Source of the DNA: Cellulophaga sp. BC115SP
Lineage (GTDB): Bacteria; Bacteroidota; Bacteroidia; Cytophagales; Spirosomataceae
Length of the DNA stretch: 64,000 nucleotides
Assembly (NCBI RefSeq): GCF_009905545.1
Contig: NZ_JAAALB010000001.1
Location: 186,001-250,000, forward strand
Direction of reading: 5' to 3'
Shown piece after piece: positions 1 to 64,000 of the stretch. Under the pieces are notes generated by a model. It was not told the origin of the DNA and searched no databases. It saw only the letters and a program-made list of their open reading frames with translations. Numbering within the stretch: the stretch's first letter is position 1; each line of letters begins with the position of its first letter. The position numbers and the translations under genes are program-made.

Positions 1-72
1 AACCTTTTTTGCCTAATGCCTACGGCTTATACCCTAAAGCCTATTAATGAAATTTTATATTACATTAATACT
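1..72. repeat. partial copy of the GCCTACGGCTTA dispersed repeat
   Basis: The first 70 bases carry TGCCTAATGCCTACGGCTTA followed by a CCCTAAAGCCTATTAATG segment. The same words recur near 18.9, 22.9, 25.7 and 36.7 kb and in the tandem array at 60.7-61.2 kb. The copy is cut by the window edge. It lies just beyond the 3' end of the aminotransferase gene. Confidence 0.6.
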
Positions 73-74
73 TT

Positions 75-1346
75 TTACATTTTAGCCAATTGCTTCAAAG
101 CCTCTACAAAAGCATCCAAATCTTTGGTAGTAATGTATAAATGAGGCGTCACTCTTACCCCAAAAACTCCTGCGTAACCGATAGCTACGGTAAAAATTTT
201 ATATTCTTCCATTAGTTTTTTAGCCAAGTCCGCAGGGTTCATTCCTTTGATTCCTACATTGGCAATTCCACAGGCTCTATGTGACTCCTCCGGCGTATTA
301 ACCATAATATTAGGAATATCCCTAACCTTCGAAGTCCAATATTCTTGTAGATATCGTAGTCTCGCCTCTTTTCTAGTAATCCCTATCATATTATGAAATT
401 CGATAGCATCTACAATCGCCAAGTCTGTAGCCACAGGATGCGTACCCGTATGATTGAGTTTTCTAATATCCTCGTCGTTATAACCCATATCGCCAATCAT
501 TTGCCAAACGGGTTTTATTTTATCTTTTCTAACATACAAAATACCCGCCCCTAGAGGGTTTCCCAGCCATTTGTGCAAACTACTTCCATAGTAATCTACG
601 CCTCCCAAATCGCCTATTTTAAAGTTCAAATGAGCAAAAGCATGAGCGCCATCCACCATTACCTCCACTCCATGTCGATGTGCCATTTCAGTGATTTTTT
701 TAATGGGTAAAATTTGCCCAGTAATATTGATCAAATGACAAACCATAAATAAGCGAGTTTTGGGCGTAATTGCTTTTTCGTAAACCTCCACAATTTCCTC
801 GTCTGATTTGGGATGTAAGGGCACTGAAATTACCTTATTTGTCAAGCCATGGCGTTTGGCTTGGAGCTTAAACATATCTAACATAGCGCCGTAATCATGT
901 TCTGCCATGAGTGCTTCATCGCCTGTTTTCCAATCAAAACCTGCAATAATGGTATCGAGCGATTCTGTGGTATTTCTGGTAATTATTAACTCTTCGTGCG
1001 AACAACCCAACAACTCAGCTAGTTTTTTTCGAGAAATCATTTTATCATCAAACTGACGAGTTCGCATATAATATGAGGATACTTTATTGACAGCCTGAAT
1101 ATGTGCCAAATATTTTTGCATCACTGGTTTGGAAGCCATGGAATAATAGCCATTTTCCAAATGAATAAAGTCTTTAGGCACATCATAAGCTTCTCGAATT
1201 TTTATCCAAAACTGTTCATCTTCTGCCAATTTTTCCGCAGGAATATGCTTATGAAGTTGTATTAAATCTGATAAATTAGTTTGCGATAAAACGGCGACAC
1301 CTGTAAGGTTTTTAAGAAACTGACGTTTGGAGAGATAAGATTTCAT
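75..1346 (-). CDS. class V aminotransferase-fold PLP enzyme, exported
   Basis: 423 residues. The fold is that of class V aminotransferases, the group containing isopenicillin-N epimerase and cysteine desulfurases. The motif VDGAHAFAH supplies the PLP-pyridine aspartate (about D232), and SLHKWLGNPLG holds the likely Schiff-base lysine (about K259). The N-terminus (SKRQFLKNLTGVAVL) resembles a Tat-type or lipid-anchored leader with KR in place of RR, so export is inferred. The substrate cannot be told from sequence; epimerase or desulfurase/lyase chemistry is possible. It converges on no gene in the window, and its start faces the plus-strand fucosidase across a repeat-bearing spacer. Confidence 0.8.
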   Translation of the reverse strand: MKSYLSKRQFLKNLTGVAVLSQTNLSDLIQLHKHIPAEKLAEDEQFWIKIREAYDVPKDFIHLENGYYSMASKPVMQKYLAHIQAVNKVSSYYMRTRQFDDKMISRKKLAELLGCSHEELIITRNTTESLDTIIAGFDWKTGDEALMAEHDYGAMLDMFKLQAKRHGLTNKVISVPLHPKSDEEIVEVYEKAITPKTRLFMVCHLINITGQILPIKKITEMAHRHGVEVMVDGAHAFAHLNFKIGDLGGVDYYGSSLHKWLGNPLGAGILYVRKDKIKPVWQMIGDMGYNDEDIRKLNHTGTHPVATDLAIVDAIEFHNMIGITRKEARLRYLQEYWTSKVRDIPNIMVNTPEESHRACGIANVGIKGMNPADLAKKLMEEYKIFTVAIGYAGVFGVRVTPHLYITTKDLDAFVEALKQLAKM

Positions 1347-1522
1347 ACGTTTGTTGAAAATTAATTGAATTATGTAAGACGTTAATGGTATATAAGTTAG
1401 CGGATTATACGATTAACTAATAACATCTTTTACTTTCTTTCTAAAAAAGATAAGTAAAGAAAACGAAATGAGTATAAGTAATGAGGAGATTTACTATATA
1501 GAAAGTGATTTATAATTAGGAC

Positions 1523-1664
1523 TGTACGAAGGATTCCAAACTATTGCAGATTTCTGATTTCGGAAATAAAGTAAAATGACTTTATTTTTAACAAAATATA
1601 TAACCTTGCACTTCCGAAATCCAACATCCGAAATCCGAAATAAATGGTTTTGATAATCCTTCTC
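1523..1664. repeat. MITE-like nested inverted repeat, copy 1
   Basis: Outer ends GTACGAAGGATT and AATCCTTCTC are imperfect inverted repeats. Inside them lie arms GATTTCGGAAATAAAGT and TTCCGAAATCC. Related copies are at 11954-12082, 12119-12192, 24290-24448 and, inverted, 26701-26804. It has no coding capacity and sits immediately upstream of the fucosidase gene. Confidence 0.6.
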
Positions 1665-1721
1665 ACTACTAATTTATTATTGCTATTTCATTATCACATT
1701 CCCAATTTAATTAAAAACTGT

Positions 1722-3821
1722 ATGACCTTTAAAAGTATTATTACCTCTCAGATAGCCAGTTTTTGTCTTACCACAGCACTGATATCCTCCTATTCAAGCA
1801 TCAGTATTTCCCAAAATATTCCACAGGCTGTAGGACCCGTTCCTACCGAAAACCAGCTCAAATGGCAGGAAATGGAATATTATGCTTTCGTACACTTTTC
1901 GACCAATACTTATACCAATCAAGAATGGGGATTTGGTGACGATGATCCAAAGATTTTTAATCCCACACAATTAGATTGCCGTCAGTGGGCTAGAGTATGT
2001 AAAGAAGCAGGTATGAAAGGCATTATCATCACGGCAAAACACCATTCTGGATTTTGTTTGTGGCCTTCTAAATACACAGAATATTCAGTAAAAAATTCTC
2101 CTTGGAAAAATGGAAAAGGTGATATTGTAGGCGATTTGGCAAAAGCTTGTAAAGAATATGGCTTAAAAATGGGCATCTACCTTTCGCCTTGGGATAGAAA
2201 CTTTGCTGACTATGGTAAGCCAGAATACATTACATATTTCAGAAATCAATTACGAGAATTAATGACCCAATACGGAGATATTTTCGAAATTTGGTTTGAT
2301 GGTGCTAATGGCGGCGATGGCTATTATGGTGGTAGCAGAGGAACTCGCAAAATTGACCGAAAAACCTATTATGATTGGTCAAATACCTATAAACTTATTC
2401 GTGATTTACAACCTAAAATCGTGATTTGGAACGACGGTGGCGACCGTGCCGACCTCCGTTGGGTGGGTACAGAAGAAGGATATGTAGGTGAAAAAAATTG
2501 GAGTTTACTCAACGCCAAAGGTGATGTGCCTGAGGATATGCTACGTCATGGCGTAGAAAACGGCGAAGTATGGGTACCAGGAGAAGTGAATACTTCGACC
2601 CGACCAGGTTGGTTTTATCATGAATACGAAGATAGTCGTGTCAAAACACTGCCCGACTTAATGAATACTTATCATCACTCCATCGGTAGAAATGGGACTT
2701 TGTTACTCAATTTTCCTATTGACAAAAGAGGTTTAATTCATGAAAATGATGAAAAAGCGGTAAAAGCCTTGGCAAAAGCTGTAAAAGATGCTTACTCTGT
2801 AAATTTGGCACTAAACAAAAAAGCAAGCGCGACGAACATTCGAGAAAATGCCTTAATGTTTAATGCCTCTAAAGCTTTGGATGGTAGCAAGAATACCTAT
2901 TGGGCAACTGATGAAGGTATCACAAATGCCTCTATGACAATAGATTTGGGTAAACCAACGCTCTTCAATCGCTTTATGGCACAAGAATTTATTCGCTTGG
3001 GGCAACGAGTAAAATCTTTTAAAGTAGAAGCTCTTGTTAATGGCAATTGGAAAGAGTTAGCCCAACAAACTACCATTGGCTACAAGCGAATTCTCATTTT
3101 TCCAACAATTAAAGCCAGTAAAGTTCGCTTCACGATTTTGGATGCCAAAGCCTGTCCACTGATTTCGAACATTGGTATTTTTAATGCTCCACAAATTCTT
3201 ACCGCACCAAGTATTACAAGAAACCAAGCAGGAGAAGTAAGCATCAAAGCCGATGACCCAGAATCACTTGTGTATTATACACTCGACGGAAGTATTCCAA
3301 CCACGAAATCAGCAAAATATACTGGAACTATTCAAACCAATGGCAAAACAACAGTAAAAGCCATAGCAGTGGAAGCCAGTACTAAAAAGAGTTCGGAGAC
3401 AGCTGAGGAAAAGTTTGATATTGTAAAAAAGGACTGGAAAATTGTTGGTATCGCAGATGAAAAAGCGTATAAAGTAATCGATGGGAATTCTCATACAGCT
3501 TGGTATCAAGCTAAAACACAAGCACTACCAGCCGATTTGATTATTGATTTAGGAAAAGAAGTTACCCTTACTGGATTTAAATATTTACCGTGGCAAAGTA
3601 CAGATGGGGTCATTGCAAAATATCAATTTTCTGTTTCTTTAGACGGTAATAATTGGACGGTTGTAAACGAAGGAGAATTTTCAAATATTAAAAATAATCC
3701 TCTTTTACAGGTGAAAACCTTTGCTCCTAGTAATGCCAAGTTTATTAGGTTTACGGCTTTAAAAAATACGAAAAACGATAACTGGGCAGGCTATGCCGAA
3801 TTAGATGTGATAACGAAGTAG
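1722..3821 (+). CDS. secreted GH29 alpha-L-fucosidase with F5/8C and chitobiase-C-like domains
   Basis: The frame is open from 1644, but the ATG at 1722 places a normal signal peptide (MTFKSIITSQIASFCLTTAL) at the N-terminus, so I start there (699 residues). The GH29 catalytic barrel spans roughly residues 35-365. EIWFDGANGG contains the nucleophile aspartate (about D193), and AKHHSGFCLWPS is the usual substrate-site motif. Residues about 370-490 look like a discoidin/F5-8C carbohydrate-binding module. A short chitobiase-type beta domain (YYTLDGSIPTT) follows, then a second F5/8C-like module at the C-terminus. It should release alpha-linked fucose from glycans outside the cytoplasm. It stands alone: no SusC/D pair is nearby. 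Confidence 0.88.
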   Translation: MTFKSIITSQIASFCLTTALISSYSSISISQNIPQAVGPVPTENQLKWQEMEYYAFVHFSTNTYTNQEWGFGDDDPKIFNPTQLDCRQWARVCKEAGMKGIIITAKHHSGFCLWPSKYTEYSVKNSPWKNGKGDIVGDLAKACKEYGLKMGIYLSPWDRNFADYGKPEYITYFRNQLRELMTQYGDIFEIWFDGANGGDGYYGGSRGTRKIDRKTYYDWSNTYKLIRDLQPKIVIWNDGGDRADLRWVGTEEGYVGEKNWSLLNAKGDVPEDMLRHGVENGEVWVPGEVNTSTRPGWFYHEYEDSRVKTLPDLMNTYHHSIGRNGTLLLNFPIDKRGLIHENDEKAVKALAKAVKDAYSVNLALNKKASATNIRENALMFNASKALDGSKNTYWATDEGITNASMTIDLGKPTLFNRFMAQEFIRLGQRVKSFKVEALVNGNWKELAQQTTIGYKRILIFPTIKASKVRFTILDAKACPLISNIGIFNAPQILTAPSITRNQAGEVSIKADDPESLVYYTLDGSIPTTKSAKYTGTIQTNGKTTVKAIAVEASTKKSSETAEEKFDIVKKDWKIVGIADEKAYKVIDGNSHTAWYQAKTQALPADLIIDLGKEVTLTGFKYLPWQSTDGVIAKYQFSVSLDGNNWTVVNEGEFSNIKNNPLLQVKTFAPSNAKFIRFTALKNTKNDNWAGYAELDVITK

Positions 3822-3831
3822 ACATCTCTAA

Positions 3832-3915
3832 TTGAGTGATTGAGTGGTTTAGTGAATGAGTGATTATTTTAAGATACATTAAATAATCACTCATTCTCTA
3901 AATCACAAATCACTA
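3832..3915. repeat. GAGTGATTGAGTG / CACTCATTC inverted repeat
   Basis: Between the convergent fucosidase and ftsK genes, runs of GAGTGATTGAGTGGTTTAG are followed by AATCACTCATTCTCTAAATC, giving an imperfect stem that could terminate on both strands. The same GAGTGATTGAGTG words appear at about 10.6, 24.25 and 36.48 kb. Confidence 0.5.
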
Positions 3916-3921
3916 AATTAC

Positions 3922-6483
3922 TTATAAATCTCTCAACATTTTTTCAAGTGCATCTAAGTCTTTTATATATACTTCACGAGCTTTGGATCCTTCAAACGGA
4001 CCTACAACACCCGCTTTTTCAAGTTGATCGATGATACGTCCCGCACGATTATAACCCAATTTTAAACGACGTTGAATAAGTGAAGTAGAACCTTGTTGGT
4101 GGGTAACTATCAACCTTGCTGCTTCTTCGAAATATTCATCTTTATCTTTAGAGTCAAAATCACCTTTTTCGTTTCCACCACCAGAATCACCCTCAAATTC
4201 AGGTAATAAATATGCTGAATCGTAGCCACTTTGCTCGCCAATATATTCACAAACATCTTCTACCTCTGGCGTATCCACAAAAGCACACTGTAAACGAATA
4301 ATATCAGAACCCGTCGAAAGTAGCATATCTCCCATTCCGACTAATTGTTCGGCTCCACCTGTATCCAAAATAGTTCTTGAGTCAATTTTAGATGTCACTT
4401 TAAACGACAAACGAGCTGGGAAGTTAGCCTTGATTGTACCCGTAATAACGTTTACCGATGGACGCTGTGTGGCAATAACCAAGTGTATTCCGATAGCACG
4501 AGCCAACTGCGCCAAACGAGCAATAGGTTGTTCCACTTCCTTACCTGCTGTCATCATCAAGTCGGCAAGCTCATCGACTACCAACACGATATAAGGCATA
4601 AAATAGTGTCCTTTATCTGGATTTAATCGGCGATTGACAAACTTGGCGTTATATTCTTTAAGGTTACGGCAACCTGCATCTTTCAACAGATTGTAACGAT
4701 TATCCATCTCGATACACAAGGAATTGAGAGTATTTACCACCTTTTTGGTATCAGTAATAATCGCCTCGGCTGCATTTGGAAGCATGGCCAAGAAATGACG
4801 TTCAATTTTGTTGAAAAGCGTTAATTCCACCTTTTTAGGATCCACCAACACAAACTTTAGTTGCGAAGGATGCTTTTTATACAACAAAGACGTCAGAATC
4901 ATGTTCAATCCTACCGACTTACCCTGACCTGTTGCCCCTGCCATCAAAAGGTGAGGCATTTTGGCAAGGTCGGTCATAAATATGTCATTACTAATCGTTT
5001 TACCTAATACAATTGGCAAATCAGCGGTTGATTTTTGGAATTTTTCTGAGCCAATCACCATTTTTACAGGTACCATTTCCCTGTTTTTATTTGGCACCTC
5101 GATACCAATCGTACCCTTTCCTGGAATAGGCGCAATAATACGAATTCCTAAGGCTGCCAGTGCTAAGGAAATATCATCCTCAAGGTTTTTGATTTTCGAA
5201 ATTCGAACCCCAGCATCAGGAATAATTTCATAAAGCGTTACTGTTGGTCCAATTGTAGCCTTAATATCGGCAATCCCAATTCCATAATGTCCAAGAGTAT
5301 CAACAATCTTATTCGAATTAGCCTTCAATTCTTCTTGCGAAACCTGTGCTTTCCCCATGTCATAATCTTTCAACAAAGAAACGGATGGGAACTGATAATT
5401 AGGTAAATCTAGCGTAGGGTCGTATAAACCAAATCGTTTTACTAACTCATCACTAGCTTCGTCTTTTGATGTTTCTGTAACAGGAATATCCTCCTCGATT
5501 TCGTCGATTGTCTCAGGTAAATCTCCTTCCAAGGTATTTTCTATGGTCAACGAGACTTCTTTTCTAGCAGTACTCGCAGGGCTAATTGTTTGAGCTGGTG
5601 TATTGGCTTTTGCCTCTACAATTGGTGGCAAATATGGTCTGATACTCTCTTCATCAGCATTATCTTCTCTTGTCAGCAAATCATCATCCTCAAACTCTGG
5701 CTCTGGTACTCTTAAAGTATTCTTTGTATTTTTAGCTGTATTTTCAAGATCATCCCTTACCCTGCGAATATTTTTGGCTTGGCTAATATCATCTGCATTT
5801 TGCTCTTCGTTGGTCTCTGTTTCGGGTTCGGCAGGAGCTAATAACCTTTCCATAAATTCCACTAAAACCTCAGTTCCGTAGAAAAACGAGATAAAGAGTA
5901 TGAGCAGAAATAATATTACAAAAATCGTAAAAGGTCCCATGAGACTATCCATATATTCGTTGAGATAGTAGCCCATTCCTCCACACAAATCGCTCCAGTT
6001 GTCGGCAATATGAAATGTGTAAACCCAAAAGCCTAGGAAGGTACTTCCCCACAAAATACCAAAAATAGAAAGTTTGGTAAACCTTTCTAAATTAACAAGG
6101 CTTCGTTTTAGTCCGATTTGTACTCCCGTAAAAAATGTCATTGGCACTAACCAAAAAGCCGAAACTCCAAAGTAGCGAAGTACTAAAAGGTCAGCTAATT
6201 TTGCACCAAATACCCCAAAAAAGTTTTTGGTTTTCTTACCTGTTTCTGCCAAACTCGACAAAGAGTTATGTATCTCACTTTGATCTGCTTTACCTGTAAA
6301 AAGGTGCGAAAAAAATGAGAAAAACATAAATACGGAAAACAACACCAAAACACCACCAATCAGTAAACGGGCACGTTCAACACCTGAGCCACCAAAATCT
6401 AATTTGAATGGGCTTGGTGAAGCTGAACGAGCTTTTTCCTTAGGTCGGTTTTGCTCAGGATCTTTGGGAATATTTCTAGCCAT
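3922..6483 (-). CDS. ftsK: DNA translocase FtsK
   Basis: 853 residues. Several N-terminal hydrophobic segments (about residues 35-200) anchor the protein. A charged, low-complexity linker follows. The C-terminal motor has a Walker A motif (GATGQGKSVGLN, about residue 515) and Walker B (VLVVDELADLM). The last 70 residues form the winged-helix gamma domain (GSTSLIQRRLKLGYNRAGR) that reads KOPS-like sequences. The protein pumps chromosomal DNA at the division septum for XerCD dimer resolution. Length and domain order are normal for a Bacteroidota FtsK/SpoIIIE protein. Confidence 0.95.
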   Translation of the reverse strand: MARNIPKDPEQNRPKEKARSASPSPFKLDFGGSGVERARLLIGGVLVLFSVFMFFSFFSHLFTGKADQSEIHNSLSSLAETGKKTKNFFGVFGAKLADLLVLRYFGVSAFWLVPMTFFTGVQIGLKRSLVNLERFTKLSIFGILWGSTFLGFWVYTFHIADNWSDLCGGMGYYLNEYMDSLMGPFTIFVILFLLILFISFFYGTEVLVEFMERLLAPAEPETETNEEQNADDISQAKNIRRVRDDLENTAKNTKNTLRVPEPEFEDDDLLTREDNADEESIRPYLPPIVEAKANTPAQTISPASTARKEVSLTIENTLEGDLPETIDEIEEDIPVTETSKDEASDELVKRFGLYDPTLDLPNYQFPSVSLLKDYDMGKAQVSQEELKANSNKIVDTLGHYGIGIADIKATIGPTVTLYEIIPDAGVRISKIKNLEDDISLALAALGIRIIAPIPGKGTIGIEVPNKNREMVPVKMVIGSEKFQKSTADLPIVLGKTISNDIFMTDLAKMPHLLMAGATGQGKSVGLNMILTSLLYKKHPSQLKFVLVDPKKVELTLFNKIERHFLAMLPNAAEAIITDTKKVVNTLNSLCIEMDNRYNLLKDAGCRNLKEYNAKFVNRRLNPDKGHYFMPYIVLVVDELADLMMTAGKEVEQPIARLAQLARAIGIHLVIATQRPSVNVITGTIKANFPARLSFKVTSKIDSRTILDTGGAEQLVGMGDMLLSTGSDIIRLQCAFVDTPEVEDVCEYIGEQSGYDSAYLLPEFEGDSGGGNEKGDFDSKDKDEYFEEAARLIVTHQQGSTSLIQRRLKLGYNRAGRIIDQLEKAGVVGPFEGSKAREVYIKDLDALEKMLRDL

Positions 6484-6756
6484 AACATTTTAAATATTTC
6501 GAAGGGTATTCACTCTTCGAAAGGATGATTTGTGACTTAACAAAATCTCAAATCGGATTAGAGTAAGGAAACTACCATGAGTGCAGAGTTAAGAGTGATG
6601 AGTTTTGAGTTGAATTTTAGTAACAACTTGCCTCAAAATCAAATTAGTTCTACACAATTCTTTAAGGAAACAAAACAGTTCTTTTACAGATCGGAAGAGA
6701 AGAAATCAGTCATACTTTACACTAACGCCTTATGCCTCATTGCCTGAACCCTTTAC

Positions 6757-7782
6757 TTACTTCTTCGCTAAATAACGATTAATTCTACTTACTAGCCCTG
6801 GACCTTCGTAAATAAAACCTGTATATACTTGAACCAAATCAGCACCAGCGTTTAGTTTTTCTTCAGCATCTTCAGGAGAATGAATACCTCCCACACCAAT
6901 GATAGGGAACGCTTTTCCTGATTTTTGTGATAAATAACGAATCACTTCTGTTGAGCGTTTGGTTACGGGTTTTCCACTCAACCCTCCCATTTCTTTGACT
7001 AATTCCTCAGAAGATTGTAAGCCCTCTCTCGAAATAGTAGTATTGGTGGCAATCACTCCCGCAATTTTAGTTTCTTGTACAATTTCAATAATATCGTCCA
7101 ATTGTGATTCGGTCAAATCTGGTGCAATTTTCAACAAAATTGGCTTTTGTTTCGGACGACGTTCATTATCTTTTTGCAAAGTTTGTAATAAATCCTTCAA
7201 GGGTTCTTTCTCTTGCAAAGCTCTCAAATTTGGCGTATTGGGCGAGCTTACATTTACCACAAAATAATCAACCACATCAAAGAGTTCATTGAAGCAAATC
7301 ATATAATCATTCACCGCTTCCTCGTTTGGTGTTACTTTATTTTTACCAATATTTCCACCAATCAATACGTTGCTATTACGCTTTTTCAAACGAGCTGCTG
7401 CCTCCTTTACGCCATCGTTATTAAAACCCATTCGGTTAATTAACGCTTCATCAGCTTTCAAACGAAACAAACGAGGTTTGTCGTTGCCAGGCTGAGGCTT
7501 GGGAGTAAGGGTACCTATTTCTACAAAGCCAAAACCCATCGCAGAAAGCTCGTCTACAAGCACTGCATTTTTATCCAAACCTGCTGCCAAGCCAACTGGA
7601 TTTTTGAATTTGAGTCCAAAAACTGTCTTTTCCAAAGCAGGGTTTTCATACTGATAGATGGCTTTGAAAATGGTTGGAAAAAAAGGGATTTTGAATAATG
7701 CCTTTATTAAATCAAAAGTAAAATAGTGAGCCTTCTCAGCATCAAAACGGAATAAGAGTGGCTGTAAAAAAAGTTTATACAT
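6757..7782 (-). CDS. pyrD: dihydroorotate dehydrogenase (quinone), class 2
   Basis: 341 residues, the usual length for class 2 enzymes. The N-terminus has the amphipathic membrane-associating helices. The barrel shows [19 protein letters not shown] for FMN binding, and [14 protein letters not shown] with the catalytic serine typical of class 2. GVGGI and the C-terminal [11 protein letters not shown] phosphate-binding loop are intact. The enzyme oxidises dihydroorotate to orotate in pyrimidine synthesis and passes electrons to quinone. It is monocistronic here; other pyr genes are not adjacent. Confidence 0.96.
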
Positions 7783-7870
7783 TGTATTGTCAGAATCTGC
7801 GCCCGTATCTGTAGGATTGGAGGACTTTTTAAGATTTATTACAATGACAAAATTACAAAAAGGGCAAACA

Positions 7871-7907
7871 AAAACCTCACAGCTTTTGGATTTAGCTATG
7901 AGGTTTT
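7871..7907. terminator. intrinsic terminator after the LolA-like gene
   Basis: Stem AAAACCTCA / TGAGGTTTT, extended by AGC/GCT after one mismatch, with flanking A and T tracts. On the minus strand it lies about 80 bases past the stop of the LolA-like gene. Confidence 0.7.
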
Positions 7908-7985
7908 GAAATTGTTTTGGTCAAATAGAAAAGTTTTTCCTCATTCATCGATTCAAATTTGAATGAGTTGGTAAATTTCTCTATT

Positions 7986-8723
7986 TTATTTCTTTGCAGG
8001 CTTTTTGAAAATAGCTTCATCCACACTTGGATTCAACTTAATTGAATCTACTTCCATAGTCATTTGACCTCCACCCATCGGCGATGGAATTTCGGTTGTA
8101 TATGGGAAAATCAAGCCATCTACTGCCTTAAAATTTGAGAAAGACAATTCTATATCTGTATTTTTTGCATTAATCACTCTGTTCGCAGTCGTTTTTACAA
8201 TGTAATATGTCGATGGCGAAACAAATACGTTTGTTACATCTCCATTTTTTTCTGTCAATTTCAAACGATAAGCCTCAACGTTATCTACTTTTTCTTTACC
8301 AACTAATTCTAGTGTAGCTCCTTTTTCAACGTAATCGATGAGTGCTCCTCCAAAGTTCATTTGACCTTTGGTTTGTTTGGTTACTGCATTTGGCAATTCC
8401 TGAGGTTCGCCTGTACCACCCATCATCGTAGGGAGGATTGTCCAACCTTGATCGCCATCTAATGCTGTAATAATTTTTTGCCCCATCACTGATGCTTCAG
8501 TACGAAGTCCTTTTCCAACTAAAATGATAGATTTGGACTCGACTTCCATGCCACCAATCGACATACGATTCTGAATTTCGATACTTTTAATTGCTTTCCA
8601 TTTTTCTACTCCACCTATAGCTTCGATATGCTTTTTTGCAATTTCTTCGGCTGTTTGAGCCATTGATGACACCGTAGTTGCAACAACAACTAGTGCAGAG
8701 ACCAAAAATTTTGAAACCTTCAT
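7986..8723 (-). CDS. LolA-like outer-membrane lipoprotein-sorting / unknown periplasmic protein
   Basis: 245 residues with a clear signal peptide (MKVSKFLVSALVVVATTVSSMAQ). The mature part is a beta-rich sequence like the LolA/LolB fold seen in many Bacteroidota proteins. It opens with TAEEIAKKHIEAIGG and later has the repeated 'K-x-S-I-x-L' and 'Y-x-L-K-L-T' strands of that group. The fold suggests binding of a lipid or lipoprotein tail in the periplasm; the exact ligand is unknown. It is probably not the housekeeping LolA, because such paralogues are common and no lol gene is nearby. A terminator follows it. Confidence 0.7.
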   Translation of the reverse strand: MKVSKFLVSALVVVATTVSSMAQTAEEIAKKHIEAIGGVEKWKAIKSIEIQNRMSIGGMEVESKSIILVGKGLRTEASVMGQKIITALDGDQGWTILPTMMGGTGEPQELPNAVTKQTKGQMNFGGALIDYVEKGATLELVGKEKVDNVEAYRLKLTEKNGDVTNVFVSPSTYYIVKTTANRVINAKNTDIELSFSNFKAVDGLIFPYTTEIPSPMGGGQMTMEVDSIKLNPSVDEAIFKKPAKK

Positions 8724-8757
8724 TTTTTGTTTAGTTTTAGTTAATAAGGTAATAAGT

Positions 8758-8826
8758 ATTAGTGCTGAATTATGAGTTGTGAATTGTGAATGTATTTTTT
8801 AATTATCAACATTTTACATTCATAAT
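8758..8826. repeat. GTGAATTGTGAATG dispersed repeat
   Basis: The unit ATTAGTGCTGAATTATGAGT followed by GTGAATTGTGAATG and AATTATCAACATTTTACAT recurs almost unchanged at 38694-38757. Shorter pieces occur at 11920, 12091 and 26660. It lies upstream of the LolA-like gene. Confidence 0.55.
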
Positions 8827-8986
8827 AAGATTTAACAATTGGGCTTTCGGCAAAAATGTATTCATGATTTATTCAAAATACTATTTAACCTTTTGGCTTA
8901 CCTCAATCAAATCTTTGAGCTCCAATTTACGCTTGAAAGCTACTTTAATTATCTCTACTTATCAAACGGAATTGGGACAGAACGTA

Positions 8987-10219
8987 TTATTCGCTGACAG
9001 ATGGTTGTACTTTCTTTTTGGGAAAAGATAAATACGCAATCACAAGTCCTAGAGCGGCTAACACAGAACCCGAAAAAAACGCTGCTCCAGGAAAATAGAT
9101 AGGAGCCTCGGGTGAAGAGAAATAGCTAAATAAATTAGAGGCAATAATAGGACCTAATATTGAGGTCATACTAAATATACTTGTGATTCCACCTTGTAAC
9201 TCACCTTGCTCATCAGCCCCAACCTGTTGTGTCATGACCGACTGTATGGCAGGTCCTGCGATACCGCCCATGGCAAAGGGCATCATAATGACGTACATCA
9301 TCCAGCCTTTCCAAGCTAGAGAATACAAAAAGAAACCTGTTGACCAAAAAGCTAAACCGACCAAGATGGACTTCTTTTCACCAAGTTTTGGTATAATTTT
9401 TCTACTCAAAAACCCTTGTACAATAGCCACTGCTACACCTGCAAAACCTAATGACAAACCTATCTCGGTTTTGGTCCAGTGAAATACCAATTTGGTATAA
9501 TACGCCCATGTACTAGGATTGGTTTGTCCAGCCAATTGAATGCAGAATAACGCAATAGACAAGCCAAACAATAGAGGATACTTGGTCATGTTCGACAAAG
9601 TTCCAATCGGATTGGAACGACGCCAGTCAAAGGGGCGACGATTTTCTTTGGGTAAAGATTCTGGCAAAATAAAATACCCATAAAGCCAGTTGATTGCGGT
9701 TAGACCTGCCGAAGCAAAAAATGGTAATTTGATGTGAATTTCACCCAAAACACCTCCAATGACAGGACCAATAATAAAACCGAGACCAAATGCAGCACCG
9801 ACCATTCCAAAATTTTTTGCACGATCTTCTGGTTTGGTAATATCAGCAATATACGCACTTGCAGTGGTGAAGCTCGCTCCTGTAACGCCTGCAATCAAAC
9901 GACCGACAAATAACCAAGTAATATTGGGTGCAAAAGCCAACAAAAGATAGTCGACAGAAAAGCCCAGTAAGGATGCCAGAATAATAGGACGACGACCATA
10001 TTGGTCGCTCAAACCGCCTATAACAGGCGATAACAAAAATTGCATAACCGCATAAGATGCCATTAGCATTGAACCATAAATAGCAGCATTGGAGGTTCCC
10101 CCTCCTACAAACTCCTCAATTAAGTCTGGTAAAATCGGGATAATAATGCCTATACCAAGAACATCAATGAGCATTGTGATAAAAATAAAAATAATTGCAG
10201 GGTTGCGTTTGTCCGACAT
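8987..10219 (-). CDS. MFS drug-type exporter (TetA/TCR-like, 12 TM)
   Basis: 410 residues and about 12 hydrophobic segments. The motif between TM2 and TM3 ([18 protein letters not shown]) is the MFS motif [19 protein letters not shown] in TM4-5 and [10 protein letters not shown] match motif C of proton antiporters, as in TetA and multidrug exporters of the DHA1 group. Function is drug or metabolite export driven by protons; the substrate is unknown, and the gene is probably not a dedicated tetracycline determinant. It stands alone between long spacers, and no regulator is adjacent. Confidence 0.88.
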
Positions 10220-10575
10220 AACGACGAAGTGTTTAGCGATTGTTTAAGGTTTTTCAGGACATCAACTTTTTATCAGACAATACATCACTATGATAGCATG
10301 AATTACCGCATCACTCAGCATGATAGTTTTTCATGAGACCATAAGTACACTGTCTGAAAATAAGAAAGTCAATAATTACCGAAAATGTATTATAAAAGAA
10401 TGTTCGAAAGGGCATTTTCGCTGTCAGAAGCCAGCTAATAGGTGTACTAGATAGGGTTATCCAATGCCTACACCAAATCTTAGAGGAAATTGTTAATTCA
10501 TAATATGTTGGTTTTGAAAACCCTGCAAGATAGGTGTTTTTGTAGAAAAAGGCAAAATATGAGGTATTACTATAT
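10220..10575. other. gene-free spacer
   Basis: No convincing reading frame. It contains a local imperfect duplication of ATCACTATGATAGCATGAAT against GCATCACTCAGCATGATAG near 10285-10330. The promoter of the MFS gene should be here, but I see no clear TAnnTTTG box. Confidence 0.4.
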
Positions 10576-10690
10576 TGAGTGATTTTGTTGTGGTTGAGCG
10601 AATGAGTGGTTATTTTAAAAATCTGTATTCTAGTGGTAGAGACGCAATGCTTACGTCTTAAGTTGAGTCATCCCAAGTTTTGACATTTGG
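10576..10690. repeat. composite GAGTGATT / GAGACGCAATGC repeat, copy 1
   Basis: TTGAGTGATT words are followed by TAGTGGTAGAGACGCAATGC and a GTCTTAAGTTGAGT tail. The same order is found at 36476-36565, again directly before a terminator-like hairpin. The partial tail AGTCTTAAGAGTT precedes the hairpin at 22954. Confidence 0.6.
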
Positions 10691-10707
10691 GTTATTTACC
10701 AACTGTT

Positions 10708-10755
10708 TATCAAAAAAGGCGTTCGAAATTAGTTTTTCAAACGCCTTTTTTGATA
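10708..10755. terminator. strong bidirectional hairpin terminator
   Basis: A perfect 16-bp stem, TATCAAAAAAGGCGTT / AACGCCTTTTTTGATA, is extended by GAAA/TTTC after one mismatch and flanked by A and T tracts. It lies 140 bases past the stop of the sugar-phosphate isomerase gene (minus strand). It closely resembles hairpins at 22954 and 36571. Confidence 0.7.
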
Positions 10756-10894
10756 TTATATTTCAGAATGATACCTCTTTAGAGCCAAAGAATTGTTTCC
10801 TTATAAGTAAAAATCATCTTAAAATAATCGCTCATTCAACAGTCTCAATTCACTCAATTGAATATTTAATATCACTCAGATACCTTCAAAAATT

Positions 10895-11809
10895 CTATAT
10901 CTTTTGTTTCAATTTATCGTTCAAATAGGTTTTGCTGATAGTTGCTGATTCGAGAGGCGTGCGGTTAGGCTCGGGTACGCCATCTAGCTCAACTACAGCC
11001 CAACGATTAAATTTAATTTTTTCTAAAGCCTTAAATACCGCTGGCAAATCCACATTTCCTTGTCCTAGCTCTACAAATTTATAGGCTTTAGGGTCATTAG
11101 GTTTGTCAGCCAGAGGACTTTTTACATCTTTGATATGTAGTGCAAATAATCGGTCTTTATATTGCTCAACTGCCTTTGCTGGTACGCCTCCTCCTTGGTG
11201 ATAATGCGCCACATCTAAGAGCATTTTTACAAATTTAGGATTCGTCTCTTGCATCAAAATATCTACTTCTTCTGGTGTTTCACCCCATTGGTGCATGTGA
11301 TTGTGATAGGTAGTTTGAACACCCAAATCTGCCGTTTGTTCTCCAATTTGGTTCATTACTTTTGCCAAAGCTTTCAATTCATCTTTGGTTGGCGCTTGAT
11401 TATTTTTTCGCAAACTATTGGTCAATTGAAGGGCATCGCCACCCAATGCTTTTACAAAACTCGCATGTGCCACGTGGTAATCCACATTGCTTGAAATACG
11501 AGCTGGATCGACTTCTACATTACCACTCGAAAACATGACTAATGTTAAATGATGCTGGCTCAATAAGTCTTTTAACTCCTGAACTTTAGTTTTGTAATTA
11601 TCATAGGCGTTGGCACGAAGCTGAATTCCCTTAAAGCCCAAAGAGGCAATATCCTGCATGGCATTGAGGTCTTTCCCTCCCCAAGTAATGGCAGAATAGG
11701 CAATTTTGATAGATGATGGTTTGGCTGCAAAAAGTGATTGTGAGAGCATAGAGGCAGCCCCAATCATAGCTAAGTCAGCAATAAACTGACGACGGTTTGA
11801 AGTAGACAT
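10895..11809 (-). CDS. sugar phosphate isomerase/epimerase (xylose-isomerase-like TIM barrel), Tat-exported
   Basis: 304 residues. The N-terminus (NRRQFIADLAMIGAASML) is a twin-arginine leader, so the protein is probably exported folded. The rest is an AP-endonuclease-2/xylose-isomerase-like barrel. YHNHMHQWGE, LLDVAHYHQGG, LHIKDV and AVVELD carry the metal-binding His, Asp and Glu residues expected after strands 5-8. Such proteins act on free sugars or inositol-type compounds; the substrate here is unknown. Upstream is a repeat-filled spacer, and a strong terminator follows. Confidence 0.82.
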   Translation of the reverse strand: MSTSNRRQFIADLAMIGAASMLSQSLFAAKPSSIKIAYSAITWGGKDLNAMQDIASLGFKGIQLRANAYDNYKTKVQELKDLLSQHHLTLVMFSSGNVEVDPARISSNVDYHVAHASFVKALGGDALQLTNSLRKNNQAPTKDELKALAKVMNQIGEQTADLGVQTTYHNHMHQWGETPEEVDILMQETNPKFVKMLLDVAHYHQGGGVPAKAVEQYKDRLFALHIKDVKSPLADKPNDPKAYKFVELGQGNVDLPAVFKALEKIKFNRWAVVELDGVPEPNRTPLESATISKTYLNDKLKQKI

Positions 11810-11953
11810 AAAGGTAATAAGTTTGTTTCTCGAAAAAGTAAACGAGTGGGTATTTATACTGATTTTCAGGGAAAAGCTTTTTCTCTATTTATATTTTAGA
11901 CGATAAGATACCACCAATTGTGAGTGGTGAATTGTGAATGTAATTTTTTTATT

Positions 11954-12082
11954 ATTGCTGATTGGGGATTGCTGATTTCGGAAATAAAGTAAAATCCCGC
12001 TATTTTTTACAAAAAAGTAGATTAAACTTCCTAAATCAAACATCTGATATCCGAAATGGATGGGTTTTACATTCCTTCGTAC
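11954..12082. repeat. MITE-like nested inverted repeat, copy 2
   Basis: GGATTGCTGATTTCGGAAAT, then TAAAGTAAAATCCC and a distal CATCTGATATCCGAAATGG arm. It ends with ATTCCTTCGTAC, the outer inverted-repeat end seen in copy 1. It is non-coding. Confidence 0.6.
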
Positions 12083-12118
12083 ACTACTAGTGGCGAATTG
12101 TGAATGTATTTTTTTTAT

Positions 12119-12192
12119 TATTGCTGATTTCGGAAATAATGTAAAATAGTACGTTACCAATCCAAAATCAAACATCCCATATCAGCAATCAC
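12119..12192. repeat. MITE-like repeat, copy 3 (short)
   Basis: TATTGCTGATTTCGGAAATA is followed by a degenerate second half ending CCCATATCAGCAATC. It abuts the 3' end of the OmpA-domain gene and is in tandem with copy 2 after a GTGAATTGTGAATG word. Confidence 0.5.
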
Positions 12193-12193
12193 G

Positions 12194-13747
12194 TCATTGT
12201 CTGATAAATTCTACACGGCGATTTTTCTTTTTATTTTCCTCTGTAGAATTCGGAACGACAGGATCAAGTGGCCCACGCCCCACAGCTTTTAGCCTATCAG
12301 CTTGAATACCTTTTGTTATCAAATATCCAATGACTGACTGACAACGGTCTTGTGATAGTTTTAAGTTGAGGTTAAAATCTCCCACATTGTCGGTATGACC
12401 CCGTATTTCGAGCTTGAGACTTGGATTATCTCTCAAAAGATTAACCAATGAGTCTAATTCTTGAAAGGATTCTTTTCGTAAAACAGGACTACTTTGGTCG
12501 AAATATAAATTACGCAAGGTGATAGCTTTACCTTTTTCGATTACACCAAATTCCTTTGATTGGATAACAATATTAGGTTCTGCTTTAGGTACTACTTTTT
12601 TCTTTTTTAAGATAAAATCTTTCGAAAACTGTTTACTCTTGATAAAATTTAAGGGCGCAAAACGCATAATGACAGGCTCATAGCCGTTGGCCACTACGTG
12701 AACACTATACTCTTTGAAAGGATGTAACTCGACCATTGGAAATAATCCTTGAAAAGCCAAAGGCAACAAGGTATTCGTTTCCAAATCAAATACTTTATAC
12801 GAAGCCTGAATGTGTTCTGTAAGTTCTTGGTCTTCCCAAGATTTTAGGAGAAATGTATAGCTTTTGCGTTCGAGAGGCACAATCAATTTGGCAAGATTTA
12901 AAAGAGTATCTGTCACAACAAAGTGCTTAGAATACCTTACATATTCTTTCGCCGACAGCTCTACATCTATTTCATCGCCATCTACCAATAGCACTTTATA
13001 AGGCATGGTTTCGGTCAATTTTAAGTTTGTAGAAACTACCTCAAATACAGGAATCAAATCTTTGGTCAACTGGTCTTGCGCCACTAATGGAATCACGACA
13101 CTCGCTTTTTTAACGGGCGTCAGCATATAGTTTAACACCCTGTCGAGGCTTGTCGAATCTAATTTGATAGTTTGAGGTTCATATCCTTTTGCCGAAATTT
13201 CGAGCTCATACTTGAGAGGCGTATCGAAGAGATTTAGATATACTAAGCCTTCGGTACTGATAGCTAGGTATTTTTGTAGCTCTTCAGTATCAGTATTTCT
13301 GACAATATAATTGACTTTCTTGACATTCTTCTTAGTCTCAGCATCAATGGCATTAACACGGATGACGCCAACAGCTTTTTCCATAAAAGCCTCAAATTCA
13401 TAGTGTTTTCCGAATGGAGCCAATAAAATCTGGAAAGTTCTTTGCTGATTCTGATAACCCTCTGATTGGGCGATTATCGTTAGTCGTGTCTCTTTAGCAA
13501 AAGTAACTACGTGGGTGGAGGCGGTTTCTATGATACTTTTTTGACCATTTTCATACTGTACAATAAACTGTCCAAAAATATATTTTCGGGAATGTTTATC
13601 ACGCATACGTAAAGTAAGCGTAGATGGCGTATAAGCTTGTCCCGTTTCTTGTTTGATAGAATCAGAAGCGAACTCTTTACTAAAAAGCGGATTTCCACAA
13701 GTAACTAGTAAAAATATTAAGTAAGCATTTTGTAAAATACCTTTCAT
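12194..13747 (-). CDS. OmpA-family outer-membrane/peptidoglycan-binding protein
   Basis: 517 residues from the ATG at 13747, chosen because it gives a proper leader (MKGILQNAYLIFLLVTCGNP). The cysteine in VTCGNP is not a convincing lipobox. The first 400 residues are beta-rich, with three or four repeated carboxypeptidase-regulatory-like segments (for example INAIDAETKKNVK and ISAKGYEPQTIKL). The C-terminal 110 residues are an OmpA domain: FDQSSPVLRKES, EIRGHTDNVGDFNLNLKLS, RVEF. That domain binds diaminopimelate of peptidoglycan. The likely role is a cell-envelope structural or signalling link; the N-terminal ligand is unknown. Confidence 0.85.
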   Translation of the reverse strand: MKGILQNAYLIFLLVTCGNPLFSKEFASDSIKQETGQAYTPSTLTLRMRDKHSRKYIFGQFIVQYENGQKSIIETASTHVVTFAKETRLTIIAQSEGYQNQQRTFQILLAPFGKHYEFEAFMEKAVGVIRVNAIDAETKKNVKKVNYIVRNTDTEELQKYLAISTEGLVYLNLFDTPLKYELEISAKGYEPQTIKLDSTSLDRVLNYMLTPVKKASVVIPLVAQDQLTKDLIPVFEVVSTNLKLTETMPYKVLLVDGDEIDVELSAKEYVRYSKHFVVTDTLLNLAKLIVPLERKSYTFLLKSWEDQELTEHIQASYKVFDLETNTLLPLAFQGLFPMVELHPFKEYSVHVVANGYEPVIMRFAPLNFIKSKQFSKDFILKKKKVVPKAEPNIVIQSKEFGVIEKGKAITLRNLYFDQSSPVLRKESFQELDSLVNLLRDNPSLKLEIRGHTDNVGDFNLNLKLSQDRCQSVIGYLITKGIQADRLKAVGRGPLDPVVPNSTEENKKKNRRVEFIRQ

Positions 13748-14821
13748 ATAAAGCACAAAGTAAAAAATCAGTAATTCACTCAACAAATAGGTAAGTGGCT
13801 GTGCAACAAATTATATAGATTGAGGTAATGGGTTCATGTAAAGCTCATAGAGCCAAAAACAATCGAAAGCTACTTAAGATTTAGTAGTAAAAAATCCCTA
13901 GACATTCTTTTTCAAAGATTATAGAACAACATCAAGTTTGAAATTTTAAAGGATAGGATAAGGAGGAATTTGTCCAAATTTAGTAGACTTCTTGAATAAA
14001 TTCAAAATATTTGGAGACTTCTCTTTAAAAGCTCAATGTTACTATAACCAAAATAATTGAGATTTAGAAACAATGCTTCCATACTTTACGAAGATTGGTG
14101 GTATCTACTTGAAGATGGTAGTTTCGAAGGTATTTATCGAGCATAAAATAAAGAAGAATATTGATAAAACAAGGCTTGTGCAATACCTCAATCATGCTAA
14201 CCACAATAGAATTGAGGTAGTTCAGCCTAAATTTGAAGTTATTGGGTAAAATAAATTTTTCCCCTTTGTAAGAGTAATTCATATCGGTACAATAACTTCT
14301 CTATCTTACACAACAAATACTTCTGCCCAAATACGTTCCATCCCCAAACAGAATTTAAAGAAAGCGTTTAGCAAAGGTTTTCAGCTAAAACAATTACAGA
14401 TTTGTTGCTAAGCTATAATGTTACCAAACAAATAATTGTAACATTTTGTATTAACAACCTGTTACGTCGATTATAGGATAAATTTACGAACTCTGATAAC
14501 ACAAGATCTGGACATTTTGTGTATGCAAACTACGTTAAACAACTTAAGACAAATCTTAGTTATATCTTTAATTGTATTAATTTCAAATTTTAGAAAAAAA
14601 TAAAAATGCCTAATTTAAATCCAAACAACCTTACTTTTCGTAAATCCTCCGAGTACCTGAAATGTTGTTCATTTCTTGCAGACTTTTATTGTCCTCTAGT
14701 ATCCATGTAGTCTTTTGTAAAGCCGCCAATTAACATCAATACTATCTATTTTTGGAGTTGCTATGAGTCCAATGAATAGCCTATTCTAATCATTAATAAA
14801 CACATTATTAAACAAACTGTT
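13748..14821. other. 1-kb AT-rich spacer without a convincing gene
   Basis: Only short frames occur. One minus-strand frame at 14064-14282 (72 codons, MNYSYKGEKFILPNNFKF at its start) has no recognisable motif and no partner, so I do not call it a gene. The region presumably holds the promoters of the divergent OmpA-domain gene and the secreted protein gene at 14822. TATCTTTA at about 14562 is one base off a -7 box. Confidence 0.45.
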
Positions 14822-16060
14822 ATGAATTACATCCTTACAAGCATTGGTTCAATGCTGTTATCTTTATGTGCCTTAACCGCTTCATTTGCCCAAAAAGACA
14901 TTGCTAATCCCCTTCCATCCAGTATTGTCTATGTAGATGCCCTCGGCGACTTTCCCAATCCTCAAAATGGCGTAATTACGCTCAATTCTGCCAAAGTATA
15001 TATTATTTCTGGCTCTGTAGACATTGGCTCGAATAGTATCAATCTAAATGGAGCAGGCTTACGAGGCTTAGACCCAGGCAAGGACCGAATCCTTTCTGCC
15101 GCTAAAGGAGCAGTACTCAGAAGTCAAGATGTAGATGTTTATTTAGAGAAAGTATGTGTTATTCCATTAAGTGCAGTTACAACTGCTTATGATTTTGAGG
15201 ATAATACAGGAACAAAAGCCTTAAATCTATTAGCAGGAAATTCGGTAGTAGAAGCTCCAAGAGTAGCTAGTGGAGGAGTAGGGCGGTTTAGCGGGTTTAA
15301 CTCAATGTTTATTACAACCAATTTTTGGAGATGCCGAGATGGCCTGAAGGTGACAGGAACAACAGGGAAATTTTGTAGTGCCTACAATTACATTACGGGA
15401 ATATCCTCAGGAGTCGGTATAGAGTTTTTAGCAGATTTTGAAGCAAACGACATTGATATGTCGAACAACTACTTTGTTTTCTCGGGTAGTACAGCTGTTA
15501 AGTTTCATGAAAAAGCCAAGGTCGATCAAGCAAGGATGAATGGTAATTTGTTTAGAGGGCCAGCAGTACTTATTAGTGGTTTTGACTCTCATACACCTGG
15601 CTGGGAAATGAGACAAAACGGGGCAGGATTACCCGATACGAAGCCCTATGCATTTTTGTATATGAATGAAAATACTGCTGTAACGAAGCTAATTTCTCCT
15701 AATTTATTCACGAAAGTAGCAGGCGAAACAAAAACCATGAAAGCTGACGGCTTTATTGCAACTGCCAATAGGGTTACTTACACAGGAAAAAGAACATTAA
15801 ATGCCCGTATTTATGTTAATGCTGGAGGAAAAACCCCAGAAGCAAACTCTGATTTATCAGTAGCGGTTTATAAGAATGGCTTACTTCAAATCGCACCTAA
15901 TTCATCCATTGCTTTAGGAGCAAAAGGTGAGGGTTTTCAATTAACCTTAGAAACTGTTGCAGAAATCAACCAAGGAGATTATTTAGAAGTCTTTATCAAA
16001 AATAATATCAATTCAACTCCTATCCTTGTGAAGGACTTGCAATTGAGAATTAGTGAATAG
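14822..16060 (+). CDS. secreted beta-helix protein resembling phage virion structural proteins
   Basis: 412 residues with signal peptide MNYILTSIGSMLLSLCALTA, cleaved near ASFAQ. The mature start (IVYVDALGDFPNPQNGVITL) and the following GSVDIGSNSINLNG pattern match the opening of right-handed beta-helix proteins found on many marine phage virions. They have a leading loop, then 'default/known value' strands. The middle repeats short beta turns. The C-terminal 110 residues (from about ETKTMKADGF) are a jelly-roll-like module with YKNGLLQ and YLEVFIKN strands. Function is unknown; binding to a surface polymer is plausible. A leader on a phage-type fold suggests a domesticated or transferred gene. 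Two hairpins follow. Confidence 0.6.
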   Translation: MNYILTSIGSMLLSLCALTASFAQKDIANPLPSSIVYVDALGDFPNPQNGVITLNSAKVYIISGSVDIGSNSINLNGAGLRGLDPGKDRILSAAKGAVLRSQDVDVYLEKVCVIPLSAVTTAYDFEDNTGTKALNLLAGNSVVEAPRVASGGVGRFSGFNSMFITTNFWRCRDGLKVTGTTGKFCSAYNYITGISSGVGIEFLADFEANDIDMSNNYFVFSGSTAVKFHEKAKVDQARMNGNLFRGPAVLISGFDSHTPGWEMRQNGAGLPDTKPYAFLYMNENTAVTKLISPNLFTKVAGETKTMKADGFIATANRVTYTGKRTLNARIYVNAGGKTPEANSDLSVAVYKNGLLQIAPNSSIALGAKGEGFQLTLETVAEINQGDYLEVFIKNNINSTPILVKDLQLRISE

Positions 16061-16072
16061 GTTTTAAGGTTT

Positions 16073-16106
16073 ATTGAGAGTTTATCCCTTTAGATAAGCT
16101 CTCAAT
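16073..16106 (+). terminator. terminator after the beta-helix protein gene
   Basis: Stem ATTGAGAGTTTATC / GATAAGCTCTCAAT with one G-T pair and a six-base loop, then AATTTT. It starts 13 bases after the stop. Confidence 0.65.
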
Positions 16107-16129
16107 AATTTTGAAAGTCATTAGCAAAT

Positions 16130-16166
16130 AAAAAGGAGACTGTTTTTATAAACAGTCTCCTTTTTA
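16130..16166. terminator. bidirectional terminator between convergent genes
   Basis: AAAAAGGAGACTGTTT and AAACAGTCTCCTTTTT form a perfect stem with A and T tracts on both sides. It ends transcription of ahcY on the minus strand and backs up the hairpin at 16073. Confidence 0.85.
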
Positions 16167-16183
16167 TTTGAGATAACTTAATC

Positions 16184-17500
16184 CTAGTAACGGTACAAGT
16201 CAGATTTGAATGGACCTTCTACTGTTACGCCGATATAAGCAGCTTGCTCTTCGTCTAATACTTCCAATTTAGCACCGATGTGAGCTAAGTGCAATTTCGC
16301 TACTTTCTCATCTAAGTGTTTTGGAAGGATATATACGTTTTTCTCATATTTGTCTGTGTTCAACCACAACTCTAATTGAGCCAAAGTTTGGTTACAGAAT
16401 GAGTTAGACATTACAAAAGATGGGTGACCCATTGCACAACCTAAGTTCACCAAGCGACCTTCAGCCAATACAATGATTTCTTTTCCTTCTACAGTATACA
16501 AATCAACTTGTGGTTTGATTTGTTGTTTAGTAGCGCCGTAAGTTCCGTTCAACCAAGCCATATCGATTTCGTTATCGAAGTGACCGATGTTACAAACTAC
16601 TGCTTTGTCTTTCATTGCTAAGAAATGACGACCTTTGATGATATTTACGTTACCTGTAGCTGTTACAAAAATGTTTGCACGAGTAGCAGCTTCGTCCATT
16701 GTAACTACTTCAAAACCGTCCATTGCCGCTTGAAGCGCACAAATTGGGTCGATTTCAGTAACCAATACACGACAACCAGCACCACGCAATGATTCAGCAG
16801 AACCTTTACCTACGTCACCATAACCAGCAACTACAGCTACTTTACCAGCCAACATCAAGTCAGTCGCACGACGGATTGAGTCAACTAATGATTCTTTACA
16901 ACCGTATTTGTTATCAAATTTAGATTTTGTAACTGAGTCGTTAACGTTGATAGCTGGTAAATACAATGTACCATTTTTCAAACGCTCATACAAACGGTGA
17001 ACACCAGTTGTAGTTTCTTCTGACAAACCTTTGATACCATCGATTAATTCTGGATAGTTATCAAATACCATGTTAGTCAAGTCACCACCGTCATCCAAAA
17101 TCATGTTCAAAGGTTGACGATCTTCGCCGAAGAACAAAGTTTGTTCGATACACCAGTTGAACTCCTCTTCGTTCATACCTTTCCAAGCATAAACTGGGAT
17201 ACCCGCAGCAGCAATAGCAGCAGCAGCGTGATCTTGTGTAGAGAAGATGTTACAAGAAGACCAAGTTACATCAGCACCCAAAGCTACCAATGTCTCAATC
17301 AATACAGCAGTTTGGATAGTCATGTGCAAACATCCTGCGATACGAGCACCTGCCAATGGCTTAGATTCACCATACTCAGCACGAAGCGCCATCAAACCTG
17401 GCATTTCAGCTTCAGCCAAACGAATTTCTTTGCGACCCCAATCAGCTAGGGCGATGTCTTTTACTTTGTACGGAGTGTACGGTTGTGTTGTAGTTGACAT
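16184..17500 (-). CDS. ahcY: adenosylhomocysteinase
   Basis: 438 residues, full length. The Rossmann domain contains [20 protein letters not shown] for NAD binding. [30 protein letters not shown] and [11 protein letters not shown] carry the substrate and catalytic residues, including the lysine and aspartates of the active site. The conserved C-terminal tail ends in SDLYRY. The enzyme splits S-adenosylhomocysteine to adenosine and homocysteine, keeping methylation running. Codon choice appears biased toward a smaller set than in neighbouring genes, as expected for a highly expressed enzyme. Monocistronic, with its own terminator. Confidence 0.97.
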
Positions 17501-17618
17501 TTATTTTTTACTTTTATTATTTCTACTATTTGAAAAATCAAGCATTTAAAAAACTCTATTTCAGATACTTAAATCCTTAAAGCTTTTTTTACATTTTTAC
17601 TCAATTCTTTATAAAGTA

Positions 17619-17626
17619 CAAAATTA
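17619..17626 (-). promoter_or_regulatory. candidate -7 box for ahcY
   Basis: Minus-strand TAATTTTG matches the Bacteroidota -7 consensus TAnnTTTG. It lies about 120 bases upstream of the ahcY start. The nearest TTG lies 25 bases further up, slightly beyond the usual 19-21, so the match is partial. Confidence 0.4.
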
Positions 17627-17789
17627 GTAGGTTTTAAGAAGATTTAAAAAGCAAACCAATAAATCATTTAGTATTGTATCAAAAAATAGAAATTATAAAA
17701 CGCAAAAGCATCTAATTTCAATAAATTATCTAAAATACAAACCAAATAAAGATAATTTATTTATTTCAACTAAATCTATTTCAAAAATA

Positions 17790-17841
17790 AAAAAGCACCG
17801 TACAAACCCATGAATATTATCCGATTTGTACGATGCTTTTT
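17790..17841. terminator. terminator after the coiled-coil protein gene
   Basis: Stem AAAAAGCACCGTACAAA / TTTGTACGATGCTTTTT with a single mismatch. It lies 24 bases past the minus-strand stop. Confidence 0.8.
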
Positions 17842-17864
17842 AAAAATATCTCTTAGACAAATAC

Positions 17865-18851
17865 CTACTTAATCTCAAAACCGCCAATTCCAATTTTAAA
17901 ACCTTCGGCAAACAACTCAACGGTGTATTTACCCGAACGATATGCGGTACCCCTATGATAGGCAACCTCTACAAATTGATTGATGTTATCGTAATAAATT
18001 TCGGCTTTGGTGGTGTAAGCATAATCTTTACCTTCAAAAATAAAGCTACCTGAGCCTGTTGCTGCATCAAAAAGAGTTGAACCGTCAGGATCGAGAATAC
18101 GAATAAAAACCGTTTTTTTCTCATGTTCGGTCAATTCATTTTTTGCTAACATAAAAGAAATTTTGAGACGAGCTAATTTGTCATTTCTCATTCTTCTGTC
18201 ATCAAATTCTCTGCCTTTTTGATTGATGCCTGTAATTTTCACAAACTCCGTTTTTAAGGCTGTCGCACGTGAGACTTTTTCGGCTAATGCCTTATTCCGA
18301 ATATCTGCATCCTCTTTTTGGGCGCGTATTCGAGCGGCAGTATTGGCAAGTGCAGACTTTTCGGACCTTAAACTGGTATTCTCTTCGCTAAGATTTTCAT
18401 TTTGTGAAGCCAATTCAGTATTCTCTGCCCGCAAGCGTTGTATTTCTTGCTCTTTGACAGTGAGCAAGGATTCGTAGTTCAGAATTTTAGCCTGATACGT
18501 TGCCTTTATACTGGCAATCTCTTCAGAAGTATTTTTGAGGAGTTGTGCCTTGTCTAGCTCCAACTTAGCTTTTGCTTTTTGTAGCTCCGAAATATCTCCA
18601 CCTAATTCTTGGATTTCCGCAATTTTACTATCCAATTGGTGCATAATTGAGTCTAGCTTGATACGAGTCTCGGCCAACTGCACTACCTTTTCTTCAATGA
18701 CCTCTTGTTGACTTTTTTTAATATCATTGCTTTGAATCACCATGTATAGCAACACCGCAGCTACCACCGATACAACAGCGATACCTGCACGTAGCATTCC
18801 ATTGACACCTTGGTTAGGTCCTCTTAGTTCTTTAAACGAATCATTACTCAT
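17865..18851 (-). CDS. membrane-anchored coiled-coil protein, unknown function
   Basis: 328 residues from the ATG at 18851. An in-frame TTG lies 12 bases upstream but would add only MFEN, and a TAACTTTG box overlaps that area. One transmembrane segment (AGIAVVSVVAAVLLYMVI) lies near residue 20-40. A long coiled coil with heptads follows over about residues 45-200 (LRAENTELASQNENLSEENT). A C-terminal beta domain of about 120 residues has LARLKISFMLAKNEL, VFIRILDPDG and YTVELFAEG. This architecture is common in Cytophagales but has no assigned role. It could be a periplasmic sensor or a scaffold at the envelope. It follows murF on the same strand after a repeat-bearing gap. Confidence 0.75.
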   Translation of the reverse strand: MSNDSFKELRGPNQGVNGMLRAGIAVVSVVAAVLLYMVIQSNDIKKSQQEVIEEKVVQLAETRIKLDSIMHQLDSKIAEIQELGGDISELQKAKAKLELDKAQLLKNTSEEIASIKATYQAKILNYESLLTVKEQEIQRLRAENTELASQNENLSEENTSLRSEKSALANTAARIRAQKEDADIRNKALAEKVSRATALKTEFVKITGINQKGREFDDRRMRNDKLARLKISFMLAKNELTEHEKKTVFIRILDPDGSTLFDAATGSGSFIFEGKDYAYTTKAEIYYDNINQFVEVAYHRGTAYRSGKYTVELFAEGFKIGIGGFEIK

Positions 18852-18884
18852 ATTTTCAAACAAAGTTAGAGAAATTGCACTATA

Positions 18885-18996
18885 ACACTTTAGGCTGTAA
18901 GCTATACGCCGTAAGCTAAAAGTTAAATGTTTTTTTCAGGAAAGAATCGAAACTTTCTTGCCTAGCGCCTATGGCTTACAGCCTAGAGCATATTAA
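18885..18996. repeat. GCCTATGGCTTACAGCC dispersed repeat
   Basis: TTTAGGCTGTAAGCTATACG, an internal run, and CCTATGGCTTACAGCCTAGA form inverted copies of the same word. This is the arrangement found in the 170-bp units at 60657-61161. It lies between murF and the coiled-coil gene. Confidence 0.6.
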
Positions 18997-18997
18997 T

Positions 18998-20308
18998 TTA
19001 CAGAAACTGTAATACACTTTCTAGACCCATTCCTCTTGAACCTTTTACAAGTACATGAGTATTTTCGACTTTATGGTCTTGCAACCATACGTGCAAACCA
19101 AACTTGTCAGGGAAATAATGGACTTTCATAATGGGTAACTGAGACACAGCGGATTCCATCAATTTTCCTGCCAAAAGAATAAAGTCAAAATTACAATTCT
19201 TCAATAGCTCTCCAATAGCGCGGTGCTCTGTTTCCGCCTCCTCTCCCAACTCAAACATATCGCCCAAAATCACCATCTTTTTATCCGCCTTCAAATTATT
19301 AAAATTGGTGATAGCCGCATTCATTGAAGAAGGATTTGCATTGTAGGCATCCATGAGCACAAGATTTGTACCTTTTTCAACAAACTGAGAACGGTTATTA
19401 TTTGGTACATAATCTGCCACTGCCTGACAAGCCGTTTGGGTTTCTATGCCAAAATATTGTCCGATTCTAATAGCAGCGCACATATTATAGAAATTATACT
19501 TTCCTGTCAAGTGAGTCGTGTATGAATGACCATCCAAGTCTTCAAAAGTTACATTGGGAATTTCTTCGGTCAAAGTAACTACGATAGGGAAATCGGTACT
19601 TGGCTCAGCACTGTAAGTAATTACTTCTGCAAAGTTTTTGCCTTGCGTCATTTCGTAGGTTGGAACCGATGCTACATTGACAAAAACGGTACGATGATTT
19701 TCTGATAAAAAATCAAATAATTCACCTTTTCCTTTTCTAACGCCTTCAACACCACCAAAACCCTCTAAATGCGCTTTTCCGATATTGGTAATAAAACCAT
19801 GCGTAGGCTCACAAATATCCACTAGCTCTTTTATATCTCCTTGCTTATTAGCACCCATTTCAATAATGGCGAGTTCTACAGAATCATCAATCGCTAAAAC
19901 AGTCAGAGGTACGCCAATATGGTTATTGAGGTTACCAAGCGTTGCATAAGTTTTATATTTCTTAGATAAAACACAGTTTATCAATTCCTTAGTGGTAGTT
20001 TTCCCATTTGAACCTGTGAGTCCTACAAAAGGAATATTCAATTGTTTACGGTGGTAATTTGCCAGTTGTTGTAAAGCCAGTAGACCGTCCTCCACCAATA
20101 AATAGCGCTCATTCTGAACAACTGCTGGATCGTCAACTACCACGTAAGCAGCACCTTTTTCTAGTGCTTGAGTAGCAAACTGGTTGGCATCAAAGTTGGG
20201 TCCTTTCAATGCCACAAACAAAACACCTTGATCAATCTTACGGGTATCGGTAGATACGCCAGTACATTCTTTGTATTTTTGGTATAATTCGCTAACCGAA
20301 ATCATCAT
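18998..20308 (-). CDS. murF: UDP-N-acetylmuramoyl-tripeptide--D-alanyl-D-alanine ligase
   Basis: 436 residues, normal for MurF. The N-terminal UDP-binding domain is followed by the ATPase motif GLTGSNGKTTTKELI. IIEMGANKQGDI carries the Mg-binding glutamate, and LMDAYNANPSSMNAAI is the hallmark of MurF. The C-terminal domain contains VILGDMFELGEEAETEH. It adds D-Ala-D-Ala to the peptidoglycan precursor in the cytoplasm. It is separated from other mur genes, as is common in this phylum. Two ATGs occur in tandem at the start; either would serve. Confidence 0.96.
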   Translation of the reverse strand: MMISVSELYQKYKECTGVSTDTRKIDQGVLFVALKGPNFDANQFATQALEKGAAYVVVDDPAVVQNERYLLVEDGLLALQQLANYHRKQLNIPFVGLTGSNGKTTTKELINCVLSKKYKTYATLGNLNNHIGVPLTVLAIDDSVELAIIEMGANKQGDIKELVDICEPTHGFITNIGKAHLEGFGGVEGVRKGKGELFDFLSENHRTVFVNVASVPTYEMTQGKNFAEVITYSAEPSTDFPIVVTLTEEIPNVTFEDLDGHSYTTHLTGKYNFYNMCAAIRIGQYFGIETQTACQAVADYVPNNNRSQFVEKGTNLVLMDAYNANPSSMNAAITNFNNLKADKKMVILGDMFELGEEAETEHRAIGELLKNCNFDFILLAGKLMESAVSQLPIMKVHYFPDKFGLHVWLQDHKVENTHVLVKGSRGMGLESVLQFL

Positions 20309-20594
20309 TTTTGTCGTTTAGTTGTTATCAACAATTTGCCGAAGAAAGGGTTTGAAGTTTATAGAATCTCTAAAAGTAGTTGTGAGGACTACGCTATTTT
20401 TTATTTTATTTTGAAAAAACATGCAACCCTCTCTATATTCAATTGGGTCTTTGAGACAAGGTGGTCTTTTCTTTTTTTCGTTAAAAAAAATAATATACTG
20501 ATTAATAATCAATTAAACCTCACAAACTAGTTATCTGTTAAATACTCATCGAATTTCGTATAATTCAACTACGAAATAAGCAAACAAATATCGA

Positions 20595-22820
20595 ATGAAA
20601 AAATTACTTACGCTCTATATAGTTTGGTCTTCTATTCAAATTTATGCCCAAGAAATCTCTTTTAAGTATAACGACCAAGTAAAAATCCTTCAGAATGGAC
20701 AAAACCTTGTCAATGCTTTTGCTGGTGGTTTGAATGCACCACAATTTTCAACTTGTCAGCTCAATAACGATGGTCCCGAGGACTTAGTGGTTTATGATCG
20801 AACTGCTCAAAAAGTATTTACTTTTTTGGCTACTAAGAATACCTCTGGACAATATTATTGGCAATATGCTCCGCAATACGAAACGTTATTTCCTACGCTT
20901 CAAAACTGGATGTTGTTGGTAGATTATGACAAAGATGGTCGCAAAGATTTGTTCACACATTCATCGGCAGGTTTGAAATTATATCGCAATACCACCACAG
21001 CCGATAAGGTTTCATGGCAATTGATTGCAAGTCCTTTATATAGTATTGGTTTTTCAGGAAAAATCAACCTCAACGTAACCGCCACAGATATTCCTGCAAT
21101 TACAGATATTGATAATGATGGCGATATTGATGTATTGTTGTTTGATCCTTCTGGTGATTTTGTTGAATTTCATAGAAATAATGCCGTAGAAAAATATAAT
21201 GATCCTACCCGTCTTGAATTTGTAAAAATTGGTTATTGCTGGGGTGATTTTATCAAGCAACTATGTCAGGACTTTCAGTTTGGCATAGATTGTGGCGATA
21301 CTCCAGCAGGACAAAAAGCCACTGAACCCAGTGCTCAGAAAGTACTCCATTCGGGTAATGCCCTGCTCCTGCTCGACCTAAATGGCGACAATAAAAAAGA
21401 TGTACTATTTGGTCATATCACCTGTAACAACATAGCGTCTCTCATCAATCAAGGTACGCAGCAACGTGCCTCTTTCACTTCGGCTAGTTATGTATATCCA
21501 ACCAATACCACTGCCATCGATTTCCCTATATTTCCTGCGGTATATTTTGAGGATTTAGATTTTGATGGCATCAAAGACCTTGTGGCAGCACCCAACGGCT
21601 TTGATAGTGCCGAAAGAACTATTGATTTTCAACAATCCGTCTGGTTCTATAAAAACACTGGAAAAGATAACTTGCCCATCTGGAGTTATCAGGGGAAAAA
21701 TTTTCTCCAAAATACGATGCTTGATTTGGGTGAAAACACCTCTCCTGTTTTGGTCGATATTGACGGTGATGGCGACAAAGATTTGGTTATCGGATACAGC
21801 GGAAATATCACATCAACTGGAGTAAAGGCAGGTTTGGTTTTACTAGAAAATAAAGGCGATAATACTTTCGAAGTAAAAGATACCGATTATTTAGGAATCG
21901 TAAAATCTATGCAATTATTGGATATTCGCCCATTTGTCGCTGACATCAATGGTGACGGTATCGATGATTTGGGCTTTAGCTCCAACTCATCTAAAGGCAT
22001 GGAAATCAGATATATTCCAAACAAGGCTGCACGTAATCAAGCTTTTAATATTCAGTTGAGTAACGCGGTGTTATTGCCCACATTTACAGACTTTTTAGCT
22101 GGCGAATCTGTTACTTTTTTTGATTTTGATAAAGATGGTAAAATCGACATTTTGCACGGTACCTCACGTGGAAACATTCGCTTTATTCAAAATACAGGAA
22201 GTAATCAGTCGCCCAAATATGTGGTACAAAATGATAACCTAGGTAAGCTTCAGACGGATTACATTGCAGGAAATATATTTCTGACAACAGGCGATGTCAA
22301 TCTTGATGGAAAAACAGATTTGTTAGTAGGTAATCGTACCGGCAATATGAGTATTTATAGAAGTTTTCAGGAACAGAATATCAATCAATTTGTAGCAGAT
22401 ACTAGTCTGATATTCAATAGTTTTAGCAATAAGTCTGAAAATTTATTGATTGGAGGAAACGCCACGATTGCTATTGGTGATTTAGACAACGATTTGCTCC
22501 CTGATGTAATCGTAGGCACTAATACAGGAGGATTGAGGGTACTAAAAAATCTTACCAAAGTAGTTATCACAGGCACTGAGCAAGACCAAATTAGTCAGGT
22601 TTATCCTAATCCTACCAATAGGTATGTCTATGTAAAAATGACCGAAAATGCACAGGCAACATTAATTGATTTGAGCGGTCGTATTATCCAAAATACCAGA
22701 ATGTTACGTGCCAATACAGAGGAAGTATTTGACTTGCAGGGACTTCCTTCGGGCATGTATTTGCTCAAAATAGATACCAATAAAAAGTCCCAAACTGCCA
22801 AAATCATTTTAAGAAATTAG
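20595..22820 (+). CDS. secreted FG-GAP/VCBS-repeat protein with type IX sorting domain
   Basis: 741 residues. A signal peptide (MKKLLTLYIVWSSIQIYAQ) begins it. The body holds about seven FG-GAP/VCBS beta-propeller blades, each marked by a calcium-binding loop such as DYDKDGRKDL, DIDNDGDIDVL, DLNGDNKKDVL, DIDGDGDKDLV and DFDKDGKIDIL. The last 80 residues are a type A T9SS tail (QVYPNPTNRYVYVKM, then SGRIIQ and LPSGMYLLKI). The protein should cross the outer membrane by the type IX system and be surface-attached or released. The ligand is unknown. Confidence 0.92.
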   Translation: MKKLLTLYIVWSSIQIYAQEISFKYNDQVKILQNGQNLVNAFAGGLNAPQFSTCQLNNDGPEDLVVYDRTAQKVFTFLATKNTSGQYYWQYAPQYETLFPTLQNWMLLVDYDKDGRKDLFTHSSAGLKLYRNTTTADKVSWQLIASPLYSIGFSGKINLNVTATDIPAITDIDNDGDIDVLLFDPSGDFVEFHRNNAVEKYNDPTRLEFVKIGYCWGDFIKQLCQDFQFGIDCGDTPAGQKATEPSAQKVLHSGNALLLLDLNGDNKKDVLFGHITCNNIASLINQGTQQRASFTSASYVYPTNTTAIDFPIFPAVYFEDLDFDGIKDLVAAPNGFDSAERTIDFQQSVWFYKNTGKDNLPIWSYQGKNFLQNTMLDLGENTSPVLVDIDGDGDKDLVIGYSGNITSTGVKAGLVLLENKGDNTFEVKDTDYLGIVKSMQLLDIRPFVADINGDGIDDLGFSSNSSKGMEIRYIPNKAARNQAFNIQLSNAVLLPTFTDFLAGESVTFFDFDKDGKIDILHGTSRGNIRFIQNTGSNQSPKYVVQNDNLGKLQTDYIAGNIFLTTGDVNLDGKTDLLVGNRTGNMSIYRSFQEQNINQFVADTSLIFNSFSNKSENLLIGGNATIAIGDLDNDLLPDVIVGTNTGGLRVLKNLTKVVITGTEQDQISQVYPNPTNRYVYVKMTENAQATLIDLSGRIIQNTRMLRANTEEVFDLQGLPSGMYLLKIDTNKKSQTAKIILRN

Positions 22821-22829
22821 GACTAGCAT

Positions 22830-22930
22830 TGAGCTTTCAGCTTTGGGCAGTCGGCAAAGAATATTTCTCATAAATCAATAGAAGTTTTTTTGCCTAATGC
22901 CTAAGGCTTTTAGCTGGACAAAATTGAAGG
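22830..22930. repeat. GCCTAAGGCTTTTAGC dispersed repeat
   Basis: GAGCTTTCAGCTTTGGGCAG, later TTGCCTAATGCCTAAGGC. These are inverted arms of the same family as at 1, 18.9, 25.7 and 60.7 kb. It lies just after the T9SS protein gene. Confidence 0.55.
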
Positions 22931-22953
22931 TTCTAGTTCAAGTCTTAAGAGTT

Positions 22954-23000
22954 CATCAAAAAAGCGGTCGGGAATTATTTTTCTGACCGCTTTTTTGATG
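22954..23000. terminator. hairpin terminator after the T9SS protein gene
   Basis: A 16-bp stem, CATCAAAAAAGCGGTC / GACCGCTTTTTTGATG, with T and A tracts. It is of the same design as the hairpins at 10708 and 36571. It separates the T9SS gene from the ebo cluster. Confidence 0.75.
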
Positions 23001-23366
23001 AAATTAAGGAAATTACCCTACTTTCAAAGTCTGGGATGCTTCCTGTTTTTGCAAAAAAACTTATGACGAACACCCGAGGAAGTTTGTGCTAACCATTTTA
23101 TCTGGCTAATGTATTTATTTTCTCATAAAGAGACAATAATTGAATTATTTCTATTTAATTTTGTTTTAAATCATTTACTCGTACGTTTAAATAAATGGAG
23201 TAAACATTGATTATTGTCATAAATGATGTTTTTCCCTAAAAAACAAGACACCAAGCTGAATAGATGTTTTTATCTTTACAAAAAGAAAGAAAAGGATTTT
23301 GGTCAACCGAAATTTATCCATTTTGAGTAATCCCAAAGTCCAAAGTCATAAAACTATCCCAAAACG
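23001..23366 (+). other. leader region of the ebo cluster
   Basis: No gene. It should hold the promoter for eboA. TATCTTTA at 23271-23278 differs from the TAnnTTTG box by the last base and lacks a well-placed TTG, so it is only a weak candidate. An AAAGAAAGAAAAGG purine run follows at about 23280, well upstream of the ATG. No known riboswitch fold is evident. Confidence 0.35.
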
Positions 23367-24221
23367 ATGACGTCTATCCAACATATACTATTGAGTGCTA
23401 TTGAGGCCACAGCAAACGAAAAAGAATTAGAATGGGTAAAAACTAAGTCTAATTCTGATGTAAAAGCTATTCAAATAGCCTTTGTTTCAGCACCTAGGTT
23501 TATTCGCAAAGTAGCTATTCGTATCGACGAAAAAGTACTTCATGAGGCAGTGCCCGATTGGCAAATTGAAGAGTGGACGTTAGAACGATTAGTGCGTGTA
23601 TATCTCCTCTTACATATCCCAAGCGATCAGAGTGAAGAATATGTCAAAAATATTGAAACACTTTTTGATACTGCCGAAATCAACGAGTTAGTAGCTTTAT
23701 ACTCAGCATTGCCAGTGCTATCCTATCCAGAAAAATGGCTTTTTAGAGCCACAGAGGCTGTTCGCTCAAATATGGGTGTAGTTTTTGATGCCATCGGGTT
23801 TGGTAATCCTTACCCTTTTCTACATTTTTCAGAACTAGCATGGAATCAATTGGTGTTAAAATGTATTTTCAATGATAAGCCTATTCATTTAATTGTAGGA
23901 TTGGAAAAACGTGCCAACCGCAAACTTGCTGAAACTCTTTCAGACTTTGCCCATGAGCGCTGGGCTGCCGACCGCAAAGTACCTGCGCAGGTATGGCGTC
24001 TGGTGACCAATTTTATGAATGATACAATTTTGGCTGATTTAGATAAACTTTTTCAGTCAAATGACATCCAAAATCAAACAGCAGCAGCTTTGGTATGCTC
24101 CGAAACAACGTTTCCTGGCGCTGAGAGTTTGCTAGAAAATTACCCTCAATTAAGAGCTTCCGTGCAAAAAGGGCAATTGAGCTGGAAGCAATTGGAGGTT
24201 CATCAACTGTGTTATGTGTAG
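23367..24221 (+). CDS. eboA: EboA-domain protein
   Basis: 284 residues, no signal peptide or membrane segment. It is largely alpha-helical, with the conserved EboA block ALPVLSYPEKWLFRATEAVR followed by NMGVVFDAIGFGNPYP, FSELAWNQLVLKCIF and KLAETLSDFAHERWAA. The biochemical role of EboA is unknown; it always travels with the other ebo genes. Here it is the first of six collinear ebo genes and is separated from eboB by 250 bases that carry a MITE-like repeat. Identification rests on both the motif block and the unmistakable neighbours. Confidence 0.88.
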   Translation: MTSIQHILLSAIEATANEKELEWVKTKSNSDVKAIQIAFVSAPRFIRKVAIRIDEKVLHEAVPDWQIEEWTLERLVRVYLLLHIPSDQSEEYVKNIETLFDTAEINELVALYSALPVLSYPEKWLFRATEAVRSNMGVVFDAIGFGNPYPFLHFSELAWNQLVLKCIFNDKPIHLIVGLEKRANRKLAETLSDFAHERWAADRKVPAQVWRLVTNFMNDTILADLDKLFQSNDIQNQTAAALVCSETTFPGAESLLENYPQLRASVQKGQLSWKQLEVHQLCYV

Positions 24222-24289
24222 TGACTCAAAAGATAAGAAGGAAACGCCAATAACTCACTAACTCACTCATTTTCAATTTACCTGTAATA

Positions 24290-24448
24290 CTGCATAAAGG
24301 ATTTTATACGATTGCAGATTGAGGATCTTTGATTTCGGAAATAAGGTATAACACACTTTTTTACAACATATAACTTTAAAAAGTGGATTATATTTCCGAA
24401 ATCCAACATCCGATATCCCAAATAGATGGTGCTTACAATCCTTTGTAG
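24290..24448. repeat. MITE-like nested inverted repeat, copy 4 (inside ebo cluster)
   Basis: Outer ends GCATAAAGGATT and AATCCTTTGTAG are inverted. Inner arms are TTTGATTTCGGAAATAAGG and ATATTTCCGAAATCC. It occupies most of the spacer between eboA and eboB. Confidence 0.6.
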
Positions 24449-24471
24449 TCGACTAATTCACTCATTCGATT

Positions 24472-25491
24472 ATGTGTAATAAACATTCAGAAATACAACA
24501 AAACCCTTCGCACTTTGAAGGCTCGGCAGAGGAGAAAGTAACTGCACAACACGTGCAGGCCAATTTCATGGATTATATTAAGGATATGAAGTTTTTTGAC
24601 CCTCATATCCACATGACTTCACGTACGACCGACGACTACCAAGCCTTAGCCGACGCTGGTGTTGTAGCGATTATCGAACCTGCTTTTTGGTTGGGGCAAC
24701 CTCGCACAGGTTTGGCAACATTCAAAGATTACTTTAGTAGCCTTGTGGGTTGGGAAAGATTCCGTTCGTCGCAGTTTGGTATCAAACATTACTGCACGAT
24801 TGGGCTTAATTCTCGTGAAGCCAACAACGAACCCTTGGCAGAACAAGTCATGGAGATTTTGCCACTATATCTTTACAAAGAAGGCGTGGTTGGTGTTGGA
24901 GAAATTGGTTTTGATGACCAAACTCCCGCAGAAGAAAAGTATTATCGTTGGCAATTAGATTTAGCCAAAGAAGCTAATTTACCCGTACAAGTTCACACGC
25001 CACACCGCGATAAACGCAAAGGTACCGAACGTAGTATGGCTATTGCGCTCGAACATGGTATTGCACCCAATATGGTAATCATTGACCACAATAATGAGGA
25101 AACCGTAAAAAGTGTGCTCGATCAAGGTTTTTATGCAGCATTTACGATTTATCCATTTACCAAAATGGGTAACGAAAGAATGGTAGAAATTGTAAAACAG
25201 TATGGCTCAGAAAGAATCATGATTAATTCTGCTGCCGATTGGGGTATTAGCGACCCACTTGCCGTTGCCAAAACTGCTGCTTTGATGAAAATGAAAGGAA
25301 TTTCGGATCATGACATCAAAATGGTCACTTATCAAAACGCCATCGACGCTTTTGCTCAAAGTGGTCAAATCAATGTGGAGGATTTTGAGAACAATACGGT
25401 TATTGACCAAAGTAAAACTTTCAATGGAAATACCATTTTGAGAGGAGGACAGCAACCTCGTATCGATAAAAATGCGATAGTGATTAGATAG
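24472..25491 (+). CDS. eboB: EboB, TatD-type metal-dependent hydrolase
   Basis: 339 residues, soluble. It is an amidohydrolase/TatD-fold barrel: DPHIHM (His45, His47), VGEIGFD (Glu144), VQVHTPH (His175), VIIDHNN (His206) and NSAADWG (Asp256) supply a full metal-site set. The family hydrolyses phosphoester or amide-type bonds, but the substrate in ebo clusters is not known. The first 35 residues before MDYIKDMKFF are poorly conserved in character. An ATG at 24568 is a possible alternative start. Second gene of the cluster. Confidence 0.9.
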   Translation: MCNKHSEIQQNPSHFEGSAEEKVTAQHVQANFMDYIKDMKFFDPHIHMTSRTTDDYQALADAGVVAIIEPAFWLGQPRTGLATFKDYFSSLVGWERFRSSQFGIKHYCTIGLNSREANNEPLAEQVMEILPLYLYKEGVVGVGEIGFDDQTPAEEKYYRWQLDLAKEANLPVQVHTPHRDKRKGTERSMAIALEHGIAPNMVIIDHNNEETVKSVLDQGFYAAFTIYPFTKMGNERMVEIVKQYGSERIMINSAADWGISDPLAVAKTAALMKMKGISDHDIKMVTYQNAIDAFAQSGQINVEDFENNTVIDQSKTFNGNTILRGGQQPRIDKNAIVIR

Positions 25492-25574
25492 GTAGGAGTG
25501 ATGAATTGTATTTTAGGCATAAGGCAACAGGCACAAGGCAAAGAGTGTTAAATTGTTTTTTAGTAACGCTAGAT

Positions 25575-25745
25575 AGGTTTTTGCCGAATGCCCATAGCTG
25601 AAAGCCGAAAGCTCAAAAATTGAATTTTATTTTGCTTACTTACTAAGGTGCTGAGCATTATGCTAAATTTGAAAAGTATTTCTCATGAAATAACCAAAGC
25701 TTTTTGCCTGTAGCCTACGGCTTACAGCCTAAAGCGCATAAACCA
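25575..25745. repeat. GCCTACGGCTTACAGCC dispersed repeat inside ebo cluster
   Basis: TAGCTGAAAGCCGAAAGCTC, then GAATTTTATTTTGC, then GCCTGTAGCCTACGGCTTAC and CAGCCTAAAGCGC. The order and spacing recall the 170-bp unit at 60.7 kb read in reverse. It fills the spacer between eboB and eboC. Confidence 0.55.
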
Positions 25746-25777
25746 ATTCTCTATTTTTAACTTCTTTAATAGACAAA

Positions 25778-26659
25778 TTGAAACTTAAATATTATTTACA
25801 ACTCATGCGACCGGCGAATATGATAACGGCGGTCGCAGACATTTTGGCAGGTATGAGTATTGTACACTTTGTGTTTGACACAAACTATTTTCATGTACAA
25901 TCTGTTCTATACTTGTCTATATCCACTTTGGGTTTGTATGGCGGTGGCGTGGTATTCAACGACGTATTCGATGCCGAACTTGATGCCATTGAACGTCCCG
26001 AACGAGCGATTCCAAGCAAAAAAGTGACTCTTACTGAAGCTAGCATTTTAGGCAGTATTTTGTTACTAATCGGTGTGATTAGTGCCTATTTACAAAGCCC
26101 TTTAAGTGCAGTTTTTGCTATTATAACCGCTATTGCAGCTTTAGTTTATGACAAATGGGGAAAACATCATTCATTTTTAGGTCCCATCAACATGGGCCTA
26201 TGCAGAGGTTTTAACCTGTTACTTGGTATGAGTGTAATGCCAGAACAATGGCAAGATTTCCAATATTTAGCTATTATTCCTGTTATTTATATTGCCGCTA
26301 TTACAATGGTAAGTCGTGGCGAGGTGCACGGAGGAAGTAAAAATATCCTATACTTTGCCGCACTTTTATACCTGCTGGTAAGTTCGGCTCAGTTGTATGT
26401 ATCTTTTACAAGAGGAACACTTTGGTTAACAGCCATTTTGGTAGCAAGCCATCTTTACTTGATAGGAAAACCCTTATTCAAAGCTATTCAACATCCTATA
26501 GGTCCCAATATCGGAAAAGCCGTAAAAGCAGGCGTGTTATCATTAATCATAATGGATGCCGCTTGGGTGAGTTTATCAGGAAATATTGTTCAGACCTTAA
26601 TCGTTGTATTGCTTTTACCACTATCAATGCGTTTGGCAAAAATGTTTGCCGTAACGTGA
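25778..26659 (+). CDS. eboC: EboC, UbiA-family prenyltransferase-like membrane protein
   Basis: 293 residues starting with TTG. The first ATG is codon 10 and would remove part of the conserved YYLQLMRPANM opening, so TTG is preferred. There are about eight to nine transmembrane helices. The first Asp-rich motif is NDVFDAELD (N61, D62, D65, D69) and is followed by RPERAIPSK, as in UbiA enzymes. The second is reduced to YDKWGKHH (D125), with GPINMGLCRGFN after it. UbiA enzymes attach prenyl chains to aromatic or sugar acceptors; EboC's product is unknown. It is the only integral membrane protein of the cluster. Confidence 0.92.
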   Translation: MKLKYYLQLMRPANMITAVADILAGMSIVHFVFDTNYFHVQSVLYLSISTLGLYGGGVVFNDVFDAELDAIERPERAIPSKKVTLTEASILGSILLLIGVISAYLQSPLSAVFAIITAIAALVYDKWGKHHSFLGPINMGLCRGFNLLLGMSVMPEQWQDFQYLAIIPVIYIAAITMVSRGEVHGGSKNILYFAALLYLLVSSAQLYVSFTRGTLWLTAILVASHLYLIGKPLFKAIQHPIGPNIGKAVKAGVLSLIIMDAAWVSLSGNIVQTLIVVLLLPLSMRLAKMFAVT

Positions 26660-26700
26660 GTATGAATTGTGAATGGTGAGTTGGTATTAACGTTTTTTTT

Positions 26701-26804
26701 CGGATATCGGATTTTAGATTTCGGAAGTATAAGCTTCTATTTTTTGTGATAAATGAAGGTATTTTACTTTATTTCCGAAATCTGAAATCCCACATCTGAA
26801 ATTG
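26701..26804. repeat. MITE-like repeat, copy 5 (inverted, inside ebo cluster)
   Basis: CGGATATCGGATTTTAGATT then TTCGGAAG, and on the far side TTACTTTATTTCCGAAATC and TGAAATCCCACATCTG. It is the reverse orientation of copies 1 and 4. It lies between eboC and eboD. Confidence 0.6.
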
Positions 26805-26913
26805 TTTGAAATTCATCATTCACGGTTCATTACTAAAAATCACCACATGTTAATTGTATGACTTAGTGCTCGAAAGTATTCTTAGGCACTAAATGACTTA
26901 AAATCTTAATTCA

Positions 26914-28068
26914 ATGTCAGTTATTCAGCAATCTTTTCAGGTACAATTTTCTTATAATATCCAATTTACTAAAAACTTATTTGCGCCTGAAAACTCATTA
27001 TTGATAGATTTTCTCCGTAATTACGGCAGTCCAACCTTCAAAAAGAAAATACTTTTTCTCATCGACGAAGGCGTTGCTGAGGCACATCCTTACTTGCAAG
27101 ATGCCATTCGAAATTATTTTGCAACACAAGATGCCATCGAACTAGCTTCAGATATTTTGGTATTGCCAGGAGGGGAAATTGTCAAAAATCAACCAAGTTA
27201 TTTCGATCAAGCACTTGAAGCAATTGATACTTATGGCATAGACCGCCATTCGTTTGTGGCTGCTATAGGTGGTGGTGCATTTTTGGACATGACAGGCTAC
27301 GCTTCGGCAGTGGCACACCGTGGGGTCAAGCATATCCGTATCCCAACTACGGTTTTATCTCAAAATGATTCGGGAGTTGGCGTAAAAAACGGGATTAATT
27401 ATATCGGAAAAAAGAACTTCTTAGGCACATTTGCTCCACCAGTAGCGGTCTTCAATGATAGTAATTTCTTGACTACCCTCAACGACCGTGATTGGCGTTC
27501 GGGCATTGCAGAAGCCGTTAAAGTAGCCTTAATCAAGGACTTGAAGTTTTTCACATGGCTCGAAGAGCATGCGTTTGCTTTGGCAAATCGTGATGAAGAC
27601 GCCATGTATCAGCATATTTTCCGTTGTGCCGAATTGCACGTCCAACATATCTCTAGTGGCGACCCATTTGAAAGTGGTTCGGCAAGACCTTTGGATTTTG
27701 GGCATTGGGCTGCGCATAAATTAGAATATCTTACCAATTTTAGTATTCGTCACGGCGAAGCTGTTGCAATTGGTATTGCCTTAGATTCTGTTTATTCGCA
27801 TCTTAAAGGTGATTTAACCGAAAATGATTTACAAAGAATCATTACGCTTTTACAAAATTTAGGCTTTGAGCTATATCACCCTGCCTTAGCAGAAAATGAT
27901 AAAATCAATCTTTGGAAAGGCTTAAATGAATTTAGAGAACATCTTGGTGGTCAATTAACCATTACTTTGTTAAAAGCATTAGGCAAAGGTGAAGAAGTTC
28001 ACGAGATAGATTTTGAATTAGTAAAACAAGCCGTAGATTATTTGGCATCGAAGGTTTGTGTATTTTAA
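26914..28068 (+). CDS. eboD: EboD, dehydroquinate-synthase-like sugar phosphate cyclase
   Basis: 384 residues. The NAD site reads AIGGGAFLDMTGY (D125) and the metal ligands are Glu200 (GIAEAVKVALIKD), His264 (LDFGHWAAHKLEY) and His280 (RHGEAVAIG), so catalysis looks intact. The loops differ from AroB: QNDSGVGVKNGINYIGKKNF and LDFGHWAAHK replace the usual DSSVGGK and LNxGHTxGHA. That makes a non-shikimate cyclase activity (as in valiolone-type synthases) likely by inference. Substrate unknown. eboE follows after 29 bases, so eboD-F look like one tight transcript. Confidence 0.93.
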   Translation: MSVIQQSFQVQFSYNIQFTKNLFAPENSLLIDFLRNYGSPTFKKKILFLIDEGVAEAHPYLQDAIRNYFATQDAIELASDILVLPGGEIVKNQPSYFDQALEAIDTYGIDRHSFVAAIGGGAFLDMTGYASAVAHRGVKHIRIPTTVLSQNDSGVGVKNGINYIGKKNFLGTFAPPVAVFNDSNFLTTLNDRDWRSGIAEAVKVALIKDLKFFTWLEEHAFALANRDEDAMYQHIFRCAELHVQHISSGDPFESGSARPLDFGHWAAHKLEYLTNFSIRHGEAVAIGIALDSVYSHLKGDLTENDLQRIITLLQNLGFELYHPALAENDKINLWKGLNEFREHLGGQLTITLLKALGKGEEVHEIDFELVKQAVDYLASKVCVF

Positions 28069-28097
28069 GGCTTTTACGAAATTAACAATAAACTAGC

Positions 28098-29294
28098 ATG
28101 AAAACTCTCAATGGTCATTTGACTTATTGTAGCAATATCCATACAGGCGAAGATTGGCAACATCATTTTTCGGTACTTCAAAATAGTATTCCAGTAATCA
28201 AACAACAAGTGAGTCCCAACAGTCCGATGGGAATTGGCTTGCGTTTGGCAAATCAGGCGAGTATTGATTTAAGTCAAAAAGAAAACCTTGAAGCTTTCAA
28301 AAATTGGCTTTCCGAGCAAAATTGTTATGTATTCACGATGAATGGATTTCCTTATGGAGATTTTCATGAAGCTGTAGTAAAAGACCAAGTTCATGCACCT
28401 GACTGGACTACCACCAATCGTCGTGATTATACCATCCGAATGTTTGAAATTTTAGCAGATATTTTGCCAAACGATATACAAGAAGGTGGGATTTCGACCT
28501 CTCCTCTCTCCTATCGTTATTGGTGGGAAACGCCAGAAAAACTAGCTAAAGCCATTGCTATTTCTACGACTCATATCTTACAGGTTGTGGAGAAATTAGC
28601 TGAAATTCAGCAAGCAACAGGCAAAGTATTGCACTTGGATATAGAACCTGAACCAGATGGTATTCTTGAAAACTCGGCTGAGTTCATCGACTGGTATCAA
28701 CATATATTGTTGCCATCAGCAAAAGAGCACTTTAAAGATAAAAACCTAACAGACAAGCAAATAGAAGAACTCATTCATACACATGTTCAGCTATGTTATG
28801 ATATTTGTCATTTTGCGGTAAACTACGAAAAGCCTGAAGAAGCTTTGGCAAAACTAGAGCAATTAGGTATTAAAATTGGCAAATTTCAGGTTAGTTCAGC
28901 GATTCGAGTAGTATTTGATGAGCAAAAAGCGGAAAAACTCGCAGCTTTGGCACAATACAACGAACCAACCTATTTGCACCAAGTTGTTGCTTTAAAGGAG
29001 GATGGAAGTTTTGAAAAGTTCACAGACCTTGGCGATGCCTTAACCGCTGCTCAAACCGTATCGTATCAAGAATGGCGAGTACATTTCCACGTCCCTTTGT
29101 TTATCGAACATTATGGACTTTTGTCGTCTACCAGAAACGATATTGTTGAAACATTGGCTTTGCACAAACAAAAACCAGCCACTAATCATCTCGAAATCGA
29201 AACATACACTTGGGGAGTATTGCCCGCAGAAGTGCAAGCGCCTTTAAATGATTCTATCGTTCGAGAAATAGCATGGGTAAAAACCTTAGTCTAG
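28098..29294 (+). CDS. eboE: metabolite traffic protein EboE (TIM-barrel, xylose-isomerase-like)
   Basis: 398 residues, soluble. The barrel is similar to sugar-phosphate isomerases, with NGFPYGDFH, LHLDIEPEPDG, CYDICHFAVNYE, KFQVSSA, FHVPLF and HLEIETYTWGVLP. The acidic and histidine positions resemble a metal site. These blocks are diagnostic of EboE. The biochemical reaction is not established. It starts 29 bases after eboD and ends 33 bases before eboF, both consistent with co-transcription. Confidence 0.93.
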   Translation: MKTLNGHLTYCSNIHTGEDWQHHFSVLQNSIPVIKQQVSPNSPMGIGLRLANQASIDLSQKENLEAFKNWLSEQNCYVFTMNGFPYGDFHEAVVKDQVHAPDWTTTNRRDYTIRMFEILADILPNDIQEGGISTSPLSYRYWWETPEKLAKAIAISTTHILQVVEKLAEIQQATGKVLHLDIEPEPDGILENSAEFIDWYQHILLPSAKEHFKDKNLTDKQIEELIHTHVQLCYDICHFAVNYEKPEEALAKLEQLGIKIGKFQVSSAIRVVFDEQKAEKLAALAQYNEPTYLHQVVALKEDGSFEKFTDLGDALTAAQTVSYQEWRVHFHVPLFIEHYGLLSSTRNDIVETLALHKQKPATNHLEIETYTWGVLPAEVQAPLNDSIVREIAWVKTLV

Positions 29295-29327
29295 CCCTAA
29301 ACTTATTGCTCCCAATTTTGTAGAAAC

Positions 29328-30695
29328 ATGAAAAAAACTGTCGTAATTGATATAGTTGGACTAAGTACCAGCGTAATTGGTGAACATACGCCATTTTTAA
29401 AAAAGTATTTTGAAGAACATCATTTTACTCATATCAAACCTGTACTTCCTGCCGTAACTACCACGGCTCAAAGCACGTATGTAACTGGAAAATTCCCTGA
29501 TAATCATGGCATTGTAGGGAACGGCTGGTATGATAGAACTGACTCAGAAGTGAAGTTTTGGAAACAATCTAATAAGCTAGTACTATCAGAAAAAATCTGG
29601 GATGCTGCCAAAAAATTAGATCCTAACTTTACTTGCTCAAAGATGTTTTGGTGGTACAATATGTATTCAACAGCTGATTATTCCGTAACACCTCGACCTC
29701 AATATCATGCCGATGGAGTAAAGGCACCCGACTGCTATTCCCACCCTTCGAGTTTGAGAGATGAACTACAAGCAGCACTTGGGACTTTTCCACTTTTTAA
29801 CTTTTGGGGGCCCAATGCCAATCTAAAATCTTCGAAGTGGATAGCAGATGCCTCTGTTTGGGTAGACAAAAAACATGACCCTACTTTGACGTTAATCTAC
29901 CTTCCACATTTGGATTATTGTTTACAAAAATATGGCGTCGATTTTTCGAAAATTCATAAAGAACTAGGTGAAGTAGACAAATTGGTTGAAGATTTAGTGA
30001 CGCATTATCGCCAAAAGGATTGTAACATTATTTTGCTTTCTGAATATGGTATCAATACCGTCAACAATCCAATTCATGTCAATCGTATTTTACGCGAAAA
30101 CAACCTAATCAATGTTCGTGTAGAAAAAGGATTAGAGCTATTGGATGCAGGCGCTTCGCAAGCATTTGCAACCGCTGACCACCAAATAGCACATGTATAT
30201 GTTAACGACAAAACTCAGCTAGAAAAGGTAAGAACAATCTTAAATAATATTGCTGGTGTAGCTTTAGTATTGGACGAAAATACCAAAAAAGATTATCATC
30301 TTGACCATGAACGTTCAGGCGATTTTGTCTTAATGGCTGATGCAGATAGCTGGTTTACCTATTACTATTGGTTTGACGATGCTGTGGCGCCAGACTATGC
30401 TCGTTTGGTAGATATTCACCGCAAACCAGGCTATGACCCAGTAGAGATGTTCATGAATCCTAAAAACCCTTTGATTAAGTTACGCGCTGCTTACAAACTT
30501 GCCCGTAAACTTCTAGGATTCAGATATTTAATGGATGTTATCCCATTGGATGCCACACTGGTAAAAGGCTCGCACGGTGGTATTAACATTGGTAAAGAAT
30601 ATTATCCTATACTAGTTACAGACAAAGCACTCGACAAAAAGGAAATCGATGCTACAGAGGTTTACCAAGTCATTTGGGAGCATTTGGTCAACTAG
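29328..30695 (+). CDS. eboF: EboF-type alkaline phosphatase-superfamily protein (nucleotide pyrophosphatase-like)
   Basis: 455 residues, no signal peptide. The fold is that of type I phosphodiesterase/nucleotide pyrophosphatases. VVIDIVGL gives Asp8; PAVTTTAQSTYVTGKFPDNH gives the presumed nucleophile Thr44; YLPHLDYCLQKYG gives Asp196; KGSHGG gives His416. Three usual metal ligands are changed: the His four residues after Asp196 is Gln200, and the SDHG motif reads SEYG (Glu239, Tyr240). The metal site therefore looks altered, and activity may be lost or different. Last gene of the cluster; a 12-bp hairpin follows. Confidence 0.88.
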   Translation: MKKTVVIDIVGLSTSVIGEHTPFLKKYFEEHHFTHIKPVLPAVTTTAQSTYVTGKFPDNHGIVGNGWYDRTDSEVKFWKQSNKLVLSEKIWDAAKKLDPNFTCSKMFWWYNMYSTADYSVTPRPQYHADGVKAPDCYSHPSSLRDELQAALGTFPLFNFWGPNANLKSSKWIADASVWVDKKHDPTLTLIYLPHLDYCLQKYGVDFSKIHKELGEVDKLVEDLVTHYRQKDCNIILLSEYGINTVNNPIHVNRILRENNLINVRVEKGLELLDAGASQAFATADHQIAHVYVNDKTQLEKVRTILNNIAGVALVLDENTKKDYHLDHERSGDFVLMADADSWFTYYYWFDDAVAPDYARLVDIHRKPGYDPVEMFMNPKNPLIKLRAAYKLARKLLGFRYLMDVIPLDATLVKGSHGGINIGKEYYPILVTDKALDKKEIDATEVYQVIWEHLVN

Positions 30696-30701
30696 TAAAA
30701 T

Positions 30702-30742
30702 TTACTGAGCGATTGAAGAAGATACGACAATCGCTCAGTGAA
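30702..30742. terminator. bidirectional terminator ending the ebo cluster
   Basis: A perfect stem ACTGAGCGATTG / CAATCGCTCAGT with a 12-base loop, flanked by AAAATTT and GAAAATC. It lies between the convergent eboF and lipoprotein genes. Confidence 0.75.
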
Positions 30743-30754
30743 AATCATCTAAAA

Positions 30755-31453
30755 CTATTGATTTGTTAGTTCAATAAATTCTACATTTACCCCTGTGTAG
30801 TACAGAGTCGTAGTCGCCTCGAAGCCTGAATCTGTACCAATGATAAGCCATAATTGTCCATTTGCATCAGTTTTGCCAGTAAAAGTACCTGTGCGCTTCA
30901 CCAAAGTGTATTGATTTTTATCGGTCCCATTAGCTACATTTCCCATTACTTTCATGTCTTTACCATCGGCAGCCTGAGAAATTTTTCCTACATTTTTGAT
31001 TCTGTAATAGCCATTATCAACCTCTTTTTTCGGCTCGATTGCACTAAATCCTGCTCCGAAATACACGCTCTCTCCTGGAGAACCACCCACTCCCATCATG
31101 CCGTTGGGTACAGTACTTGCAAACTCAACTTCAAATTTTGCACTATAGGTTTGATTGGGTTTCAGACCAGTTACTTTCTTTTTCAAGAACATAAATAAAT
31201 CATCACTGTGATTATTTCCTGAAATTCGTAAAGCTTTTTTCGCGGTGTCTAAAGGTGCAGGTAGTTTAGCATGGCTATAACTTAATTCATAAAATACAGA
31301 ATCCGTTTTGGGATAATCTGCAAAATCGCCGATCCAACCTTGATTACTTGTGGTAAATTTATCAGATAAAACAAAGCGTGTAGGGAAGCTATCATTGTCT
31401 GAACAAGACATCAAAGTAGCCGCAGCGATGATACTAAAAAGGTATTTTTTCAT
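30755..31453 (-). CDS. lipoprotein of unknown function
   Basis: 232 residues. The leader MKKYLFSIIAAATLMSC ends in a lipobox (LMSC), so the mature protein starts at Cys17 and is lipid-anchored. The rest is beta-rich, like a jelly-roll or galactose-binding fold (WIGDFADYP, LRISGNNHSDDLF, AKFEVEFAST, QLWLIIGTDSGFE). I see no catalytic motif. It converges on eboF and is separated from it by the shared terminator, so a functional link to ebo is not indicated by orientation. Confidence 0.8.
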   Translation of the reverse strand: MKKYLFSIIAAATLMSCSDNDSFPTRFVLSDKFTTSNQGWIGDFADYPKTDSVFYELSYSHAKLPAPLDTAKKALRISGNNHSDDLFMFLKKKVTGLKPNQTYSAKFEVEFASTVPNGMMGVGGSPGESVYFGAGFSAIEPKKEVDNGYYRIKNVGKISQAADGKDMKVMGNVANGTDKNQYTLVKRTGTFTGKTDANGQLWLIIGTDSGFEATTTLYYTGVNVEFIELTNQ

Positions 31454-31904
31454 AATGTTGTGTTGATTTGTTTTGCTTTAAAGAGTGCGCAAAATCAACG
31501 GAAGGTTGGAACGAGGTTGGAGTTTTTCTGAAAAAAATGTTTAATAAATTGACTACCAGAATATTAAATTTTCATTTTCCTCTAAACTTTAAAATAGCAG
31601 AGTTAGGAATAACATTTGACTCAAGTAAAAAATTGAGTATAATTCCTTTTTTTTATTTTTTTGTGTAACTTTATCATATCAATATTTATATTGGTTTATC
31701 AAAACACAGCAAAAAAATATTTTTCTCCTCTGTAAGCTACAATTTTCAAGTTTTATCAAAAAATATTTACATAAAAATCAACAAATTTACAATTCTACCC
31801 TTTTTCAATTTAAGTTTTTCAACTCAATTTATTTTAGTTTTACATTTTTTTCAATAATGTATTATTCTCTCTAATTCAATAATCTCCTACTATTATGTAC
31901 TATT
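31454..31904. other. very AT-rich divergent spacer
   Basis: About 450 bases between the divergent lipoprotein and the gene at 31905, with long T and A runs. No convincing gene; a short open frame at 31468 is likely chance. Promoters for both genes should be here, but none matches the TAnnTTTG consensus clearly. Confidence 0.4.
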
Positions 31905-32372
31905 ATGACACCTAAATTCGACAATTTACATCGCTTTGAACATCTAAGCCCGACCCTCAAAGCAGCTCTCGAGCAAAGAGCAATAACACAAATGAAAAAG
32001 TATCATGTGTTATTTAAAATCATGAAAGTCACAAGCCATGAGATAATTATTCAGACAAGTCAGCTTCAAAAAGATGACAATGAACCCAATATTAAAGAAG
32101 TGTTGGTGAAAGTAACGGAGGAAGTATTTAGTCCATTTTTATATGGTAGAAGATTACGTATTGGCGTCAAACTTTTTATTCCAACAAATACTGACGTAGT
32201 AGATGCTCAGTGGATTTTGGATAAAATGGCACAGCAGAAGCTAAAATTTGAAGATTTAGAAAGGATTTTGGGGATAGAAAAATATACGCTTTCGGTTTAT
32301 ACCTCTGGGAAATATAAGCTCAATCGTGCCGAAAAAGGAATATTCTTTTACTTTTTACCTACCGTAATCTAG
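31905..32372 (+). CDS. hypothetical protein with possible C-terminal helix-turn-helix
   Basis: 155 residues, no leader or membrane segment. The first 110 residues are alpha/beta with no family I recognise. The last 45 (LKFEDLERILGIEKYTLSVY, then KLNRAEKGIFFYF) read like a helix-turn-helix in which GIEKYTLSVY is the recognition turn. It may therefore be a DNA-binding protein, but this is inference. It is followed by tRNA-Arg on the other strand. Confidence 0.6.
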   Translation: MTPKFDNLHRFEHLSPTLKAALEQRAITQMKKYHVLFKIMKVTSHEIIIQTSQLQKDDNEPNIKEVLVKVTEEVFSPFLYGRRLRIGVKLFIPTNTDVVDAQWILDKMAQQKLKFEDLERILGIEKYTLSVYTSGKYKLNRAEKGIFFYFLPTVI

Positions 32373-32432
32373 TGGCACAAATCAAAGCAAGCATGAAGAA
32401 AAGGGATAGACAAGAAGAAGTATTAGAAAATG

Positions 32433-32507
32433 TGGTGGCTCCGGCGGGAATCGAACCCGCATCAAACGTTTAGGAAACGCCTATTCTATCCATTGAACTA
32501 CAGTGCC
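32433..32507 (-). tRNA. tRNA-Arg (anticodon CCU), CCA encoded
   Basis: Read on the minus strand: acceptor GGCACTG pairs with CGGAGCC, apart from one A-A mismatch and a G-U pair. There is a D-arm GTTC..GAAT, an anticodon stem GGCGT/ACGTT around loop TTCCTAA (anticodon CCT at positions 34-36), a T-arm GCGGG TTCGATT CCCGC, then ACCA. The cloverleaf is complete and CCA is in the gene. Confidence 0.93.
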
Positions 32508-32509
32508 AA

Positions 32510-32531
32510 GTGGTCTACCATAGGAGACCAC
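32510..32531. terminator. 7-bp hairpin between hflX and tRNA-Arg
   Basis: GTGGTCT / AGACCAC with an eight-base loop, without a T tract on either strand. It may mark the end of the hflX transcript or a processing site ahead of the tRNA. Confidence 0.35.
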
Positions 32532-32592
32532 ACAAAGCAAAATTACTTAAAAAAGTAAGTAATTAAAAGTTTCTCAAATCGAAACAAAAACT

Positions 32593-33882
32593 TTATTCTG
32601 CCCAGCTTTCGCTATTTTCAGTGTATGATTCACCAGTAGTGAGCCAGTTAGGGAAAATCTGGATATGTTTATTTTTCACCAAATTAAGCACAGTATCTCT
32701 TAATTCGTCTAGATTTTCCTTCTGCTCTGCTGAGATAAATACCGCCATAGGTTGAGGAGTGTGCAAATATGATTTTTTCAAAAACTCTGTAACTTTCTGA
32801 ATTCTTGAAGCTTGATCTTTTGGCTCTTCTTCCCAAGGATTCTCACCATGAACAACTTCCCAATCGTCCTGCTCTTTTTCAGTTGTTTCGGGTTCTACCT
32901 CAAACTTATCGATTTTGTTGAATATCAAAATCGTTGGTTTATCCGCTGCACCAATTTCAGTCAAAGTATCATTTACAATACCAATTTGCTCTTCGTAATT
33001 AGGGTGTGAAATATCCACAACGTGCAGCAAAATATCTGCTTCACGAACCTCATCAAGTGTCGATTTAAATGATTCAATCAACATGGTTGGCAATTTTCGG
33101 ATAAATCCTACGGTATCTGACAACAAAAATGGGATAGAATCAATCGTAACTTTTCGAACGGTAGAGTCTACTGTTGCAAACAATTTATTTTCGGCAAATA
33201 CATCTGCTTTTGCTAAACGGCGCATCAAAGTTGATTTACCAACGTTGGTATAGCCAACCAAAGATACACGCACCATTCTATCACGATTTTTACGCTGAGT
33301 TAGTGCTTGTTTATCGATTTGACGTAATTTTTCCTTCAAAAATGAGATACGGTCGTTGGCCGTACGACGGTCAGTTTCCAACTCTTTTTCACCTGGACCA
33401 CGCATACCCACACCCCCACGTTGCTTAGACAAGTGAGTCCACATACGTGTCAAACGAGGAAGAATATATTGCTGTTGCGCCAATTCTACTTGCGTACGTG
33501 CTTGTACAGTTTGCGCACGCATCGCAAAAATATTGAGGATCAGCAAACTACGGTCTAATACTTTTACCTCTTTTTGAAAATGCGCAAATTCGGCTTCGAT
33601 GTTACGAATCTGAATAGGAGAAAGCTCATCATCGAAGATGATCATATCCACATCATTGTCGATTACATACATCAAAATATCTTGCATTCGTCCCTTTCCT
33701 ACATACGTGCGGTTGTCGGGGCGTTCGAGTTTTTGAGTAAAAGTGTACAGCGTTTCGATACCCGAAGTATCTGCCAAAAATGCTAGCTCATCGAGATATT
33801 CTTTGGTCTGAGCAGCATTTTGTTTCTGTGTTTGAACGGCAACCAAAACTGCCGTTTCTTTTTCTTTATAAGTACTATGCAT
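32593..33882 (-). CDS. hflX: ribosome-associated GTPase HflX
   Basis: 429 residues. The N-terminal HflX domain (TYVGKGRMQDI, FDDELSPIQIRNIE, DRSLLILNIFAMRA) leads to the glycine-rich linker RGGVGMRGPGEKELETDRR and the G domain. The G domain has LVGYTNVGKSTLMRRL (G1), DTVGFIRKLP (G3) and IFNKIDK (G4). The protein binds the 50S subunit and rescues or splits stalled ribosomes under stress. An acidic insertion near residues 330-355 (EQDDWEVVHGENPWEEEPKD) is typical of Bacteroidota copies. A good promoter match lies 65 bases upstream. Confidence 0.95.
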   Translation of the reverse strand: MHSTYKEKETAVLVAVQTQKQNAAQTKEYLDELAFLADTSGIETLYTFTQKLERPDNRTYVGKGRMQDILMYVIDNDVDMIIFDDELSPIQIRNIEAEFAHFQKEVKVLDRSLLILNIFAMRAQTVQARTQVELAQQQYILPRLTRMWTHLSKQRGGVGMRGPGEKELETDRRTANDRISFLKEKLRQIDKQALTQRKNRDRMVRVSLVGYTNVGKSTLMRRLAKADVFAENKLFATVDSTVRKVTIDSIPFLLSDTVGFIRKLPTMLIESFKSTLDEVREADILLHVVDISHPNYEEQIGIVNDTLTEIGAADKPTILIFNKIDKFEVEPETTEKEQDDWEVVHGENPWEEEPKDQASRIQKVTEFLKKSYLHTPQPMAVFISAEQKENLDELRDTVLNLVKNKHIQIFPNWLTTGESYTENSESWAE

Positions 33883-33946
33883 AAAGCTTATTTATCGAAT
33901 TCACTTACCGAGAGGATAAGATTTATATCGCTGAATCAATGTGTTT

Positions 33947-33979
33947 CAAAGCTATATCCGCTCTAAGTGTGTGTGCAAA
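33947..33979 (-). promoter_or_regulatory. promoter of hflX
   Basis: On the minus strand TTTGC (TTTG at 33976-33979) is followed after 21 bases by TAGCTTTG (33947-33954). This matches the Bacteroidota -33 TTTG and -7 TAnnTTTG elements at correct spacing, about 65 bases ahead of the start codon. Confidence 0.6.
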
Positions 33980-34155
33980 TAAATGGCATAAGGCTTACGG
34001 AATCCAATTATGCCAGACAAAATTATTTTATATTTACTAGAGATTTATATCGGGTTAAATCATTCATTTGATAACATAAAGCCGAATGACAAAGATACAG
34101 CTTTCTTGCTAGAGTTAGCATGTCAAACTTTAAAGCATCGGCATACTAAGTTCTG

Positions 34156-36051
34156 TTATGAATGTTGATTTAATGTATCCTGATATGGCGCAATAATTAG
34201 GTGGTTCTCATTATGGATACTCAGTGTATGACCATATTTTTGTGCAATTTCTACGACTTCTTGGGGCTGTAAACTACCCTTTTGAAATAATACTTTCGAC
34301 AAGGCAACCAAATAATCTTTGTTTTGTACCAAAAGCTCCTGCGTTTCTTGCTCTAAATTTTTCATCATTTTCTCAATCGACCAGTCAGTTACTGTCATAT
34401 CCATGCTGTATTCTGCTGAACTCATGTAATAAGAAGCAAAATTACGGTCGAAGCCAAACTTGCGAATATATTCCATCACTAAACCTGCGGCATCTTCTCG
34501 GTCAAAACTTTGTGCAATTGTGACGTTTTCTTCGCCAAAAATTAATGATTCAGCTAATCCTCCTGCTAAATAAATTTTGATTTTCTTTAAAACATTTTGC
34601 TCTGACATGTGTATCTGATGAGGGAATGAAAATCCTCCCGCATACGATGACGCCACCCTTGACTTAAGCTGTAATGGGGCAACTCCTAACAGTAAAGAAT
34701 ATGCCACTGCATGACCAGATTCGTGCACAGAGATATTAGCAATCATATCTGGCAAATTGTTTTGACGAATCAAATCTACTTTTCCTATGTAAGGAATACG
34801 CTTTTCGGAGGTTTCGCCCCAAGTAGCAATGAGTTCTTTTTCAACAAAATTATAATCCAAAGTAATTTCCTCTGCACTTTCCACTAATGCTTCAAAAATA
34901 ACACTGGATAAGTTGGCTTCAACAACATCTACAATACTCGAAAAAACAGGTCTAACACCTTGAACAGGGAATACTCCGTTTTGATAAACCAGTTGTTTAA
35001 CGGCATCCGTTATTGTCGTCTTCAAAGCAAAATGCTCAATGTTACGTTTCTCAATCTTACGAATTTCTAAATCAATGAGCGCATTAAAATCTTGCTTTTT
35101 GAGTGACCGATAAATCAGGTGAATATTTCCAAAACGTGCGACTTGTTCTGGTTTAAACTTTCTAGAAAGCGCCTTTTTAATATCAATAATCGTGATTTTT
35201 TCAGTAAAAGCTCTAAAAATATCAGCATCTACATCTGTTTCACCTGCTTCATCAGCCATTGAATATGCCTCATCGAGGTTACCACTGATAATAATTAAAG
35301 TTTTAGCATGATTAATCGGTTCAAAAACGGTCTTTTTATCTCGTTTTTGTTGCATAATTTTCAACATATCATCCTCTTTCATCTCTGCAATTTCATGTAC
35401 AGACTCGTTAAGGACAAAAGTTTTCTTCAAATTATACGCTTCCCATAACCCTACCAAATCATCATCTTCATCAGATATATCATCGTCCACAGGTTTATTT
35501 TTACGCTTCTGACGCTGTGTAGAAGAATGCATATAGCGCTGCATATATTCATCTATCGACTCTTTGTTGTCTTTTTTGGAAAGTCGTCCATCGGATAACA
35601 ACTCCCAAAAATCCTGAGAACGGGTATTTGTAACCACTTTTCCTTCGGGGTCGATGGTATAAAAGCGTTGTATTTCATCGAATAATACAATAGCTGGCTT
35701 GCCATCATTGATACAGTTGCTCTCAAAAATAGAAGCTACCGAAGTGTACCAATAATTTTCGCCATGTGATAACTCAACTTCTACAAATCTATCTTGATAT
35801 TCTAGTTTTGAAACCAATCGACGTATCAAATCGGTTTTTCCTACGCCTGTCATACCCCAAAGGTTTACAACAATAGGACGAACCAATACATCTGGCATCA
35901 AATACCAGATTTGGATATAATTGATTAATTCGTCGATAATATAGTCAATGCCGATAAATTCGGATTTCAGCTCTTGTTTGATAACCTCTAGGCGACGTTT
36001 TTTGATATTTATTTCCTCTAGGTTTATTTCAACCTTCTGTTCTGTGCTCAT
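34156..36051 (-). CDS. AAA+ ATPase fused to M41 (FtsH-type) metallopeptidase domain, soluble
   Basis: 631 residues. The AAA+ module has Walker A GMTGVGKT (66-73), Walker B AIVLFDEI (D125, E126), a charged insertion near residues 180-205 (DDDISDEDDD) and a ClpB/HslU-like small domain (GVFPVQGVRPVFSSIVD) near residue 370. The C-terminal M41 domain has ISVHESGHAVAYS (H443, E444, H447) and, about 70 residues on, LAGGLAESLIFGE with IAQSFDRED providing the third zinc ligand (about D517). No transmembrane segments are seen, unlike FtsH. It is presumably an ATP-driven cytosolic protease. Substrate unknown; gene stands alone. Confidence 0.85.
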   Translation of the reverse strand: MSTEQKVEINLEEINIKKRRLEVIKQELKSEFIGIDYIIDELINYIQIWYLMPDVLVRPIVVNLWGMTGVGKTDLIRRLVSKLEYQDRFVEVELSHGENYWYTSVASIFESNCINDGKPAIVLFDEIQRFYTIDPEGKVVTNTRSQDFWELLSDGRLSKKDNKESIDEYMQRYMHSSTQRQKRKNKPVDDDISDEDDDLVGLWEAYNLKKTFVLNESVHEIAEMKEDDMLKIMQQKRDKKTVFEPINHAKTLIIISGNLDEAYSMADEAGETDVDADIFRAFTEKITIIDIKKALSRKFKPEQVARFGNIHLIYRSLKKQDFNALIDLEIRKIEKRNIEHFALKTTITDAVKQLVYQNGVFPVQGVRPVFSSIVDVVEANLSSVIFEALVESAEEITLDYNFVEKELIATWGETSEKRIPYIGKVDLIRQNNLPDMIANISVHESGHAVAYSLLLGVAPLQLKSRVASSYAGGFSFPHQIHMSEQNVLKKIKIYLAGGLAESLIFGEENVTIAQSFDREDAAGLVMEYIRKFGFDRNFASYYMSSAEYSMDMTVTDWSIEKMMKNLEQETQELLVQNKDYLVALSKVLFQKGSLQPQEVVEIAQKYGHTLSIHNENHLIIAPYQDTLNQHS

Positions 36052-36475
36052 AAGTTTAATTGTTATTTACGTGGCGGGAAACTAAGTCTTTGGGCATCGT
36101 ATTCATTTCATGCTACGGAATGAACGAATTGGGCAATGACATCCAGAATAGCTTCTGAATACATAACAATTGCTAAAACAAAAAAATTGAAATTTACAAT
36201 GACTAAGTTCCCTAAAATAATTTGTAATGAATCAAAAGCAATGAATACCCTCTTATGAACTATGTCCATAGAGCCTCTATCCGATTGATAGATTCTAAAA
36301 TGATGTAAAGGTTCAATGAAATGCCTTTACTAGGAGAAGAAATTAGGAGAAAAATATAGGAACTTCATGACTTTACCCTAAGGGTGTTTTTATTTTTTTG
36401 CAAAGGTACTGTTTTTTTATTTACTGTAAAATAGTTAAGGTAGATTTTATTAGGAAGAAATACCAATGAGTGAAG
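36052..36475. other. gene-free spacer
   Basis: No convincing frame. It leads up to the composite repeat at 36476 and holds the upstream region of the AAA-M41 gene. No clear promoter match is visible. Confidence 0.35.
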
Positions 36476-36565
36476 TGATATTGAGTGATTGAGTGATTAA
36501 ATCTACATGCCACCAGTAGAGACGCAATGCTTTGCGTCTTAGGTTGAGTAAAATCTAGCATAGTA
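36476..36565. repeat. composite GAGTGATT / GAGACGCAATGC repeat, copy 2
   Basis: GTGATATTGAGTGATTGAGT then CAGTAGAGACGCAATGCTTT, with GCGTCTTAGGTTGAGT. It has the same order as 10576-10690, with a perfect inner palindrome AGACGCAAtgcTTTGCGTCT here. Confidence 0.6.
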
Positions 36566-36570
36566 GCATC

Positions 36571-36608
36571 AAAAAAGCGGTCGAAAAACAATTTTCGACC
36601 GCCTTTTA
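36571..36608. terminator. hairpin, terminator-like
   Basis: GCGGTCGAAAA / TTTTCGACCGC stem preceded by AAAAAA and followed by CTTTT. Its sequence is close to the hairpin at 22954. It lies about 110 bases downstream of the DUF2911 gene on the minus strand. Confidence 0.7.
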
Positions 36609-36639
36609 AAATTAAATGCTTTAACACCTAGACATTGAG

Positions 36640-36720
36640 CCAAAGAGTATGTATTATTTCATTTAAAATATTCTTTAACTCTTCGCTTATGGCATATCGC
36701 TTAAAGCATAAGGCATAAAA
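36640..36720. repeat. degenerate copy of GCCTA/TAAGGC repeat
   Basis: CTTATGGCATATCGCTTAAA with GCATAAGGCATAAAA, immediately after the DUF2911 stop codon. Weakly similar to the 170-bp family. Confidence 0.4.
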
Positions 36721-37554
36721 TTATTTCAAAGTAGCAATCAATTTCTCATTCAATGCTACGTAATCATCGTTTTTAGCCTCTTTAGCTAATACAATAGACT
36801 GATTTGCTGCTGTTACTGCAGCAGTTTTGTCACCCATTTTAGCTAAGATTTTTGCTTTTAAATGTACCATCCAAAAAGCTTTCGGACTGTTTTCGATAGC
36901 TTTGTTTGTCCAAGCTAAAGCTTGTTTCAAATCTTTTCCTGTTTCGAAATAGTAGCTAGCCGCTTGGAAATAAGGACGGTTATCTACGTTCATAGCTGTC
37001 TCAATTGACTTCGAAATCTTAGCATCGATGTCTGCTACTACAGGAATATTGATTTGTGTTTTTTCCCAAGAAACTTGAATATCAGCCGTTGCAGGAGTTA
37101 CATTACCCAATTGAATCGTGAAAGTCTCAACTGATGATGTCAATGCTACAGGTTTCACTTTGAAACGAGCAACATCTTCCTCTTTTTTGTAACCATCGAT
37201 ACCCCAGTTACCTAATCCTTTGTTGAAAATCACTTCCCATTCATCTTTGTTTGGAACAGTATAAAGCACATAAGTACCTGCTTTTACAGCTACACCACCT
37301 ACGGTTACGTCTTCACCAAAAGTTACTTTAGTTGCCGCATTAGCACCTGTTCTCCATAATTTGCCATAAGGAGCCAAGTCACCAAATACAGTTCTGCCCT
37401 TCATGTTGGGTCTTGAGTAGTTTACTTCGATAGAAGAAAGTGCAAAATCCTGCTTAATAGTTTGTGTTGGACTAGGTGCAGGAGTTTTGATACCTTGAGC
37501 CTGTGCTGTCATGATAGAAGCCACGGCTACTAATGCTAATAAAATCTTTTTCAT
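36721..37554 (-). CDS. DUF2911 protein, exported
   Basis: 277 residues with signal peptide MKKILLALVAVASIMTAQAQ. The DUF2911 domain covers about residues 30-175: VNYSRPNMKGRTVFGDLAPY, KLWRTGANAATKVTF, AGTYVLYTVP and WEVIFNKGLGNWG are its hallmark blocks. The last 90 residues are helical and TPR-like (YYFETGKDLKQALAWTNKAI, KAKILAKMGDKTAAV). DUF2911 proteins are common in Bacteroidota and have no established role. A candidate -7 box lies 55 bases upstream. Confidence 0.9.
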   Translation of the reverse strand: MKKILLALVAVASIMTAQAQGIKTPAPSPTQTIKQDFALSSIEVNYSRPNMKGRTVFGDLAPYGKLWRTGANAATKVTFGEDVTVGGVAVKAGTYVLYTVPNKDEWEVIFNKGLGNWGIDGYKKEEDVARFKVKPVALTSSVETFTIQLGNVTPATADIQVSWEKTQINIPVVADIDAKISKSIETAMNVDNRPYFQAASYYFETGKDLKQALAWTNKAIENSPKAFWMVHLKAKILAKMGDKTAAVTAANQSIVLAKEAKNDDYVALNEKLIATLK

Positions 37555-37608
37555 GATAATGTTAAAATTGGAGAATTGTTTGAAGACTATTCAATCATTT
37601 TGAACAGT

Positions 37609-37616
37609 CAAAAGTA
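37609..37616 (-). promoter_or_regulatory. candidate -7 box for the DUF2911 gene
   Basis: Minus-strand TACTTTTG matches TAnnTTTG. No TTG sits at the standard upstream distance, so the match is partial. Confidence 0.35.
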
Positions 37617-37702
37617 CAACTTTGTTTTACCTAATGGCATATTATAGCGACAAGAAGATGTAAAAATTCGACCAATAACTCTATTCCTTCCCCTATCGGC
37701 AT

Positions 37703-38527
37703 TTATAATTGTACTGGCAAATGTTTGATTACAGAACCTACCATCCAATGGACACTGACGTCATAACCCGTCATAAGATTAATCATTTTCTTATCTTTCA
37801 GCGCCATTTTCTGAATAATCTCAGCGGTTTTATAGCCCTGGTTATACCAAAAGCACACCTGTTCGGTGAACGATTCAAAATAGTCAAGTTTACGTTCAAG
37901 GGACTTTCTACCAAACTCTACTTGTGGATTATGTGCACAAAATACTTTATCAAAATCTTCGTCTAAGACTCGTTTGAGCGAATCTATTTGTTGCCAGATA
38001 TTCTCTCCTTTTCGAAAAACTTTTATGCGCTGACTTACAAATAAATCTCCTGAAAAGAGCCATCCTTCTTTCGGTTCAAGGTAAACATGATGGTCATCGC
38101 TATGCCCTGGCGTATAGATAGGAACGAACGAATATTTGGAGGTTTGTATCACTTCTGGGAGCGTTTGCATGGGTATATCTTGCGGGCGAATTTTCCCGAA
38201 GAAATACTTTTCGTACAACATTACATCAAAACCTTGTCGTACTTTTTCGGCTGTTAAAGGATGCGCAAAAACAACTGGATGAAAGTGATTATAGAGTGTA
38301 GAAACGTTTCCAATATGATCTTCGTGCCAATGCGTAAGTGCAATTTGTTGAAGAGGCATCTGTTTAAACAATGATAAAACTGTCTGACGACAATTATACT
38401 GTCCTGTATCTATCAAAAGTCCGTCGATGTAGTAAACATGTACCGTAAAAGTTGGCAAACCAGGCCAATGATACCCCAGTTCAAAAGCTTTGACAGGACC
38501 ATATTGTTTTGTTTTGAGATGCTGCAT
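37703..38527 (-). CDS. metallo-beta-lactamase-fold hydrolase
   Basis: 274 residues, cytoplasmic. LTHWHEDHIGNV is the HxHxDH metal motif, YTPGHSDDHHVYL gives the next His, and WLFSGDLFV the bridging Asp. The C-terminal part holds VFCAHNPQVEFG. This arrangement fits glyoxalase-II/RNase-Z-like family members acting on thioesters or phosphoesters, but the substrate is unknown. The C-terminal 70 residues form a helical cap. It is not adjacent to related genes. Confidence 0.85.
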   Translation of the reverse strand: MQHLKTKQYGPVKAFELGYHWPGLPTFTVHVYYIDGLLIDTGQYNCRQTVLSLFKQMPLQQIALTHWHEDHIGNVSTLYNHFHPVVFAHPLTAEKVRQGFDVMLYEKYFFGKIRPQDIPMQTLPEVIQTSKYSFVPIYTPGHSDDHHVYLEPKEGWLFSGDLFVSQRIKVFRKGENIWQQIDSLKRVLDEDFDKVFCAHNPQVEFGRKSLERKLDYFESFTEQVCFWYNQGYKTAEIIQKMALKDKKMINLMTGYDVSVHWMVGSVIKHLPVQL

Positions 38528-38959
38528 ATTCGTTCAGAATCCTAATTGCTTCGTTGGTCGAAAAGTTTGGATGAAAACTTAAATATAGCATTTTACTACC
38601 ATAAAAATATACTAAATTTTGCTATGTCTTTCCTCGGTAACCCATTTCCAAAGTAAAGGCACAAAGGAATAACTCGAGAGCAATGTATTCATAATTAGTG
38701 CTGAATTATGAGTTTTGAATTGTGAATGTAAAATTTTAATTATCAATATCTTACATCTCTAATTGATCAAATTAATCAGATAAAATATTAGTAATCATAA
38801 AATTACACTCACAATTCATCACTCATACTTAAATCTCTGATTACGTTGATTATTTTCTTTTGTGCCTTCATATCAAACAATCCCAATCTGATAAATGTTA
38901 GTTTTTTAATAAATCATTTCTTTCTCTAAATTCAACACAACTCTAACAATCATTATTCT
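38528..38959. other. divergent spacer with a GTGAATTGTGAATG repeat
   Basis: From 38694 to 38832 there is a copy of the ATTAGTGCTGAATTATGAGT repeat seen at 8758. It ends with the inverted word CACAATTCATCACTCATAC, so the unit forms a long imperfect palindrome. Otherwise no feature is visible between the two divergent hydrolase genes. Confidence 0.5.
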
Positions 38960-39847
38960 ATGCAAAGAAGACTCTTTCTCCAACATTCTGCTTTCTTGAT
39001 GGCAAGTCTCGGTGTGAGTTCCTATAAATTTCCATTTGATACTCCTTACAAAATCAAGGAGTTGCGCAATGGCGTGGGAGTATTTACCGAAAGAGGCGGT
39101 ACTATTGCCTTCGCCTCAACTAGTAAGGGAATTGCTGTGGTAGATTCTCAATTTCCTGAACAATCTAACCATTTGATTGAAGCTTTGAAAGGGATGTCAG
39201 AAAATCCTATAAAATTGCTTTTCAATACCCATCACCATGGTGATCATTCTGGTGGAAATATTTCTTTTAAAGGTATTGTAGAACATGTTATTGCTCACGA
39301 AAACTCCTTGAAAAATCAAAAAGCTGTTGCAGAAAAACAAAACACGGTAGAGAAACAGCTTTTCCCAGATATAACTTATCAGGATACCCACAAAGAGAAA
39401 TTAGGAAAAGAGACTATCAAAATGCATTATTTTGGTGCAGGTCATACTAATGGCGATTCCATCATTCACTTTGAACGCGCCAATGTAGCACACTGTGGGG
39501 ATTTGGTATTCAACCGTCGCTTTCCTGTGGTAGACCGCAACGCTGGCGCTAGTATGAATTCTTGGATCAATGTGCTGGACAAAATCAATGCTACTTTTGA
39601 CAAGGATACTATTTTTGTATTTGGACATGCTTTTGATCCTGAGAAAATTACAGGTACTCACGAAGATATCAAAGCTTTCAAAAACTACTTAGAACAGCTT
39701 TTAGGCTATGTTTCGCAAGAAATAAAGGCTGGAAAAAGTAAAGAAGAAATTCTTAAAACAACTGCTATTCCGAATGCACCAGAATGGAAAGGCGATGGAA
39801 TCCAAAGAAGTTTGACAGCAGCTTACGACGAATTGACCAGCAAATAG
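38960..39847 (+). CDS. metallo-beta-lactamase-fold hydrolase, exported
   Basis: 295 residues. The N-terminus MQRRLFLQHSAFLMASLGVS looks like a twin-arginine leader. NTHHHGDHSGGN is the first zinc motif, GAGHTNGDSIIHF and AHCGDLVFNRRFP supply the later His and Asp, and FGHAFDP the last His. The set is that of subclass B-like hydrolases related to quinoprotein relay/glyoxalase types. Antibiotic hydrolysis is not implied. It may function in the periplasm. A small membrane-protein gene follows after 83 bases. Confidence 0.85.
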   Translation: MQRRLFLQHSAFLMASLGVSSYKFPFDTPYKIKELRNGVGVFTERGGTIAFASTSKGIAVVDSQFPEQSNHLIEALKGMSENPIKLLFNTHHHGDHSGGNISFKGIVEHVIAHENSLKNQKAVAEKQNTVEKQLFPDITYQDTHKEKLGKETIKMHYFGAGHTNGDSIIHFERANVAHCGDLVFNRRFPVVDRNAGASMNSWINVLDKINATFDKDTIFVFGHAFDPEKITGTHEDIKAFKNYLEQLLGYVSQEIKAGKSKEEILKTTAIPNAPEWKGDGIQRSLTAAYDELTSK

Positions 39848-39930
39848 GTAAGCAAAATAACAATTCTATTATTTTCTTGTTTAAGCAATATCCTTCTTAT
39901 AGTTTTGAACTAGAAAAAATCGAAAAATTC

Positions 39931-40128
39931 ATGAAAAATATTGCCTATATATTGCTGGTTATAGCTATTATCTCCACCGTCGCATTAATCACTTGGGGTG
40001 CTATAGCACTGCTTGATTCGACCAATGGATTCAATGAAAAAACCTTTTTTATTCTACTTATTGGTGGGATTATCTCGGTAGGATTGATTGGGCGAGTCGT
40101 AATTGTGTTCAAAGATTCTAGAAAATAG
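39931..40128 (+). CDS. small two-helix membrane protein
   Basis: 65 residues starting at the ATG at 39931; the frame is open further upstream inside the hydrolase gene, but that part reads as chance. There are two transmembrane segments (IAYILLVIAIISTVALITWG and FFILLIGGIISVGLIGRVVI) with a short loop and a charged tail, FKDSRK. Function unknown. It may be co-transcribed with the preceding hydrolase, and a strong terminator follows. Confidence 0.6.
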   Translation: MKNIAYILLVIAIISTVALITWGAIALLDSTNGFNEKTFFILLIGGIISVGLIGRVVIVFKDSRK

Positions 40129-40172
40129 GAAATGACGAGTTTAAAATTCTGTAGATGTTAAAGTCTAAACAT

Positions 40173-40206
40173 AAAAAAAGACCTTCCGAAAGAAAGGTCT
40201 TTTTTT
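40173..40206. terminator. strong bidirectional terminator
   Basis: AAAAAAAGACCTT / AAGGTCTTTTTTT around a nine-base loop. It ends the plus-strand hydrolase unit and, from the other side, atpG. Confidence 0.9.
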
Positions 40207-40223
40207 ATAATCTTTTAACAAGA

Positions 40224-41108
40224 CTAAGCTGAGGCTAACGCTTCGGCACCACCAACGATTTCGAGGATTTCCTTCGTAATCGCAGCTTGACGAGAACGGT
40301 TGTAAACAAGTTTCAACTCTTTCAACAATTCACCTGCGTTTTCTGTAGCTTTATCCATTGCAGTCATACGAGCACCATGTTCAGAAGCATTTGATTCTAA
40401 AACAGCTTTATACACTTGCAATTTCAACGCTTTAGGAAGCAACTCACTGATAATTTCTTCTTCCGAAGGTTCGAAGATATAATCAACTGTTGAAGCTTTC
40501 ACGTTACTATCTTGTTTATCAACTAATGGCAACATCTGTTCTGCTCTCAAAATTTGAGTTGCCACGTTTTTGAACTCATTGAAAATAACTTCTACAACAT
40601 CAAATTTTTCGGCAACGAATCCGTCCATCGCATATTCTGCTGCCTGACGTACTGAGGCGAAAGATAATTTTGAGAAGATATGAACAAATTTTTCGTTTAC
40701 TTTATAACCACGACGAGTCAAGTATTCAGCACCCTTTTTACCCAAAGCCAAAACCTCAACATTGCCTGCGGCATTTTGACTAGCGTATTTTTCAGCGATA
40801 AGGTTTACTGTTGCCTTACCAACGTTGGCGTTGAATGCTCCACAAAGACCACGGTCAGAAGTAACAACGATTACTAACACTTTTTGAATATCGCGAGTGA
40901 TAGTATATGGGTTCGATTGAGCACCTTCTGCATTAGCCGAAACAGTTGCAATCATTTCGGTTAACTTCTGCGAATAAGGGCGCATTTGAACAATAGCATC
41001 AGTTGCACGGCGAAGTTTAGCCGCCGAAACCATTTTCATGGCTTTAGTAATCTGCTGAGTAGAGTTTACTGACACTATTCGGTTACGGACTTCTTTTAAT
41101 GAAGGCAT
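40224..41108 (-). CDS. atpG: F1 ATP synthase gamma subunit
   Basis: 294 residues. The N-terminal and C-terminal helices that form the rotor shaft are intact: EVRNRIVSVNSTQQITKAMK at the start, and AMDKATENAGELLKEL and RQAAITKEILEIVGGAEAL at the end. VIVVTSDRGLCGAFNANV is the conserved central segment. It is the central stalk of the F1 motor. The gene lies downstream of atpA with a 263-base gap that carries part of the AATTCATCA repeat family. Confidence 0.97.
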   Translation of the reverse strand: MPSLKEVRNRIVSVNSTQQITKAMKMVSAAKLRRATDAIVQMRPYSQKLTEMIATVSANAEGAQSNPYTITRDIQKVLVIVVTSDRGLCGAFNANVGKATVNLIAEKYASQNAAGNVEVLALGKKGAEYLTRRGYKVNEKFVHIFSKLSFASVRQAAEYAMDGFVAEKFDVVEVIFNEFKNVATQILRAEQMLPLVDKQDSNVKASTVDYIFEPSEEEIISELLPKALKLQVYKAVLESNASEHGARMTAMDKATENAGELLKELKLVYNRSRQAAITKEILEIVGGAEALASA

Positions 41109-41371
41109 CTTTTGCTAATGTTTGAAACAGTGAATGATAGAAATGATGTATTTGATGTAAATAAAATCGTTATTTGTGATTGGTGTATCTGTTAATTGTA
41201 AGAGCTCAGAAAGTTTACGTTAAAGTTACCTCAAGTCAAGTAATGATTTTATGCTATGTAATCAGTCTCAATTTGGTGAAAAGTTTTGTTATGATTTCTC
41301 ATTCACAATTCATCAATTGGACGATTATATAATAGAGAGAGTAGCGTACTACCCTCTCCTACATTCAAATA

Positions 41372-42952
41372 TTATCCTTGGTATTTAACTGCCACTTCTT
41401 TCGCCACTTTCTTCAATACATCAGTCAAAGAATCGTCAAATTTACCTGCTTTCAAAGCATCCATAGTAGATTTTTGAGTAGCATGCATAACTGTAACGAA
41501 ATCCTTCTCGAACTCACGTACTTTTGATACCGCAACAGAATCAATTAACCCGTTTGTAGAAACATAAATCATTGCGACTTGATCTTCTACACGTTGAGGG
41601 CTACCATTTGGTTGCTTCAACATTTCGAGGTTACGACGACCACGTTCGATAGTCAATTTAGTAGAGGCATCCAAATCAGAACCAAATTTAGCGAAAGCTT
41701 CCAATTCACGGAATTGAGCTTGGTCCAATTTTAATGTACCAGCTACTTTCTTCATTGATTTGATTTGAGCGTTACCACCTACACGAGATACAGAGATACC
41801 TACGTTGATCGCTGGACGGATACCTGCGTTAAACAAGTTAGTTTCCAAGAAGATCTGACCGTCAGTAATAGAGATTACGTTAGTCGGGATATAAGCAGAA
41901 ACGTCACCCGCTTGAGTTTCGATAATTGGAAGAGCCGTTAATGAACCACCACCTTTTACGATTCCTTTTAAAGATTCAGGAAGGTCGTTCATATTTTTTG
42001 CGATTTCGTCAGATGCGTTGATTTTCGCAGCGCGCTCCAACAAACGGCTATGTAAATAGAATACGTCACCAGGGTAAGCTTCACGACCTGGAGGACGACG
42101 AAGAAGCAATGAAACTTCACGGTAAGCTACCGCTTGCTTAGACAAATCGTCATACACTACTAATGCTGGACGACCTGTATCGCGGAAGAATTCACCAATA
42201 GCAGCACCTGTAAATGGAGCAAAGAACTGCATCGGAGCTGGGTCTGCTGAACCAGCTGCTACGATTACTGTGTAATCCATAGCACCTGCTTTGCGAAGAG
42301 CTTGCTCAACTTGTTTGATAGTTGAAGCTTTCTGACCACAAGCTACATAGATACAGTACACTGGTTGACCTGCATCGTAGAATTCTTTTTGGTTGATAAT
42401 TGTGTCAATACAAACAGTTGTTTTACCTGTCTGACGGTCACCAATAACTAACTCACGTTGACCACGACCTACTGGAATCATAGCGTCGATCGCTTTGATA
42501 CCTGATTGAAGAGGTTCTGTTACTGGTTGACGATAAATTACCCCTGGAGCTTTACGCTCAAGTGGCATATCGTATAATTGTCCTGCGATTGGACCGTTGC
42601 CGTCAATTGGCTCGCCAAGTGTGTTCACGACACGACCTAAGATACCGTCACCTACTTTGATAGAGGCGATTTCGTCTGTACGTTTTACGGTGTCACCTTC
42701 TTTGATTTCAGATGATTCACCCAATAATACCGCACCTACGTTGTCTTCTTCGAGGTTAAGGGCTAGGGCTTTCAAGCCGTTTTCAAATACGAGCAACTCA
42801 CCCGCTTGTACTTTCGATAGTCCATAAATACGAGCTACACCATCACCGATTTGTAGCACGGTACCTACTTCTTGGAGTTCAGCCTCTGACTTAGATCCTG
42901 AAAGTTGTTCTCTCAAGATGGCTGACACTTCATCTGGTCTGACTGATGCCAT
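41372..42952 (-). CDS. atpA: F1 ATP synthase alpha subunit
   Basis: 526 residues. It has the N-terminal barrel ([11 protein letters not shown]), P-loop [15 protein letters not shown], the arginine finger region ([14 protein letters not shown]) and SDLDASTK in the C-terminal domain. It is the regulatory subunit of the F1 hexamer. atpH, which normally comes directly before atpA, is absent: the 660 bases upstream hold no gene, and atpD/atpC are not in the window. The F-type operon is therefore split at least here. Confidence 0.98.
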
Positions 42953-43615
42953 TTCTTTATAGTTGGATTTGTGATTTTGGAATTCGATTTGAGAGGTTAT
43001 TCGTTGGATGCAAGTCCTTTACAAGATAAGGAAAGAGATTTTTTTCGCTTTGCTTGGCTGGGGTTTATTACATCTTAAACTTACTAACTCTTTTCGGGTG
43101 CAAAATTAGGGAAGAAATTTCACAATTCCACGACAATCTAAATTTTTTCGTGCTAAACGTTATACTTTTTTGAGAGTGGCATTTTTGTTCAAGTGTCCTT
43201 TTTCACTTCAAAACCTATCTCTTTCAACGCTTTTTTTGACGTTAATCTTTATTTATTCTAATTTTTGAAGAAGATTTTCTGAGATATTGTCTTATCCTTA
43301 TAGCATCTTCGTTTATTGTACTAAACAGGATAAAACAAAGAATTTTATCTCAAAGTATCTACCAACACAATATTATTCCATGACAAACGAAGTTATACCA
43401 AATATTTCTATAAATACATTTAGCAAATTTTCGCTAATTACAAGTCAAATTTATTCTTGGGATTGTACTAATTACCTGATTGAATTTGAGTTAATCTATT
43501 TTTCGACTACACTAGAATAGCATTCACTCAATGTTTTCAATTTCTCTTTTAAAATAGATAAGCACAAAAAGTGTATTCCATACCCAAGTGGCTATGTCAT
43601 TTATTGATAAAAAAC
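42953..43615. other. atpA leader and spacer
   Basis: No convincing gene; the frame starting near 43287 begins with TTG and has no recognisable motif. The minus-strand sequence TAATTTTG at 43101-43108 is the only clear promoter-type match. Confidence 0.4.
43101..43108 (-). promoter_or_regulatory. candidate -7 box for atpA
   Basis: Minus-strand TAATTTTG matches TAnnTTTG, about 150 bases before atpA. The leader would then be long, and no TTG is well spaced. Confidence 0.4.
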
Positions 43616-44107
43616 TTAAACATTGGCTATTATTTTCCACAAATTATTGGCAAAGTCTTCTCTCAGCATTTTATCTGTAAGACCACTGTGTAAATCAGAG
43701 TAAATCTTACAGGTTTTGCTTTCATGGTCTAGCAAAATTTTAAAGTTTAAGTCTAAAGCATGAGAAGCAAGCGCGCTATAGTCCTCTCCATACATTTCTA
43801 AGTCCTCATATTTGACGAGAGTTAGACAAAGAAAAGTATCTGTATCAACCTCTCTAAATGATTTTATAGAAAAATTGTTGAGGCGTGTAAGACTCAGATT
43901 TGATAGCGCTTCCTTCAGCATATTTGTGTCTACATTTCTCTTCACAATGACGATTACGTCTAAAGTTTCTGCAAAATCAATAGCATAATCATTGTTTTCT
44001 GACGTTTCACGAAGATTGTCTGAAGCTCGTTCGCTTGCCATGAAGTTTTGTATAAGGCGAGAAACAATTAAAATACCAGCAATTGTGATGAATAAAATGT
44101 CGTCCAT
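43616..44107 (-). CDS. hypothetical protein with N-terminal membrane anchor
   Basis: 163 residues. MDDILFITIAGILIVSRLIQ is a hydrophobic anchor; the rest is acidic and alpha/beta with no motif I recognise (LDVIVIVKRNVDTN, SFREVDTDTFLCLTLVKYED). The gene points towards atpA and away from the following plus-strand genes. It may be a local accessory gene. Confidence 0.6.
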   Translation of the reverse strand: MDDILFITIAGILIVSRLIQNFMASERASDNLRETSENNDYAIDFAETLDVIVIVKRNVDTNMLKEALSNLSLTRLNNFSIKSFREVDTDTFLCLTLVKYEDLEMYGEDYSALASHALDLNFKILLDHESKTCKIYSDLHSGLTDKMLREDFANNLWKIIANV

Positions 44108-44240
44108 ATAATATTTTTAGTGTAAGCCTCAAAATTAATTAATTCTAAAGGAGCGCTACTGCACTATGGTTTAATTTTTGGTTATTTGCTACCTACTTTT
44201 GCTTTATTCATTTCTTAGCTTTTACTTCATTGCTCTACTT

Positions 44241-44627
44241 ATGAATAAGATTTTACGTTACCTTTCACTTTTTACATTGATTTCGTGCAGAGATCAACAA
44301 TCAGAGTTACAGCATAAATTCTATGTAGTTAAGCATGAGCACGGAAAATCAGACACCCTCTGTGTAAATCATATTCCTGAGAGTTCTGATAGGATGGTTG
44401 CTGTAGATTCTTTTGACTATACTATCCATCAAAAATCTATTCGGATATTAAAGTTTACGAATCCTGATGCAGGTATAGACAGCAAAGTAGAGGCTTACTT
44501 CGAAAAATCTTTAGGAATATTTTTGGTAAAAAATAAAACTTGGTCGTTAAACTATCAGCTGAGATCCACAAATGATTCGGTTGAAGCTTGCATTGATAAA
44601 ATTCAGCACTTGGATTTCGTCAAATAA
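44241..44627 (+). CDS. putative lipoprotein, unknown function
   Basis: 128 residues from the ATG at 44241; the longer frame from 44178 only adds a hydrophobic stretch. MNKILRYLSLFTLISC ends in a lipobox (LISC), so Cys16 is probably lipidated. The mature 113 residues are beta-rich (HKFYVVKHEHGKSDTLCVNH) with no known domain. First of four plus-strand genes that may be co-transcribed (next start after 33 bases). Confidence 0.55.
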   Translation: MNKILRYLSLFTLISCRDQQSELQHKFYVVKHEHGKSDTLCVNHIPESSDRMVAVDSFDYTIHQKSIRILKFTNPDAGIDSKVEAYFEKSLGIFLVKNKTWSLNYQLRSTNDSVEACIDKIQHLDFVK

Positions 44628-44660
44628 TCTACAGATATTCATCTTAAACTTTAATGATAT

Positions 44661-45200
44661 ATGGGCTTCGGATTTAACCTATCCATGATATTATTTGTGG
44701 TTTCTTTATCCGCCATTCTTTTGATTACATGGTTCATAACAGGGAAAAACCATTGGGGGAAAACCATTGGTTTCTTGTGGTTAGGTCTTTTGGCGATGGC
44801 TATGTTTTTATCTGGTCTAAAGTGGATATTAGGAAAACCCAATCTAGAAAAAGATGATTACTATGGGCAGTACATTGTAGATAGAACCTATTTTTCGGGA
44901 AAACAAGCCGATTGGCAATACAATCATTTTCGATTTGAAATAAAGGATAACGACTCTCTCTATTTTTACCTTACCGAAAAAGAGAAAATCATGAGGACTT
45001 ATGTGGGCAAAATCAAGGTTACTGAAAACTATATTTCTGAGCATTTACTGATAAACATGCCTCAACCAACACATCATATCCTTAGTTCTAATCCTACAAC
45101 TTATCGTTATCCTTGGTACTTTCATTTAGTTTTTTACTCTCCTAAATTCAATAATCTCTATTTCAAAAAAGGAAAATGGGAGGCAATCGACTCCAACTGA
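44661..45200 (+). CDS. two-helix membrane protein, unknown function
   Basis: 179 residues. Two transmembrane helices (SMILFVVSLSAILLITWFIT and IGFLWLGLLAMAMFLSGLKW) are followed by a 120-residue soluble beta-rich part (YYGQYIVDRTYFSG, LYFYLTEKEK, NLYFKKGKWEAIDSN). I do not recognise the family. Its stop lies one base before the start of the Crp/Fnr gene, so the two are coupled. Confidence 0.6.
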   Translation: MGFGFNLSMILFVVSLSAILLITWFITGKNHWGKTIGFLWLGLLAMAMFLSGLKWILGKPNLEKDDYYGQYIVDRTYFSGKQADWQYNHFRFEIKDNDSLYFYLTEKEKIMRTYVGKIKVTENYISEHLLINMPQPTHHILSSNPTTYRYPWYFHLVFYSPKFNNLYFKKGKWEAIDSN

Positions 45201-45201
45201 T

Positions 45202-45765
45202 ATGATTCTATCACAAATTTCAAATACAATTTACCCTTTACCTGAGGCTTCCATGCAAAAGCTGGAAGAACATATTTCTGAGGTTAGTTTCCCAAAAGGT
45301 CATATTCTACTGCGAGCCAATAAAGTGGAAAGTAGTATTTATTTTATCAAAAAAGGAATTGCAAGACTCTATACTCAAACGCCTGACAATGAAATTACTT
45401 TTCTGTTTTGCAAAGAAGGGGATACTTTAATGTCTTTAAAAAGCTATGTCACTGGACAAAAAGGCTATGAAGATGTAGAGTTATTGGAAGACTGTGAACT
45501 GTACCAATTAAAGGCTGAAGTGTTGGAAAATCTTTATCAAAGTGATATTCATATCGCTAATTGGGGACGAAAATTGGCAGAACTAGAGCTCGTCAAAACG
45601 GAAGAAAGATTTATTGCCCGACAATTCAGAACCGCCAGCGAACGCTATCATGAACTTCTGCAATTACATCCTGACCTAATTCAGCGAGTCCAACTGGGGC
45701 ATATTGCTTCGTACCTTGGCATAAGCCAAGTAAGTCTGAGTAGAATTAGAGCTGAGATTCGATAA
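45202..45765 (+). CDS. Crp/Fnr-family transcriptional regulator
   Basis: 187 residues. The N-terminal cyclic-nucleotide-binding-type beta roll (VSFPKGHILLRANKVESSIY, FIKKGIARLY, FLFCKEGDTLMSLKSYV) leads through a long C-helix to a winged helix: LGHIASYLGISQVSLSRIRA is the recognition region. Residues for cAMP are not all conserved, as usual in Bacteroidota members. Probable regulator of the adjacent SMR transporter gene 78 bases downstream. Translationally coupled to the upstream membrane-protein gene. Confidence 0.85.
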   Translation: MILSQISNTIYPLPEASMQKLEEHISEVSFPKGHILLRANKVESSIYFIKKGIARLYTQTPDNEITFLFCKEGDTLMSLKSYVTGQKGYEDVELLEDCELYQLKAEVLENLYQSDIHIANWGRKLAELELVKTEERFIARQFRTASERYHELLQLHPDLIQRVQLGHIASYLGISQVSLSRIRAEIR

Positions 45766-45843
45766 AAAGTATTTTTTAACATTTGTAAAATTTATTTCCC
45801 TCTCCGATTCAGAACTTTGCTGGTGAATTTTAACACAAAAAAT

Positions 45844-46170
45844 ATGAATTGGATTGTATTGATTATCGCAGGATTGTTTGAAGTAGCCTTTACATTTTGT
45901 TTGGGCAAAGTAAAAGAAAGTACAGGAAACGAAGTATATCTTTGGTACGCAGGATTTATCATGGCTTTGATTATCAGCATGGGGCTTTTGATGAAAGCCA
46001 TTGAATCGCTTCCTATTGCTACAGCTTATGCTGTTTGGACGGGCATTGGTGCCGTTGGAACGGTACTTTTGGGAATCCTTGTGTTCAATGAACCTGCTAC
46101 TTTTTGGCGCTTATTCTTTATCAGCACCTTAATTGGCTCTATTATTGGATTGAAAATGATGTCACATTAG
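45844..46170 (+). CDS. SMR-family small multidrug/guanidinium-type exporter
   Basis: 108 residues from the ATG at 45844, chosen because it begins directly at the first membrane helix (MNWIVLIIAGLFEVAFTFCL). It has four helices. The essential glutamate lies in AGLFEVAF. ATAYAVWTGIGAVGTVLLGI is the SMR signature in helix 3, and GSIIGLK ends helix 4. The AVWTGIGA form is typical of the SugE/Gdx subgroup, which exports guanidinium; that assignment is inference. It acts as a dimer in the inner membrane using the proton gradient. Paired with the Crp/Fnr gene. Confidence 0.88.
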   Translation: MNWIVLIIAGLFEVAFTFCLGKVKESTGNEVYLWYAGFIMALIISMGLLMKAIESLPIATAYAVWTGIGAVGTVLLGILVFNEPATFWRLFFISTLIGSIIGLKMMSH

Positions 46171-46171
46171 T

Positions 46172-46332
46172 ATCGAATATCTAAAAAGCATTTATGACAG
46201 AAAGACCTTCCTTGATTTACCACCTATAGAAGTATTAAGCATTCCCGATGATTACGAATTTATGGATGTGGAGTTGAAGAAATACTTGAGGACAAAATCA
46301 ATGCTATTTTCAATGAGGTTTTTGGGAATTAG
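46172..46332 (+). pseudogene. frameshifted C-terminal remnant of a low-molecular-weight tyrosine phosphatase-like protein
   Basis: Immediately after the SMR stop the frame reads IYDRKTFLDLPPIEVLSIPD then DYEFMDVEL. It then moves to another frame at about 46276: EEILEDKINAIFNEVFGN, stop at 46332. The joined text matches the C-terminal end (IPDDYxFMDxELxEILE) of the predicted protein-tyrosine-phosphatase family of COG4551 type. The catalytic N-terminal half (CxxNxxRS) is absent. Loss of a single G between GAGTTG and AAGAAA would explain the shift. Sequencing error cannot be excluded for the shift, but not for the missing N-terminus. Confidence 0.6.
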
Positions 46333-46363
46333 TTTTTCTTGGGCACTCATTTACTCGTCCCGA

Positions 46364-46651
46364 TTACCAAAATTTCCACCAAGGTTTTTTTTGCAAAACA
46401 GGCTCAAAGATTCCGCTTTGAATTGTTTTGATAATTTTTTTATTTTCATCATAAATACTAATCTCTATATTCGAATGAGTTGCTAAATACCTGGCAACTG
46501 TCTCCTCTACAGCTTCATAGCTTTCCAATTCGATATATGGATACTCCTGAAATTCTGTATTTGAATTATTGCAATAGAAAGTCTGTCCATCAGTATTTAA
46601 AATGATTCCCGTTGAAAGCTGATTAAGCAATAAATAGTATGTGTTTTTCAT
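46364..46651 (-). CDS. hypothetical protein (95 aa)
   Basis: Start at 46651, the ATG of MKNTYYLLLNQLSTGIILNT. The longer upstream frame runs through the divergent neighbour and is rejected. It has no leader. The sequence is alpha/beta with a repeated pattern of short strands (GQTFYCNNSN, EISIYDENKKIIKTIQSG) and ends KKPWWKFW, an aromatic-rich tail. Function unknown. It is divergent from the gene at 46701, with 49 bases between starts. Confidence 0.5.
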   Translation of the reverse strand: MKNTYYLLLNQLSTGIILNTDGQTFYCNNSNTEFQEYPYIELESYEAVEETVARYLATHSNIEISIYDENKKIIKTIQSGIFEPVLQKKPWWKFW

Positions 46652-46700
46652 TTCAAAGTATAATTTGATAAGACGAATACCGAATAATTTCTTCAATATT

Positions 46701-47084
46701 ATGAGAATACCCAAAGAGAGTTTAATCGAACTATTAGATGCCACAAAACAAGATAATATTTGTTCTGCACTCATTGCGTGTATTATAGATGAGCAGAGAT
46801 TAAATTTACGTTTTGCCATCTCACTACAGGATTTTGGGCATCTAAGAAGAATCCTTGAGTTTCGTCCATTTGAGCATACAGGAGTTGGACCGTATAGATA
46901 TTTTTTTACGCTTAGCTATACCGCCTCTATTAAAGAAGACCCTTTAATTTTAGCCTCAATAAGGGTAGAACAACTTGACAAGCACAAACATTTTAGCCAT
47001 ACCATTTCAAAAAAATTAATGGCAAATCTTTTCTGGTTTGAAAGCTTGGAAAGTACCCAACCTGTTGAATCAATGATTGAATAA
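46701..47084 (+). CDS. hypothetical protein (127 aa)
   Basis: Start at the ATG at 46701 (MRIPKESLIELLDATKQDNI). It is soluble, helical at the N-terminus with beta strands later (RFAISLQDFGHLRRILEFRP, YRYFFTLSYT). No family recognised. The next gene starts 31 bases after its stop, on the same strand, and together they may form a small operon. Size and context would suit an immunity-type or stress protein, but nothing direct supports this. Confidence 0.45.
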   Translation: MRIPKESLIELLDATKQDNICSALIACIIDEQRLNLRFAISLQDFGHLRRILEFRPFEHTGVGPYRYFFTLSYTASIKEDPLILASIRVEQLDKHKHFSHTISKKLMANLFWFESLESTQPVESMIE

Positions 47085-47115
47085 TTTCAAATATTCTGAA
47101 CGAATACCTTAAGAT

Positions 47116-47580
47116 ATGCCCATCTCAGACAAAATATTATTGCAACATATAGAGGATTTACTTCAAGAATACCTTCCCAATGATCTACGCATTGAAAAAA
47201 CAGAGGATCAGACTAGATTGACTATTGGAGAAACGAGGATTTGGATTGAATACAATGAGGATTTTGAGGAAGAAATATTAATTGGAGTTGAACATAGAGG
47301 TCGTCGGCATCTTGGGACCCAAAACGACTTGGTTAACACTTTCTTTAATTTACTTACTAAGAGAATCAGAATTTGTAGGAGTTTCAAAGGAACATTTTGT
47401 TTTTATGAAACACTCGATATTGAATTGTCCGACAATAGGTTTTATGAGTTTTGGAGCACAGGAGGGTTTTCAATCTATTTTTGGAAAACGACAACCGTTC
47501 AAATAGAGTTTTGGGAACCATATATCATAAATCCAGCATTTGAAAGAAGAATCTTAGACCTTAAAATAGCTATGAGATAG
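47116..47580 (+). CDS. hypothetical protein (154 aa)
   Basis: Acidic, with no leader. It is rich in aromatic and beta-type segments (TRIWIEYNEDFEEEILIGVE, FYEFWSTGGFSIYFWKTTTV, IEFWEPYI). I do not recognise the family. Its strong beta character and location next to another orphan suggest a small accessory module; no toxin motif is visible. Confidence 0.5.
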   Translation: MPISDKILLQHIEDLLQEYLPNDLRIEKTEDQTRLTIGETRIWIEYNEDFEEEILIGVEHRGRRHLGTQNDLVNTFFNLLTKRIRICRSFKGTFCFYETLDIELSDNRFYEFWSTGGFSIYFWKTTTVQIEFWEPYIINPAFERRILDLKIAMR

Positions 47581-47677
47581 CTAGACTCATAACTGAAATC
47601 ATAAATCATGCAGACATCTGTTTTTTAGGATTTTTATCATTAAATTCGAAAATAATAGTATTAACCCTCCTCCTAGC

Positions 47678-48031
47678 ATGAATACGAATACCAGAGTTTT
47701 CAAAATGTCTTTTGCGAGTGTGTATCCTCACTATGTGCAGAAAGTTGAAAAGAAAGGACGCACTACAGATGAATTACATGAGGTGATTTGTTGGTTAACA
47801 GGCTATGATGTTACCAATATTCAACAAATTATAGAGCAAAAAATAGATTTTGAAAGCTTTTTTGCTAACGCTCCTCAAATAAACCCCAATGCCCATAAAA
47901 TTACGGGTACCATCTGCGGTTATCGTATTGAAGAGATAGAAGACAAATTGATGCAACAAATTCGTTATCTTGACAAACTAGTCGATGAGCTAGCAAAAGG
48001 TAAAAAAATGGAGAAGATTTTGAGAACATAG
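47678..48031 (+). CDS. DUF2200 family protein
   Basis: 117 residues. VFKMSFASVYPHYVQKVEKK, RTTDELHEVICWLTGYD, ANAPQINPNAHKITGTICGY, RIEEIEDKLMQQIRYLDKLV and DELAKGKKMEKIL are the full set of DUF2200 blocks, and the length is normal. The function of the family is unknown. It is probably cytoplasmic. Independent of its neighbours. Confidence 0.88.
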   Translation: MNTNTRVFKMSFASVYPHYVQKVEKKGRTTDELHEVICWLTGYDVTNIQQIIEQKIDFESFFANAPQINPNAHKITGTICGYRIEEIEDKLMQQIRYLDKLVDELAKGKKMEKILRT

Positions 48032-48143
48032 CCTGCAATATTTCACTGCTACGCTAAGTTGGCGCACTCTTAACACTCCTAAACTCTACATTCAGTGATC
48101 AGACATATATCTTTGACACCTTTTATCCAAAAACCAAATCTAA

Positions 48144-48515
48144 ATGACACAGGAGCAAGTTTTAAATGGCCTTCAAGCAGAAAAGGAGTCTTTTCTGGCG
48201 CAAGAATGTGCAGTCGCACTCCAACAAAATCCTGAGAGTATTCTAAAGGAAATAGTTCAAACGAGAGAGTATTTAACTGGATTATACACGACAAGGTTAA
48301 GAATTAACAAAAGTTTAAAAAGGTCATTTTTTGAAAATGAAGAAATAAGTTCTTGGGAAGAAGCGATTAAACAACTCTCAAGTTCCTCAGCAAAGGAAGT
48401 GTGTTTAAATACTTTTAGTACTGAGGAAAAAGCTTATATGATGTTTTGGGATACAGCAACAAACCAGCTCATTGCCATTTTCTACTTATATCCAGAAAAT
48501 GCTCAAGATTTATAA
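48144..48515 (+). CDS. hypothetical protein (123 aa)
   Basis: Soluble, helical, acidic. MTQEQVLNGLQAEKESFLAQ at the start, then RINKSLKRSFFENEEIS and a C-terminal strand region (EKAYMMFWDTATNQLIAIFY). No family recognised. Its stop lies 12 bases before the GTG start of the second Crp/Fnr gene, so the two may be coupled. Confidence 0.45.
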   Translation: MTQEQVLNGLQAEKESFLAQECAVALQQNPESILKEIVQTREYLTGLYTTRLRINKSLKRSFFENEEISSWEEAIKQLSSSSAKEVCLNTFSTEEKAYMMFWDTATNQLIAIFYLYPENAQDL

Positions 48516-48526
48516 CAAATTTTTCC

Positions 48527-49105
48527 GTGCAAGACTTTAACCTTATTATTCAAGACAACTTCGGGCAACTTTCTGAGGCTGAGTTGGAACTCCTTCGCTC
48601 CTATTTTAAAGAAGAAAAACTTCCTAAAAATGCTTATTTTACCCAATCAGATAAAGTTTGTGATAAGCTGAGTCTCATCAAAAGTGGGATTCTAAGGGTT
48701 TATGCTGTTGTAGATGGCAAGGAAATTACCCAATGGATTTCGACCGAAAATTATCTTATTACCGAAATTGCAGGCTTTTTCTTCAACCAGCCTAATCGCT
48801 GGTCGATTCAAGCATTTACCGATGTTGAATTGTTGACCCTTTCGAAAAAAAATTATCTCAAACTCTGCCAGGAGTTTCCCAAATGGCTAGATATAGAAAA
48901 ACGATTCATTGTCAAATGTTTTGCCATGATTGAAAATCGTGTGTTTTCACATTTGTCGATGACCGCCGAAGAGCGCTATGATGCGTACTTCGAACACAAT
49001 AAAGAGCTTTTTAATCAAGTTCCGCTTCAATACATCGCTTCGGTATTGGGCATGAGCGCCGAAACATTTAGTCGTATCAGAAAACGTAAATCCGAGAGTT
49101 CTTGA
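48527..49105 (+). CDS. Crp/Fnr-family regulator, GTG start
   Basis: 192 residues from the GTG at 48527. The frame is open further upstream from 48446 but overlaps the preceding gene and adds a non-homologous stretch. The N-terminal cNMP-binding-type domain (LSEAELELLRSYFKEEKLPK, LIKSGILRVYAVVDGKEITQ) leads to a winged helix (VPLQYIASVLGMSAETFSRI). Regulator of unknown signal. The adjacent DUF4260 gene starts 65 bases downstream, and such a pairing is often seen in Bacteroidota. Confidence 0.85.
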   Translation: MQDFNLIIQDNFGQLSEAELELLRSYFKEEKLPKNAYFTQSDKVCDKLSLIKSGILRVYAVVDGKEITQWISTENYLITEIAGFFFNQPNRWSIQAFTDVELLTLSKKNYLKLCQEFPKWLDIEKRFIVKCFAMIENRVFSHLSMTAEERYDAYFEHNKELFNQVPLQYIASVLGMSAETFSRIRKRKSESS

Positions 49106-49170
49106 TTTTTGTCAAGAGTAAATACTTTTTAATGCTCGAATTTTGTGTCATCACAAAAACAAAAACGAAC

Positions 49171-49536
49171 ATGACAAAAGATATGAATTTCCTCCTCAAA
49201 TTAGAAGAACTTGGACAGCTACTGCTTTCAATACTATTATTCCAGCAACTAGATTATGTTTGGTGGATATACCCAGCGAGTATTCTATTACCAGATGTTT
49301 CAATGTTAGGATACCTATTGAATACCAAAATTGGCGCTTGGGCATATAACTTATTTCATCACAAATTATTGGGTATCGCTGTAATTGGTCTTGGATATTG
49401 GCTCAATCATGACCTCATGACTCTATCAGGTATCATTTTGTTTGGTCATTCAGCTATGGACAGAGTCATGGGCTATGGACTAAAATATACCGATAGCTTT
49501 CAACATACGCATTTGGGATGGGTGGGAAAGAAGTGA
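49171..49536 (+). CDS. DUF4260 membrane protein
   Basis: 121 residues from the ATG at 49171; the frame is open upstream to 49102 but overlaps the Crp/Fnr stop. KLEELGQLLLSILLFQQLDY, WWIYPASILLPDVSMLGYLL and GIILFGHSAMDRVMGYGLKY are the hallmarks of DUF4260, a family of about four membrane helices. LPDVSM and HSAMDR are its conserved polar motifs. Function unknown. Likely regulated by the Crp/Fnr protein encoded upstream. Confidence 0.85.
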   Translation: MTKDMNFLLKLEELGQLLLSILLFQQLDYVWWIYPASILLPDVSMLGYLLNTKIGAWAYNLFHHKLLGIAVIGLGYWLNHDLMTLSGIILFGHSAMDRVMGYGLKYTDSFQHTHLGWVGKK

Positions 49537-49645
49537 TATTTGCACTCACCAATCACAAAAATTCAATGTAGTAGGCAAGTTTATCTGAATATTTATGCAA
49601 GACAAACAGAAAATATTTGGACTAGAGGTGATAAACTTTACAAAA

Positions 49646-49700
49646 GGATAGAATCCTTAGAAAAAAAGGGTGCTGGATAGGAATCCAGCACCAGCGAGGG
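49646..49700. repeat. GTGCTGGAT hairpin repeat, copy A
   Basis: GGATAGAATCCTTAG, an A-run, then a perfect 9-bp stem GTGCTGGAT / ATCCAGCAC with loop AGGA, followed by CAGCGAGG. On the minus strand the hairpin is followed by CCCTTTTTTT, so it could terminate antisense transcription. It lies 110 bases after the DUF4260 stop. Confidence 0.75.
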
Positions 49701-49719
49701 AGTTTTTCCTAAAACTATC

Positions 49720-49727
49720 TAAATTTG
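49720..49727 (+). promoter_or_regulatory. candidate -7 box for the DUF3667 gene
   Basis: TAAATTTG matches TAnnTTTG, 39 bases ahead of the start codon. The -33 element is not at a standard position. Confidence 0.4.
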
Positions 49728-49765
49728 TATAACCTCATTTTCAATCCTACTACTACTATTTTATA

Positions 49766-50941
49766 ATGCGAAAAAGAAAAGCACGTCGTAAAACCCATTT
49801 ATGTCCAAATTGTGAAACTGTACTTGAACGCAATGAAAATTATTGCCACGATTGTGGACAAGAAAACCACAATTTGAATGCCCCCATGAAAGACCTGATT
49901 ATGGAATTTATTGGAGGTATTACTTTTTTTGAAACCAAGTTTATCGAAACGGTAAAAGTTATATTCACGCATCCGGGTAAACTGCCTTTAGCTTTTAACT
50001 CAGGCAAAAGAGTTAAATATATGCACCCTGTAAGAATGTATTTTGGGGTTAGTGCTATCTTCTTTTTCATCATGAGTTCAGACCTATTTAAAAAAGAAAG
50101 TAACACCCAGCAACAGAGCAAAACTACCATTGATTCGCTGAGAAAAGCTGAAAATAGAGACTATAATAGCGGTAGAAACTTTGCTAGACAATTAAAAAAA
50201 GACCTTTCGCATAACCTCGAATCAGAGTCAGATACTGTCTCAAAAAGTAATCTGGATGAATTCAGAAAAGGTATGAAAGATGCTCAAAAAGAGTATAATG
50301 CTAGAAAAGATGGCTCCAAATTTTATTTGGGTCTTTTCAGAAAACTAATCATTCCAAAAGATTCTATCACCTACTATTTTCAATTAAATGACGAGGCATT
50401 GGATTCCGTTTTAACGGCTAGGGGCATATCAACATTCTTCCCAATAAGAAAAACCATCAAAAATAGTATCGTGAAGGAATACCATCGATATCTTGAAGAA
50501 AAGTACGGACTAAAATCCGAAATAAATGGAAGAACAATGCTATTCAATAGTTATTTGCCAACAATAATGTTTATTCTTCTACCATTTGCAGCATATATAT
50601 TATGGTTTTTTGAGAGGCGTACCAAATGGAGGTATTACTTTCAACACCTTGTCTTTACATTATATACCCACTCCGCTATTTTTCTATTTTGGGCAATATG
50701 TGAATTTCTGAGTGATTTATACAAATACTTTTTCAATCAAGATTATTATGATTATTCAGGATACATTGTATTATTTGTAGTAATTCTGAGTCTAGTGTAT
50801 TTCATGATTTCTATCAAAAACGTATACCAGCAAAGTTGGTTAAAAACGCTCGTAAAGTTTATCCTACTTATTACGTCTTATTCATTTTTATTCCTTTTAA
50901 TTATCATTATTGGAATTTCATCAGGGTTAGTGACTACTTAA
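49766..50941 (+). CDS. DUF3667 zinc-ribbon membrane protein
   Basis: 391 residues. A zinc ribbon opens it: CPNCETVLERNENYCHDCGQ, with four cysteines. The DUF3667 block follows (MKDLIMEFIGGITFFETKF, HPGKLPLAFNSGKRVKYMHP, VRMYFGVSAIFFFIM). A charged loop of about 160 residues comes between the first and later transmembrane helices; the C-terminal third has four or five helices. Function is unknown; these proteins are widespread in Bacteroidota. It follows a hairpin repeat and is followed by another. Confidence 0.9.
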   Translation: MRKRKARRKTHLCPNCETVLERNENYCHDCGQENHNLNAPMKDLIMEFIGGITFFETKFIETVKVIFTHPGKLPLAFNSGKRVKYMHPVRMYFGVSAIFFFIMSSDLFKKESNTQQQSKTTIDSLRKAENRDYNSGRNFARQLKKDLSHNLESESDTVSKSNLDEFRKGMKDAQKEYNARKDGSKFYLGLFRKLIIPKDSITYYFQLNDEALDSVLTARGISTFFPIRKTIKNSIVKEYHRYLEEKYGLKSEINGRTMLFNSYLPTIMFILLPFAAYILWFFERRTKWRYYFQHLVFTLYTHSAIFLFWAICEFLSDLYKYFFNQDYYDYSGYIVLFVVILSLVYFMISIKNVYQQSWLKTLVKFILLITSYSFLFLLIIIIGISSGLVTT

Positions 50942-50986
50942 GATTTTAAATTAGGTATTCATTCAAGTTTGTGTTCAAATATATTA

Positions 50987-51038
50987 CGATAGAATCCTTA
51001 GAACGAAGAGTGCTGGATAGGAATCCAGCACTAGCGAG
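50987..51038. repeat. GTGCTGGAT hairpin repeat, copy B
   Basis: CGATAGAATCCTTAGAAC then GTGCTGGAT/ATCCAGCAC with loop AGGA and CTAGCGAG. The A-run seen in copy A is replaced by GAACGAAGA. It lies about 45 bases past the DUF3667 stop. Confidence 0.75.
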
Positions 51039-51079
51039 CCCTTAAATAGCACTGACAAAATTCACATACTAATCGGAGA

Positions 51080-51652
51080 ATGAAAAAGAAAAGAAAGCCT
51101 ACTAAATATTTTCCTCCCTTGCCTCAAAAGAGTGTAAACATTTTACGAATACTTGATGGGCTAGCATTCATATTGGTTTTTATTACTATACTTACTTGTT
51201 TAGAAATCAAACAAATGGATCAGATTTTCTTTGGAGGCACCTTGTTTGTAATCTTCTTGGTAGTTGGATTGATTCTAGGCTATCAAACCATATACTATAT
51301 AAAAGAAAGAACTCCCTTACTTAGTCATCCAATGGTCCAAAAGAACTTTTTTCTTAAAAGTCTATTTTTCCTCTTTCTGATAGGTACTCCTTCTTTGGCA
51401 AGTTTTTATAACCGAACATTTCCATTTAATTCACCAACGTGCGCCATTTTCCCTATTTTAGAAAAAGGACAAAGTTCAAGAACCCCTTCTTCGTACTTCA
51501 TTTATTTTCAATACCAAAACCAAAAAGAACGGTTAAGCATCAATAAAGATATGTGGATGGCAATCAAAGAAAATCAACCTATGGAAATCTGTATTGCAAA
51601 AGGCGGATTAGGGTTTGAGTTTGTAAAAGAAATTTACTTTGTTCATGAGTAA
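51080..51652 (+). CDS. three-helix membrane protein, unknown function
   Basis: 190 residues. Helices: LDGLAFILVFITILTCLEI, IFFGGTLFVIFLVVGLILGY and FFLKSLFFLFLIGTPSLASF. A soluble C-terminal part has YFIYFQYQNQKERLSI and EICIAKGGLGFEFVKEIYF, i.e. a beta sandwich-like stretch. No recognised family. It precedes pnuC by 150 bases. Confidence 0.6.
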   Translation: MKKKRKPTKYFPPLPQKSVNILRILDGLAFILVFITILTCLEIKQMDQIFFGGTLFVIFLVVGLILGYQTIYYIKERTPLLSHPMVQKNFFLKSLFFLFLIGTPSLASFYNRTFPFNSPTCAIFPILEKGQSSRTPSSYFIYFQYQNQKERLSINKDMWMAIKENQPMEICIAKGGLGFEFVKEIYFVHE

Positions 51653-51803
51653 AGCAACTCCTCTATTAACCTAGCGGAAGAATTAATACTTCTCTTTTAG
51701 TTTTTTAGGTTTTAGAAAAGGATAATTTTATTCTTCCTGATTCCCAGCGGCTAATAGCATATAGCGTTATAATTTATTACTTCATTAAAAGTAGAAATAT
51801 AAA

Positions 51804-52433
51804 ATGTATTATTTCGACATTAACACAACGTTTGCTAATTTTTGGGGCTATCCCTTGAGCTATATAGAATTTGTTGGGACGTTATTTGGTCTATTATCCG
51901 TATATTTTGCGACAAGACAAAATATTTTAACTTGGTCTACAGGGATTGTTAATGTCGTATGTTTTTTCCTCATTTTTTCCCAAGTCAGTCTATATTCTGA
52001 TATGTTTTTACAAGTATATTTTTTTATAGTAAGTTTGTACGGCTGGTTCATTTGGAAAAGAAAAGAAGATAATACCCTTAAAATCACACAACTTTCGTCT
52101 CGTCAAAAGCAAACTATATTGATCATTCTAGTTTTGTCTACAGGCATTTTGGGCTATTTCATCGAACATATTCATTTGTTTTTTCCCAGCTTATTTACTA
52201 AGCCAGCCTCCTATCCTTATATTGATACATTTATTGCTATTTCGAGCATCATTGCCAATGTTCTATTAGCCAGAAAGATTCTTGAAAACTGGCTTCTTTG
52301 GATTCTAACTGACATATTATGTGTTTTTGTGTATTTTCAAAAAAACATATTATTCATTAGCATCGAGTACTTCATATTTCTATCTTTAGCCATTCATGGA
52401 CTGTCGACTTGGAAAAAATCTCTTAAATCATGA
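51804..52433 (+). CDS. pnuC: nicotinamide riboside transporter PnuC
   Basis: 209 residues with seven hydrophobic segments. The family motifs are present: YIEFVGTLFGLLSVYFATRQ, TWSTGIVNVVCFFLIF and YSDMFLQVYFFIVSLYGWFI at the start, and WLLWILTDILCVFVYFQKN at the end. It imports nicotinamide riboside by facilitated diffusion. The stop overlaps the nadR start by four bases (ATGA), tying uptake to phosphorylation of the substrate. Confidence 0.95.
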   Translation: MYYFDINTTFANFWGYPLSYIEFVGTLFGLLSVYFATRQNILTWSTGIVNVVCFFLIFSQVSLYSDMFLQVYFFIVSLYGWFIWKRKEDNTLKITQLSSRQKQTILIILVLSTGILGYFIEHIHLFFPSLFTKPASYPYIDTFIAISSIIANVLLARKILENWLLWILTDILCVFVYFQKNILFISIEYFIFLSLAIHGLSTWKKSLKS

Positions 52434-53404
52434 CAAAAGGGCTTACACTTGGCAAATTTTATCCCTTACACCTTGGACACTTAAAACTAATTGAGTTTGC
52501 GAAGACACAATGTGATATACTTTTCGTGTTGATTTGTGCTTCAGATACAGAAAGCATTGATGGGCAAACCAGATTAGAATGGATAAAAAAGTCATATAAT
52601 AACTGCCCTAATATTAATCCAATACTTCTTGAATACCACGAGTCAGAGCTTCCTAATACTTCTGTTTCTTCCAGAGAAGTTTCGCAACTATGGGCAAATA
52701 AAATTCTGAGTCTTATTCCTGATTTAGATTATATTATTAGCTCCGAACCCTATGGCGCATATTTAGCAGAATACCTTCAATGTGAATCCATTTTTTACGA
52801 TATTGCTCGTACAATCACAAACATCTCTGCTAGTTTGATTAGGCAACATCCATTAAGGTATTGGGATTATATTGCTGATTCAGCCAAGCCGTATTTTGTA
52901 AAAAAAATCTGTATTTATGGTTCTGAGAGTACTGGAAAATCGACTCTTACTATTAACCTTGCACAGTATTTCAAGACTAATTATGTCCCAGAAATGGCAC
53001 GTGAGATAATTGAAAAAACAGAGGAATGTACGCTATCGCATCTTGAACAAATTGCTAGTTTACACGCCAAAACTATACTTAAAAAAACACCTTTGTCCAA
53101 TAAGATATTAATTGTTGACACCGATGTGAACATCACAAATTCATACGCCAAGTTTTTATTCAACAAAGAATTATTAATAGACGATTGGGTTAAGCAAGCG
53201 AATACGTTTGATTTATATCTTTTCTTAGACATTGACGCCCCCTTCGTACAGGATGGGACTCGACTTGAAAAGGAAGATAGACTCAAGTTGCATTTTTCCC
53301 ACAAACAAGAATTAGCATCTCAAAAAATCGACTATATCTTACTTTCTGGTGATTGGGATAGTCGTTTTCAACAAGCTGTAGATGCTATACAAAAACTATT
53401 ATAA
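52430..53404 (+). CDS. nadR: NadR-type nicotinamide riboside kinase / NMN adenylyltransferase
   Basis: 324 residues. The N-terminal nucleotidyltransferase has LGKFYPLHLGHLKLI (the HxGH motif) and SSREVSQLW. The C-terminal kinase has the P-loop YGSESTGKSTL (about residue 165) and VDTDVNITN. It lacks the N-terminal repressor domain of enterobacterial NadR, so it is an enzyme only. It phosphorylates nicotinamide riboside and adenylates NMN to NAD. It is co-transcribed with pnuC through a four-base overlap, giving a compact NAD salvage operon. Confidence 0.94.
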   Translation: MTKGLTLGKFYPLHLGHLKLIEFAKTQCDILFVLICASDTESIDGQTRLEWIKKSYNNCPNINPILLEYHESELPNTSVSSREVSQLWANKILSLIPDLDYIISSEPYGAYLAEYLQCESIFYDIARTITNISASLIRQHPLRYWDYIADSAKPYFVKKICIYGSESTGKSTLTINLAQYFKTNYVPEMAREIIEKTEECTLSHLEQIASLHAKTILKKTPLSNKILIVDTDVNITNSYAKFLFNKELLIDDWVKQANTFDLYLFLDIDAPFVQDGTRLEKEDRLKLHFSHKQELASQKIDYILLSGDWDSRFQQAVDAIQKLL

Positions 53405-53681
53405 ATATCCTGTTATTAGAATTTTCGTAATTTGTAACTATTTACTTCTGAAAAACAAAAGCTCCGTGGGTTGTTAACAGATTCACTGTTTTTGCATTAT
53501 TCCTCTTATCATTACTTGCTTGTTAAGGGCAAAATAACCATTAATCAAAAGACTTAAACCTTTGTATTTTACACTCAAAAATGGCGAAAAGTCCATACAG
53601 TTGAGAAGTCAATTAGAAGCATTAGGCAAGACTAACAAAAAACAGTTGAGCTGGAAGTGAAGAAAACAATAAGAGTGTTTT
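53405..53681. other. gene-free spacer
   Basis: Contains no convincing gene. A short frame near 53606 reads RSQLEALGKTNKKQLSWK then stop, which may be the end of a decayed gene. No other structure is visible before the repeat at 53682. Confidence 0.3.
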
Positions 53682-53750
53682 ATAAAATCCTTAGAAAAAA
53701 AGGGCTGGATAAGAATCAAACTCTAACGAGAGATTCTAGCACTAGTTTGG
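53682..53750. repeat. GTGCTGGAT hairpin repeat, copy C (diverged, with a 20-bp insertion)
   Basis: AAATCCTTAG and an A-run, then GGCTGGATAAGAATC. About 20 bases (including CTCTAACGAGAGATTCT) separate this from AGCACTAG. The insertion itself folds (CTCT/AGAG). Confidence 0.5.
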
Positions 53751-53805
53751 AAATTCCTCATCAATATTTTTCTTAAATATTTCGTTATTCCTCTAAACAA
53801 CATTT

Positions 53806-54714
53806 ATGAAAATCTTTATCCTATTTCTTTGTCTTATGGCTCAGTTTGGTACTAGTCACGGACAAACTATTCAAAAAGGGAAAGCCAAATCACTGGATAA
53901 ATCTTTTTCTTATTTCTATCTAAAACCCCAAGAAGAAATCAAGGGCATCCTTTTGCTTATTCCTGCTTGGGGAGAAAAGCCCAAAAGTGTTTTTTACAAA
54001 AATAAACTCCCTTATTTACTACTAGAAAAAGGCTTTATGACAATTATTCCAGAGCTTACCCCATCATTTACCCCAGAACCAAACACTTTCGCTCAACTAG
54101 ATGAGTTGATTCGTACATTCCAAAACACCTCCTCGACAAAACATATCCCATGTGTTTTGGGAGGCTTATCGATTGGAGGAACGATTGCTTTGCACTATGC
54201 TGAATACTTGGCATCGCAACAATTGCCTTCCAAAGTAGATGCTATTTTTACGATAGACCCACCTTTAGATTTAACTAGGCTATATATTTCTTCGGTGAGA
54301 AAAATAGAGTATGCTTGCTCCAGCAATCTTATTAAAAAAGAAGGATTATCAATCAAAAAGAACTTAGAGGATAAGTTAAAGGGTTCACCTGATGAACAAC
54401 AAGAGGCATATATTCATAATTCCGTATTTTCAGCGAATCAGGCAGATGGTGGAAATGCCAAACTATTATCCAATATTCCAATTCGCTTATATGCCGAACC
54501 AGATTTGGCTTTTGTCCAAAAAACGTATTGTGAAGCCCTACAATTTGAAGACATAAATGCGGTAGATTCTGAAAAACTTCAACAGTTGCTACAAAGACTG
54601 GGAAATAAACATGTAGAATATATTACGACAAAAAACAGAGGCTTTCATATTTGGAATATCCTAGAGCCTCATGATTTTATCAAATGGATAGCTCCAATTT
54701 TACCATCTAATTAA
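53806..54714 (+). CDS. secreted alpha/beta-hydrolase-fold protein
   Basis: 302 residues. Signal peptide MKIFILFLCLMAQFGTSHGQ. The nucleophile elbow is GGLSIGGT (Ser near residue 124), with LIPAWGEKPKS as a possible oxyanion region and ENTFAQLDE and NRGFHIWNIL near the end offering acid and His candidates. Substrate unknown; ester or amide hydrolysis is likely. Probably periplasmic. Not adjacent to related genes. Confidence 0.75.
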   Translation: MKIFILFLCLMAQFGTSHGQTIQKGKAKSLDKSFSYFYLKPQEEIKGILLLIPAWGEKPKSVFYKNKLPYLLLEKGFMTIIPELTPSFTPEPNTFAQLDELIRTFQNTSSTKHIPCVLGGLSIGGTIALHYAEYLASQQLPSKVDAIFTIDPPLDLTRLYISSVRKIEYACSSNLIKKEGLSIKKNLEDKLKGSPDEQQEAYIHNSVFSANQADGGNAKLLSNIPIRLYAEPDLAFVQKTYCEALQFEDINAVDSEKLQQLLQRLGNKHVEYITTKNRGFHIWNILEPHDFIKWIAPILPSN

Positions 54715-54773
54715 CAATAAACCAACCAGATACCAACGAACCTTATTATACTATTCTATAAATATTCAAAACC

Positions 54774-55877
54774 TTGAACAAACCTGTTACTCACAAATTT
54801 TATGGCTTAGACCACCTCCGTGGACTTGCCATTCTGATTGTATTCTTGTTTCATTATTATATTCTAAGTGGAGGTCAGCCCGAATGGTTACCTAAAGTGG
54901 CAAGCTTTGGCTGGACAGGAGTTGATTTATTTTTTGTATTGAGCGGCTTTTTGATTTCATCACAGTTGTTTGAACAAATTAAAATAGGTGAAAGTATTTC
55001 CTTCAGAACATTTTTCCTGAAACGTTTTTTCAGGATTATTCCCTCCTTTGGCTTTACGGTGATACTCTATTTTTGTGTACCTTTTTTTCGAGAAAAAGAT
55101 AGCTTAGCTCCTCTATGGAAATATCTGACTTTTACCCAAAACTTAGGCTTAAATCTTAAATTAAATGGTGCTTTTTCACATGCTTGGTCACTGTGTGTAG
55201 AAGAGCATTTCTATTTATTTCTCCCTTTGGTATTGCTTTTATTACAAGCCAAATCAGTGTTTAAGTATTCCTATTGGTTATTAATTTTGCTGTTTTTGGG
55301 AGGATTTGCCATTCGTTATTATAGCTACACGTATTTATATCTGCCCAAAAGTACCGATGACTTAAGTTGGATGTATTGGTACAAATATCTCTACTATCCA
55401 ACCTACACAAGGCTCGACGGACTGTTGGTAGGCGTTTCGATCGCAGGGTTTTATCAATTTTCACCCAAAGTATTGGGTCGTATATCGCAGTATGGCAACT
55501 TATTATTGGTGGCATCATTAGCAATTTTGTCCTTTGCTTATTTTTTGTGTGAAGATCAAACAACATTCAACGCCTCTGTATTTGGTTTTCCTATAATTGC
55601 CCTAGGTTATGGTTTGATGGTAGCAGGAGCTATTAGTCCAAACAGCTTTTTGTATCGAACTAAATCAATGGTTACTAGTCAAATAGCTAGCTTGTCTTAT
55701 GGTTTATATCTTACCCACAAAGGCGTCATATATGTCACACACCAAATGTTATCTAAGTATATATCGAACCCTAATCTTATGTTGGTCATCTCGACGATTA
55801 CTTGTATCGTATTCGCTTACTTTTTACAAATATTGATAGAAAAGCCCTTTATGAGACTGAGAAATCGGGTTTTGTAG
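54774..55877 (+). CDS. acyltransferase-3 family membrane protein (OafA/YrhL-like)
   Basis: 367 residues, starting with TTG; the conserved LDHLRGLAILIVFLFHYY lies only 12 residues in, so a later start is unlikely. About ten transmembrane helices. Catalytic His is in FLFHYY, and R/E motifs follow: WTGVDLFFVLSGFLIS, FFLKRFFRIIPSF, AWSLCVEEHFYLFLPL. Such enzymes O-acetylate or otherwise acylate surface polysaccharides or lipids in the inner membrane. Substrate unknown. A hairpin repeat follows. Confidence 0.92.
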   Translation: MNKPVTHKFYGLDHLRGLAILIVFLFHYYILSGGQPEWLPKVASFGWTGVDLFFVLSGFLISSQLFEQIKIGESISFRTFFLKRFFRIIPSFGFTVILYFCVPFFREKDSLAPLWKYLTFTQNLGLNLKLNGAFSHAWSLCVEEHFYLFLPLVLLLLQAKSVFKYSYWLLILLFLGGFAIRYYSYTYLYLPKSTDDLSWMYWYKYLYYPTYTRLDGLLVGVSIAGFYQFSPKVLGRISQYGNLLLVASLAILSFAYFLCEDQTTFNASVFGFPIIALGYGLMVAGAISPNSFLYRTKSMVTSQIASLSYGLYLTHKGVIYVTHQMLSKYISNPNLMLVISTITCIVFAYFLQILIEKPFMRLRNRVL

Positions 55878-55927
55878 TGGAGATTTTAGGTTGGATTAAT
55901 TAAAACATAACCATGGAGGGATATGTA

Positions 55928-55981
55928 GGATAGAATCCTAAGAAAAAAGGGGTGCTGGGTGAGAATCCAGCACTAGCGAGG
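55928..55981. repeat. GTGCTGGAT hairpin repeat, copy D
   Basis: GGATAGAATCCTAAG, an A-run, then GGTGCTGGGTGAGAATCCAG and CACTAGCGAGG. The stem has one G-T pair. On the minus strand the hairpin is followed by CCCCTTTTTT. It lies 50 bases past the acyltransferase stop. Confidence 0.75.
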
Positions 55982-56036
55982 CTTTCATTTTATTTTCTTT
56001 GCTTGGGTATCATCAAAATAACATTCTGCTACTTGC

Positions 56037-56067
56037 TTGATTTAGATTTGCTCATGGGTTAAATTTG
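56037..56067 (+). promoter_or_regulatory. promoter of the M20 amidohydrolase gene
   Basis: TTG at 56037-56039, a 20-base gap and TAAATTTG at 56060-56067 match the Bacteroidota -33/-7 elements at correct spacing. The site lies 58 bases ahead of the ATG at 56125 and overlaps the start of the longer open frame, so the shorter start is right. Confidence 0.6.
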
Positions 56068-56124
56068 ATATTGGCGCAAATACGTCAAAATATTGTTTTC
56101 CATTCATTCACCAAAACTAAAACC

Positions 56125-57555
56125 ATGAAAAAACTACTGTATGTATGCCTTTGTCTTTGGGTAGGCGTTCCGTGTGCGCTGGCTCAACAAGAAATTACCC
56201 AAGAATTACAACAAAAGTCCATCCAATACGCTGCTTTGTCAGATAAAATTTGGCAATGGGCCGAACCGGGATATTTAGAAGACAAAACCGCCAACGCACT
56301 GATAGAAGAATTGCAAGCGGCTGGTTTTCAAGTACAAAAAGGTGTTGGAGCGATACAAACGGCTTTTATAGCTACCTACGGCACTGGCTCTCCAGTGATT
56401 GGTATTTTGGCAGAAATGGATGCCTTGCCCGGTTTATCACAAGAAGCAGTACCTTTTAGAAAAGCTAAATTTGTGAATGCCTATGGCCATGCTTGCGGAC
56501 ACAACTTGTTTGGTGTGGGCTCGGTTGCGGCAGCCATTGCCACCAAAAATTGGATGGCAAAAGCCCATATCAAAGGAACCATTCGTCTGATTGGCACACC
56601 AGCTGAAGAAGGTGCTGGCGGTGGCAAAACCTACTTGGTAAAAGAAGGCATTTTTAAAGATGTAGATGCTGTATTACACTGGCACCCAGGCGATAACAAC
56701 AACGCTAGTCCGAACTCGTCTTTGGCGTATCGGGTAGCCAATTTTAGTTTTACGGGCTTAGCAGCTCATGCTTCGGCTAGTCCCGAAAAAGGTCGCTCGG
56801 CTTTAGATGCCGTTGAAGCCATGAACTATATGGTAAATTTGATGCGAGAACATATTTCTCCCGAAACACGTATTCATTATGTGATTAAAAACGGTGGACT
56901 TACCTCCAACATCGTCCCCGATTATGCGATGGTCGAATATACAATTCGTAACCCTACTGCACAGGGTTTAGAAGAAATTTGGCAACGCCTCCTCAAAACC
57001 GCAGAAGCGGCAGCTCATGGTACAGAAACGAAAATGAGCTACGAAATTTTGGCAGGATTATACAATTTACTCCCCAATGATATTTTGGCAAAAGAAATGC
57101 AAAAAAGCCTTGAAAAAGTCGGAGGCGTACCTTACACACCTGAAGAAATAGCTTTTGCCGAAAAAATTCGTCAGACGGTAAATGCCCAAACACTTGCCCC
57201 GATCAGTTCTGCCCAAACGGTACGTCCTTATACCACAGACTTGGCTTTTCCTGCTTCTACAGATGTGGGCGATGTGAGTTGGGTAACACCTACGGCTGGA
57301 CTTTCTACGGCTACATGGGTGCCAGGCGTGCCCGCCCACAGCTGGCAAGCTGTTGCCTGCAATGGTATGAGTATTGGGCATAAAGGCATGATGAACGCCG
57401 CCCAAACGATTGCCCTTACGGCTCAAAACTTGTTTAAATCACCCAATTTGATTGAACAAGCCAAAGAGGAATTGTACCAAAGACGAGGAACAAAAATATT
57501 TGAATATAAATCCTTAGCAGGCGATAGAAAGCCTCCATTAGACTACAGAAAATGA
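56125..57555 (+). CDS. M20-family amidohydrolase (AbgB-like), exported
   Basis: 476 residues from the ATG at 56125. Signal peptide MKKLLYVCLCLWVGVPCALA. The peptidase-M20 metal ligands appear in YGHACGHNLFGVG (His and Cys/His), GTPAEEGAGGGKTYLV (Glu pair) and LHWHPGD (His). A dimerisation domain is inserted (about residues 195-310). STDVGDVSWVTPTAG carries the substrate loop and HSWQAVA the last His. The closest type is the p-aminobenzoyl-glutamate hydrolase group. Probably periplasmic; substrate unknown. Promoter upstream is well defined. Confidence 0.9.
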   Translation: MKKLLYVCLCLWVGVPCALAQQEITQELQQKSIQYAALSDKIWQWAEPGYLEDKTANALIEELQAAGFQVQKGVGAIQTAFIATYGTGSPVIGILAEMDALPGLSQEAVPFRKAKFVNAYGHACGHNLFGVGSVAAAIATKNWMAKAHIKGTIRLIGTPAEEGAGGGKTYLVKEGIFKDVDAVLHWHPGDNNNASPNSSLAYRVANFSFTGLAAHASASPEKGRSALDAVEAMNYMVNLMREHISPETRIHYVIKNGGLTSNIVPDYAMVEYTIRNPTAQGLEEIWQRLLKTAEAAAHGTETKMSYEILAGLYNLLPNDILAKEMQKSLEKVGGVPYTPEEIAFAEKIRQTVNAQTLAPISSAQTVRPYTTDLAFPASTDVGDVSWVTPTAGLSTATWVPGVPAHSWQAVACNGMSIGHKGMMNAAQTIALTAQNLFKSPNLIEQAKEELYQRRGTKIFEYKSLAGDRKPPLDYRK

Positions 57556-57630
57556 TAAACTCTTCAAATCATCCAAATTGGACTTTACTAAACTAAGAGT
57601 AGGAAACTATAGCTTTTTATAACATTGACA

Positions 57631-57669
57631 CTTGCAGGATTCTATCCATTTTGGACAGCCTCCTGCAAG
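57631..57669. repeat. hairpin containing reversed GGATAGAATCC word
   Basis: CTTGCAGGA / TCCTGCAAG stem enclosing TTCTATCC, which is the reverse complement of the first word of the GTGCTGGAT repeats. It lies between the convergent M20 and DUF1593 genes and may end one of them, though no T tract is present. Confidence 0.4.
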
Positions 57670-57704
57670 GATTTACAACACTAGCTGGGTACTGTAACTT
57701 ATGA

Positions 57705-59033
57705 TTATTCTACATTTATTACAATTCGTCTATACGCTGTCAATGCAGGGATACCTTTGTCGGTTATTTCTAAAATTAAATGTATTGCTTTACCTACGGC
57801 ATCAGAAGGGATCAGTATTTTACATTTAGATGAAGAGCTCTCTTCTATCGTTATGGCACCTTTATAGATACTTGGTTCATTATAAACAAACCATTTGCAG
57901 TCTATTTGATTTGTATCAGAGTCTTTTGATTTAGAAGCATCTAACATCAAAGTACTTCCTGCTTTAGCTCTTTTATATAAACATTTCAAGGAATAATCAC
58001 CATCTACAACGGCTATAGGGTGATGATTTACAGCAAAATAATCATCTGTAGTAGTCCATAACATACGGGCTGCAAAATTATTCCAGATATGTTGTCTCCA
58101 TTTGTTTATAGCTCCAATACCTTCGTTTGTACTACCATACATGTAATAAGGATCATATTGGGTTTCATCTTTACCGCTTTTGGCAACGAAATCCATGCTA
58201 CGTATTCCGCTTACTTTATTAGAGAGGAATCGTCCACCCCAACCTCCATAGTCTAGGTGATCTGGTACGTTTAAACCATTGGTATAAACATAAAGAAAAG
58301 AAGGTGTATCGCCTTCTGTTGCCCAAATTCTATTGGGGTAATGATTACCTAAAGGTATACTATTCTGCACGTTCTTCTTAGTCCAATCATCTGATGGTGC
58401 CCAACCATAAATTTCTTTGTTGCGTATATATATAAGGTCTGGAAAGTTTTTTGCAATCCATGCTCCCGCATCATCTTGTCCTAGCACATCATAGATTCGA
58501 ATTTTCTTTACAAAGTCTCTTAATGCTTTTTCACTTCGCGTATTCTTTACTTTCCAGAGAGCTTGTGCCACAGTATTCATGCCTCCCCAACCAGCAATCC
58601 AAACCGGACGATTATCTCCTTTCTTATCCACTGCAGAAATAATCAAATCCGACCCTGGCGAATCTTTACCTTCACCCACACCAGACATATTAGATTTTGT
58701 CTGTCCTTGCTTTGTAATTGCCCTTAAATAGTCTGCTTCTGGATAACCGATTGCATGTTTTTTCAAATGGGGTAATACCTCTTGATACCAATTGATAACT
58801 TCAATTATCTTGGCAGTCTTGTCTGGGTCATCCATCCAAACCTGTGAACTTACAAGTCCTTCAATATCTATTGCATTGGCACAGACCAAAAGGTGAATCA
58901 TGGATTGGGTATCGTCTGGGTCTGTACCACCAAGATCTGTTGTGACAATAAGCCGATGATTATCGCCGTTATTAGTTTGCGCAGAACAATATTCTACGTA
59001 AATAAGAAATGTAAAAAGAAGAATATATTTCAT
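57705..59033 (-). CDS. DUF1593 protein (nucleoside-hydrolase-like, Sde182-type), secreted
   Basis: 442 residues. Signal peptide MKYILLFTFLIYVEYCSAQ. The first 300 residues are nucleoside-hydrolase-like: IVTTDLGGTDPDDTQSMIHL holds the Asp cluster for calcium, with IAGWGGMNTVAQALW, RIYDVLGQDDAGAW and IWATEGDTPSFLYV following. The C-terminal 120 residues form a beta-sandwich (AGSTLMLDASKSKDSDTNQI, AYRRIVINVE) like the second domain of cellulose-binding Sde182 proteins. It may cleave glycosidic bonds of nucleoside-like or polysaccharide substrates outside the cell. Assignment is by family resemblance; catalytic detail is inference. Confidence 0.88.
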   Translation of the reverse strand: MKYILLFTFLIYVEYCSAQTNNGDNHRLIVTTDLGGTDPDDTQSMIHLLVCANAIDIEGLVSSQVWMDDPDKTAKIIEVINWYQEVLPHLKKHAIGYPEADYLRAITKQGQTKSNMSGVGEGKDSPGSDLIISAVDKKGDNRPVWIAGWGGMNTVAQALWKVKNTRSEKALRDFVKKIRIYDVLGQDDAGAWIAKNFPDLIYIRNKEIYGWAPSDDWTKKNVQNSIPLGNHYPNRIWATEGDTPSFLYVYTNGLNVPDHLDYGGWGGRFLSNKVSGIRSMDFVAKSGKDETQYDPYYMYGSTNEGIGAINKWRQHIWNNFAARMLWTTTDDYFAVNHHPIAVVDGDYSLKCLYKRAKAGSTLMLDASKSKDSDTNQIDCKWFVYNEPSIYKGAITIEESSSSKCKILIPSDAVGKAIHLILEITDKGIPALTAYRRIVINVE

Positions 59034-59313
59034 TCTATATATTGTATAAGTTTTACCTGCTCTCTAATTCGTATTTTATATTTATATCAAGATACGAAGT
59101 ATCATTTTGTCATACTTGTTCACAACAAGCATATAATTACCATAACATTAATAATAATATATCCGTGAACTAAATTTGCTGTTCCATTCTGACTATAAGC
59201 TCCTTCAAATAAATGATATACGATTAACTAATATCGTCATGTAACTTAGTTTTGACACTTAAAACTATCCTTTTATCCTTTTATTGCCAATCACTCGACC
59301 AATCTCCCAAAAA
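59034..59313. other. gene-free spacer
   Basis: AT-rich, no convincing gene. It contains ATACGATTAACTAATATCGT, close to ATACGATTAACTAATAACAT at about 1406. Promoter region for the DUF1593 gene. Confidence 0.35.
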
Positions 59314-59340
59314 AGAGGTTGGCAGATTATACCAACCTCT
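59314..59340 (-). terminator. terminator of the secreted-protein gene at 59485
   Basis: AGAGGTTGG / CCAACCTCT stem with a nine-base loop; on the minus strand it runs into CTTTTTT. It lies inside a 70-codon frame that is therefore unlikely to be a gene. Confidence 0.65.
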
Positions 59341-59484
59341 AGTACTGCTGAAGTATTGATTTTCGCTCGCAACGAAAAATAGTTACTCCTTATCTTATTG
59401 AATTTCTGCCAATAAAAGCGCTTTGCGGTGCTGTTATTGCTGTCCTCCTTAGGCTTATATTTCTTTTCTTTAATCAAAAATTGA

Positions 59485-60522
59485 TTAAAGTCTGTTGATT
59501 CCTCCTGCGCTTACGCCACAACCTATACTGGTGGTATTACTTGTGGCATTGTTGTTATTGGTGTTGGTTTCTCCCCCACCCGATACTTGTGCGGTGATGG
59601 TAAAAGCACCCAGACTCGTTGGTGTTACCGTTAATGGAAAATTGATGCTTCCGCTTGCAGGCAAATTGGGTGCGGGATTAGTACAGGTGACTGTCGTTGT
59701 CCCTGAGAATGTGCCTGCAACGGCACAAGTCCAGCCGTTGCCTCCTCCACTATTGAATGTCAAACCTGCGGGCAAACTAAAACTTTCTGACACAATTCCT
59801 GAACTAAGGCCTGAGCCTACATTCATGACACTGACGGTATAGCTGTAAGCCGTATTGGGAGCACCAGAAGATGGTGCAGTCAATGACGTTATCAAGTCGG
59901 GGACGGGAGCTGTGAGACATACTGCGGGTCCACCATAATTATCTTTGTAGGCGTCGGAGAGACTTTCTTTAATCCTTGAAAGGTAGATAGAGCAATCAGT
60001 ATTTAGCAAGGCTGTTCCCGTTCGGCTTGGTAAATCTATGCCATTTTGATACATGCGGATATTTCCTAAACAATTTTGCAGTCTAAAACGAAACAAGGGA
60101 ATTTCAACATCTTTTGTGATCGTATTTGTAAGCCGTGGTGAGCCAGTCATTCCTATAAAAGCATACTCTGTATTAGCATCGTAGGTAGATCGCTGAATAG
60201 TCCACAAATATGAACCAAGATTGTCTGAAGGTACTAAATCTTCAATACTTCCTAGGAGGTTAAGTACCGTTGAGCCTGTATAAGAGATAGGAGAAAACGT
60301 TCCTATGGGGGCAACTACTGTAAATTGTATGGTAGAAATGTTGTTACTGGGACTTACTGAACTCAGCGTGGTATCCGACTTCATGGTTCCATAGTAGTAG
60401 CCATCTGAGCGTAACTCTATTTTAAAACTAATATGAGGATTCACTAATTTTTGAGCAAAAGTAGTATTGCAGCTTGCTATAAGTCCTATTAGAAGGAATA
60501 AATAATGTAGAAACGCTTTCAT
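59485..60522 (-). CDS. secreted protein with DUF11-like C-terminal domain, possibly truncated
   Basis: 345 residues. Signal peptide MKAFLHYLFLLIGLIASCNT. The N-terminal 200 residues form a cohesin-like beta sandwich often found in large Bacteroidota surface proteins (VNPHISFKIELRSDGYYYG, STIQFTVVAPIGTFSPISYT, IPLFRFRLQNCLGNIRMYQN). Residues 210-340 are a DUF11 repeat (APNTAYSYTVSVMNVGSGLS, WTCAVAGTF, FTITAQVSGGGETNTNNN). It then stops abruptly at CGVSAGGINRL without a sorting tail; homologues of this type usually continue with more repeats. A terminator follows 145 bases on. Confidence 0.8.
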   Translation of the reverse strand: MKAFLHYLFLLIGLIASCNTTFAQKLVNPHISFKIELRSDGYYYGTMKSDTTLSSVSPSNNISTIQFTVVAPIGTFSPISYTGSTVLNLLGSIEDLVPSDNLGSYLWTIQRSTYDANTEYAFIGMTGSPRLTNTITKDVEIPLFRFRLQNCLGNIRMYQNGIDLPSRTGTALLNTDCSIYLSRIKESLSDAYKDNYGGPAVCLTAPVPDLITSLTAPSSGAPNTAYSYTVSVMNVGSGLSSGIVSESFSLPAGLTFNSGGGNGWTCAVAGTFSGTTTVTCTNPAPNLPASGSINFPLTVTPTSLGAFTITAQVSGGGETNTNNNNATSNTTSIGCGVSAGGINRL

Positions 60523-60656
60523 AAGATTTTATTAATTTGATGTTTTTTGAACTACACAAAACATGCCAAATACACTTTAATAGGTTTTTGGGTATCAGCC
60601 CTTTAAAAAAAGAAGCCAATACCCTAACCAATTTTTTTATTTAGCGATTTTATAAG

Positions 60657-61161
60657 TATTAATGCAAAATAAAATTGCATTAATACGCTTTAGGCTGTAA
60701 GCCGTAGGCATTAGGCAAAAAAGCATCTAATACTTCATAAAAAATACTATCTAACTTTTAGCCTACTGCATAAAGCCTAGAGCTTAGTGCGGGTAAAATT
60801 AATTATATTTTGCCCACTAACTTAGGTATTAGTACAACATAAAATTGAATTAATACGCTTCAGACCGTAAGCCGTAGGCATTAGGCAAAAAAGCATCTAA
60901 TACTTCATAAAAAATACTATCTAACTTTTAACCTACTGCATAAAGCCTAGAGCTTAGTGCGGGTAAAATTAATTATATTTTGCCCACTAACTTAGGTATT
61001 AGTACAACATAAAATTGAATTAATACGCTTAAGACTGTAAGCCGTAGGCATTAGGCAAAAAAGCTTCTATTACTTCATGAGAAATACTATCTAACTTTTA
61101 ACCTACTGCATAAAGCCCAGAGCTTAGTGCGGGTAAAATAATTTTAATTTTGACCGCTAAC
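60657..61161. repeat. three-copy tandem repeat, period 170 bp
   Basis: The word TAATACGCTT occurs at 60681, 60851 and 61021, exactly 170 apart. Copies are more than 90 percent alike over most of their length. Each holds GTAAGCCGTAGGCATTAGGC, CTACTGCATAAAGCCTAGAG and TGCGGGTAAAATTAATTAT. It is the same family as dispersed copies elsewhere. It fills the spacer between two secreted-protein genes and has no coding capacity. Confidence 0.9.
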
Positions 61162-61267
61162 ATATAATGTTGTAAATTTTTAAAGTTAACATACTTAAAC
61201 AGACTACGTAAAGACTGCGTGGTTTTTAGAAAAAAGCTAAACGGCTTAGCTTTCATTGAATAGATAT

Positions 61268-63700
61268 TTAAGGTAATTGCTGAAAAATAATAAAATTATT
61301 TAGCTTTTCAGCGTTTTCAGGGTGTGTAAATATTTCGTTGAATAATAAATTTATATCATTGTTCGGTCCTTGTAAAATGGTATTCCCATCCAGATTTAAG
61401 TCTGCTCGCAAATACCCAGTTACCATATAATTATTCAAATTTTCTGTATTATTAGGATCTGTCAAAATGACACTTCCCACAAAGGTTCTATCATTGTTTG
61501 GACCTTGATATATGACAAATCTATCAGGACTGGCATTACCTCCCCACAGCGCACGAATACCTCCAACATCCATCATCGGATAAGCACTAAATTCTGGATC
61601 TGTATTAGATTTTGTATATAAGCTCACACTTGGGCTGGTAAAATCAATCAAATTAAAACAAGCACCTGTCAGTGGATAACTCAAAGCACTCATGGCAGCC
61701 AAATGATTTCGGTGGCGAATAGCGATATAATAATTGTTGTTATTTACATTCATGAGCCTCAAACAACTTACCCCATCTACATCGACAATATCTCCATCTC
61801 GCTGTATGAGTCCTGAGCGGCTCGATAATATACTTGCGGGATTATTTTTATCTCGTAACTCTACCGAGACCCAATCTACAATAGCGTTGTTTCCTGTTAC
61901 AGCCAGAACATCAGCAGTAGTAACTTCGTCTGGTCCAGAATGCGGAATATCTGCGTAAGCTCCTTTCCCGTAAGGTTGTACCAGCGGTATAAGCCCTAGT
62001 GATCGTAAATTGTCTTGCATTAGTCCATCGATAGGATTATACGCACCTTTGAGGAAAACTTTCAACGATACCCTTACAGAAAATTGCGACACAAATATAG
62101 TCGTAACATTTGATTGAGCCGCAGTGTTTCCATTAGTAGCAACGACATCTCCGCCTCCATATACACCTGCCTTGTTGTAAAAAGTGCCTGCTTGCAAGGC
62201 CGCCACAGTTATAGTAACAGCACTACTGCCTCCAGCAAGAATACTATTGGTACGAGTACAAGTAACCAATTGCCCCGAAGCACTACAACCCCAGCCTGTA
62301 TTGACCGTTGCTGAAACCAAAGCCAAACCCATTTGGAGCGTATCTTTGATAATAATCATACCTGAGGTTGGTACTGATCCTGTATTATTTACAGTAAGGG
62401 TATAGGTAAAATTATCGAAAAGAGAATAAAACCCTGAAGAAACAGCTTTTGTAATGCTCAAACGTGGTGATGACCCTGTAACAGTGATATTCACCACCGC
62501 ATTGGCACAAACACTAGGACTTACCGCCGTATTACAAACTTGATAATTCACCGAAACAGTTGTGCCTTGCTCAGAGGCTAGTGGCGAATACGTCATAAAT
62601 CCAGTAGTCGGTGAAAAAGTAACGGTTCCTTGTGCAGTACCTCCAGAGCGAGTAATACTTAAAGTTATATTAGGTAAAAAATCGTCATTTGCTAATACAT
62701 TAACGGATCCAATTGACCCAAAATTTGTAGTTAAAACATCATTGTTGGCTGTTGGAGTTTTAGGATTAGGATCTGTAAAATTTGAATTTCCATCCTTATC
62801 ACAGTCACCCGTTCGCCAAGTCATACTTGTGTTAGCTATTACTTGGTCTATGGCATTGTAACTGCACAAATCAAGAGGATGAGTGTTATCAGCGACAGTA
62901 AGTGGATTTCTATCCAAACCATTAATTTCATCTTTATTGGTAACTCCATCTCCGTCACAATCGCCCGAACTTGTTGCCATAAGCGTTACTTGTGTAAGAT
63001 TCAAACTACAAGCACTTTTAGGATCCGTATTATCGGCTATTGTCGATGGATTACCATCCAAGCCCGTTGCTTCAGCATAATTAGTTACCCCATCGCCATC
63101 ACAGTCAGCATTACGCCATACTAGAGTAGTATTTGCAATCACTTGCCCTGTACCCCAGTTACATGGGTCATTAGGTGCTGGGTCAGAAATGTCAGGGTCG
63201 CCATCACCATCGCTATCAGTGCCACCCGCAGCAATTGTAATAGAGGTGGTGCTATTGTCATTCCCTGTTAAATTACCAACCGTTTGAGGACCGTTAAAAC
63301 CCATTGTGCCTGTAACCGTGAGAGGTCCCCCGATGTTTACCCCAGTATATCCCAATACAATATGAGAACACTCGCCAGGGGCAATAGCCACCGTGTTTTC
63401 TAACCTAATAGATTGACCGTCATTTGTTAAGACATTCCATCCAGCGAAAGTAATAGGAACAACGGTATTTCCAACTAAACTACTCGGAAAGCTAATTAAA
63501 GGGCGAAGTTTTCCTGCTACTGCATTACGACTACCACCATCATTATTACAAATATCAACCATTACCCGACCCAAGGCAGAGCCTTGAGTCAGTGTAGCAG
63601 GTTGGTTAATGATATTGATACTAACATCCTGCGCCTTTATTTTTACACTAAAAAGTGTCAAGCAGGCTAAGAGAATTCGGATTTTCTTCAAAATATTCAT
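61268..63700 (-). CDS. large secreted surface protein: TSP3-like repeats, cadherin-like domain, DUF11, conserved C-terminal module
   Basis: 810 residues. Signal peptide MNILKKIRILLACLTLFSVK. An N-terminal beta domain of about 130 residues comes first. Residues about 155-310 hold thrombospondin-3-like calcium loops (GTDSDGDGDPDISDPAPND, DCDGDGVTNYAE, DCDGDGVTNKDE). A bacterial Ig/cadherin-like domain follows (NVLANDDFLPNITLSITRSG). Next is a DUF11 domain (about residues 410-540: FDNFTYTLTVNNTGSVPTSG). The C-terminal 260 residues (VRVSLKVFLKGAYNPIDGLM, ending in DLNLDGNTILQGPNND and FIIFQQLP) are a module seen at the end of many Bacteroidota surface proteins. It contains a dockerin-like calcium loop. 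Likely adhesin or matrix protein. Confidence 0.9.
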   Translation of the reverse strand: MNILKKIRILLACLTLFSVKIKAQDVSINIINQPATLTQGSALGRVMVDICNNDGGSRNAVAGKLRPLISFPSSLVGNTVVPITFAGWNVLTNDGQSIRLENTVAIAPGECSHIVLGYTGVNIGGPLTVTGTMGFNGPQTVGNLTGNDNSTTSITIAAGGTDSDGDGDPDISDPAPNDPCNWGTGQVIANTTLVWRNADCDGDGVTNYAEATGLDGNPSTIADNTDPKSACSLNLTQVTLMATSSGDCDGDGVTNKDEINGLDRNPLTVADNTHPLDLCSYNAIDQVIANTSMTWRTGDCDKDGNSNFTDPNPKTPTANNDVLTTNFGSIGSVNVLANDDFLPNITLSITRSGGTAQGTVTFSPTTGFMTYSPLASEQGTTVSVNYQVCNTAVSPSVCANAVVNITVTGSSPRLSITKAVSSGFYSLFDNFTYTLTVNNTGSVPTSGMIIIKDTLQMGLALVSATVNTGWGCSASGQLVTCTRTNSILAGGSSAVTITVAALQAGTFYNKAGVYGGGDVVATNGNTAAQSNVTTIFVSQFSVRVSLKVFLKGAYNPIDGLMQDNLRSLGLIPLVQPYGKGAYADIPHSGPDEVTTADVLAVTGNNAIVDWVSVELRDKNNPASILSSRSGLIQRDGDIVDVDGVSCLRLMNVNNNNYYIAIRHRNHLAAMSALSYPLTGACFNLIDFTSPSVSLYTKSNTDPEFSAYPMMDVGGIRALWGGNASPDRFVIYQGPNNDRTFVGSVILTDPNNTENLNNYMVTGYLRADLNLDGNTILQGPNNDINLLFNEIFTHPENAEKLNNFIIFQQLP

Positions 63701-63718
63701 GAGGCTTGCTTGGTTTTA

Positions 63719-64000
63719 TTAGTTGGCAGTAACTTTTGTTTCAACAATATTATTGCTTACACGTTCTTCGCCTGCCGAACCATAGATGATAGTAACTGTG
63801 ATATTTTGGCTTGTCATACTTGGTGTGCCTACTTTTCGAGTAATAGTAAACCCTACTACTTTTTTGGTATTTTGTAAGGTAACACTTCCTGCTTTGGCTG
63901 TGACAGTAATTGAGTTTTCATTTTCTGTAAAATCCCAATCACTATTAGTATTCGAAGTACCACCCAATACGTCAGACAAACCAGAGGTTGTAGAATAAGT
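63719..64000 (-). CDS. C-terminal part of a secreted or surface protein, cut by the window edge
   Basis: The frame is open through 64000; the last 94 codons are visible (YSTTSGLSDVLGG, WDFTENENSITVTAKAGSVT, VSNNIVETKVTAN at the end). The TTG at 63979 is an ordinary leucine codon in frame, not the start. The sequence is beta-rich and immunoglobulin-like. It ends 18 bases before the 810-residue gene, so the two are probably one operon. No sorting tail is visible. Confidence 0.6.
   Translation of the reverse strand, partial: TYSTTSGLSDVLGGTSNTNSDWDFTENENSITVTAKAGSVTLQNTKKVVGFTITRKVGTPSMTSQNITVTIIYGSAGEERVSNNIVETKVTAN

Follow-up and report, generated by a model that had tools for sequence, protein, structure and literature searches.

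A predicted soluble AAA+ protease joining a ClpB-type motor to an M41 peptidase domain in bacteria and large phages

A gene of Cellulophaga sp. BC115SP very probably codes for an ATP-dependent zinc protease that is soluble, self-contained and distinct in its architecture, and for which we infer both the activity and the hexameric state. The gene lies in the window, that is, the whole stretch of 64,000 nucleotides analyzed here (positions 186,001 to 250,000 of NZ_JAAALB010000001.1, assembly GCF_009905545.1), and its features are listed in window-based coordinates in Table 1.

Table 1. Features of the protease gene, its neighbor in the window and a related phage locus
Feature	Position	Strand	Basis or remark
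HflX-type GTPase, downstream neighbor on the same strand	32593..33882	(-)	profile, locus comparison
Complete ORF, soluble AAA+ / M41 protein, 631 aa	34156..36051	(-)	Cellulophaga sp. BC115SP window
Walker A GMTGVGKT, aa 66-73	35833..35856	(-)	K72 99/99 (unique family sequences)
W101, candidate pore-loop-1 aromatic	35749..35751	(-)	inferred by aligning the GYVG region of ClpB
Walker B with D125 and E126	35674..35688	(-)	D125 99/99, E126 98/99
Pre-sensor-1 beta-hairpin, strands aa 156-160 and 243-247	35311..35586	(-)	AF2 model, ClpB/C alignment
Mostly helical insert inside the hairpin, aa 161-242, 82 residues	35326..35571	(-)	model and alignments
Sensor-1 N258	35278..35280	(-)	99/99
Arginine-finger candidate R306	35134..35136	(-)	99/99; opposite the arginine of ClpB 'FSPEFLNR'
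ClpB_D2-small (lid) domain, aa 317-397, with sensor-2 R367	34861..35103	(-)	Pfam; R367 99/99
Lid-to-protease linker, short beta strands, aa 398-439	34735..34860	(-)	AF2 model
Peptidase M41 domain, aa 440-602	34246..34734	(-)	Pfam, profile, PDB matches
HESGH zinc/catalytic motif, aa 443-447	34711..34725	(-)	H443, E444, H447 each 99/99
D517, candidate third zinc ligand	34501..34503	(-)	99/99; aligned to the FtsH 'GAxxD' aspartate
Locus with head and tail genes near the protease, phage L112	1182-2663 and 4233-4934		L112 coordinates

Protease domain and motor

An earlier note on this DNA, made from the sequence alone, had described a ClpB/HslU-like AAA module with a ClpB-like small domain, joined to an M41 domain with an intact HESGH and a distant Asp, and had called for a search with M41 and AAA profiles. 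Three Pfam domains scored over their cut-offs: AAA at aa 64-134 (24.2 bits, cut-off 21.2), ClpB_D2-small at aa 317-397 (26.6 bits, cut-off 21.9), which agrees with the proposed small domain, and Peptidase_M41 (47.6 bits, cut-off 29.9). The M41 part matched the FtsH M41 profile with E 4.6e-31 over 176 columns and FtsH structures in the PDB with E 2e-27; HESGH aligned with HEAGH of FtsH, and D517 with its zinc-binding aspartate, and nothing assigned this part to a non-M41 family. The zinc of M41 peptidases is bound by two histidines and an aspartate, as established for YME1L/FtsH (PMC12994072). Pfam M41 also exceeded its cut-off in all five bacterial homologs and in one of the two viral records tested, the other viral record reaching 27.5 bits, under the cut-off of 29.9.

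The affiliation of the motor is different. The profile of residues 1-415 matched ClpB/ClpC D2 with E 1.1e-16 over 291 columns, ClpX with E 2.1e-7, HslU with E 4.2e-6 over 75 columns and the FtsH AAA module with E 1.8e-5 over 65 columns, the last of which we take to be the P-loop region. Hence the earlier ClpB/HslU-like label stands for its first half, as the module is ClpA/B/C D2-like, but not for HslU, to which the match is much weaker. The features of the ClpA/B D2 type (HCLR clade) are present, namely the pre-sensor-1 hairpin, the D2-small lid, the arginine finger and sensor 2. Judged from its sequence and predicted structure, the motor is a ClpA/B D2-type AAA+.

We obtained an AlphaFold model from 57 family sequences with a pLDDT of 90.2 and a pTM of 0.84; an earlier model from 7 sequences was poor (pLDDT 69) and was set aside. 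In VIA-align comparisons, the N-terminal 420 residues superposed on Skd3 (Z 22.5, rmsd 3.2, 296 residues) and ClpC (Z 22.4, rmsd 3.9, 290 residues), and ClpB was matched too (Z about 22). FtsH, AFG3L2 and YME1 were matched over ~400 residues across both domains with Z 20.6-21.3 and rmsd 6.4-6.7, FtsH itself with Z 21.3 over 401 residues. Foldseek over the whole length ranked YME1 and FtsH first, and the M41 domain is clearly FtsH-related, as would be expected of a divergent FtsH that lost its anchor, kept an FtsH-type motor and still works like FtsH. We nevertheless regard such an origin as highly improbable, given how much shorter and weaker the FtsH match of the AAA module is than that to ClpB/C, a lid that matches ClpB_D2-small and not AAA_lid_3 in Pfam, and a score of 36.3 bits against the cut-off of 600 of the NCBIfam FtsH_fam model TIGR01241. 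The ClpB/ClpC model TIGR03346 gave 46 bits against 1232, the window protein having one AAA module.

Conservation across the family favors the reading as an energy-driven protease with a D2-type motor. Among 99 unique full-length sequences, 21 of them viral, K72, D125, N258, R306, R367, H443, E444, H447 and D517 are invariant, and Walker B position 126 holds E in 98 sequences, the other one having D. All ten catalytic positions are also kept in four divergent bacterial members. W101, which lies roughly opposite ClpB pore loop 1 in the alignment, is a candidate substrate-gripping residue and is not universal (W in 75 and Y or F in 7 of the 99). The window gene differs from two close Flectobacillus copies with dN 0.022/dS 0.84 and dN 0.014/dS 0.65; the resulting dN/dS of about 0.02-0.03 indicates strong purifying selection.

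The hairpin insert and the missing membrane anchor

In the alignment, the segment 'LLSDGRLSK ... INHAKTLIIISGNL' faces a ClpB/C segment, and the window protein has ~80 residues extra between the two strands, so that the insert sits within the pre-sensor-1 hairpin. The strands flank mainly helices in the AF2 model. Across 57 homologs, the insert spans 76-165 aa, and it is the least conserved segment of the protein (0.35 versus 0.6-0.7 in the motor core). The acidic insertion pointed out in the earlier note was half right: an insert at this position is conserved, and the window protein does contain the acidic patch DDDISDEDDD, but the net charge ranges from -9 to +4 in these 57 sequences, so that acidity is a local trait and not one of the family. 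The helical insert probably serves substrate or adaptor recognition.

The earlier note had also seen no transmembrane segment, and this was borne out: the highest 19-residue Kyte-Doolittle mean of the protein is 1.45, and no hidden membrane helices were found in it, whereas the FtsH encoded by the same genome reaches 2.29 and has two hydrophobic stretches. Only 4 of 108 family members exceed 1.6, the highest value being 1.70, and these peaks overlap the M41 HExxH region in three cases and lie in the small domain in one. The open frame (636 aa) is barely longer than the called protein (631 aa), with only ~5 codons open 5′ of the ATG, which leaves no room for a hidden N-terminal anchor. The protein is thus predicted to be soluble, and it may associate with the membrane through a partner.

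The protein resembles FtsH, YME1 and the m-AAA proteases in having an AAA+ module followed, in a single chain, by a C-terminal M41 domain with HExGH and Asp. In contrast to FtsH, it lacks the transmembrane and FtsH_ext regions, combines a ClpB-type AAA with a small domain where FtsH has the classic AAA with AAA_lid_3, and has the helical insert. With the D2 modules of the Hsp100 proteins ClpB, ClpC and ClpA it shares the Walker motifs, the DGRL-to-sensor-1 hairpin that holds the insert, the D2-small domain, the arginine finger ('FKPEQVAR') and sensor 2 ('GVRP'), but it has a single AAA module without N-domain, D1 or middle domain. In 57 sequences, the stretch from sensor 1 to R306 contains no IG[FL] ClpP-binding loop, which is in keeping with a built-in protease attached to the same chain. 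Lon is an analogous case of an HCLR-clade AAA+ motor and a protease in one soluble chain; the protease domain of Lon is a Ser/Lys peptidase, whereas that of the window protein is a zinc M41 domain. HslU is likewise an HCLR-clade AAA+, but carries its I-domain between the Walker motifs A and B, while the insert described here comes after Walker B. The assignment of Lon to the HCLR clade has been published (PMC12994072). Plasmid matches from Brevibacillus and Aneurinibacillus, which carry FtsH_ext and AAA_lid_3, were rejected as ordinary FtsH.

Distribution in bacteria and phages

The earlier note had called for a taxonomic survey, and 144 bacterial loci emerged from a scan in which each species was represented by a single genome; a viral collection added 28 contigs with 24-35% identity, the longest of 353 kb. 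The full-length homologs among the bacterial and viral loci are 24-97% identical to the window protein, well outside what chance would give. The best 80 of the 144 loci belong to Bacteroidota, Cyanobacteriota, Pseudomonadota (Thiothrix, Thiolinea and Methylophaga), Actinomycetota, Planctomycetota and Acidobacteriota. The family thus occurs in at least six bacterial phyla, with the usual binning uncertainty for those loci that come from metagenome bins; isolate genomes back Bacteroidota and Pseudomonadota as carriers. Full-length homologs were found in 8 of 59 genomes of near relatives, the window's own included, in 4 of 395 sampled Bacteroidota genomes besides the window's own (about 1%) and in 27 of 78 Chryseobacterium genomes, and a cyanobacterial sample contained one in the seed genome only (n=194). 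The family is real but sporadic. Neolewinella aurantiaca, actinobacterium RBC023 and Arcicella sp. 337R each hold two different copies in their genome or bin (locus pairs L060 and L075, L091 and L092, and L035 and L056). In three metagenome-bin loci (L099, L101 and L105), the frames end early at 498, 525 and 347 aa, for which frameshift or assembly error is a candidate explanation.

The genome of Cellulophaga sp. BC115SP encodes a second M41 protein, a canonical FtsH (235 bits, 704-aa open frame), and hence the window gene is an addition and not the housekeeping FtsH. A canonical FtsH was also present in all five other bacterial carriers checked. An HflX gene adjoins the protease gene at eight loci, all from Flectobacillus, Arcicella and relatives, and at none in other lineages. 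In E. coli, hflX neighbors hflK and hflC, whose products regulate FtsH; the parallel may be a coincidence. Other lineages have stable contexts of their own, with fabH/fabD-like genes in Chamaesiphon and hisA/hisE-tat-like genes in Thiothrix and relatives (names assigned by eye from sequence). No partner gene conserved across phyla was found, synteny being limited to genera. As each lineage has its own housekeeping context and no common neighbor, the enzyme is argued to be self-contained.

A terminase and/or gp23-type capsid gene scored over the cut-off in 5 of the 19 viral records tested, so that at least those five are genuine phages. In a first tree, 77 bacterial sequences formed one compact and fully supported group and the phage sequences were far more diverse; a more careful tree placed a second bacterial group (L023 and L179-L181) interleaved with phage sequence. 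The members of this group have the same architecture at about 27-35% identity. One of them, L023:8243-10288, groups with the phage sequence L124, and a single genome (G031) carries both bacterial types. Since the trees are midpoint-rooted and have long branches, they at most suggest that the family arose in phages and passed to bacteria two or more times.

The phage neighborhoods bear on a further interpretation, in which the protein is mainly a chaperone or a limited processing protease that cuts one partner, for example phage head proteins, without processive unfolding, and was domesticated in bacteria. In phage L112, the protease gene lies ~2.3 kb downstream of the major head protein gene and adjoins a tail-protein-like gene, a virion structural protein gene lies near the copy in phage L128, and the insert could act as a specificity element. 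We consider this unlikely, as the full set of AAA+ motor residues is invariant, most phage neighbors examined are not virion genes (other copies adjoin NAMPT, helicase, methyltransferase or transposase genes), and the bacterial copies have no virion genes alongside. A nicotinamide phosphoribosyltransferase gene is found at L117:1894-3420 near the phage protease copy. PHROGs returned only partial matches, to phrog_4871 and phrog_30773.

The sporadic distribution and the exchange between phages and bacteria would also fit an anti-phage or phage counter-defense effector, and the AAA part shows weak similarity to PADLOC DolB. Within the N-terminal AAA part, though, that match is confined to about 90 residues, and the neighborhoods are housekeeping ones, stable within genera, with no defense island seen; a defense function is therefore improbable.

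Proposed mechanism and place among energy-driven proteases

As a soluble protease driven by its own motor, the protein would form a ring of six subunits, in which the ClpA/B D2-type module would use ATP through Walker A and B, sensors 1 and 2 and the arginine finger. The pore-loop aromatics would thread a cytosolic substrate through this ring and on into the attached M41 ring, where H443, H447 and D517 are predicted to bind zinc and E444 to activate water. The hairpin insert is the candidate element for recognition of the substrate or an adaptor. Most relatives lack the gene, and the bacterial carriers that were checked all encode a canonical FtsH as well; the most likely cellular role is therefore the regulated degradation of a specific set of proteins.

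A review of FtsH counts five energy-driven proteases in E. coli, namely ClpXP, ClpAP, HslUV, Lon and FtsH, and describes the FtsH family as membrane-anchored (PMC9020784). Searches of the open-licence literature turned up no report of M41 fused to a ClpB-type AAA+, which is weak evidence of absence. A 'peptidase M41' in an Ochrobactrum jumbo phage is a remote HHpred match within a replication protein (PMC7139368), and a survey of huge-phage ATPases names composite ATPase-proteases and leaves FtsH and M41 unmentioned (PMC8297831). A ClpB-type motor combined with M41 and no anchor may represent a new kind of soluble energy-driven protease. Tentatively, the family could form a separate soluble AAA+ protease class beside ClpXP/AP/CP, HslUV, Lon and FtsH, which diversified in large phages, entered bacteria on at least two occasions and degrades a defined protein set there; we regard this as plausible rather than probable, and the case for a separate class would be a fair one if activity were shown.

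In this family, which occurs in large phages and at least six bacterial phyla, the M41 peptidase is paired with a different motor clade and has no anchor. Should its members be active, they would raise the question of which proteins phages and their hosts degrade with them, would provide a soluble model for the M41 mechanism, and would mean that an Hsp100-type motor is able to drive M41 chambers.
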